Positions 1-31,026 of a stretch of DNA of 31,026 nucleotides are shown here, in pieces; position 1 is the first letter of the stretch, and each line of letters starts with the position of its first letter. This stretch comes from a virus, in the IMG/VR virus record IMGVR_UViG_3300031688_000077, positions 1 through 31,026 of that record; one strand, given 5' to 3'. A model generated the notes under the pieces. That model had not been told where the DNA came from, made no database searches, and saw only the letters and a list, made by a program, of their open reading frames with translations. The position numbers and the translations under genes are program-made.

Positions 1-2
1 GC

Positions 3-1046
3 AACAGCGTCATTACAGACACTAAGATATATGACACTACTTCTCGTGCTAAAACTACACGCATAGCTACAGCAGGGCAAACTGTATTTCCTTACAATTT
101 TAAAACAACGGATGCTGGTAGCATTCGCGTAGAGCGTAACGGATACATTATCCAACCGTCTACTTACACTGTAAACGGTGTGGGAACTTTGTCAGGAGAT
201 GTTACATTAGATAGCGGTGCTACAGCAGGTCAGGAGTTTGTTATCTCTGGTACGCCTGACAGCATGATCACCCGAACTGTTGCAACTTCGGGACAGGATG
301 TATTTCCCTACGCTTTTACTCCTGAAGCAACATCAGATTTAAAAGTTATTAGAATAACAAGTGCATACCCAAATGGAAGTTTGCTTGCACTAACGACTGA
401 TTACACTGTGTCGGCTAACGCAGTAGGGGGAACGATTAGTTTAACGTCAGCCTTTTCTTTTACTCTTTCGTCAGGCACTCCAGTTGTAAATAATTCTTAT
501 ACTGTTAATGGTTCTACATACCTTGTTACTTCTATTAATGGCAGTGTTATTACAACGACAAGAACCGCAGGAGTAAATGCGCCAACATCCTCTGGGACAT
601 TAAGTGGCACTCCAAACTTAGCTTTTAGTTCTTTTATAGATGGCGCGGATGCTGGAGACATTATAAGAGTGGGTGTTGCCACGCAAAACTGGGGAGTGTT
701 AGCGCAGGGTGGCTCTCACAGAATAGAAGGCTGTACTGTTCATGGTCACTTAAACGCACCATTAGCAAGAGTTGGTGACGGCCTGATAAACGAAACTTAT
801 TTGTATGTTGGCAATGACATTATGTCAGGCACTTTCAAATTAAACAATGGAACCGCTGGAGGCGCAGGAGTTACGCAAGTTTATAACGATAACGCTGTAA
901 ATGCTTCAAGAATACTTTTAATACCAAGATTTAACAATGCTCAAAATAGAGGCGCTTATGTGAACACTGTCGAGGCTGGTGTTGGCTTTACAGTAAGTCA
1001 TAACGCTAACGGCTCTGATGAAAGCTACAACTTTATAATCATGTAA
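3..1046 (+). CDS. Tail fibre / tail appendage protein, 5' end missing
   Basis: The frame is open from the left edge (base 3) to a TAA at 1044-1046, and no ATG precedes base 180, so the gene very likely starts outside the window. The product is rich in Thr, Ser, Gly and Asn with alternating beta-type sequence. It holds two copies of a module beginning with R-x-A-T-x-G-Q-x-V-F-P-Y-x-F (bases about 60-105 and 270-315) and continuing to a DYTV/TYTV element. Such modules are typical of phage fibre or tail-appendage proteins, which bind the host surface. It lies upstream of a membrane-protein/lysis cluster. The last codons read YNFIIM-stop, but the +1 frame just downstream reads as a plausible continuation (see findings). 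The exact fibre type is not recognisable; assignment as a tail/fibre protein is by composition and context. Confidence 0.7.
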   Translation, partial: NSVITDTKIYDTTSRAKTTRIATAGQTVFPYNFKTTDAGSIRVERNGYIIQPSTYTVNGVGTLSGDVTLDSGATAGQEFVISGTPDSMITRTVATSGQDVFPYAFTPEATSDLKVIRITSAYPNGSLLALTTDYTVSANAVGGTISLTSAFSFTLSSGTPVVNNSYTVNGSTYLVTSINGSVITTTRTAGVNAPTSSGTLSGTPNLAFSSFIDGADAGDIIRVGVATQNWGVLAQGGSHRIEGCTVHGHLNAPLARVGDGLINETYLYVGNDIMSGTFKLNNGTAGGAGVTQVYNDNAVNASRILLIPRFNNAQNRGAYVNTVEAGVGFTVSHNANGSDESYNFIIM

Positions 1047-1082
1047 CGAGTGGGATGAAGACAACCAAGAGTGGGTAGAATT

Positions 1083-1280
1083 ATGGACAGAGTAAAACAA
1101 TTTTGGCGTAGTCGTAGCAATAGATGGCAAGTCTTTGGAATAACATTAGCGGCTCTACAGGTGTATGTGTTTCAACTAAACCTATCTGCTGAGACTATTA
1201 TGTTAGCCAGTATTCTATTCGGAATGGGTGGAATATTCTTTCGCTATCAAACTACACAGTCTATGGCCGAAAAGCTATGA
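1083..1280 (+). CDS. Small membrane protein, two hydrophobic segments
   Basis: A 65-residue protein starting at ATG 1083; an in-frame GTG at 1071 is possible, but ATG gives the more usual start. The N terminus is basic (MDRVKQFWRSRSNRW), followed by hydrophobic stretches at roughly residues 18-37 and 43-58, so a membrane hairpin with the N terminus inside is likely. It overlaps the next gene through ATGA at 1277-1280, implying translational coupling. It sits in a run of small membrane and lysis-type genes between a tail fibre and a 3TM holin, so a holin or lysis-accessory role is possible. No family is recognised, and the function is inference from topology and position. Confidence 0.6.
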   Translation: MDRVKQFWRSRSNRWQVFGITLAALQVYVFQLNLSAETIMLASILFGMGGIFFRYQTTQSMAEKL

Positions 1281-1570
1281 GTGAATTAAAGATACCGTCA
1301 ACTTTATTACCACTAGGCGCGGCTATCGTAGCGATGGCTGTTGCTTGGGGAGTGCTTCAGGCTGAGACTTCCTTTGCATCTGAAGAGCGTGAAAGGATTG
1401 ACAAGATTGCAAGAGAGTCCTTAAAGAAAGCTCAAGAGAACGGTCAAGCACAAGCGGTTACGGAAACCAAACTATCGGCTATTGTGGCAAGTCTAGAGCG
1501 ATCTGAGAAGACTCAACAACAAACAAACGAACAGATACAGGCTCTCGTTCAGGCGTTGTTAGCTAAGTGA
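1277..1570 (+). CDS. Membrane-anchored coiled-coil protein (i-spanin-like candidate)
   Basis: 97 residues, starting at ATG in an ATGA overlap with the previous gene. One hydrophobic segment (about residues 11-28, LLPLGAAIVAMAVAWGVL) is followed by a long charged, Gln/Glu/Lys/Ala-rich region (residues 35-97) with heptad-like spacing, which reads as a coiled coil. This is the topology of an inner-membrane spanin subunit (Rz-like), but the protein is shorter than typical Rz and no obvious outer-membrane lipoprotein partner with a lipobox was found next to it. Alternatives are a holin modulator or a tail-associated membrane protein. The spanin call is inference from topology and neighbours only. 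Confidence 0.5.
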   Translation: MSELKIPSTLLPLGAAIVAMAVAWGVLQAETSFASEERERIDKIARESLKKAQENGQAQAVTETKLSAIVASLERSEKTQQQTNEQIQALVQALLAK

Positions 1571-1761
1571 TGAAGCTAGTTGTAGCCTTATTGTTTATTT
1601 TTGATGGTCAAATAGATCACGAAAAGACTATGTATTTTAAAAATTTAAACGCTTGTAGATACTACGCCCAAAATTACAACAGGGAAAGAAGTTACTATGA
1701 GCCTACCGAATGCGTTTGTAAGTTAGCTTGGGTGGATGGAAAGACTAGAGTAATACGATGA
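1570..1761 (+). CDS. Small putatively exported cysteine protein, paralogue A
   Basis: 63 residues from ATG 1570 in a TGATG overlap with the upstream stop. The N terminus is short and hydrophobic (MKLVVALLFIF), like a signal or anchor. The rest carries a pattern shared with the next gene: C-x-Y-Y-A, then a Tyr-rich stretch, then C-V-C-K-L-A-W-V-D near the C terminus. No lipobox is visible. It overlaps the following gene through ATGA. No family name is recognised; small exported cysteine proteins are common in the lysis regions of marine podoviruses, but the role is unknown. Confidence 0.6.
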   Translation: MKLVVALLFIFDGQIDHEKTMYFKNLNACRYYAQNYNRERSYYEPTECVCKLAWVDGKTRVIR

Positions 1762-1988
1762 CACTTGCTTTTGTTCTGATGCTTGAGGCGTTAGTTAATC
1801 AGCAAGTAGAAAGCATTGAAGAGTTTGGAATTTTTGAGGATGTAGATCACTGCATTTATTTTGCTAACGTAATTACTCGACAAGGACTTTCAAGAAGCGC
1901 GTCAAAGTTAGATTACACAGTTCCTTACAGAGCGTACTGCCTTCCTAAATGGGTAGACCCAGAAACCACTGAGATTTTTAAGAGGTAA
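1758..1988 (+). CDS. Small putatively exported cysteine protein, paralogue B
   Basis: 76 residues from ATG 1758 (ATGA overlap). The N terminus is hydrophobic (MTLAFVLMLEALV), followed by an acidic linker. The C-terminal half shares the upstream protein's pattern: C-x-Y-F-A in the middle and Y-C-L-P-K-W-V-D-P-x-T near the end. The two genes look like an ancient tandem duplication, with conserved cysteines that could form disulphides outside the cytoplasm. No function is recognised. An AGAGGT sequence that spans its own stop codon may serve the next tiny gene. Confidence 0.6.
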   Translation: MTLAFVLMLEALVNQQVESIEEFGIFEDVDHCIYFANVITRQGLSRSASKLDYTVPYRAYCLPKWVDPETTEIFKR

Positions 1989-1990
1989 TT

Positions 1991-2092
1991 GTGGGAGAAG
2001 ATTACAAAGACCCAAACGTTTTAGGTGGTCTTATAATAGCGGTTATCTGTTTAATAATAACGATAATCATAATCATATCAGAAAGATTTTAG
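1991..2092 (+). CDS. Tiny single-pass membrane peptide (33 aa)
   Basis: A GTG start at 1991 lies 4 bases after an AGAGGT sequence. The frame encodes a short polar head (MGEDYKDPNVLGG) and then a strongly hydrophobic Ile-rich segment (LIIAVICLIITIIIIIS) ending SERF-stop. It fits exactly between two better-supported genes in the same operon, which supports it being real. Holin-like or lysis-regulatory peptides of this size exist, but no family is recognised. The GTG start and small size keep confidence moderate. Confidence 0.45.
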   Translation: MGEDYKDPNVLGGLIIAVICLIITIIIIISERF

Positions 2093-2101
2093 GAATTAAG
2101 G

Positions 2102-2266
2102 ATGATTGAAGAAACTAAAGAAATGGTAGATGTAGCCGCGGCATCAACAGCCGTGCTAACGTTAGCCGCGTGGTTGCCTCCTGTTGCTTCTCTGTTTACT
2201 GTTATTTGGCTAGGTTTGCGAATCTATGAAAGTGATACTGTTCAACAACTATTAGGTAAGAAATAA
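2102..2266 (+). CDS. Small holin-like membrane protein (54 aa)
   Basis: ATG at 2102 follows AGGAATTAAGG. The product has an acidic head (MIEETKEMVD), a small-residue amphipathic stretch (VAAASTAVLTLAAW), the LPP motif, a hydrophobic segment (VASLFTVIWLGLRIY) and a polar ESDTVQQLLGKK tail. The LPP-x2-(S/A)LL/F-T-x-I-W-x2-(L/I)R-I-(Y/W)-E-x2-T-V-(Q/K) pattern is one I associate with small class II-type holins of marine podoviruses; this recognition is from memory and not verified. A holin would make the lethal membrane lesion that ends infection. It sits directly upstream of the tail-tip gene and about 0.5 kb before a 3TM holin. Confidence 0.6.
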   Translation: MIEETKEMVDVAAASTAVLTLAAWLPPVASLFTVIWLGLRIYESDTVQQLLGKK

Positions 2267-2268
2267 CT

Positions 2269-2808
2269 ATGACTATTCTTTTAACTAAATCAAGAAACAT
2301 AACTGGAGCGCCAGTAGCCAGCGACCTTGCAGTAGGTAACGGCTCTACTACCTTTGGTGCTGAACTGGCGGTTAACACTACTGACAAAAAGCTATATGCT
2401 AAAGATAGTACTAGTGCTGTAGTTGAGATTGCAGGAGCATTAAACGCTTATCCTGTAGGTGCTGTTTATATCTCTGTAGACTTTACACCCCCTGCCCTTC
2501 TTTTTGGTGGAACTTGGGATGTATTTGGAGCAGGTAGGGCGCTTGTAAGTTTAGATGCTAGTGACACAGACTTTGACACAGCGGAAGAAACAATAGGTAC
2601 TAAAACGCACACGTTGACTACTGATGAACTTCCTAGTCATACACATAGTTTTACTGCTATGCAATATACTGCAATTAATAATGACCGTGGGGGCGCTGGC
2701 CAGTTAGCTGAGTCTTCCTCTAGCAACACTGGGTCTACTGGTGGTGGCCTAGCCCACAACAACATACAGCCCTCTATTGTTGTATACATGTGGAAAAGAA
2801 CTGCATAA
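2269..2808 (+). CDS. Tail tip / receptor-binding (tail-collar-type) protein
   Basis: 179 residues from ATG 2269. The C-terminal half carries GTWDVFGAGRALVSLDAS, a hydrophilic linker, ELPSHTHSF (His124 and His126) and finally GLAHNNIQPSIVVYMWKR. This G-x-W-x2-F-G-x-G-R ... LPSHxH ... HNNxQPxxxxYxWKR pattern is the familiar distal-tip domain of phage fibres (T4 gp12 / tail-collar-like), where His-x-His residues can bind metal inside a trimer. The N-terminal half (residues 1-60) has a repeat-like LAVNTTDKKLYAKDS element common in fibre shafts. It probably forms the tip of a fibre whose shaft is encoded nearby. The stop overlaps the next start (TAATG). Confidence 0.8.
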   Translation: MTILLTKSRNITGAPVASDLAVGNGSTTFGAELAVNTTDKKLYAKDSTSAVVEIAGALNAYPVGAVYISVDFTPPALLFGGTWDVFGAGRALVSLDASDTDFDTAEETIGTKTHTLTTDELPSHTHSFTAMQYTAINNDRGGAGQLAESSSSNTGSTGGGLAHNNIQPSIVVYMWKRTA

Positions 2809-3212
2809 TGTCTATTCTTCCTTCTTTGATTGGACCTATTTCAAGTTTATTAGATAAGTTTGTAGTGGATAAAGATCAGAAAAACTTACTAGCTCACCGC
2901 ATAGCTACAATGGCAGAAAGACACGCCCATGATCTTGCCAAGGGACAGCTTGAAGTAAATAAAGTGGAAGCCGCACATAACAATATGTTTGTCGCGGGCT
3001 GGCGGCCAGCGGTAGGCTGGATATGTGCAATGGGTATGGCAGGTAATTTTATTATAATCCCTATGGCTAACTTTGTACTAGCTTTAGCTGAATCTACAGT
3101 ATCAATTCCTTTAATAGCTTTATCTGAAATGATGCCAGTGCTTCTAGGCATGTTAGGTCTTGGGGCTATGAGAACAGTAGAAAAAGCTAAAGGCGTACAA
3201 AGAGACAAATAA
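2808..3212 (+). CDS. 3TM-type phage holin
   Basis: 134 residues from ATG 2808 in a TAATG overlap; an in-frame GTG at 2790 is a less likely start. An amphipathic N-terminal half (residues 1-55, charged, helical) precedes AGWRPAVGWICAMGMAGN and two hydrophobic helices (about residues 70-92 and 97-120), ending with GLGAMRTVEKAKG. The AGWRP..GW ... LLG.LGLGAMRT.EK.KG pattern matches what I know of the Holin_3TMs family, often annotated as a holin in tailed phages. Together with the smaller holin-like gene at 2102-2266 it suggests either two holins or a holin/antiholin pair; which one triggers lysis cannot be told from sequence. Confidence 0.8.
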   Translation: MSILPSLIGPISSLLDKFVVDKDQKNLLAHRIATMAERHAHDLAKGQLEVNKVEAAHNNMFVAGWRPAVGWICAMGMAGNFIIIPMANFVLALAESTVSIPLIALSEMMPVLLGMLGLGAMRTVEKAKGVQRDK

Positions 3213-3243
3213 TGCAATTAACAAAGCAAGGAAACACAATCTA

Positions 3244-3894
3244 ATGACTTACTTACAACTTGTACAAAGTGTACTAAGAAGGCTGAGGGAAGACGATACA
3301 ATTACTTCTGTGTCGGACAATAGCTATTCAAGGTTAATAGGAGAGTTTGTAAATGATTCTAAAAGGATTGTAGAGGACTCTTGGGATTGGTCAGTTTTAC
3401 GAACTACTTTTACTATTAGTACAACATCTGATATTTTCAGGTATCAACTTGAGGGTTCTGATATCAGCCTTAAAATTCTTGATATTGTAAATGACACCTC
3501 TAACTGTTTCTTAAAGCCTGTGACATCAAGCTGGATGAACAATGCTTTTTTAAACAACGCTCCCGCTAGTGGTTCTCCTACCTACTATTCTTGGAATGGT
3601 TTTAATGATAACGGAGAAGCAATTGTTGATCTTTACCCTATTCCCGACAGTGAATACCTTATACGTGTAAACACTGTAGATAAGAAAGCAACACTGGCTG
3701 AAGATACGGCACTTTTATATGTTCCTTCTAATCCTGTGATACACTACGCAGTTGCTTTAGCTTCAAGAGAGCGAGGGGAAACAGGTGGTACATCCTCTGC
3801 GGAACTCTTTGCTCTTGCTGACCAAACCTTAGGCGATACGATTGCTTTTGATGTAGCTCGTCAACCAGAGGAAACTGTTTGGAGGCCCGTATAG
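3244..3894 (+). CDS. Tail adaptor / tail tubular protein A (T7 gp11-like)
   Basis: 216 residues from ATG 3244, preceded by AAGGA about 11 bases upstream. The N terminus (MTYLQLVQSVLRRLRED...) and the VNDSKRIVEDSWDWSVLRT segment (residues 37-55) are typical of podovirus tail tubular A / gatekeeper proteins that form the ring beneath the portal. The C-terminal part contains the usual VIHYAVALASRERGE helix and a polar tail. It lies immediately before the large nozzle-like gene, the same order as T7 genes 11 and 12. Length is close to the family's roughly 200 residues. The end overlaps the next gene's GTG by one base. Confidence 0.75.
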   Translation: MTYLQLVQSVLRRLREDDTITSVSDNSYSRLIGEFVNDSKRIVEDSWDWSVLRTTFTISTTSDIFRYQLEGSDISLKILDIVNDTSNCFLKPVTSSWMNNAFLNNAPASGSPTYYSWNGFNDNGEAIVDLYPIPDSEYLIRVNTVDKKATLAEDTALLYVPSNPVIHYAVALASRERGETGGTSSAELFALADQTLGDTIAFDVARQPEETVWRPV

Positions 3895-5525
3895 TGGCTC
3901 AACAACTACAGAACATAACAATTAATGCACCTGCGTTTGGCGGTATTAATACTCAGGATTCTCCTGTGGGTCTTGACCCTAGTTATGCGTCTATAGCTTC
4001 TAACTGTGTCATTGATAAGTTAGGGCGTGTGGGGGCTAGAAAAGGGTCAATACTGCTATCCTCAGCTACAGACACCTTAGGGGCTTCCACAGTAGGTACA
4101 AACACTGTAAAAATAGAAACAATCTTTGAGTCCTTAGATAGAAGCGGAGATAAGGTTGTTTTTTCTGCGGGTAACAATAAAATATTTAGCGGGATAGGAA
4201 CATTAACTGACATAACTCCCGCAGGTTATACCGTAACTGCAAACAACTGGAAGGTTGTTAACTTTAATAATCATGTGTACTTTTATCAAAGAGGACACGA
4301 ACCTTTAGTTTATACAGACGCTGGCTCTCAAGGGCTTGTAAAACTAACAGCAGTCACAGGTTTTGATGCCCCTCAGGTTGGTGGGTCAGACATAGCACCT
4401 TATCAAGCTAATGAAGTGTTAGCGGCTTATGGTCGTTTATGGATAGCCGATATTACAGGAAATAAACATACAATATACTGGTCTGACACTCTTAATGGAA
4501 ACGATTGGAACGGAGGTACTGTTGGCGCTATTGATTTAACAACTGTATGGCCTACTGGTCACGATGAAGTTGTAGCACTGGCGGCACACAACGGGTTTCT
4601 CATTATCTTTGGCGAAAGATCAATTGTTGTGTACAAGGGTGCTTTAGCACCTTCAAGTATGGTTTTACATGATACTATAGAAGGTGTGGGTTGTGTTGCT
4701 AGAGATTCTGTACAGCACACAGGAACTGACATTGTATTCTTATCTGATTCAGGTGTACGTAGCTTTGGCAGAGTAATACAAGAAAAGTCTATGCCTATGC
4801 GAGACATAAGCAAAAATGTCAGAAATGACTTAGTACGTCATGTCAACGAAGAACGACTTACAAACCCTACACTATCTACTGTTAAATCTGTATATAGCCC
4901 AGAGGAAGCTTTTTATCTTGTAACTCTACCCACAAGCAACCTAACGTACTGTTTTGACATGAGACAAGCATTACCTGACGGCTCTCATAGGGTAACAACG
5001 TGGTCAACCCCAATTGCTTTGTGTTATACAAGAACGCAGGACGGTAAGATATACATGGGAAGACAAGGGGGCATATATGAATACAAAGGCTTTACGGATA
5101 AGCTGTGTAATCTTGTTGGTTCTACGTATACTTACTCCGTAGACTCCTACCAACTATCATATTTTAGTAACCCTTTAGATTTTGGGAATTCATCAAACAT
5201 TAAGTTCCTTAAGAAATTTAAAATGACAATCATTGGGGATGTCGCGGCACAATCCGTATTGAGTTGGGGATATGATTATTCAGACGCTTATTACAAGCAA
5301 CCTTTCAACTCTAAAAAAACAAACGACAACATTGCTTATTACGGTATAAATGAATACAATGTTTCAGTTTCTGAATACACAGCAGGTACTAAAACTCAAG
5401 TACCTAGTGTTCACGGCTCAGGACACGGAACTATAATCACTGTAGGTTTAGAGTCTATGATTACTGGAACAGAATTTTCAATACAAAAAATTGACATAAA
5501 CGTATTATTAGGGAGACTTATTTAA
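3894..5525 (+). CDS. Tail nozzle / tail tubular protein B-like structural protein
   Basis: The start chosen is GTG 3894, because GGAGG at 3881-3885 sits 8 bases upstream; the frame also allows TTG at 3879. The product is about 543 residues, beta-rich, and contains N-terminal INAPAFGGINTQDSP and LDPSYA..ASNCVIDKLGRVGARKG, motifs I associate with nozzle or stabilisation proteins of podoviruses. A mid-region with GRLWIADITGNKHTIYWSD and FLIIFGERSIVVYKG resembles beta-propeller blades, as in T7 gp12-type nozzles. It is somewhat shorter than T7 gp12. Order after the adaptor gene supports the call. It is probably part of the hexameric nozzle through which DNA leaves. Confidence 0.7.
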   Translation: MAQQLQNITINAPAFGGINTQDSPVGLDPSYASIASNCVIDKLGRVGARKGSILLSSATDTLGASTVGTNTVKIETIFESLDRSGDKVVFSAGNNKIFSGIGTLTDITPAGYTVTANNWKVVNFNNHVYFYQRGHEPLVYTDAGSQGLVKLTAVTGFDAPQVGGSDIAPYQANEVLAAYGRLWIADITGNKHTIYWSDTLNGNDWNGGTVGAIDLTTVWPTGHDEVVALAAHNGFLIIFGERSIVVYKGALAPSSMVLHDTIEGVGCVARDSVQHTGTDIVFLSDSGVRSFGRVIQEKSMPMRDISKNVRNDLVRHVNEERLTNPTLSTVKSVYSPEEAFYLVTLPTSNLTYCFDMRQALPDGSHRVTTWSTPIALCYTRTQDGKIYMGRQGGIYEYKGFTDKLCNLVGSTYTYSVDSYQLSYFSNPLDFGNSSNIKFLKKFKMTIIGDVAAQSVLSWGYDYSDAYYKQPFNSKKTNDNIAYYGINEYNVSVSEYTAGTKTQVPSVHGSGHGTIITVGLESMITGTEFSIQKIDINVLLGRLI

Positions 5526-5764
5526 TGAGCAATTATACAAAGGCTACGGATTTTGCGGTTAAGGATTCCTTGCCTACAGGGAGCGCGGCAAAGGTTGTAA
5601 AGGGAGCGGAAATAAATGATGAGTTTAACGCCATCTCTACCGCTGTTTCTACTAAAGCAGACTTATCTGGACCTACATTCACGGGGACAGTTACTGTTCC
5701 AACATTATTAGCCGCTAATATTGCAGGTACGTTAGCAGGAACAATTAGCGGAGGGAGTTACTGA
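5525..5764 (+). CDS. Short tail/fibre-type structural protein (79 aa)
   Basis: ATG 5525 overlaps the nozzle stop (TAATG), with AGGGAG about 10 bases upstream. The product has KVVKGAEINDEFNAISTAVSTKADLSGPTFTGTVTVP; the KG.EIN.EF..I..A...KADL..PTFTGTV pattern is common at the start of phage fibre and tail-tip proteins as a trimerising coiled coil leading into beta repeats. Here it ends after TLAGTISGGSY, so it is either a very short fibre attachment protein or a truncated fibre. It overlaps the next gene by TGATG. Confidence 0.65.
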   Translation: MSNYTKATDFAVKDSLPTGSAAKVVKGAEINDEFNAISTAVSTKADLSGPTFTGTVTVPTLLAANIAGTLAGTISGGSY

Positions 5765-6660
5765 TGGGTTTTTTAGCGGACATGTTAACGGCAGGACAAG
5801 ACTACAAGAGCTTAAAAAGAGATATAAAAAGAAAAACAGACTTTAGAGATGAAACACTAGAGCGTGGCACTGCTGTAGGTCAGCAAGGTTACGATCAGTC
5901 TCAGTTTGTCCCTTTTAGTGTTACATCTAGCTTGGGCGGTATACAAGGAAACGCTGAAGGTGGTTATGACATGAATTTGTCTGAAGATCAACAGGCCACT
6001 CAAGACCGTTTGTTTGAGATGTCAGGCGGTTTTCTAGATGAGATGAGTGGTGATCCTCTTGAGAGACAACAGGCTTTATATGAGCAAATAAGAGGACTAC
6101 AAAAGCCCAACGAAGAGCGTCAGCGCCTTGAGTTAGAGAATCGTTTAAGAGGCCAAGGTAGACTAGGCTTAATGACTTCTCAGTACGGTGGTAGTCCTGA
6201 GCAATTTGCACAAGACATGGCACTAGGTGAAGCACGTAACCAAGCGGCATATCAGGCTTATGGACAGTCGCAAGAAGATAGAAAGCAATCTTTCGGTTTA
6301 GCTGAGGGCCTTATGGGTCTAGGTTATATGCCTCAACAACAATTGAATGAGTTGTATAAGACTGCTACTCCTACAGCAGGGCTTGCACAAAGCGGCAGAG
6401 AAACTGGTGCAACCCTAAATGTTGAATCAATGTTAAAAACCTTGTTTGATAAGGAAGGTGGTTACATTGGACAAACACTAGGAACTGGTTATGACCGTGA
6501 AACAGGAGAACGTCAAGGCGGTATCTTTGGAGGGTTAGCGGCTAAGGATGATGCTAGAAGTGGTTTCTGGAATAAGTTATTAAGCTCTATAGAAGGTGCT
6601 GTAGCACAGGCGGCTACTGGTGGGGCTAGTGGTGGTGGTGGTCGTAGTGGTGGCGGGTAA
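5764..6660 (+). CDS. Putative internal/virion structural protein
   Basis: 298 residues from ATG 5764, following GGAGGGAG. The N terminus MGFLADMLTAGQDYKSLKRD is amphipathic. The body is Gln-, Gly- and Arg-rich and helical (residues 80-180, with many EQ/RQ pairs such as DPLERQQALYEQIRGLQ), and the C terminus ends in a Gly-rich tract (GGASGGGGRSGGG). The position between nozzle/fibre genes and two larger internal-protein candidates matches the first internal core gene of podoviruses. I do not recognise a family; an ejected core component is inference from position and composition. Confidence 0.55.
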   Translation: MGFLADMLTAGQDYKSLKRDIKRKTDFRDETLERGTAVGQQGYDQSQFVPFSVTSSLGGIQGNAEGGYDMNLSEDQQATQDRLFEMSGGFLDEMSGDPLERQQALYEQIRGLQKPNEERQRLELENRLRGQGRLGLMTSQYGGSPEQFAQDMALGEARNQAAYQAYGQSQEDRKQSFGLAEGLMGLGYMPQQQLNELYKTATPTAGLAQSGRETGATLNVESMLKTLFDKEGGYIGQTLGTGYDRETGERQGGIFGGLAAKDDARSGFWNKLLSSIEGAVAQAATGGASGGGGRSGGG

Positions 6661-6722
6661 TACGTTCTCTGGTATGATGACAAGGTAAAGTTTTTAATAA
6701 ATTTTATAAATAGGACATTATA

Positions 6723-8312
6723 ATGGCATATCAAGATTTAGTAGGCTTATTAACAGGAACCCCTACTCAACCAATTCAGCCTGTTACAAGAAATCAAAGA
6801 CTTGCTCAAGGAGCCGCAGGTGGCGGTAGAGCCGTAGGTAAGATGTTTGGTAAACTGACAGGAAGAGAAGTTCCAGACAACCCTATGGAACAACTAGAAA
6901 AATTACTTCCTAAGATGAATCCTGAAAATCCTGACGATTTAAGTCAGCTTGCTAAGTTACAAATGTCTTCAGGAAATCAAGCAGGAGCCGCTAGAACATT
7001 AGCACAAAGACAAGCCATACTTAACAAAGAATCTGCTAGGGCTGAAAAACAAGAGGGAATAGATAAATTAAACCAACAACGTAAGGAATTTTCAGACTAC
7101 TTAGATAACACCTACCCTAATAAAGGTTATGGTGCATTAGCCTTACAGGGTTTAATTACTCCTACAAACATGAAAAACTTTATTAACGAAGCTGATACAA
7201 CTAAGTTAACTGATGATCAAAGAGAATATGCTCAAGCTAAAAGTCAAGGATTTGAAGGTTCTTTGTTAGCCTTTATGGACAGAAATGTTAACATAGGAGG
7301 GGCTAATTTAACATCCGAACAGAGACACGTGGCTCAGATTAACAAAGAAAACAAAGCTAAGGGGATTCCTGAAATATCTTTGTCATCTTTCTTAGAAAAA
7401 AAATCAGCCACTACTGCCAACTTGCCTGATAAAGTTAGAATATTTAACGAGGCTGTAAAAAATGGTTTTGACGGCAATTATTTAGCCTTTCAACAAGCAG
7501 AAGCAAAAGCAATTAGAGCCCCTAGTGAAGACGACAAAAGAGAAACAGTAACAGACAAAAATGGTTTTAAGCGTTATGTAGATGACGGAAAACTTGTTTT
7601 TCCTGAAGTAGCCTTAACACTTCAAAAAAATGCTGAGAGTGAAAAACAAAAACTAAAAGAGCAAAAAGAAAGCGCGATAGATTTTTTAACGAAGGCCGGA
7701 ATGACTGTTATTGCAGACAACTTAAAAAATAACCTAGTAGATGTTGCGAAAGCTATGGAATTAGCTGAGGTAGACCCTAGAATTACTACGTTAGCTAATA
7801 AGCATTTACAAAATTCTCTTGATTTAGGATCGCAGAGTGATTCAGCGGTTGATCTTTTGCTTACTTATAATGAGTTAGATATTAAGGCAGGAAAACCAGT
7901 AGAGATAAAAAGACAGTTAGAAGCTACTTTTGGTAAGGGCGATAAAAATAGATTACTTACTTTTTCTTATGCTGAAGGCCGGATTAAAGAGTCTAATATA
8001 TTATTGCCTCCGGGAACTGCAACAGAAATGGAAGTTAAACGCTCTGATGCAACACAGCCTGAAATAACCGAAGGCCCTGAGGTAATAAAAGGATATTTAT
8101 ACGGGAAAGCCAAGAAAAATGCTTTAGGGTCGGCTCAACAAAACGCGTTACAAAAATGGATAATTAATTACCAAGGCAACACTTCTGGTTTTATAGATTA
8201 TTGGAAGAGTGTGATTGCCGATAAAAAACAACTACAAGCAATTTTTGATAAAGCGGGTATACCGCCCAGTAAAAACTTTAAGCGTAAAGTACTAAGTGGG
8301 AGTGACATTTAA
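6723..8312 (+). CDS. Putative internal virion (core/ejection) protein
   Basis: 529 residues from ATG 6723, with a TAGGACATTATA leader giving an AGGA ribosome site. After a short basic, Gly-rich start (QGAAGGGRAVGKMFGKLTGRE) the protein is long, charged and helical, with many Lys/Gln/Glu stretches (for example KNAESEKQKLKEQKESAIDF). It lies in the late operon between two other internal-protein candidates, like T7 genes 14-16, and shares a start/stop overlap (TAATG at 8310-8314) with the next gene. No enzymatic motif is seen and no lytic transglycosylase signature was found. Its function as an ejected core component is inference. Confidence 0.55.
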   Translation: MAYQDLVGLLTGTPTQPIQPVTRNQRLAQGAAGGGRAVGKMFGKLTGREVPDNPMEQLEKLLPKMNPENPDDLSQLAKLQMSSGNQAGAARTLAQRQAILNKESARAEKQEGIDKLNQQRKEFSDYLDNTYPNKGYGALALQGLITPTNMKNFINEADTTKLTDDQREYAQAKSQGFEGSLLAFMDRNVNIGGANLTSEQRHVAQINKENKAKGIPEISLSSFLEKKSATTANLPDKVRIFNEAVKNGFDGNYLAFQQAEAKAIRAPSEDDKRETVTDKNGFKRYVDDGKLVFPEVALTLQKNAESEKQKLKEQKESAIDFLTKAGMTVIADNLKNNLVDVAKAMELAEVDPRITTLANKHLQNSLDLGSQSDSAVDLLLTYNELDIKAGKPVEIKRQLEATFGKGDKNRLLTFSYAEGRIKESNILLPPGTATEMEVKRSDATQPEITEGPEVIKGYLYGKAKKNALGSAQQNALQKWIINYQGNTSGFIDYWKSVIADKKQLQAIFDKAGIPPSKNFKRKVLSGSDI

Positions 8313-10294
8313 TGCCAAAAACTCTTGATTTACCAGATGGGACTATTGTTACTGATATACGTTCTTCAGCAACCACTGAGGAAATAGAAACATTTTTAGT
8401 AGGGCAAGGCGTTGTTCCTCCTTCTAACTTTGAACAGTTTCTGTACGAAGTAAACACCCCTGCCCGAAAGAAAGCATTACAAGACATAGAAGAAATTGAA
8501 GTAGACCCACAGACATACGCTGATTATATTACTCCTGCTTTAGAATTAACTTTAGGAATTCCTGCCGCTACTTTCGGAACAACTTTAGGAGGAGCAGGTG
8601 GTTTTGCTGTAGCAGGACCTGTGGGAGCCGCTGTAGGTGCAAATACCGTAGGTACTTTGTTTAGCGCGACTGCTGTAGGAACCGCTAATATCATAGGAGA
8701 AACTTTAGAGTCTTTAATAGAAGGTAGAAAAGTTGATCCTTCTTCTTCTTTTAAACAAGCTAAAGATGCCGCGCAAACAGACGCTATAATGAGTGCAGGA
8801 CTAGGTATTGTTCTTGGTGCAGGAGGAAAGTTATACAGGAAAGGAAAAGAAATTATAGGTGGTAAAAAAGGTCTTCCTGATGAAGATATAGAAATAATAA
8901 AAGAATTGCAGGGTGAATTAAAAGAAATTGACTCTACTCTTCAACCCCAAATGGTCGAACCTAAAAGAACTGCAACAGAAATATTAGGGTCGTTTGCTCG
9001 CGTTTCGCAAGTTACTAAAAGAACTGTAGAAAACTTGTTTGAGAGCTATGGGACGTACATGGGTAAACAAACAGAAAATTTAGTCAGTATGTTCAAAGGA
9101 GGTACTCCAAGAGAGCAAGGAGAAGTTCTTCAGTCTTTGATTAATCAAGTTGATACTGCTTTAGATGAGATAGTGTCTCCTGTGTATAAACAAATAGCTA
9201 AATCGGGAAAAGGAGTAGCTGTTCAAGCCAGAGAGAGAGCAAGACAGTCTGCTTTAGAGTTTAAACAAAAATTTAAAGGCGATCCTAAGTACAATAAAAA
9301 AACAGACGAGTGGGTAGAAACTTATCCAGCGTTGACAGGAAAGGCTTCTGCTCAAGTAAAAGAACTTGAAAACTTGCCAACTAATTTAAACTTTCAAGAA
9401 GCTCACGAAAGATTGTCTTCAGTCAAGCGAAGGCTACATGCCGCTAGAACTGCTTCTACCAAAGACCCTGACTATATTGAATCTCTTTCGTTAACTAGAG
9501 ACGCTTTACAAGACTCAATGCAAGAAGCCGCTAAAAAACTTAACCCTGCTTTAAAAAAACAATATGACGACGTAACTGCTTATTATGCTAAGGGACAAAA
9601 AGTAGTCAGTGATACATTCCTAGAAAAAGCAATGGATGTGTTAGACCCTTCCGAAATAGGGGCTATATTGACTAAGTCAGGTTTTACTGTAGGACTAGAT
9701 CAAGTAAACACACTTAAAAAATTAGCTTCCCAGTACGCCAAAGATTTACCTAAAGATTCTGTAGTGGGTAAAGAGTTGGCTAAACAGTTAAGAAAAACAG
9801 ACCCTATAGAAGGCATAAGGAAAGGGTTTTTAGAAGAGGCTTTAAAGTTTGAAGGGCGCGGAGGAGCTAAAAGCGTAGAACAGCTACAAGTAAAGTTAAA
9901 CGATCCTAAATTCAGGGCTACTTTTAAACACCTGTTTGCAGGAACGCCAGTAGAAAAGAAAGTGGATAAACTTATTAAAAAGCTATCTATACTCGAAAGA
10001 GGTGCTTCAGGAGGTGCAGGTTTTCAGTTGACAGTTGCACAAGCAGAGCAACAAGCCGCTAAAAATATAGCTACTGAGCCTTTAACCATAGCTAATCAAA
10101 TAATTAACTTCTTGCCAGGATTATTAGCTAGAAACAGTTTAAAGGCGAGTGAAATAGACAAGACAATTAACTTGATAGAGGCGGCTACAGAGGCTCAAAG
10201 AAGAGGAATAACATTAGGAAAAAACTATCAAGACACTCTTAAAAGCACAATGTTAGGTGTGAAAATAGGCGTTGGACTAGGTGCGTTCTTGTAA
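8312..10294 (+). CDS. Large internal virion / DNA-ejection protein
   Basis: 660 residues from ATG 8312. After an N-terminal region including FEQFLYEVNTPARKKALQDI there is a long Gly/Ala-rich hydrophobic segment (residues about 78-140, with GIPAATFGTTLGGAGGFAVAG, then VGAAVGANTVGTLFSATAVG), which could insert into or cross a membrane. The remainder is helical and charged, with many Lys/Glu/Gln residues, and ends in another hydrophobic stretch (MLGVKIGVGLGAFL). A Gly-zipper hydrophobic core within a long helical virion protein is typical of podovirus ejection proteins that build a channel across the envelope. It is the last gene of the plus-strand late block and is followed by a terminator 4 bases downstream. 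Confidence 0.6.
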   Translation: MPKTLDLPDGTIVTDIRSSATTEEIETFLVGQGVVPPSNFEQFLYEVNTPARKKALQDIEEIEVDPQTYADYITPALELTLGIPAATFGTTLGGAGGFAVAGPVGAAVGANTVGTLFSATAVGTANIIGETLESLIEGRKVDPSSSFKQAKDAAQTDAIMSAGLGIVLGAGGKLYRKGKEIIGGKKGLPDEDIEIIKELQGELKEIDSTLQPQMVEPKRTATEILGSFARVSQVTKRTVENLFESYGTYMGKQTENLVSMFKGGTPREQGEVLQSLINQVDTALDEIVSPVYKQIAKSGKGVAVQARERARQSALEFKQKFKGDPKYNKKTDEWVETYPALTGKASAQVKELENLPTNLNFQEAHERLSSVKRRLHAARTASTKDPDYIESLSLTRDALQDSMQEAAKKLNPALKKQYDDVTAYYAKGQKVVSDTFLEKAMDVLDPSEIGAILTKSGFTVGLDQVNTLKKLASQYAKDLPKDSVVGKELAKQLRKTDPIEGIRKGFLEEALKFEGRGGAKSVEQLQVKLNDPKFRATFKHLFAGTPVEKKVDKLIKKLSILERGASGGAGFQLTVAQAEQQAAKNIATEPLTIANQIINFLPGLLARNSLKASEIDKTINLIEAATEAQRRGITLGKNYQDTLKSTMLGVKIGVGLGAFL

Positions 10295-10297
10295 ACA

Positions 10298-10332
10298 AAA
10301 AGCCCCTTAGGTTTCTCTCCTAGGGGGCTTTT
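10298..10332. terminator. Bidirectional rho-independent terminator
   Basis: Arms AAAAGCCCCTTAGG (10298-10311) and CCTAGGGGGCTTTT (10319-10332) pair over 14 positions with one G-U, closing a 7-base loop. A-rich and T-rich flanks give a U-tract in both directions. It lies exactly where plus-strand late genes and minus-strand early genes converge, so it probably stops both. Confidence 0.9.
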
Positions 10333-10349
10333 GTATACTACAGTATACA
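10332..10349. repeat. 18-bp perfect palindrome with 2-bp centre
   Basis: TGTATACT (10332-10339) and AGTATACA (10342-10349) are exact inverted repeats around AC. It abuts the terminator at the convergence point, just after the stop of the RNR gene (which is on the minus strand). GTATAC also occurs near 21410, 22124 and 22158 in the control region. It could be a dimeric-protein site or a short second hairpin; the function is unknown. Confidence 0.5.
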
Positions 10350-10373
10350 TTGTAAACTATAAGAAACAATACG

Positions 10374-12251
10374 CTACACTATTTCACATGCACCACCCAC
10401 ACAGGCTAACTCTTGACTGCCTGTTGTATTATCCTCTTGTTCAAAGTGAACAAGGTCATTCCAATCTACACCTTTTGGCATCTCTGCTAGTAGTCTTTTA
10501 TATTCATCAGCATTGATGTCCTCATAGGGGGCTTGTTGATAAACATGATCACTAACTGGCAACAAACTAATACCACTACAGATGTCAAAGTTATCCCATA
10601 TCCATTGAGCAACTTGCAGGAACTCGCTATCTGTATAATAAACAGTGATGCTTGGCTTATGCTCACACCAATGGTTCTGGTATGTCTTCCATAAAGCTAA
10701 CTGTTGCATTGCTCCAACTTGCTTAACAGTTGTACTAGACTTAGGCGCTTGTACAGGGAAACTAAACACAGAGGAACTGGGTGACATAACATCTTGTTCT
10801 ACTGGGAATCCCTTTGCTTCCATAAAGATTGCAAGTGGGTCTTTCTTATCGCTACGTACCCTTCTAATGTAGTGCTTAGAGAAACGAGGGTGTATCCCAG
10901 AAGCACTGTCAACAAGCTGAGATACAGTACCGCTTGGCTTAACAGCCGTAATAGCTGTAGACTGATTAATACCAAGTTTCTCAGCCCATTTCTTATTAAC
11001 TTTAACGGCCACATCTTTTAGTTCCTCTAACCACTCTACGGTTTTATCTGACGCTGTTCCAATAACAGGGTGATCCATAATGCCTGTCATACTCACGCCC
11101 AACAATGCTTCTTCTTCTGTGTTCTTCTTCCAAATATTACGTAGGTATCTAAAGTCAGTCAAGGTTGCCTGTAGTGTGCCTATCATAGCCGCCACTTCTA
11201 CCTTAGCCTTGAGAGTCTTTAGCGTATCATCAGCACGTACTACCACCTCACTAAGGTTGCAAAACTGGTTACTACGTAATATGATCTCCGAACATGGATT
11301 TGTACCAAAGTCCTGATCAGCATCCCTACGTCCATTACGTGCGGCAATCTTCTGTGCCGCTACACGGCTAAAGATACCACGCTCACCTGCTTTAGACTCG
11401 TACATGGTCTGCATCTCTGACAGGAACGATTGGAAGTCAGGCTTCTCTGTGTACGCTACACTGTTGTTAGCCAATGCACGTTGTCCTTCATTTCGCCACC
11501 AATCACCTGACTTAGCCTTAGCCATGCGCTGATCAGACAGATTAGACAAGCTTATTAATGCTGAACGTCTAACGCCACCTACAACAACTATATCTGCAAT
11601 CTTACAAACAATATCATGGCACTCAATGGATGTCAGCTTACGACCCTTAGCTTTCTGAAAGACTTCAATACAGAAGTTAAATAAATCTATCAAAGGCTCT
11701 GGGCCTGATGCACGACCACCAAAGGTCTTAAGTCTCTCTCCTGACCCTCTAACTCTGCTTACGTCCCACTGAGGTATCTTACCTGCGTACAACATAGCGA
11801 TTAACTCACGGAATGCGGAAGCCCATCCAATCTTGCTGTCCGACACTACGATGAGGCTGTCAGTCTTGTGGAATGACTCAGCAATCTCAGGTAGCTTAGT
11901 GATGAAGTTACGTTCAACACTAAAGCCTACACCTGTGCCGCACATCAAGACATACATCAACTCATCAAAGCTTCGTGGAGAGTCGATATGCAAGTAGCTA
12001 CAGTTAAACCCTGCTACGTTGTCTTTGTCTAAGGCTACCCCTGCTGTCATCATACAACGCATAGACGGCATGACTTCTAGGTTATGGATAGCATCATACA
12101 ACTTCTGTCCTTCTTTGGCTGTGATCTGGTCACGGTCTTTCCAAAATGAAACATAGCGATTGACTGTCTCACTCCAAGTCTCTCTGCGGCTTTCATCTGG
12201 CATCCAACGTGCGTAACGGCTCTTGTGTATAAACTGCTGATACTGATCCAT
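10374..12251 (-). CDS. nrdJ: Class II (adenosylcobalamin-dependent) ribonucleotide triphosphate reductase
   Basis: 625 residues, monomeric RTPR type. The enzyme reduces ribonucleotides to deoxyribonucleotides using a thiyl radical generated from adenosylcobalamin, supplying precursors for phage DNA synthesis without oxygen dependence. Visible residues: Cys84 in FNCSY (redox cysteine), the NPCSEIIL active-site motif (Asn318, thiyl Cys320, Glu322), Cys331 in QFCNLSE (redox partner) and the C-terminal Cys617-x4-Cys622 shuttle pair (CVGGAC), as in the Lactobacillus leichmannii enzyme. Length is slightly below the bacterial enzyme's roughly 740. ATG 12251 follows AGGAG by 8 bases and overlaps the upstream stop (TAATG). 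It is the last gene of the minus-strand operon before a strong terminator. The host must supply or import B12 (inference). Confidence 0.95.
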   Translation of the reverse strand: MDQYQQFIHKSRYARWMPDESRRETWSETVNRYVSFWKDRDQITAKEGQKLYDAIHNLEVMPSMRCMMTAGVALDKDNVAGFNCSYLHIDSPRSFDELMYVLMCGTGVGFSVERNFITKLPEIAESFHKTDSLIVVSDSKIGWASAFRELIAMLYAGKIPQWDVSRVRGSGERLKTFGGRASGPEPLIDLFNFCIEVFQKAKGRKLTSIECHDIVCKIADIVVVGGVRRSALISLSNLSDQRMAKAKSGDWWRNEGQRALANNSVAYTEKPDFQSFLSEMQTMYESKAGERGIFSRVAAQKIAARNGRRDADQDFGTNPCSEIILRSNQFCNLSEVVVRADDTLKTLKAKVEVAAMIGTLQATLTDFRYLRNIWKKNTEEEALLGVSMTGIMDHPVIGTASDKTVEWLEELKDVAVKVNKKWAEKLGINQSTAITAVKPSGTVSQLVDSASGIHPRFSKHYIRRVRSDKKDPLAIFMEAKGFPVEQDVMSPSSSVFSFPVQAPKSSTTVKQVGAMQQLALWKTYQNHWCEHKPSITVYYTDSEFLQVAQWIWDNFDICSGISLLPVSDHVYQQAPYEDINADEYKRLLAEMPKGVDWNDLVHFEQEDNTTGSQELACVGGACEIV

Positions 12252-12595
12252 TAATTATTCTCCTCTGCAACCATTACGGTTAATTTGTTTAGATACCATG
12301 TGGCTTTCTGTAGGTCTTCTACTTGCTTGCCTTTGTAATCATAACGCCATAAGTATTTCAGACAGTTGCCTTTGAGATACCCTTTAAACGCTACTGAGGA
12401 CATGGACTCTTCTATTGCCTCAATACACTCAATATTGCCTGTGTTGTAATGCTTGGGCTTATTAACTACATCCTCAAGCTCATTGTCCGCTATGTCGTGG
12501 TAGGCTTTCATAGCTTTATCTATTGAAGGCACGATAGCAGGGTGTTCTTTACGTAGTCTGTCCCACTCAGCAGGTGTTGCGTCATTAAGTCTCAT
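12251..12595 (-). CDS. DUF3310 family protein
   Basis: 114 residues from ATG 12595, with an AGGAA site about 8 bases upstream; an in-frame TTG lies one codon earlier. Residues from about 46 carry NKPKHYNTGNIECIEAI, then FKGYLKGNCLKYLWRY and later DLQKATWYLNKL, the standard DUF3310 signature found in many phages. Proteins with it are sometimes annotated as nucleotide-kinase-like, but no biochemical activity should be assumed. It sits between the RNR and a small unknown gene in the nucleotide/replication operon, which fits a role in nucleotide metabolism or its control (inference). Confidence 0.85.
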   Translation of the reverse strand: MRLNDATPAEWDRLRKEHPAIVPSIDKAMKAYHDIADNELEDVVNKPKHYNTGNIECIEAIEESMSSVAFKGYLKGNCLKYLWRYDYKGKQVEDLQKATWYLNKLTVMVAEENN

Positions 12596-12767
12596 CAATC
12601 ATTTCCTCATCTTTAAATTCTTCAGCAAACTCATCAAAGTTTCTGATAAGCCTATGTTCAAAAGCCTCTAACAAATCTTTAGTGCTGATGTCTAGCATTT
12701 CAAGGACTAACAACTCATCTACATTTATTATAATCTTTTCTTTAAGTTCTTCAAGTGTTAAGGACAT
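12585..12767 (-). CDS. Small acidic hypothetical protein (60 aa)
   Basis: 60 residues from ATG 12767, overlapping both neighbours (10 bases with the endonuclease gene, 11 with the DUF3310 gene). The product is acidic and helical: LEELKEKIIINVDELLVLEMLDIS, then TKDLLEAFEHRLIRNFDEFAEEF. The pattern of a Val-Asp-rich segment followed by LLEAFE.RL..NFDEF resembles many unnamed phage proteins next to resolvase or exonuclease genes. No function is known to me. Confidence 0.7.
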   Translation of the reverse strand: MSLTLEELKEKIIINVDELLVLEMLDISTKDLLEAFEHRLIRNFDEFAEEFKDEEMIDET

Positions 12768-13135
12768 GGCTTCTTCTTCCCTTTAATATACTTTGTCATT
12801 TCCTTTGCTGTGTCAACCGTGTAGTGCTTAAAGTTATTCTTCTCACACCACTCGCCCATTGTAATCTTGCCGCCTTTCCTTACCTTCTTGCTTGGGTTGC
12901 TCAGGACAAACACTAGTTCCCAGTTGTCGAGACTATCTCGCACCGCTGTATACTTCTGTGTATCACCCGCCCTAAAGAACCCCTTGCACTCTATCAATAC
13001 CTTCTTGTCTTCATGTACAAAGTCCGGTATGTACTTCCTGTGTGTCGTATAAGGTAAGCTGTAAGGCTCAAACTTATACTGACCGTCTAACTTCTCTGAT
13101 AAGTTCTTCTCAAGTCCTGATCTAAACTGAGCCAT
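12758..13135 (-). CDS. Endonuclease I / Holliday-junction resolvase (T7 gp3-like)
   Basis: 125 residues from ATG 13135, with AGGAG 8 bases upstream. It matches T7 endonuclease I along its length: FRSGLEKNLSEKL, PYTTHRKYIPDF, VLIECKGFF and a C-terminal G-x2-T/I-M-x-E-W/F-C-E-K. Active-site residues equivalent to T7 Glu20, Asp55, Glu65 and Lys67 appear as Glu9, Asp38, Glu49 and Lys51. The enzyme cleaves branched DNA, resolving recombination and replication intermediates and helping degrade host DNA. Neighbours are the FEN-type exonuclease and DNA polymerase, as in T7-like replication modules. Confidence 0.92.
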   Translation of the reverse strand: MAQFRSGLEKNLSEKLDGQYKFEPYSLPYTTHRKYIPDFVHEDKKVLIECKGFFRAGDTQKYTAVRDSLDNWELVFVLSNPSKKVRKGGKITMGEWCEKNNFKHYTVDTAKEMTKYIKGKKKPCP

Positions 13136-13877
13136 TCAGAGTCTCCTCTAAGTTCAACCTACGAAAGCCACCCCAATCCCTACGCATATAGATCAAGTTC
13201 CAACATACCTCTAGCCTGTCCTGCCAATCATCAGGGTGAGCCTTTTGCCACGCCTCTTGTACCTTAGCAAGCATGTCAGGCTTATGGACATCAGCTAGTA
13301 GCTTCTCTGCTCTCTTAACGCCAATGCCTACAAGACCTTGAATGTTATCGGTAGAGTCTCCTGTAAGCATCTGTAAGCACATCTTATAGTAGCCTTGGTC
13401 TTTACACACATGGTATAAAGTTTCTTTGTTAAAGTTATAATGCCAACCCTCTACCATGTCAATGTCTTTATCTATGTGAGCAATGACAAAGTGTTCCTTG
13501 GCATCTAAAGACTCTTGCGCCCATATACTTACTACATCATCTGCTTCACAGTTGTCAGACTTGAAGTGTCCTAAGCCATAAGCGTACTCATTAATTGCCT
13601 TGCGTCTTTCCGTCAGCTTGGGATCAGGGTCTTCTTCGCCTTGTTGTTTTCGGTTGTTCTTATAATCCTCAGCTATCTCATAACGAAAGTTACCTGAGCC
13701 TTTGATAGCTACGAACACTTCACTACTACAAGTGTCCCATCCTATCTTCTCTATCTCCTCATCATAATACTTCTTAGCTATCTCTAAACTAATGCCCTTC
13801 ATAGCTATCCGGTAGATAATTGAATCAGCATCAATAAAGCATTTTTCAAAGGGCTTACCTTTTGGTTTAGTATTCAT
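13122..13877 (-). CDS. 5'-3' exonuclease (FEN superfamily, T7 gp6-like)
   Basis: 251 residues from ATG 13877 (GGAAG ribosome site), overlapping the GIY-YIG gene by 11 bases. Visible metal-binding motifs: FIDADSIIYR (Asp16, Asp18), CEADDVV (Glu111, Asp113, Asp114), HIDKDID (Asp136, Asp138) and LTGDSTDNIQGLVGIGVKRA (Asp174, Asp177 and a helix-hairpin-helix-like GxGxKxA). It removes 5' ends of DNA, for RNA primer removal, host-DNA degradation or recombination. Length is somewhat below T7 gp6 (about 300). Next to endonuclease I and Pol I-type polymerase, the family role is clear. Confidence 0.92.
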   Translation of the reverse strand: MNTKPKGKPFEKCFIDADSIIYRIAMKGISLEIAKKYYDEEIEKIGWDTCSSEVFVAIKGSGNFRYEIAEDYKNNRKQQGEEDPDPKLTERRKAINEYAYGLGHFKSDNCEADDVVSIWAQESLDAKEHFVIAHIDKDIDMVEGWHYNFNKETLYHVCKDQGYYKMCLQMLTGDSTDNIQGLVGIGVKRAEKLLADVHKPDMLAKVQEAWQKAHPDDWQDRLEVCWNLIYMRRDWGGFRRLNLEETLNGSV

Positions 13878-14346
13878 GTATCACTTCCAGTATTAGCTCG
13901 TTAGCTATAGCGTGTGGTAATCTAAACCACTCGTTGATGTTGTTACACTCTTTGGCTAGTCTTGCGTGTGCCACTGATTCCCCTGCCCTTCTATCGTTTA
14001 CTTCATAAGAATACAATAAACTATAATCTCTAAACGGTGAGGATGTTTGATAATTCTTAAGCCTATCCTGTGAGTCTACAGCCATGCCTACCTTTACCCA
14101 CTCAGGCCACGCTTTGTTAGTAATTATATAAACCTCACCCTCTGCACTGTCCTTGTAGTTTTCCAAGGAACTAAAGGCCGCTTGCTCAAACCCTTTGTAG
14201 CGTCCTGCTTTGTACAGGGGGTGTGTCTTCTTAACTTCCTTACCGTTTACCCACATACGTTTGGCATCCCTTGCCTGCACTGCGGATTTATTGTCCTTGT
14301 AGTACTTACCCTTATGGGTAATGGGGGACGTTTCTTGTATGTTCAA
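13867..14346 (-). CDS. GIY-YIG-type nuclease-domain protein (T5orf172/MUG113-like)
   Basis: 159 residues. The start is TTG 14346, with GGAG 8 bases upstream and no nearby ATG. Residues 1-60 are basic and polar, including KYYKDNKSAVQARDAKRMWVNGKE, possibly a DNA-recognition region. Residues 71-140 form a compact GIY-YIG-like domain: EVYIITN (Tyr73), VKVGMA (85-90), DRLKNYQTSSP (Arg95), a GESVAHARL helix (Glu123, His127) and NEWFRLP (Glu139). These correspond to the V/G-Y-x-I/Y ... K-V/I-G ... R ... E/H pattern of T5orf172-type nucleases. It may be a free-standing homing-like endonuclease or a host-directed nuclease placed between polymerase and exonuclease genes. Confidence 0.75.
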   Translation of the reverse strand: MNIQETSPITHKGKYYKDNKSAVQARDAKRMWVNGKEVKKTHPLYKAGRYKGFEQAAFSSLENYKDSAEGEVYIITNKAWPEWVKVGMAVDSQDRLKNYQTSSPFRDYSLLYSYEVNDRRAGESVAHARLAKECNNINEWFRLPHAIANELILEVIHEY

Positions 14347-14348
14347 TT

Positions 14349-14876
14349 TTAAAACTCCTGTTCAACTTTATGTTTAAATTTATGTTGCATGAGCCTTAAC
14401 CATAAACTCTCTATTGAAAATAATTCATCGTGTTGTACGTAAAGCCTATCACCATATCCAAAATTGTGGGTATGACAGTTATCTTCAAAGCTATTCCGAT
14501 CTATCCAACCGTTTACACGCATGACATCTGGGTCTTCAGTTCGACCCACCAAAACACCAAACTCTGACTTAAATTTTGGCATAGAGTCAAAAATCAACTT
14601 ACCGTACTCACTATTAGTAAATTTAACGTCAATGGTGAGATCATCAAACCAAAGATCGACACCACCATCTGTAGCGACATTAATGACAGGTAGTTCTAAA
14701 TCAAATAATCTGGCAACAGCAAATTCTGCTTTAAAACCATATACATTGGCCTCAACTCTAGACTGTCTTTTGTTGTCCAATCTAGGTTTAAAACCTTGCA
14801 TCTCACACAGCTTAACAGTATCAGCACCCATAAGTTGACAGGTGTGTGAATCTTGTTTACTTAGCCTGATTTTCAT
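14349..14876 (-). CDS. PD-(D/E)XK-like nuclease candidate
   Basis: 175 residues from ATG 14876, which has GTGGAG 6 bases upstream; the frame also allows GTG at 14888. Residues 47-90 read GFKAEFAVARLFD, then GGVDLWFDDLTIDVKFTN: Glu51 in a helix, Asp74 after GG, and Asp83-x-Lys85. That spacing is the PD-(D/E)XK restriction-endonuclease-like core (E ... D ... D/E-x-K). Other parts are unremarkable. It abuts the GIY-YIG gene (2 bases between), so two nuclease candidates sit together inside the replication operon. Target and role are unknown; host-DNA breakdown or exclusion of rivals are possibilities. Confidence 0.6.
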   Translation of the reverse strand: MKIRLSKQDSHTCQLMGADTVKLCEMQGFKPRLDNKRQSRVEANVYGFKAEFAVARLFDLELPVINVATDGGVDLWFDDLTIDVKFTNSEYGKLIFDSMPKFKSEFGVLVGRTEDPDVMRVNGWIDRNSFEDNCHTHNFGYGDRLYVQHDELFSIESLWLRLMQHKFKHKVEQEF

Positions 14877-14902
14877 TTTAATCTCCACTTATCTTAGTAG
14901 AA

Positions 14903-16633
14903 TTAGTGTGTGTCTGCCCAACTATTTCCAACTTTAAAGTCTCCTGCAAGGGGGCAGTTGAGTTTGAAATGGAGTCCTGCGGCTTCGACACAACTGGTGG
15001 CGAGGCCTCCGAAAACCTGTGCTTTCTCTGCTCTAACCTCTGTCTGGATTTCATCGTGTATATTCCCTATAAAGTTATAGTCTATACCCCATAGTATAGC
15101 ATATTCGTTAAGTAAGCACAACGCTTTTTTCATTACGATAGCACCTGCTGACTGCAACAAAGTGTTTAGTGCCGCGTGTTCTGACCGTACATAGACCCTT
15201 CGTCCATCCAAGCCATAAACATAACCTCTTCCTGCCGCCATGCCAACTCGTTCTCGTAATCTTCCAAGAGAAGGCGTATTTCTGAGGAACTTGTCCTTAA
15301 GTCTTTTACCATCCTGTTTAGTTCCTCCAACGATACTTCCGATCTTAGCATCTCCGGCCCCATAAAGGAAAGCGTAGATGAAAGTCTTTGCTTGATCTCT
15401 AGTTTCAAGGCCACTAGCCAACTGATTTGCCGTGTGGATGTCTCCCGTGAGAATTTCATTTGTGTATCCCTCGTCATTCATATAATGTGCTAACATTCGC
15501 AATTCCAAGCCGCTTGCGTCCATACCTACCAACTTGTATCCCTCTGGCACAATCCAAACATCTCTGCACTCTCTGCCGTAAGGTGAGTACACTGCGGGAA
15601 TTTGACCCATGTTCGGACTAGAATGTGTCATGCGGCCCGTCACTGCACCGTTGGAATTAACATACCCATGTACCCGCCCGTTGTCCTGAACAGCCTCCAA
15701 CCAACTCTGTACCTGTGCCACACGCTTCTGTATCATAAGATACTCAGCAATCAACGCGGCCTCTGGTATTCCCTTCACTGTACTTAGCACTGCCTCATCA
15801 ACGATGGCCTGTCCTGTCTCAGTGAACTTGGTCGGCTTCCACCCGTAATACTGTAGGTGCTTACCTATCTGCTGTCGTGACCCTAGATTGAACACAGGGA
15901 AGTCTATGCGGCTGAAAGGTGCTACTGCTGTTTGCCATTGCTCACCAAGGAACTTGAGTCCAACAACAGAGAGCGTACCATCCTTCTTAATCTTAGGGGA
16001 AATCTCTTTGATAAATGTCGGTAACGGTTTGAAAACCTTATGTACTTCGTCTTCAAGGTCATTCTTTTTCTCCTTTAATCTAGCTAATAAGTTGTATGAC
16101 TTCTCTTGGTCTAAGAGCCAACCTGTTTTAATCTGGCTTGAAATAATACCCTGTACTTGATGCTCGAGATTAATGCACTCAGGCTCAAAACCCTTAAGCT
16201 CAGAAAGTAATCTCTTGTACACCAACGTATTAACTTTAACATCCTGTACACAATACTCCAACATATCATGCGAGAAATTATCCCAATCATTATAATCACC
16301 TTTTGGTTGGTTTAGTGTCTGTCCCCAACTCTCTAAAGAATGTCCACCGTCCCTTGAGGGATTCGCTAGTCTTGATAGGACTAGGGTGTCCGTAATCTTA
16401 CACTTGCTAAAATCAGTACCTAATAATCTCTCCAACACTGGTATGTCATAGCCAATTATATTATGGCCTATCACTTCACAGTTATCAAAGCCTAGAAGCC
16501 ACTCATTGAAGTCAAACAAGCTGAAGCCGTGAAACTCAAAGAACTCTTCAGTGCCTACAATGTGAGCAACGATACACCACACTTTATCAGGGGTCAGACC
16601 GTTAGCCTCTATGTCAAATACTATTTTCCGCAT
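14903..16633 (-). CDS. polA: DNA polymerase I family replicative polymerase (T7-like) with 3'-5' exonuclease
   Basis: 576 residues. The N-terminal exonuclease shows VFDIEANG (Asp7, Glu9), GHNIIGYDIPVL (Asp63) and YCVQDVKVN (Asp131). Polymerase motif A is LVGMDASGLELRMLAHY (Asp372); motif B is RDQAKTFIYAFLYGAG (Arg412, Lys416, Tyr420, Tyr424); motif C is IHDEIQTEV (Asp527, Glu528). Tyr420 aligns with E. coli Phe762 and T7 Tyr526, the position that affects dideoxynucleotide discrimination and has been linked to phage lifestyle. It is about 130 residues shorter than T7 gp5, so a full thioredoxin-binding insertion is probably absent (inference). It works with the primase-helicase encoded upstream in the operon. 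Confidence 0.96.
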   Translation of the reverse strand: MRKIVFDIEANGLTPDKVWCIVAHIVGTEEFFEFHGFSLFDFNEWLLGFDNCEVIGHNIIGYDIPVLERLLGTDFSKCKITDTLVLSRLANPSRDGGHSLESWGQTLNQPKGDYNDWDNFSHDMLEYCVQDVKVNTLVYKRLLSELKGFEPECINLEHQVQGIISSQIKTGWLLDQEKSYNLLARLKEKKNDLEDEVHKVFKPLPTFIKEISPKIKKDGTLSVVGLKFLGEQWQTAVAPFSRIDFPVFNLGSRQQIGKHLQYYGWKPTKFTETGQAIVDEAVLSTVKGIPEAALIAEYLMIQKRVAQVQSWLEAVQDNGRVHGYVNSNGAVTGRMTHSSPNMGQIPAVYSPYGRECRDVWIVPEGYKLVGMDASGLELRMLAHYMNDEGYTNEILTGDIHTANQLASGLETRDQAKTFIYAFLYGAGDAKIGSIVGGTKQDGKRLKDKFLRNTPSLGRLRERVGMAAGRGYVYGLDGRRVYVRSEHAALNTLLQSAGAIVMKKALCLLNEYAILWGIDYNFIGNIHDEIQTEVRAEKAQVFGGLATSCVEAAGLHFKLNCPLAGDFKVGNSWADTH

Positions 16634-16945
16634 TTAAACCTCTTGGTTTTCCTGTTGTTTTCTATCTCTATAGTCACACCAACCGTTTATAGACTTAAAC
16701 ACTTCCTCAATACTTCTTGCACCTTTGTACCACGACGCGCACGCTTTGTGTCTTGGTGCCCACTTCATACTTGCAGGGGAGATAAAGAAGTAACACTTGC
16801 GGTGGTGAAAACATATCTGACCTGCTCCGTAAGGGTATATCTTCTTCTTACCTAATCTTCTCAACTCATTAATTGAATCTTCTAAAAGTAAAACATCTGT
16901 GTTTTCTGGAGATGTTATTTGATATTGCTGTATTGTGTTTGTCAT
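16634..16945 (-). CDS. Hypothetical protein between polymerase and primase-helicase (103 aa)
   Basis: Start chosen at ATG 16945, 7 bases after GGAG; a longer in-frame start exists 18 bases upstream but lacks a ribosome site. The stop abuts the polymerase start and the start follows the primase-helicase stop by a single base, so it is tightly embedded in the replication operon. The C-terminal half is unusual: PYGAGQICFHHRKCYFFISP and WAPRHKACASWYKGARS, with Cys and His residues that might bind a metal. No family is recognised. Polymerase accessory factor or nuclease are guesses that the sequence does not settle. Confidence 0.7.
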   Translation of the reverse strand: MTNTIQQYQITSPENTDVLLLEDSINELRRLGKKKIYPYGAGQICFHHRKCYFFISPASMKWAPRHKACASWYKGARSIEEVFKSINGWCDYRDRKQQENQEV

Positions 16946-16946
16946 A

Positions 16947-18563
16947 TTAAAACTCCGTCTCATTACCTACTGGACAACTGGTTTCTATCATTCTACCAGA
17001 CTCCTTATCATAATACAGGTAACAGGCCGGCCCTGTCAAGCCCACGAACCTATTTTTTAACACTCTCACACAGGTTGTGTTCCGTGTCTCAGGGTCTTTG
17101 TGTTGCTGATCTCGCTCTAGGCCAATAACAATGTCGCTAAGTTGCGCGATTGCCGCTGATCCTCTGAGTTCTCCCAAACTAATCTTACCGCCATCTTCAT
17201 GTGCCTTTGAGCCGCTAGGTCTACGCAGGTGCGATACTAGGAATAGCCCTACACCTGTCTCTTGTACTAGCTTACGCAAATTGGTCATGATACTGTCAAT
17301 AGCTTTACGCTCGTCCCCGTTGTCCTGATCGCTGACCACGATGCTGAGGTGATCCAAGATGATCCACTTGCAGTCCAAGCCCTTAGCCATGTAACGTATG
17401 CGGCCTAACAGGTTGTCCTCGCTTGTGGAACCCCAATGATCAAACAAGAAGATACGGCCTGAGCCTAACGTCCTGTCCCAGTATCCCTTCTTCTCTTCCT
17501 TGCTAACAGTCTTGTCTAGGTGTAACTGCTTGTTAGCCTCAATGGACATGATGCCCAACGCTGTCTTGGGGATGTCCTCCTCCAAGGCTAGGATGCCAAT
17601 GTTGTCCTCAGTAGCACCTAGCAGGTAATGCTCTAGCTCTCTGACTATCTGAGACTTACCCATGCCTGAGCCTGACGTAATGGTGACTAGCTCCTTCCTG
17701 CGGAAGCCGTGGGTCATCTCATTGAGACAGCCCCAAGGGTACAGGATAGACTTAACGTCAGCCTGTTCAACGATCATGTCCCAAGTATCACTGCCTGACA
17801 CAATGCCATCGGGTTGGTACGTCTTAGCGTTCCACCACTCTTTGACAAAGCTCTGCACCTTGTTAGCCTTGAGCATGTCCCCTGCGTCCTTCATAGGCAG
17901 AGTGACGTTCTTAGCTTTGTTGGGGGTGAATAAATCAAGGACTGACTTGGCCGCCTCCTGTCCTGCCTTGTCATTATCAAAACAGATTACGACGTTATCA
18001 AATGACTCTAACCACTCAAGGTTTTCTTTAATGTCCTTTGATGCTCCGCTTGCGCCACTTCTAATGGAGACAACGGGCCATTTCCCGTCGAACATTTCGT
18101 GAACTGCAAGTGCGTCTGCCTCGCCCTCTGTGATCGTAACGTACTTACCGCCACCCTTGAAAGCCTGTTGCCCGAACAACCCAACATTGCCAAACTCCCC
18201 TGTTGCATAAAAACCCTTGTTGTCCACAATGCGAACCTTAGTACCCGTAGGTGTACCTGAGTCCTTGTCGTGGTATGGATAGTGGTGCTTGACAATTTGC
18301 CCCTGTGCGCTGTACTCAACCGTCACACCATACTTCTGTGCTATTGATTGACTGATACGCCTGTCAGGGATTGCCGCTACTATTCCTGTCATCTCTAATC
18401 GCCTCGCTCGACTTGGTGTTACATTTACAACTTGACCAGTGCCTCTCTCGTAATGGTCACAACCGCCTGTAAAACAAACGGCATGACCATCGGAGTACCT
18501 CGCTAAGTTGTCCTGTGAGCCACACGCAGGGCATGGCTCATGTTTAACAAAGGTTGATGACAC
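16947..18563 (-). CDS. Bifunctional DNA primase-helicase (T7 gp4-like)
   Basis: 538 residues. The N-terminal zinc finger has CPAC (Cys11, Cys14) and HAVCFTGGC (Cys30, Cys35). The TOPRIM primase core shows VTITEGEADALA (Glu146, Asp150) and VVICFDNDKAG (Asp196, Asp198). The RecA-like helicase domain has Walker A SGSGMGKS (Lys303), ILALEEDIPKT, Walker B KWIILDHLS (Asp404) and FLVSHLRRP. It makes RNA primers and unwinds the fork as a hexameric ring. Length is close to T7 gp4 (566). The gene looks GC-richer than the late genes. It lies directly after the SSB-like gene and upstream of the polymerase. Confidence 0.96.
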   Translation of the reverse strand: MSSTFVKHEPCPACGSQDNLARYSDGHAVCFTGGCDHYERGTGQVVNVTPSRARRLEMTGIVAAIPDRRISQSIAQKYGVTVEYSAQGQIVKHHYPYHDKDSGTPTGTKVRIVDNKGFYATGEFGNVGLFGQQAFKGGGKYVTITEGEADALAVHEMFDGKWPVVSIRSGASGASKDIKENLEWLESFDNVVICFDNDKAGQEAAKSVLDLFTPNKAKNVTLPMKDAGDMLKANKVQSFVKEWWNAKTYQPDGIVSGSDTWDMIVEQADVKSILYPWGCLNEMTHGFRRKELVTITSGSGMGKSQIVRELEHYLLGATEDNIGILALEEDIPKTALGIMSIEANKQLHLDKTVSKEEKKGYWDRTLGSGRIFLFDHWGSTSEDNLLGRIRYMAKGLDCKWIILDHLSIVVSDQDNGDERKAIDSIMTNLRKLVQETGVGLFLVSHLRRPSGSKAHEDGGKISLGELRGSAAIAQLSDIVIGLERDQQHKDPETRNTTCVRVLKNRFVGLTGPACYLYYDKESGRMIETSCPVGNETEF

Positions 18564-18565
18564 TT

Positions 18566-18931
18566 CTAAAACTCCCCTCCGCTAGTGTCTTCCGCTACCT
18601 CTAAGACCTTGATCTTATTCAGATAGGTTGATACACCGTGCACAGGATGCTCTTGACCTTCTGCGTACAACAGCCGCACCTTAGACCCTCGACCTATCCG
18701 ACCCTTGAAGGGCGAACCCTCAGCGTCCAAGACAGGCACATCATACTTAGTGCTGAACTTGCGCTGTTTGACACCTTCATACTCTCGCATCTTGACACCC
18801 TTAGATGATAACTCATCCGCGGTGGTGTCGTCTAAAGACAACACGACAGAGAATTTACCAGTTGATTGGCCCTGATACATTTCGTGTTCATCAAGATTCT
18901 CAAACGCTAATAAACCTTCTAATACTGCCAT
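18566..18931 (-). CDS. Single-stranded DNA-binding protein (T7 gp2.5-like role)
   Basis: 121 residues from ATG 18931. It is beta-rich with an OB-like feel (LEGLLAFENLDEHEMYQG, GKFSVVLSLDD, GRGSKVRLLYAEG, YLNKIKVLEV) and ends in an acidic tail with a terminal aromatic residue, EVAEDTSGGEF, the arrangement by which phage SSBs contact polymerase and helicase. It is shorter than T7 gp2.5 (232), so the family match is by features and by being next to primase-helicase. It is the first gene after a 162-base gap containing a promoter, and so should head the replication operon. Confidence 0.75.
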   Translation of the reverse strand: MAVLEGLLAFENLDEHEMYQGQSTGKFSVVLSLDDTTADELSSKGVKMREYEGVKQRKFSTKYDVPVLDAEGSPFKGRIGRGSKVRLLYAEGQEHPVHGVSTYLNKIKVLEVAEDTSGGEF

Positions 18932-19025
18932 AATTACTTCCTCAGTGGTTGTGATCCATACCTTAGGATCGTTTGGTTAATACTATAATTATATATTAAA
19001 AATTTTCCCTCTAATACATAAGTAT

Positions 19026-19055
19026 AGTATAACATGAATTAGGGCATAACCTCAA
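19026..19055 (-). promoter_or_regulatory. Sigma70-type promoter for the replication operon
   Basis: On the minus strand TTGAGG (19055-19050) is 18 bases from TATACT (19031-19026), within the 162-base gap ahead of the SSB gene. The gap is otherwise AT-rich with no other gene. Promoter match is moderate: four of six bases at -35 and five of six at -10. Confidence 0.5.
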
Positions 19056-19093
19056 TCATTTAAAGTTATACCCATTATTCATATAATAAATAC

Positions 19094-19294
19094 CTAACCC
19101 TCCAAGTCTGCTAATAGTTCTAATGGGTTGTCTAGACCTTCAAGAATGATCTGCATAGGGCTTTCCTCTCTTAATGCCTCCGTGGACGCACTAAGGCAGT
19201 TGGAACACAACTCCGAATAATCCCCCGTTATTCTGTCAATACGCTTAAGCTCGTATTCGTTCATAATCACATCACATGCTTTGCATCTACTCAT
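19094..19294 (-). CDS. Small zinc-ribbon protein
   Basis: 66 residues from ATG 19294. Two CxxC knuckles, CKAC (Cys4, Cys7) and CSNC (Cys30, Cys33), are 22 residues apart, forming a likely zinc ribbon; the rest (MQIILEGLDNPLELLADLEG) is acidic. Small zinc-ribbon proteins starting MSRCKAC are common in phage early regions and may bind DNA or host RNA polymerase; no specific partner can be given. It overlaps the next upstream gene by 4 bases (ATGA). Confidence 0.7.
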   Translation of the reverse strand: MSRCKACDVIMNEYELKRIDRITGDYSELCSNCLSASTEALREESPMQIILEGLDNPLELLADLEG

Positions 19295-19509
19295 TTAAAC
19301 ACCTCGTTATATCTCTTTGTCATATTCTCATATGAATTATTATAATATTCATCCGTCATCTGCTTAGTTACTCTCGCCATTAGCTCAGAGAGGGGCATAC
19401 AATACACTTGGTACTCTATTAACTCATTGACCATGTTCTGTGCTTCTGGCTCTATCCACTCGCTAGGCTCGTATTCATAGCCTAGTAGTTCCTCTTTTAT
19501 TTTACTCAT
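19291..19509 (-). CDS. Small hypothetical protein (72 aa)
   Basis: 72 residues from ATG 19509, overlapping both neighbours by 4-8 bases. Acidic N-terminal half (YEYEPSEWIEPEAQNMVNEL) and a helical second half with Met/Tyr/Asn-rich MTDEYYNNSYENMTKRYNE. No family is recognised. The overlap pattern shows it belongs to the tightly packed early-gene cluster. Confidence 0.6.
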   Translation of the reverse strand: MSKIKEELLGYEYEPSEWIEPEAQNMVNELIEYQVYCMPLSELMARVTKQMTDEYYNNSYENMTKRYNEVFK

Positions 19510-19723
19510 AATCCTCTAGTTCCTCAGTAGTGTAGACATAACCAAAAGTAATAGTTAGTAGTGGTAATAGTATCACGGTTCCGTTAAAGGGTAAAGCGGT
19601 AACTTCACCACTCTCTGCATTATATACCCATACAGGCCGACTATCCGCAAATTCTATGTCGATACCCGTGCCATTCCTATATTCAATATTCAGCGTGTTT
19701 TTACCTATTCGCCAACTAAACAT
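19502..19723 (-). CDS. Small hypothetical protein (73 aa)
   Basis: 73 residues from ATG 19723. Beta-like, with little helix: MFSWRIGKNTLNIEYRNGTG, then SGEVTALPFNGTVILLPLLTI and an acidic end EELEDYE. The hydrophobic VILLPLLTITFGYVY stretch is too short and mixed to call a membrane segment with confidence. It overlaps both neighbours by 8 bases. No function is recognised. Confidence 0.55.
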   Translation of the reverse strand: MFSWRIGKNTLNIEYRNGTGIDIEFADSRPVWVYNAESGEVTALPFNGTVILLPLLTITFGYVYTTEELEDYE

Positions 19724-19889
19724 TGTCCACCTCCATTAATCCTGCTTTAGCTTTGAGTGACGCTATAGCCGCGTCTATCTCCCATTTTTGCATAGGCTCA
19801 TACTCGTATGCATCCGGTAACTCTTGGGTGTCGTTATAGCATTCGTCACCGTGTAACCAATCCTCACAACTTCCATTCCAACCACTCAT
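19716..19889 (-). CDS. Small acidic hypothetical protein (57 aa)
   Basis: ATG 19889 to TAG 19716, reading MSGWNGSCEDWLHGDECYND..., then YEYEPMQKWEIDAAIASLKA and ending MEVDNV. It fills what would otherwise be a gap, overlaps the upstream stop through ATGA and the downstream start by 8 bases, which supports a real gene. Two Cys and several Trp residues in the N-terminal half. No family is recognised. Confidence 0.6.
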   Translation of the reverse strand: MSGWNGSCEDWLHGDECYNDTQELPDAYEYEPMQKWEIDAAIASLKAKAGLMEVDNV

Positions 19890-20053
19890 AAGTCACCCCC
19901 AAGCACTACAACTGCCATTATATACAATATAAGGGCTATCACAGCCGTTCCAAGGCTTAAGAGTCCCCAACCTACCACATCGACTATAAACGTCTTACGT
20001 GCGTCTCTGTGGGCTTCTCGCTTGTTCATCAATATCTTTGCTTTATTCATCAT
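19886..20053 (-). CDS. Small single-pass membrane protein (55 aa)
   Basis: ATG 20053 (or the adjacent ATG 20050) follows AGAGGA by 4-7 bases, making this start better than the upstream in-frame start. The N-terminal half is basic (MMNKAKILMNKREAHRDARK); the C-terminal half is one hydrophobic helix (WGLLSLGTAVIALILYIMAV) ending GGDL. Topology should be cytoplasmic basic head and one membrane span. An early phage protein that acts at the host membrane (for example in superinfection exclusion) is possible but not shown. Confidence 0.55.
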   Translation of the reverse strand: MMNKAKILMNKREAHRDARKTFIVDVVGWGLLSLGTAVIALILYIMAVVVLGGDL

Positions 20054-20147
20054 TGTTCCTCTTGTTATGTTTTTGCTGAATGATTTGCTCCGACTCCCAT
20101 ACCGCATAGAGGCCGGAGGCTATTAATAGTACGCTCATTATTACCAT
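20043..20147 (-). CDS. Tiny hydrophobic peptide (34 aa)
   Basis: ATG 20147, with AAGGG 8 bases upstream and overlapping the previous stop (TAATG), to TAA 20043. It reads MVIMSVLLIASGLYAVWESE and then a polar QIIQQKHNKRNNDE tail. Short hydrophobic start, charged end: a signal-anchor-like peptide. The exact fit between two neighbours with overlaps on both sides is the main evidence. Confidence 0.45.
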   Translation of the reverse strand: MVIMSVLLIASGLYAVWESEQIIQQKHNKRNNDE

Positions 20148-20296
20148 TATTCAACCCTTCTATGGTTTAAATATCGACCAATACGGATCACCTTGTGTGC
20201 TTTATCTACTGGCATTCCGTAGTATTCCGCGAATCGTTCAACGGTCAAAAAGTTATTGAACCAGTCAAGATACAGAGTTTCTATTTTGTGTTTCAT
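20147..20296 (-). CDS. Small conserved-type phage protein (49 aa)
   Basis: ATG 20296 in an ATGA overlap with the upstream stop, with GAGGTGATAGC ahead of it as ribosome site. Contains LYLDWFNNFLTVERFAEYYG followed by MPVDKAHKVIRIGRYL. The pattern Y-L-D-W/Y-x-N-N-F-L-T-V/I-E-R-F-A-E-x-Y-G is one I recognise from many unnamed small phage and prophage proteins; no function is established. It may be a helical DNA- or protein-binding module (inference). Confidence 0.65.
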   Translation of the reverse strand: MKHKIETLYLDWFNNFLTVERFAEYYGMPVDKAHKVIRIGRYLNHRRVE

Positions 20297-20529
20297 GCTA
20301 TCACCTCGATTCCTTTTATGTGTTTAAACGGCACACTACTGGCTATGCCGTATACGCCTATACAAGCAGTTAATTCGCTGTTAGTGTGCGCTGTGCCCCA
20401 CGTATGGGACAAATAACGGTCATTCATGTTTGGAAAATCAATTACCTCGACTGGTAATTCCTTTTTGTTTACGCTGTTATATTCAGCGACTGTTTTATAT
20501 TTAACATTAAAAGCATGAATGTTTCTCAT
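20293..20529 (-). CDS. Small hypothetical protein (78 aa)
   Basis: ATG 20529 has GGAGG 5 bases upstream, so it is preferred over an in-frame TTG at 20541. The product begins MRNIHAFNVKYKTVAEYNSV and contains NMNDRYLSHTWGTAHTNSEL and CIGVYGIASSVPFKHIKG. No family is recognised. It follows the 277-residue gene by one base, so both are probably co-translated. Confidence 0.6.
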   Translation of the reverse strand: MRNIHAFNVKYKTVAEYNSVNKKELPVEVIDFPNMNDRYLSHTWGTAHTNSELTACIGVYGIASSVPFKHIKGIEVIA

Positions 20530-20530
20530 A

Positions 20531-21364
20531 TTATCCTCCAATTGCTATTATATCATTGAATTCTAGCACGTTAGCACTAGTCACAAAGAACGAATCCGAC
20601 CGTAGATTGTCGCTTGCACGTTCCTTTTTGTTGCTACCTTTGCGCGTTAATGTACCAACTACGTTATCATCTAGGTGTCGCAGGTCTGTAGTGTCGAATG
20701 ATTTTAGACCGTGGTTAATCTGTAGCTCATCACCTGCTAGACCTTTAGTATTATACGCCATAGCAATACGATACTTAGCGTTAACCGCCTTACGTAGCGC
20801 GGCTTTGCTTTGGGTGCTGTACATACTACCGCTAAACGTAAGATCGAAGTTTGGCAGTCTGTTCTTGCGCACACGGCTTAAAATTTTACTATAGTCATAA
20901 AACATAGAGTCAGGCCGTTGCACCATAATATCAGTGAAATCTACATCACTCGTGCCGTTCAGCCTAAACAGCGCAGGTATGCCAGTTTTTAACGCTTTGC
21001 GTTCCGCTTTGTCTATCTCTGATAACATAGCACTCTCAAACATAGCAGGACGTAATAACATTAATACGGTGCGTTTGGTGGCCGCATTCTGACCGACCGA
21101 CATACCTAGTTGGCCGCTAGATATCAAACAAGGTGCCTTGCATCCTGCTAGATCAGCAAAGCTACAAAGTGTTTCCGTGGCTACCTTATCAGCCGGTTGT
21201 AGATACATAACATACGTATCATATTTATCAGCACCTTTTTCTACCTTTAGACTGCTACCGAAGAAGCGCATGGGTTTATTAAGATAGTCTAGGTTATCAA
21301 TGCACCATTGTTTGGCCGTTGAATTGATCAACGCGGTTGCTTGTATCTCTGTTAATGTGATCAT
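20531..21364 (-). CDS. Phage protein of possible gp88-like type (277 aa)
   Basis: 277 residues from ATG 21364. A cysteine cluster CSFADLAGCKAPC (Cys67, Cys75, Cys79) is followed by LISSGQLGM and AATKRTVLMLL, then ALFRLNGTSDVDFTDIM (residues 131-147) and MFYDYSKI. The Cys-rich patch, the R-x-N-G-T-S-D segment and a later YDYSK are features I associate with proteins of the mycobacteriophage L5 gp88-like family and its relatives in plasmids and marine phages; this recognition is tentative. Biochemical role is unknown to me; the Cys cluster may hold a metal. It is the largest unexplained early gene and lies downstream of a striking hairpin. Confidence 0.55.
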   Translation of the reverse strand: MITLTEIQATALINSTAKQWCIDNLDYLNKPMRFFGSSLKVEKGADKYDTYVMYLQPADKVATETLCSFADLAGCKAPCLISSGQLGMSVGQNAATKRTVLMLLRPAMFESAMLSEIDKAERKALKTGIPALFRLNGTSDVDFTDIMVQRPDSMFYDYSKILSRVRKNRLPNFDLTFSGSMYSTQSKAALRKAVNAKYRIAMAYNTKGLAGDELQINHGLKSFDTTDLRHLDDNVVGTLTRKGSNKKERASDNLRSDSFFVTSANVLEFNDIIAIGG

Positions 21365-21385
21365 ATCTATATACCCGTGGTTTAA

Positions 21386-21436
21386 ATTGATTTGCTAATG
21401 ACTGCCAGTGTATACGACAGTCATAGGTAAATCAAT
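21386..21436. repeat. Two-stage inverted repeat (hairpin or operator)
   Basis: ATTGATTT (21386-21393) pairs with AAATCAAT (21429-21436), and ATGACTG (21398-21404) pairs with CAGTCAT (21418-21424), separated by 4-base internal loops and a 13-base central loop holding GTATAC. It spans the whole gap between two minus-strand genes, overlapping the stop codon of the upstream one by a base. No long T-run follows, so it may be an attenuator, RNA-processing site or protein-binding site rather than a simple terminator. Confidence 0.65.
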
Positions 21437-21627
21437 TATGCAAAGTAGTTATCATTCAATCTCAACATATATGACCCGTTACTGTGGGGCATTGCCGTCA
21501 TGACTTCCGTGTCGTCGTCGTCCAGTGCCTTGACCCATCCATCGCTATCAGTGACAGTAAAACCACCGGCCTTTAATTGCTTGACTAAGGTGTTGACCTC
21601 TCGTTTGTTTTTCATAAACTTGACCAT
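21436..21627 (-). CDS. Small early protein (63 aa), first gene of the minus-strand block
   Basis: 63 residues from ATG 21627, with AGG 7 bases upstream. Basic N-terminal helix (MVKFMKNKREVNTLVKQLK), then AGGFTVTDSDGWVKALDDDD and a beta-like end PHSNGSYMLRLNDNYFA. No family is recognised. The 5' leader contains a promoter, a small hairpin and a Fur-box-like sequence, so it is the gene most directly exposed to that control. It could be an early host-takeover or regulatory protein (inference). Confidence 0.6.
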   Translation of the reverse strand: MVKFMKNKREVNTLVKQLKAGGFTVTDSDGWVKALDDDDTEVMTAMPHSNGSYMLRLNDNYFA

Positions 21628-21645
21628 GCTATGCCTACCTTTAGT

Positions 21646-21660
21646 TGATAATGATTCTCA
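21646..21660. promoter_or_regulatory. Fur-box-like operator
   Basis: TGATAATGATTCTCA matches the 7-1-7 inverted-repeat form of the Fur consensus (TGATAAT-N-ATTATCA, read on either strand) at all but one of 14 defined positions, and the 19-base form GATAATGATAATCATTATC at 15 of 19. It lies between the minus-strand promoter and the first minus-strand gene, about 30-45 bases after the predicted transcript start. Confidence 0.55.
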
Positions 21661-21664
21661 TTTA

Positions 21665-21683
21665 CAAGGGATCATTTCCCTTG
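21665..21683. repeat. Short hairpin in the early leader
   Basis: CAAGGGA (21665-21671) pairs with TCCCTTG (21677-21683) around a 5-base loop, directly after the predicted minus-strand start site and before the Fur-box-like site. It could stabilise the 5' end of the early transcript or serve as a binding site; the function is unknown. Confidence 0.4.
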
Positions 21684-21695
21684 CCTCTTGCACCC

Positions 21696-21724
21696 ATTAT
21701 AGGGCCTGAACAGCTACATGCTAA
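21696..21724 (-). promoter_or_regulatory. Sigma70-type early promoter
   Basis: On the minus strand TTAGCA (21724-21719) is 17 bases from a perfect TATAAT (21701-21696). It points at the gene at 21627 and thus the whole early block. The predicted start lies near 21689. Confidence 0.6.
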
Positions 21725-21836
21725 TGCTTTATATGCATGACCTTAGTAAACTATATGCATCTAGTGCATGACTATATGATACCTTCTAACACACGCGTGC
21801 GCGTAGCAATAACCGTGCCAACTATTGTCTGCTTGT

Positions 21837-21875
21837 GTCATGCAAGAGTCATGCCAGTGTGTGCTAGTGTGTGCT
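21837..21875. repeat. 10-11 bp spaced direct repeats upstream of the main array
   Basis: GTCATGC occurs at 21837 and 21848 (11 apart), and AGTGTGTGCT is repeated back to back at 21856-21865 and 21866-21875. A one-mismatch DnaA box, GTATCCACA, follows at 21880-21888. The spacing places each element on the same DNA face. Confidence 0.6.
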
Positions 21876-21984
21876 ATAGGTATCCACAAGCACACTCACA
21901 CTTCAACTGTCAAACATAAGCTCGACCCAATGGCGGCCCTTGGTCACCCATGCAATACCCGTGCCAACATAAGCACCATGCCCC

Positions 21985-22072
21985 ATGTATAACCTGTGGA
22001 TAACTTATGCACACCTTATGCACAGGCCATGTATAACTCATGTATAACTTATGTATAACCTGTGGATAACTT
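21985..22072. repeat. Eight tandem 11-bp iterons with DnaA boxes (candidate replication origin)
   Basis: The 88 bases divide exactly into eight units: ATGTATAACCT, GTGGATAACTT, ATGCACACCTT, ATGCACAGGCC, ATGTATAACTC, ATGTATAACTT, ATGTATAACCT, GTGGATAACTT. Units 1-2 equal units 7-8. Four perfect matches to the DnaA box TTATNCACA occur: TTATCCACA on the minus strand at 21995-22003 and 22061-22069, and TTATGCACA on the plus strand at 22005-22013 and 22016-22024. A G-rich block and an AT-rich stretch follow. An iteron array with DnaA boxes plus an AT-rich unwinding zone is the usual make-up of a bacterial or plasmid-type origin; the origin role here is inference. Confidence 0.75.
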
Positions 22073-22306
22073 TAGGGGGCGGGGGGCCGCGTGGCTTCTC
22101 AAGATTGTTACAGTACCCGCATGTATACAAAAAAGGAGTAATTAGGAAAAAGGAATAGTATACATATGTATCCATAAGTCATTGATTTACATAAGGAAAC
22201 ACAGGCTGGCCCTTAGGGTGAGACACAAGCAAATAAAGGACAACATGAGTTGACACACAAGTAGCTTGATTGGTCATTAATAGTTAGTATATAGTTAAAA
22301 TAAAGC

Positions 22307-22335
22307 TTGACTTTTGATTCAGGATATGCTATAAT
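22307..22335 (+). promoter_or_regulatory. Strong sigma70-type promoter ahead of TerS (late/packaging operon)
   Basis: TTGACT (22307-22312), 17-base spacer, TATAAT (22330-22335). The element closely matches the promoter at 27204-27232: both have CTTGACTTTTGAYT and ATATGCTAYAAT. It drives the plus-strand block starting with TerS. Confidence 0.8.
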
Positions 22336-22367
22336 ATTCATAAGAAGTAAAGGGTTTCAGAGTCGCC

Positions 22368-22453
22368 CTTAAGTATCCTTAAGTAAGCTTTAAGTAGGTT
22401 ATTAATTATTAAATTAAAGAATATTCTAAAGTTTACTTAAGTATCCTTAAGTA
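22368..22453. repeat. TTAAGTA iterons between promoter and TerS
   Basis: TTAAGTA occurs five times at 22369, 22379, 22390, 22437 and 22447. The 18-base CTTAAGTATCCTTAAGTA is present exactly twice (22368-22385 and 22436-22453). Steps of 10, 11 and 10 bases put the elements on one face of the helix. The central part is AT-rich (about 22397-22431). It may bind TerS, a repressor, or be the packaging site. Confidence 0.7.
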
Positions 22454-22469
22454 CATAAGGGGAAATACC

Positions 22470-22877
22470 TTGAGTGAAAAAGAAGTAGAGTCAGTCTCCT
22501 CCGCGAAGCGGAAAGGCCGCCCTAAGAAATCAGATGTTGTGTCAAGAAAGAAAGGCACTACTGGTTTAACCAGAGGTAGGCCGAAGGGTGATGCGGCAAT
22601 CATCAACGAGTACAAAAGTCGGATGTTGACATCCCCTAAGTCTCGTAAAGTGTTAGAGTCAATCTTTGATGCGGCCCTAAACGATGATCATAAGAACCAA
22701 GCCGCGGCATGGAAGTTAGTCATGGATCGAATCCTCCCGACTGCTGTCTTTGAAAAGGACGTAGTAAAAGGAGCAGGTAGGTCAGCTATACAAATAAACA
22801 TTACAGGTGTTGGTGGTGATACTACTGTCGTATCCGCAGGTGATGATGACTTGGAAGGAGATTATATAGATGGCTGA
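22470..22877 (+). CDS. Terminase small subunit candidate with AT-hook-like motifs
   Basis: 135 residues. The start is TTG 22470, 7 bases after AAGGGG; no ATG or GTG is available nearby in frame. Residues 13-40 hold two GRP cores, KRKGRPKKSD and RGRPKGD, resembling AT-hooks that contact the minor groove. The middle (residues 46-100) is helical, with SRKVLESIFDAALNDDHKNQAAAWKLVMDRILP, and the C terminus is acidic (SAGDDDLEGDYIDG). Position just before an endolysin and TerL, size and acidic tail fit a small terminase that recognises DNA for packaging. The repeats directly upstream may be its target. TTG suggests low translation. Confidence 0.7.
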   Translation: MSEKEVESVSSAKRKGRPKKSDVVSRKKGTTGLTRGRPKGDAAIINEYKSRMLTSPKSRKVLESIFDAALNDDHKNQAAAWKLVMDRILPTAVFEKDVVKGAGRSAIQINITGVGGDTTVVSAGDDDLEGDYIDG

Positions 22878-23229
22878 GTATTTTTATAGAGAAGAATTTG
22901 CCTGTCAGTACACAGGTGAGAATGAAATTAAAGATGAGTTTATTGAACGATTGGATAAGCTAAGGGAAGCGTGTGGTTTCCCGTTTATAATCACTAGCGG
23001 TTATCGCTCCCCTTCACACCCTATCGAGGCTAAGAAAAAAGTTGCAGGACAGCATTCACAAGGTAACGCGGCTGACATTAAAGTGTCGGACGGTCTACAA
23101 CGATATAAACTTGTGGCACAGGCGATTGCGCTTGGGTTCACAGGAATTGGAGTCGCTAGTACTTTTATTCATGTTGACACCCGTAATTTACACGATGATG
23201 CTGTTGGCCCAGTAATGTGGACTTATTAA
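22870..23229 (+). CDS. M15-family peptidase endolysin
   Basis: 119 residues from ATG 22870, with GGAAGGAG about 9 bases upstream, overlapping the TerS end by 8 bases. Residues 43-48 SGYRSP, then GQHSQGNAADI (His62, Asp69) and FIHVDTR (Asp103, His101), ending VMWTY. These are the zinc ligands and catalytic signature of the peptidase M15 (VanY / L-alanyl-D-glutamate peptidase-like) family used by phages to cut the peptide part of peptidoglycan at lysis. No signal peptide is seen, so release needs a holin. It lies between the terminase subunit genes, away from the holin cluster. Confidence 0.88.
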   Translation: MAEYFYREEFACQYTGENEIKDEFIERLDKLREACGFPFIITSGYRSPSHPIEAKKKVAGQHSQGNAADIKVSDGLQRYKLVAQAIALGFTGIGVASTFIHVDTRNLHDDAVGPVMWTY

Positions 23230-24483
23230 TTGACTGAACTTAATGTATCGCTACTCCCGTGGCAACAGAAAGTCTTTAATGATAACACTAGATTTAAAGT
23301 CATAGCCGCAGGTAGACGTACAGGCAAAAGTAGATTAGCCGCTTGGATGCTAATCATTAGAGCTTTGCAAGCCGAACGTGGACATGTGTTCTACGTTGCC
23401 CCTACACAGGGACAGGCTAGGGACATTATGTGGCAAGTCTTGCTAGAGATAGGTCATCCTGTCATAGCGTCTAGCCATGTAAACAACCTACAAATGAAAT
23501 TAGTCAACGGTGCTACCATCGCCCTTAAGGGTGCTGACAGACCAGAAACCATGCGTGGTGTCAGTCTTAGGTTCTTGGTTATGGATGAGTACGCTGACAT
23601 GAAGCCTGAAGTATGGGAGCAGATACTGCGTCCTGCCTTGGCTGACCAAAAGGGTGATGCACTGTTCATTGGTACGCCAATGGGTCGTAATCACTTCTAT
23701 GATTTATATACATATGCTTGTGTGTCCGATGATGATACGTTTGTAGGTTATCATTTCACAAGCTACGATAACCCATTGCTAGACCCTGAGGAAATAGAAG
23801 CGGCTAAGAAATCAATGTCTTCCTTCTCCTTCCGTCAGGAGTTCATGGCATCCTTTGAGGCCCAAGGTAGTGAATTATTCAAAGAAGAGTATATTAAATT
23901 CTCTGAGGAAGAGCCTGAACAAGGCCAGTTTTACATTGCGGTTGACTTGGCGGGTTTTGCGGATGTCGCTAAAGTTACAACGAAGACAAAAAGACTTGAC
24001 CAAACGGCTATCTCAGTGGTTAAAGCAAGTGAAGAAGGTTGGTGGGTTGCTAATATTATACATGGGCGTTGGGGTGTCGAAGAGACTGCCCGAAGAATCT
24101 TCCAAGCAGTCAGAGACTACCAACCAGTAGCTGTAGGTATAGAGAAGGGAGCTTTAAAGAACGCTGTACTTCCTTACCTAAACGACCAGATGAAGAAAAA
24201 CCAACGCTTCTTTAGGGTGGATGCACTTACCCACGGTAATAAAAAGAAGACGGACAGGATTGTTTGGGCCTTACAAGGAAGGTTTGAGCATGGTACTATC
24301 TCTTTGAATAAAGGAGAATGGAACAGCCAGTTCCTTGATGAGTTATTTCAATTTCCTAACCAATTAGTCCACGATGACTTAATTGATTCTTTGTCTTACA
24401 TAGATCAATTAGCAAACATAGCTTACACATCGGACTTTGAGGAAGAGGAATATCAACTATTAGACACATACGCAGGGTATTAA
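23230..24483 (+). CDS. Terminase large subunit (packaging ATPase and nuclease)
   Basis: 417 residues. The frame starts with TTG 23230 immediately after the endolysin's TAA; no ATG or GTG occurs nearby in frame. ATPase: AAGRRTGKS (Lys33, Walker A), FLVMDEYADM (Asp119, Glu120, Walker B) and FIGTPMG (148-152, coupling motif). Nuclease: FYIAVDLAG (Asp239), VGIEKGA (Glu305) and VHDDLIDSLSY (Asp382/383, Asp386), the RNase H-like catalytic acids. It cuts concatemers and pumps DNA into proheads through the portal encoded next. Confidence 0.95.
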   Translation: MTELNVSLLPWQQKVFNDNTRFKVIAAGRRTGKSRLAAWMLIIRALQAERGHVFYVAPTQGQARDIMWQVLLEIGHPVIASSHVNNLQMKLVNGATIALKGADRPETMRGVSLRFLVMDEYADMKPEVWEQILRPALADQKGDALFIGTPMGRNHFYDLYTYACVSDDDTFVGYHFTSYDNPLLDPEEIEAAKKSMSSFSFRQEFMASFEAQGSELFKEEYIKFSEEEPEQGQFYIAVDLAGFADVAKVTTKTKRLDQTAISVVKASEEGWWVANIIHGRWGVEETARRIFQAVRDYQPVAVGIEKGALKNAVLPYLNDQMKKNQRFFRVDALTHGNKKKTDRIVWALQGRFEHGTISLNKGEWNSQFLDELFQFPNQLVHDDLIDSLSYIDQLANIAYTSDFEEEEYQLLDTYAGY

Positions 24484-24484
24484 T

Positions 24485-26467
24485 ATGTTTAATGAAGAAA
24501 AAGACCAGTTTTCAATAGAAGAAACATTGGAAGGATGGGTTTCTACTAAATGCCGCGGATGGCGAGATCATTTTGAAAGTAACTATTCACAGAAGTTTGA
24601 TGAGTACTATCGCTTATGGAGAGGCCAGTGGGCTTCCTCCGACAGAACTAGAGACTCAGAGCGTTCTCGTATTGTTAGCCCTGCTTTACAACAAGCTGTA
24701 GAGTCTTCCGTAGCGGAACTAGAGGAAGCAACCTTTGGTCGTGGTCGCTGGTTTGATATTGAGGATGATGTAAACGATAAAGAGAAGCAAGACATCGCTC
24801 TCCTTAGAGAAACTTTGTTTAAAGACTTTAAAAAGAACAGAGTTCGTAAAGGTGTTGCTGAGTGCTTGCTAAATGCCGCTGTATTTGGCACAGGTATTGC
24901 AGAGATTGTACTTGAGGAAGAAAAAGAGATGGCCCCTGCTACTCAGCCTGTTATGGGTGGTGAGTTAACAGCAGTTGGTGTCACTATAACTGACAAGACC
25001 TGTGTTAAACTACGTCCGGTAATGCCTCAAAACTTCCTTATTGACCCTTTAGCTACGTCTATAGAGGACGCATTAGGTTGTGCTGTTGATGAGTTTGTTT
25101 CCGGACATCTCATTGAGCAATTACAGGAAAAAGGTGTTTATAGGGACATTCCTGTGTCTTCAGCCTCTCCTGATTTTGACATAGAGCCAGATCAAGACTT
25201 GGTTGCTAACGATGAAGACAAAGTTCGTCTTACTAAATACTACGGTCTTGTCCCTAGGCATCTTTTAGAGGAAGCTCAGAAAGAATCTGAAGCGGAGGAA
25301 GTTGCACAGTTAGTTGAAAGCGATGAAAAAGAAACTTATTATGTAGAAGCTATTGTTGTTATCGCTAACGACGGTATTTTGCTAAAAGCGGAATCTAATC
25401 CATACATGATGGGAGATCGACCAATCGTTGCATTCCCTTGGGATGTCGTTCCTAGCCGTTTCTGGGGCAGAGGGGTATGTGAGAAAGGATATAACTCTCA
25501 AAAGGCGTTAGACGCAGAACTACGAGCTAGAATCGACGCTCTTGCGCTTACTATACACCCCATGTTGGCAATGGACGCTACACGTATGCCTAGAGGAGCT
25601 AAACCTGAAGTACGTGCGGGTAAAGTCATCTTAACTAATGGCTCTCCTAGTGAAGTCATACAACCTTTTAACTTTGGTAATGTAAGTCAGATTCATTTTG
25701 CACAGGCTGATGCTTTACAACGTATGGTACAGACAGCTACAGGCGCTGTAGATTCCGCAGGTATCTCTGGTTCAGTTAACGGAGAAGCTACTGCCGCAGG
25801 TATCTCCATGAGCTTAGGTGCTATCATTAAACGCCATAAGCGCACTTTGATTAATTTTCAGGAAGCATTCCTAATACCCTTTGTAACTAAAGCCGCACAC
25901 CGATATATGCAGTTTAACCCTGAAGCGTATCCTGTTGCTGACTACAAGTTCCACACTTCAAGCTCTTTGGGTATTATTGCCCGTGAGTACGAAGTTACAC
26001 AGCTTGTACAGTTGTTACAAACTATGTCCCCTGACACTCCCATGTATTCACAGCTTATCATGTCTATTATTGATAACATGAACGTAGGTAATCGCGAAGA
26101 ACTTATTGCGGCCCTTGAAAAAGCTAATCAGCCTAATCCGGAAGCACAGCAAGCGCAAAAAGCAACGCAGGAATCGCAGTTGGCATTCCAAGCGTCACAA
26201 ACTGCGGCATTGCAAGGACAAGCTGTTGAATCACAAGCACGGGCACAGAAGCTGGCTACTGAAGCTCAAGCTATCCCTCAAGAGTTGGAGATTGACAGGA
26301 TTAAAGCCGTCACTACTAACCTTAGAGAAGGTAGCGATGATGATCGTGAGTTTGAGCGTAGGCTTAAGGTTTCCGAACAGTTGTTGAAGGAAAGAGAAGT
26401 TACAGTAAAAGAAAATTCTGTTTCCCGTCCAACACCTCCTTCTCAACCACCTCAAGGAATGCAATAA
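24485..26467 (+). CDS. Portal protein (head-tail connector)
   Basis: 660 residues from ATG 24485. N-terminal FDEYYRLWRGQWASSDRT and SRIVSPALQQAVESSVAELE, followed by GRGRWFDIEDD, are standard portal features of podoviruses. The middle holds PYMMGDRPIVAFPWDVVPSR and FWGRGVCEKGYNSQKALD, the wing/stem region. The C terminus (residues about 545-660) is a Gln/Ala/Lys-rich coiled coil ending in SRPTPPSQPPQGMQ, typical of the barrel or core-contact region. It forms the dodecameric ring at the packaging vertex. Length is larger than T7 gp8 (536). The stop overlaps the next gene by TAATG. Confidence 0.9.
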   Translation: MFNEEKDQFSIEETLEGWVSTKCRGWRDHFESNYSQKFDEYYRLWRGQWASSDRTRDSERSRIVSPALQQAVESSVAELEEATFGRGRWFDIEDDVNDKEKQDIALLRETLFKDFKKNRVRKGVAECLLNAAVFGTGIAEIVLEEEKEMAPATQPVMGGELTAVGVTITDKTCVKLRPVMPQNFLIDPLATSIEDALGCAVDEFVSGHLIEQLQEKGVYRDIPVSSASPDFDIEPDQDLVANDEDKVRLTKYYGLVPRHLLEEAQKESEAEEVAQLVESDEKETYYVEAIVVIANDGILLKAESNPYMMGDRPIVAFPWDVVPSRFWGRGVCEKGYNSQKALDAELRARIDALALTIHPMLAMDATRMPRGAKPEVRAGKVILTNGSPSEVIQPFNFGNVSQIHFAQADALQRMVQTATGAVDSAGISGSVNGEATAAGISMSLGAIIKRHKRTLINFQEAFLIPFVTKAAHRYMQFNPEAYPVADYKFHTSSSLGIIAREYEVTQLVQLLQTMSPDTPMYSQLIMSIIDNMNVGNREELIAALEKANQPNPEAQQAQKATQESQLAFQASQTAALQGQAVESQARAQKLATEAQAIPQELEIDRIKAVTTNLREGSDDDREFERRLKVSEQLLKEREVTVKENSVSRPTPPSQPPQGMQ

Positions 26468-26619
26468 TGGTTAGTAATAGAGAACTGGAAAACGTAGTTT
26501 CTCAAGTAAATGTAAAGTTTGAGGAGCTTTTTAATAAACTTGCACAGTTAGAAAAACAAATAGCTGATAATGTAGGAGCTACAGATGGCAACGCCAAGAA
26601 AGGGAAAAGCAAAGGTTAA
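26467..26619 (+). CDS. Small coiled-coil protein (50 aa)
   Basis: ATG 26467 overlaps the portal stop (TAATG), and the gene runs 35 bases into the next one. The product has heptad-like NRELENVVSQVNVKFEELFN and KLAQLEKQIADN, then a basic tail (AKKGKSKG). It resembles small portal-adjacent coiled-coil peptides of marine podoviruses. Function unknown; it may be a scaffold or core accessory. Confidence 0.55.
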   Translation: MVSNRELENVVSQVNVKFEELFNKLAQLEKQIADNVGATDGNAKKGKSKG

Positions 26620-26839
26620 AGTAACGTCTAGTGGTAAGAAGGTAAGCTACGGACAAGCAGGTAACGCTAAAGGGGGTGGCCCTAGAGTACGTGCAGGTAC
26701 ATCTAAAGGCGATGCTTACTGCGCTAGGAGCTTAGGGATTAAGAAGAGACTCTCTAAAGAAAAGCAGAACGACCCTAACACACCTAATAACTTATCGCGT
26801 AAGCGTTGGAAATGTTCCGGAGCTAAGTCTAAAAAGTAA
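26585..26839 (+). CDS. Small highly basic protein 1 (84 aa)
   Basis: ATG 26585. The product is Lys/Arg/Gly-rich: MATPRKGKAKVKVTSSGKKV, GNAKGGGPRVRAGTSKGD, YCARSLGIKKR and PNTPNNLSRKRWKCSGAKSK. The Y-C-A-R-S ... N-P-N-T-P-N-N-L-S-R-K-R-W-K-C pattern recurs in marine phages next to portal genes as I recall it. Two cysteines could pair or bind metal. It may neutralise packaged DNA, but this is inference. Confidence 0.65.
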   Translation: MATPRKGKAKVKVTSSGKKVSYGQAGNAKGGGPRVRAGTSKGDAYCARSLGIKKRLSKEKQNDPNTPNNLSRKRWKCSGAKSKK

Positions 26840-26864
26840 GAAAACTACTAAAAAAGGAAAAATT

Positions 26865-27044
26865 ATGTCATACGGTAAAAGCGCATACAGTCCTAAAGCT
26901 AAAAAAGCACCAGCAAAGAAGAAACCAGTAGCTAAACGCGCACGGTCTATGCCTTTAAGTGACACACAAGCTAAGGCCGCTATACAAGCTTTGAGAAACG
27001 ATGCGGGTGCTAAGAAGTACCGCAAGACAGCTAAGAAGAAGTAG
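26865..27044 (+). CDS. Small highly basic protein 2 (59 aa)
   Basis: ATG 26865, with AAAAAGGAAAAATT as ribosome site, to TAG 27044. N-terminal half is Lys/Ala/Pro-rich (SPKAKKAPAKKKPVAKRARS), like a histone H1 or HU-type basic tail; the C-terminal half holds DTQAKAAIQALRNDAGAK and then KKYRKTAKKK. A DNA-binding or DNA-condensing function is plausible from composition alone; no family is named. Confidence 0.6.
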   Translation: MSYGKSAYSPKAKKAPAKKKPVAKRARSMPLSDTQAKAAIQALRNDAGAKKYRKTAKKK

Positions 27045-27056
27045 TAGGAGATACAG

Positions 27057-27200
27057 ATGTCTTTATACAAGAACATAAATGCTAAAAAAGCACGTATTAA
27101 GGCTGGTTCTGGCGAAACTATGAAGAAGGCTGGGCAGAAAGGTAGACCTACTGCTAAGAACTTTAAGAACGCGGCTAAGACGGCAAAAAAGAAAAAATAA
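27057..27200 (+). CDS. Small highly basic protein 3 (47 aa)
   Basis: ATG 27057, with GTAGGAG upstream, to TAA 27200. MSLYKNINAKKARIKAGSGE, then TMKKAGQKGRPTAKNFKNAA and a KKKK end. The K-A-R-I-K-A-G-S-G-E-x-M-x-K-A-G-x-K-G pattern is one I associate with small proteins in several marine phages; function unknown. It includes a GRP core like the TerS motifs. The promoter at 27204 begins right after its stop. Confidence 0.65.
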   Translation: MSLYKNINAKKARIKAGSGETMKKAGQKGRPTAKNFKNAAKTAKKKK

Positions 27201-27203
27201 CTC

Positions 27204-27232
27204 TTGACTTTTGACTGTAAATATGCTACAAT
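27204..27232 (+). promoter_or_regulatory. Strong sigma70-type promoter ahead of the capsid genes
   Basis: TTGACT (27204-27209), 17-base spacer, TACAAT (27227-27232). The 5' 13 bases and the -10 flank are near-identical to the TerS promoter. It lies 60 bases ahead of the gene at 27293, leading to scaffold and capsid. Confidence 0.8.
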
Positions 27233-27292
27233 ATAGTTATACTATGTATTTAGTATTTTTTAATTTAAACTGTCCTAAAGGAGAAACAGTTT

Positions 27293-27553
27293 ATGAATGA
27301 ACAAGAGCTTGAAAAGTTCTATCGTTCTTCTGAGGAGATGTTTAGGACTGAAGGTTGGAAAACTTTAATGTCTGATCTCACTGAGGACGCAGAAAGAATT
27401 AATTCAATAGAAGCTTGTAAAGATGAGAAAGACCTTTCATTCCGCAAAGGACAACTTTCTACAATCGCTAGTTTGTTAAATCTTCAAGTACATTTAGAAA
27501 CAGCCCAGCAACAAGGCGAAGAAGATCAAGAAGAGCCAGACAATGAGGAGTAA
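27293..27553 (+). CDS. Small acidic hypothetical protein (86 aa)
   Basis: ATG 27293, 10 bases after AAAGGAG, a strong ribosome site. The product is acidic and helical: NEQELEKFYRSSEEMFRTEG, then EDAERINSIEACKDEKD and an Glu/Gln/Asp-rich tail (QQQGEEDQEEPDNEE). Same size and context as unnamed small proteins between portal and scaffold genes in marine podoviruses. First gene after the second late promoter, so it should be well expressed. Function unknown. Confidence 0.65.
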   Translation: MNEQELEKFYRSSEEMFRTEGWKTLMSDLTEDAERINSIEACKDEKDLSFRKGQLSTIASLLNLQVHLETAQQQGEEDQEEPDNEE

Positions 27554-27559
27554 TCTAAG

Positions 27560-27790
27560 ATGGCTATAATTATTGATTTTCGATGCAAGAATGAACACAC
27601 CACTGAAAAGTTTATAGATTCTAAAACTACTGAAATACAGTGTCCTGAGTGTTCGTTAATGGCTAGTAGAATAGTTTCTCCAGTTCGTAGTCTTTTAGAC
27701 CCTCTTTCAGGTGACTTTGCAGGTGCTACTATGAAATGGGCGAGAGATCGCGAAAGGAAAATTCAAAAAGAGCGTAAGGCTAACTCCTAA
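27560..27790 (+). CDS. Small FmdB-like zinc-ribbon protein (76 aa)
   Basis: ATG 27560. FRCKNEH (Cys9, His13) and CPEC (Cys28, Cys31) outline a zinc ribbon like the regulatory FmdB-type domain; the following SRIVSPVRSLLDPLSGDF and a basic helix (KWARDRERKIQKERK) also recur in phage proteins of this kind. Zinc ribbons of this sort in phages are often of unknown role; it may help capsid or portal assembly by position. Confidence in the ribbon is good, in function low. Confidence 0.7.
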   Translation: MAIIIDFRCKNEHTTEKFIDSKTTEIQCPECSLMASRIVSPVRSLLDPLSGDFAGATMKWARDRERKIQKERKANS

Positions 27791-27845
27791 CCGAACCCTT
27801 ACATATAATACACCTCCATAATGAGATTACTCACGGAGTTTAATA

Positions 27846-28646
27846 ATGGCAACAATAATAGACGAGCGTCAACTGATAGATGATACAACTGAAACAGATA
27901 CGATAACTGACATCACAGAACAAGAGACTCCAGTAGAGCAACCTCTTGTAGATGAAGAACCTACACAAGAACTTCCTGATAAATATAAAGGTAAGAGTAC
28001 AGCGGATATTGTGCGTATGCACCAAGAAGCTGAGAAACTCTTAGGTAAACAAAGTTCCGAAGTAGGTGAGTTACGTCAAGTTGTTGATGACTATATCCAG
28101 ACACAACTCGCCACCACAGAAGCACCGCAACAAAATTCTGAAGACGAAATAGATTTTTTCTCTGATCCCGACAAGGCAGTCGAAAGAGCTATAAGCAATC
28201 ATCCTAAGATTAAAGAAGCAGAGCAAGTATCTGCTCAGTATAAACAAAATGCGGCTATGTCCGAACTACAAAATAGACATCCTGATATGAAGGATATTTT
28301 GGAGGACGGTAAGTTCGTAGATTGGATCAAAGGATCAAAGATTCGCACACAGCTTTTTGCACAGGCAGATCAGCAGTATGATTACGAGGCCGCGGATGAG
28401 CTTTTCAATAATTGGAAGGAACGTCAGCAGGTAGTAGGGCAAACTGTCGCTAATGAGAAGCAACAACGCAAAGACACTATTAAGGCCGCATCTACAGGTA
28501 ATACTAGAGGAAGCGGAGAGCAGTCGGCAAAGAAAATCTATAGACGTTCAGACATTATTAAACTTATGAAAACCGATCCTGAACGATACCTGTCATTATC
28601 CGATGAGATTATGCTTGCATATCAAGAGGGAAGAGTTCGACAATAA
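27846..28646 (+). CDS. Capsid scaffold protein
   Basis: 266 residues from ATG 27846, with GGAG about 9 bases upstream. It is acidic and helical at the N terminus (TETDTITDITEQETPVEQPL), has PDKYKGKSTADIVRMHQEAEK (residues 46-65) and a long coiled-coil-like centre with many Gln/Asp/Glu, ending in a basic C terminus (YRRSDIIKLMKTDPERYLSL). The K-Y-K-G-K-S-x-x-D-I/L-V-R-M-H-Q-E-A-E motif is standard in podovirus scaffolds. It sits right before the capsid gene and would guide prohead assembly. Confidence 0.85.
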   Translation: MATIIDERQLIDDTTETDTITDITEQETPVEQPLVDEEPTQELPDKYKGKSTADIVRMHQEAEKLLGKQSSEVGELRQVVDDYIQTQLATTEAPQQNSEDEIDFFSDPDKAVERAISNHPKIKEAEQVSAQYKQNAAMSELQNRHPDMKDILEDGKFVDWIKGSKIRTQLFAQADQQYDYEAADELFNNWKERQQVVGQTVANEKQQRKDTIKAASTGNTRGSGEQSAKKIYRRSDIIKLMKTDPERYLSLSDEIMLAYQEGRVRQ

Positions 28647-28675
28647 ATAATCTTATAATTTAAGGAAGTATTATC

Positions 28676-29635
28676 ATGGCTACATCAACATATCCCGCCA
28701 CGGGCGGTTTTGTAGGAAAGAGTGACACGGCTACGTTTATCCCCGATATTTGGAGTGACGAAGTTATTGCCGCGTATCAAAAAAGCTTAGTTTTGGCAAA
28801 TCTAGTTAAGAAGATCAGCATGACAGGTAAGAAAGGCGATGTTCTACACATCCCCAAGCCTACCCGTGGTTCTGCTTCCGCTAAAGCTGAGAACACCGCA
28901 GTAACTGTTCAGAACGCTACTGAGTCTGAAATTCAAGTAGTAATCAACAATCACTTTGAATATTCTCGTATGATCGAAGATATTGTTGAAGTGCAAGGTC
29001 TAGCTTCTCTACGTCAGTTCTACACTGGTGACGCAGGTTATGCTTTAGCCAAGCAAGTTGACGACGATCTGTTCACACTTGGTAAGTTCTTTGGTGATGA
29101 CAACGGTTCTGGTTCTGATTGGATTCACAGCAACAGCTTTAACTTCTCAGGTGCTTCCGGTATCGAAGCTTATGCCGCTGACGCTGTTGCCGCTGGTGAC
29201 GTGTTCAATGACGCAGGTTTCCGTGCCGCTATTCAGGTATTGGACGATGCTGACGTTCCTATGGACAACCGTTGCTTTGTTGTTCCTCCTTCTCTCCGTA
29301 ACGCTATTATGGGCGTTGATCGCTACATGTCTTCTGACTTTGTAGACGGACGAGGTGTACGTAACGGTCAGATTGGAAACCTATACGGTGTTGATGTATT
29401 TGTTTCTTCTAACTGCCCTGTTATTGAAACTGCCGCACAGAACAGTGCTGGTGGAGACGTTAAAGCCGCTCTCTTGGTACATCAAGATGCAATGGTTATG
29501 GCAGAGCAACAAGGTATTCGTTCTCAGACCCAGTACAAGCAGGAGTTCTTGGGAACTCTATACACTGCTGATACTCTGTACGGTGTTAAAACACTACGTC
29601 CAGAAGCAGGTGTTGTATTGGCTGTTAATGGCTAA
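28676..29635 (+). CDS. Major capsid protein
   Basis: 319 residues from ATG 28676, with TAAGGAAG upstream. MATSTYPATGGFVGKSDTAT begins the protein; FIPDIWSDEVIAAYQKSLVL, then GDVLHIPKPTRG and ALAKQVDDDLFTLGKFF are typical of T7-type/HK97-fold capsid proteins of marine podoviruses. Later residues ALLVHQDAMVMAEQQ and GTLYTADTLYGVKTLRPE belong to the P-domain and end. It forms the icosahedral shell. Gene follows the scaffold by 29 bases and is followed by a terminator. Confidence 0.93.
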   Translation: MATSTYPATGGFVGKSDTATFIPDIWSDEVIAAYQKSLVLANLVKKISMTGKKGDVLHIPKPTRGSASAKAENTAVTVQNATESEIQVVINNHFEYSRMIEDIVEVQGLASLRQFYTGDAGYALAKQVDDDLFTLGKFFGDDNGSGSDWIHSNSFNFSGASGIEAYAADAVAAGDVFNDAGFRAAIQVLDDADVPMDNRCFVVPPSLRNAIMGVDRYMSSDFVDGRGVRNGQIGNLYGVDVFVSSNCPVIETAAQNSAGGDVKAALLVHQDAMVMAEQQGIRSQTQYKQEFLGTLYTADTLYGVKTLRPEAGVVLAVNG

Positions 29636-29645
29636 GTAGTAAACT

Positions 29646-29690
29646 GGAGGCTCCTCATAACGGGGAGTCTCCTTTATTTTTATTTTATTT
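29646..29690 (+). terminator. Rho-independent terminator after the capsid gene
   Basis: GGAGGCTCC (29646-29654) pairs with GGAGTCTCC (29664-29672) over 9 bp with one G-U, loop of 9, followed by a T-rich tract (TTTATTTTTATTTTATTT, 29673-29690). It could limit read-through from capsid into the fibre gene. Confidence 0.8.
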
Positions 29691-29701
29691 AAGAGGTAGA
29701 C

Positions 29702-31003
29702 ATGTCATTATTTAGAGGCTCAAACGGTGTTGGCACAGGAACTATAAATGCTAAACCACTTACGTTAGCTGATTATGATATTGCGTCTTGGAATGCTTAT
29801 AGTTTTCTTGGAGACGGTACTACTACAATTTTTACTTTAGCTTCAGACGCTGGAAGTAACTATAACACACAAATTTATATTGATGGTATTTATCAAGAAA
29901 AAGAAACGTATAGCCTTACAGAGCTAGCCTTAACTTTTTCGGAAGCTCCTCCTCTTGAAGCATCTATCGAAGTCATGGTTGCAGAAATCATGCCAGTTGG
30001 TAGCACCACTTCTGATTTAATATCTCATGTCCCTGACGGTTTATCAATATCTTTTACGGATGTTCAAACTGAATTGCGAAGCATCCGTAACGATTTAGGC
30101 GGATCAACTCAAATTTTAGCCATAGATACCTTTACTGGTACTGGCTCTACAACCGCATTTACAATGTCTCAAAGCGCATCAGACGCTTCCTTGCTTACTG
30201 TTGTTATTGATGGTTTAGTACAAAACGTAAACTCTTACACCGTTACTAACGGTACTGCTTTAGTTTTTTCTGAGGCTCCCCCTCTAAGTGCTTTAATTGA
30301 GGTAAGAGCTTTAGTACGTGGAAATGTTATATCTACTGAGTTAGCAACCAATGAGTTTACTGGTAATGGTTCTACTACAGCATTTACACTTTCCTCTTCC
30401 GCTGTTAAAAACAATACTTTTGTTTACATTAACGGTGTGTATCAGTTTAAGAGTACATACGCAGTAGTAAACACCGCACTTACTTTTTCTACTGCCCCCC
30501 CTATAAATTCTTCTATTGAAGTTATGCTTGTTGGGTTTACTACAACTATTAATTCTAATCCATCGGCAGACAGTGTTTCAACAGCGGCCCTACAAACTAG
30601 TGCAGTCACTACAGCCAAAATAGCAGACTCTAATGTAACTACAGCTAAGATAGCAAGCGGTGCTGTAACAGCGGCTAAGATAGCTGATGGCTCTATTACG
30701 ACTGCAAAGTTAGCCGCAGGGGTAGGAGGGGCTTTCAATGACTTTGCAGTCAAGACTGCTGACTACACAGCTGTTAGCAAAGATCAAATCATTGTGAACT
30801 CTGGAAGTGCAGTCACTATTACATTGCCTGCAAGTCCAAGCGCAGGCAACATAGTATTTATAGAAAACGCTGGAGCAGGCACAGTGACTGTTGCCCGCAA
30901 CGGCTCAAACATTAATTCAACAGCGGACGATGGTGAACTGGCAACAGGTGCAGGTGCAACTCTTGTGTACGTTGATTCAACAATTGGATGGAGGGAGTTA
31001 TAA
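29702..31003 (+). CDS. Repeat-built tail fibre/tail appendage protein
   Basis: 433 residues from ATG 29702, with AAGAGGTAG upstream. Three copies of a roughly 60-residue beta module lie at residues about 34-94, 143-203 and 218-276, each with F-x-G-x-G-(S/T)-T-x-F-T-(L/M) ... (I/V)-x-(I/V)-(D/N)-G-(I/V/L) ... F-S-x-A-P-P-x-x-(A/S)-x-I-E-V. Then four decapeptide repeats of the V-T-T-A-K-I-A type (about 301-340) and a C-terminal beta domain (341-433). Such architecture is typical of phage fibres with trimeric shaft repeats. It lies after the capsid terminator and probably starts the tail/fibre gene group that continues past the right edge. Confidence 0.75.
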   Translation: MSLFRGSNGVGTGTINAKPLTLADYDIASWNAYSFLGDGTTTIFTLASDAGSNYNTQIYIDGIYQEKETYSLTELALTFSEAPPLEASIEVMVAEIMPVGSTTSDLISHVPDGLSISFTDVQTELRSIRNDLGGSTQILAIDTFTGTGSTTAFTMSQSASDASLLTVVIDGLVQNVNSYTVTNGTALVFSEAPPLSALIEVRALVRGNVISTELATNEFTGNGSTTAFTLSSSAVKNNTFVYINGVYQFKSTYAVVNTALTFSTAPPINSSIEVMLVGFTTTINSNPSADSVSTAALQTSAVTTAKIADSNVTTAKIASGAVTAAKIADGSITTAKLAAGVGGAFNDFAVKTADYTAVSKDQIIVNSGSAVTITLPASPSAGNIVFIENAGAGTVTVARNGSNINSTADDGELATGAGATLVYVDSTIGWREL

Positions 31004-31026
31004 ATGGCTATTAAATTAGGCGGAGG
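31004..31026 (+). CDS. Start of next gene (cut by window end)
   Basis: ATG 31004 overlaps or abuts the previous stop (TAAATG), with GGAGGGAG 8 bases upstream. Only MAIKLGG is visible. The context suggests another tail or fibre protein, but nothing more can be said. Confidence 0.6.

Follow-up and report, generated by a model that had tools for sequence, protein, structure and literature searches.

DnaA boxes are known from replication origins such as bacterial oriC. Replication of phage T7, the type member of the T7-like phages, starts by phage transcription, and to our knowledge the lytic phages of this group are held not to depend on DnaA. We also know of no settled account of how phages with direct terminal repeats (DTRs) regenerate two repeats from the one copy at a junction. 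Sites for a host cell-cycle regulator have been described in such repeats: CtrA sites of alphaproteobacterial phages cluster in DTRs or gap regions, and the positional asymmetry was not seen for DnaA sites in the same phages (PMC9437464). Another study combines terminal repeats, DnaA boxes and a T7-like phage, and predicts an origin elsewhere in its genome (PMC11512268). DnaA-box arrays in podophage DTRs were not described in the open-access literature searched. Here we analyze such an array in a phage from metagenomic sequence.

The window, i.e., the whole stretch of DNA that was analyzed, is an IMG/VR virus record of 31,026 bp, and the phage is a marine podovirus. Megablast returned no near relatives among named phages, and the best polymerase matches were Pelagibacter phages HTVC103P/104P (53%). 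Assignment of a host was tried and rejected, the only matches being contigs from MAGs that carry a mixture of labels (Sphingobacteriales, Verrucomicrobiales, Flavobacteriales) and are possibly misbinned. Replication genes run leftward from 21364 and terS, terL and the structural genes run rightward from 22470 (Table 1). Besides polymerase and primase-helicase, the leftward genes encode a GP88-family protein, a gp2.5-like SSB, a 5'-3' exonuclease and a T7-type endonuclease I, giving a T7-like replication set among the proteins scanned; the other rightward genes include a peptidase M15, an SU10/P22-type portal and the major head protein. No RNA polymerase was found among the phage proteins scanned. 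The position of the array at an early/late divergence, followed by a G-rich block and an AT-rich stretch, is as given in a preliminary description of the sequence, and the same dip in G+C between the repeat and terS is visible in the mean of 42 relatives. The AT-rich terS leader further contains a 25-nt inverted repeat (CTTAAGTATCCTTAAGTAAGCTTTA, 22368-22451) that is 88% complementary with arms 34 nt apart.

Table 1. Coordinates of the array, the surrounding junction region and selected genes in the window.
Feature	Position	Strand	Basis or remark
Family A DNA polymerase	14903..16633	-	Protein search
Primase-helicase	16947..18563	-	Protein search
Sigma70-type promoter candidate, leftward genes, weaker	21696..21724	-	10/12 matches
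Left flanking repeat GTATCCACAAGCACAC, presumed cut element for terminase	21880..21895	+	Kept in relatives
Inferred DTR, ~233 bp	21883..22115		Limits +/- few bases; homology, flanking repeats, contig ends
Sigma54-type -24/-12 element, exact, inside inferred repeat	21951..21966	-	Reads leftward
DnaA-box array, eight 11-bp units	21985..22072		Sequence reading and shuffles
Exact DnaA box TTATCCACA	21995..22003	-	Sequence match
Exact DnaA box TTATGCACA	22005..22013	+	Sequence match
Exact DnaA box TTATGCACA	22016..22024	+	Sequence match
Exact DnaA box TTATCCACA, adjoins G block	22061..22069	-	Most constant box among relatives (CCTGTGGATAACTTTAGGGGGCGGGGG)
G block GGGGGCGGGGGG, conserved	22075..22086	+	Kept among relatives
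Right flanking repeat GTACCCGCATGTATAC, then AAAAAAG	22113..22128	+	Kept in relatives
AT-rich leader between repeat and terS	22129..22469		G+C down to 17%
Sigma70-type promoter TTGACT-17-TATAAT, late genes	22307..22335	+	11/12 matches
Probable small terminase gene (terS)	22470..22877	+	DUF5681 below curated cut-off; position before terL
Large terminase gene (terL)	23230..24483	+	Protein search

The 88 bases of the array consist of units in the order ATGTATAACCT GTGGATAACTT ATGCACACCTT ATGCACAGGCC ATGTATAACTC ATGTATAACTT ATGTATAACCT GTGGATAACTT, the first two being identical to the last two. This register and the repetition of units 1-2 as units 7-8 had been noted before and proved exact at the same coordinates, and sequence matching confirmed the four exact DnaA boxes (TTATNCACA), two in each orientation. 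The unit formula proposed at that time, RTGYAYAACYT, fits poorly to units 3-4, which carry the box reversed. The remaining units have one or two mismatches to the box (TTATACATR), so that consensus and weaker sites are mixed. The 1.1-kb intergenic region was shuffled 2000 times with dinucleotide composition preserved, and no shuffle reached the observed four boxes per 88 bp (shuffle maximum 2) or the 56 of 77 matches at lag 11 (shuffle maximum 41). Two other exact boxes in the window, at 9181 and 12224, are both isolated. The array thus resembles oriC in having a box cluster beyond chance with helical spacing of its 11-bp units, which would permit cooperative assembly. In bacteria, the basal unwinding system consists of DnaA-trios next to a DnaA box (PMC8287927). 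A simple scan beside the array found no DnaA-trio run. AT-rich DNA lies at least 60 bp to the right of the array, and the main box orientation points the opposite way if the geometry of the E. coli R1 box is applied, which would place the expected unwinding region away from the AT-rich DNA.

The segment between the flanking repeats is probably a DTR, which would place the array at the concatemer junction. This assignment follows from the exact DTR of a relative, from flanking direct repeats and from contig ends. The relative, the distantly related G001 (IMG/VR 3300050343_000022; 36,338 bp), has an exact terminal overlap of 221 bp with seven boxes at both ends, and the limits of the overlap correspond to the flanking direct-repeat elements of the window; identity to the window phage is 59% for terL and 48% for primase-helicase and polymerase. 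An imperfect direct-repeat pair surrounds the array in most relatives, at a distance of ~130-250 bp. Two contigs of the G001 clade (L345, L348) both begin at the left repeat (CCCTAC), and in the clade of the window one contig from the early side (L282) ends, and one from the late side (L076) begins, no more than a few bases from the right repeat; since further contigs end at other places in the region, the latter two ends are supporting rather than decisive. The 127-bp terminal overlap of G004 has the length of a widely used assembler k-mer and was not accepted as a DTR, and no exact terminal overlap was present in the long contigs G002, G005-G007, G009, G019, G022 and G023. The window holds a single copy of the repeat, corresponding to one pass through the junction, presumably because both copies collapse into one when short reads are assembled. 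Immediately to the left of the right flanking repeat, TGTTACAGT (22103-22114) matches nine bases just right of the T7 terminal repeat (ATCTGTTACAGT), which may be chance.

Many relatives in IMG/VR likewise have boxes at the matching place upstream of terS. A terL search gave 80 IMG/VR loci, and ~18 of the ~41 that span the region have at least two exact boxes at 1.05-1.45 kb upstream of terL, a fraction that leaves out loci found by their DnaA pattern, which contain boxes by construction. The boxes are confined to the segment: 105 exact boxes were counted within 41 distinct aligned segments and 0 and 5 in flanks of equal size, and inclusion of some pattern-found loci in this set inflates the box count but leaves the confinement unaffected. 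One orientation is shared by 92 of these 105 boxes, and distances between boxes in relatives cluster at 11, 22 and 53-55 bp, i.e., a phase of 10.5-11 bp. In near relatives, the number and order of units vary, while TGTGGATAA is kept, as is the last box, next to the G block.

On the terL tree, the array is maintained but modular, being gained and lost repeatedly. All 14 rows nearest to the window carry it, whereas over the whole tree the trait changes 14 times, with at least 12 changes forced by well-supported branches. Presence in close relatives, which the preliminary description had taken as a test, therefore holds for the nearest rows but not for the tree as a whole. Because many relatives have no boxes and sisters with nearly identical terL differ in the array, it is not essential across the clade. 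In several box-less loci (L050, L053, L061, L062, L066, L069, L038), TTGACA-N12-TRTGMTA stands directly before the G block, at the place of the last DnaA box elsewhere; a sigma70 promoter replacing the array was rejected as an explanation, since TTGACA and TATGMTA are spaced 12 bp and not 16-18. A pattern scan of IMG/VR gave at least 120 stretches (L086-L204) in which three exact boxes follow one another in 11-bp steps. Many of the stretches are non-homologous to the phage, and some lie ~250 bp or less from an end of a long contig (G002, G005, G006, G007).

As to what would bind the array, none of 13 virus records encodes DnaA domain IV, the DNA-binding part, whereas control genomes matched as expected, and a phage-encoded DnaA was rejected on this ground. 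No protein of a Rep family was found among the phage proteins scanned. The sequence that is kept during turnover of the array is the bacterial consensus TTATCCACA. Because of the lack of domain IV in the 13 records, host DnaA is the expected ligand, a prediction that is well supported at the level of sequence. A phage initiator had been listed as an option; one that resembles DnaA is disfavored by the same lack and by the retention of the bacterial consensus.

We tentatively propose, at somewhat less than even likelihood, that host DnaA bound to the array in the DTR opens DNA and starts synthesis, for duplication of the repeat and/or as an origin. As part of the DTR, helically phased boxes for host DnaA would occur at either end of the genome and at each junction within a concatemer. 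Host DnaA would assemble on them and open or remodel the neighboring duplex beside the G block, and the opened junction may be the place where DNA synthesis begins, for terminal-repeat duplication and/or as replication origin, and where the phage primase-helicase and polymerase would be loaded. The comparisons described above support the array and its conservation, the lack of a DnaA encoded by the phage and, through homology, the position within the repeat; DnaA binding, duplex opening and initiation we infer from sequence. Points that count against the mechanism are the lack of a DnaA-trio run, the box orientation, the box-less relatives, the presence of other regulator-like sites and the single repeat copy. 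The DnaA-dependent origin of the preliminary description survives to the extent that an origin-type role is still the leading reading, but the DTR location and the parallel in T7-like phages had been missed.

This parallel appeared when a synthetic box-array query matched 93 phage records. Exact boxes are present in the deposited DTRs of Enterobacter phiEap-1 (five in 195 bp), Shigella A7 (four in 177 bp), Klebsiella ZK1 (six in 292 bp) and Klebsiella Kp7 (five in 238 bp); none occur in the 160-bp DTR of T7 or at the T7 ends. P483, nasanit and FBKp16 have the array at the junction position, with the gene at the terminase position on one side and the early genes on the other. Not all phage DnaA arrays are terminal, since Lactococcus 949-like phages and microviruses have box arrays away from recognized ends. 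The occurrence of the array both in relatives and in several unrelated T7-like phages suggests that host DnaA is recruited to genome ends. It is a rather unlikely generalization that several unrelated podophage lineages use host DnaA at DTR arrays to start synthesis at the junction and in this way solve terminal-repeat duplication.

A regulatory or landing-pad role is a strong rival to DnaA-started synthesis. In one version, unlikely as it stands, the repeat and early leader would gather DnaA, sigma54 RNA polymerase and Fur sites, early transcription would sense the replication and nutrient state of the host, and DnaA, as a transcription factor, would control the divergent promoters between which the array lies. 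This would account for the strong enrichment of sigma54-type sites, 39 of which were counted across 27 of 74 aligned loci (5 and 0 in the flanks, 0 with a reversed control pattern), and for the Fur-like boxes of the G001 clade, present in 6 of its 19 repeats (shuffle mean 0.02), with a Fur-box-like sequence, GATAATGATTCTCATTTAC, also at 21647-21665 in the early leader of the window. It has a precedent in the CtrA clusters of alphaproteobacterial phage DTRs (PMC9437464). However, each of the two sigma70-type promoters is separated from the array by at least ~235 bp, and the promoter layout is different in T7-like phages with DTR arrays. Taken together, the regulator-like sites and other repeats favor a platform for host proteins and weaken a purely DnaA-origin view. 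Further sigma54-type elements (TGGCACN5TTGCA, 0-1 mismatch) are found on the minus strand at 21805-21820 and 21841-21856, toward the leftward genes, and locus L409 has six in the homologous segment. Strong Fur-like boxes lie within the terminal repeats of sister-clade loci L352, L354, L343, L347, L355 and L101, in L101 and L355 together with DnaA boxes, and Zur-box-like palindromes (ATGATACGTTATAACATAACAT) were seen, by eye only, upstream of the repeat in L343, L344 and L347, near the leftward genes.

Host proteins bound at the repeat might also form a generic nucleoprotein block that stalls polymerases or marks the junction for the terminase cut, comparable to the T7 RNA polymerase-lysozyme pause at the concatemer junction; it is a paused polymerase that starts T7 maturation (PMC3276506). 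Such a block, which we consider improbable, agrees with the constancy of the cut-site repeats and G block in aligned segments in which array content varies, and with the other repeated motifs of box-less repeats (39% at z>3; flanks 3-6%), but many box-less repeats have no evident array, and the T7-like array phages also retain a T7-like TATCTGTTAG or TATCTGTAAG element at the junction. A sponge that titrates host DnaA and stops host initiation would need no partner gene, and several consensus sites per repeat, with two repeats per genome, would be amplified by replication. It would leave the confinement to the terminal repeat unexplained and would offer few sites per genome before replication; moreover, the phage has a T7-type endonuclease I, and T7 breaks down host DNA anyway. 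Titration is quite improbable. Very unlikely is an ordinary internal DnaA-dependent origin in a circularly permuted phage, with a segment that is not a terminal repeat. The AT-rich DNA adjoining the array is in line with it, as is the GC-skew minimum at ~22 kb, obtained from the calculation that the preliminary description had recommended, but skew also tracks gene direction and is confounded as origin evidence, and termini are indicated by the exact DTR found in the relative, by the direct repeats on either side and by the places where contigs end.

Because the array recurs not only in a large clade of uncultured phages but also in phages of Klebsiella, Enterobacter and Shigella that can be cultivated, a role of host DnaA is directly testable in the laboratory. 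Such a role would extend to DnaA the idea, so far reported for CtrA, that cell-cycle regulators of the host use terminal repeats as platforms. Like the CtrA clusters, the array concentrates sites for such a regulator in terminal repeats or gap regions, the difference being the regulator itself. With bacterial oriC it shares consensus and weaker boxes, 11-bp steps and AT-rich DNA nearby, the latter on the side opposite to that expected from the E. coli geometry, whereas it has no DnaA-trio run and probably sits in a phage terminal repeat. T7 has a similar replication set and a short-repeat array (CCTAAAG) in and beside its 160-bp DTR, but these repeats are not DnaA boxes, and at the junction T7 relies on an RNA polymerase of its own. 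The T7-like array phages also have consensus boxes, mostly in a single orientation, inside or at the terminal repeat, and in phiEap-1 and A7 a short direct repeat marks the edges of the terminal repeat. They differ from the window phage in a spacing that is often ~21-22 bp, in the opposite gene order around the junction and in encoding their own RNA polymerase.
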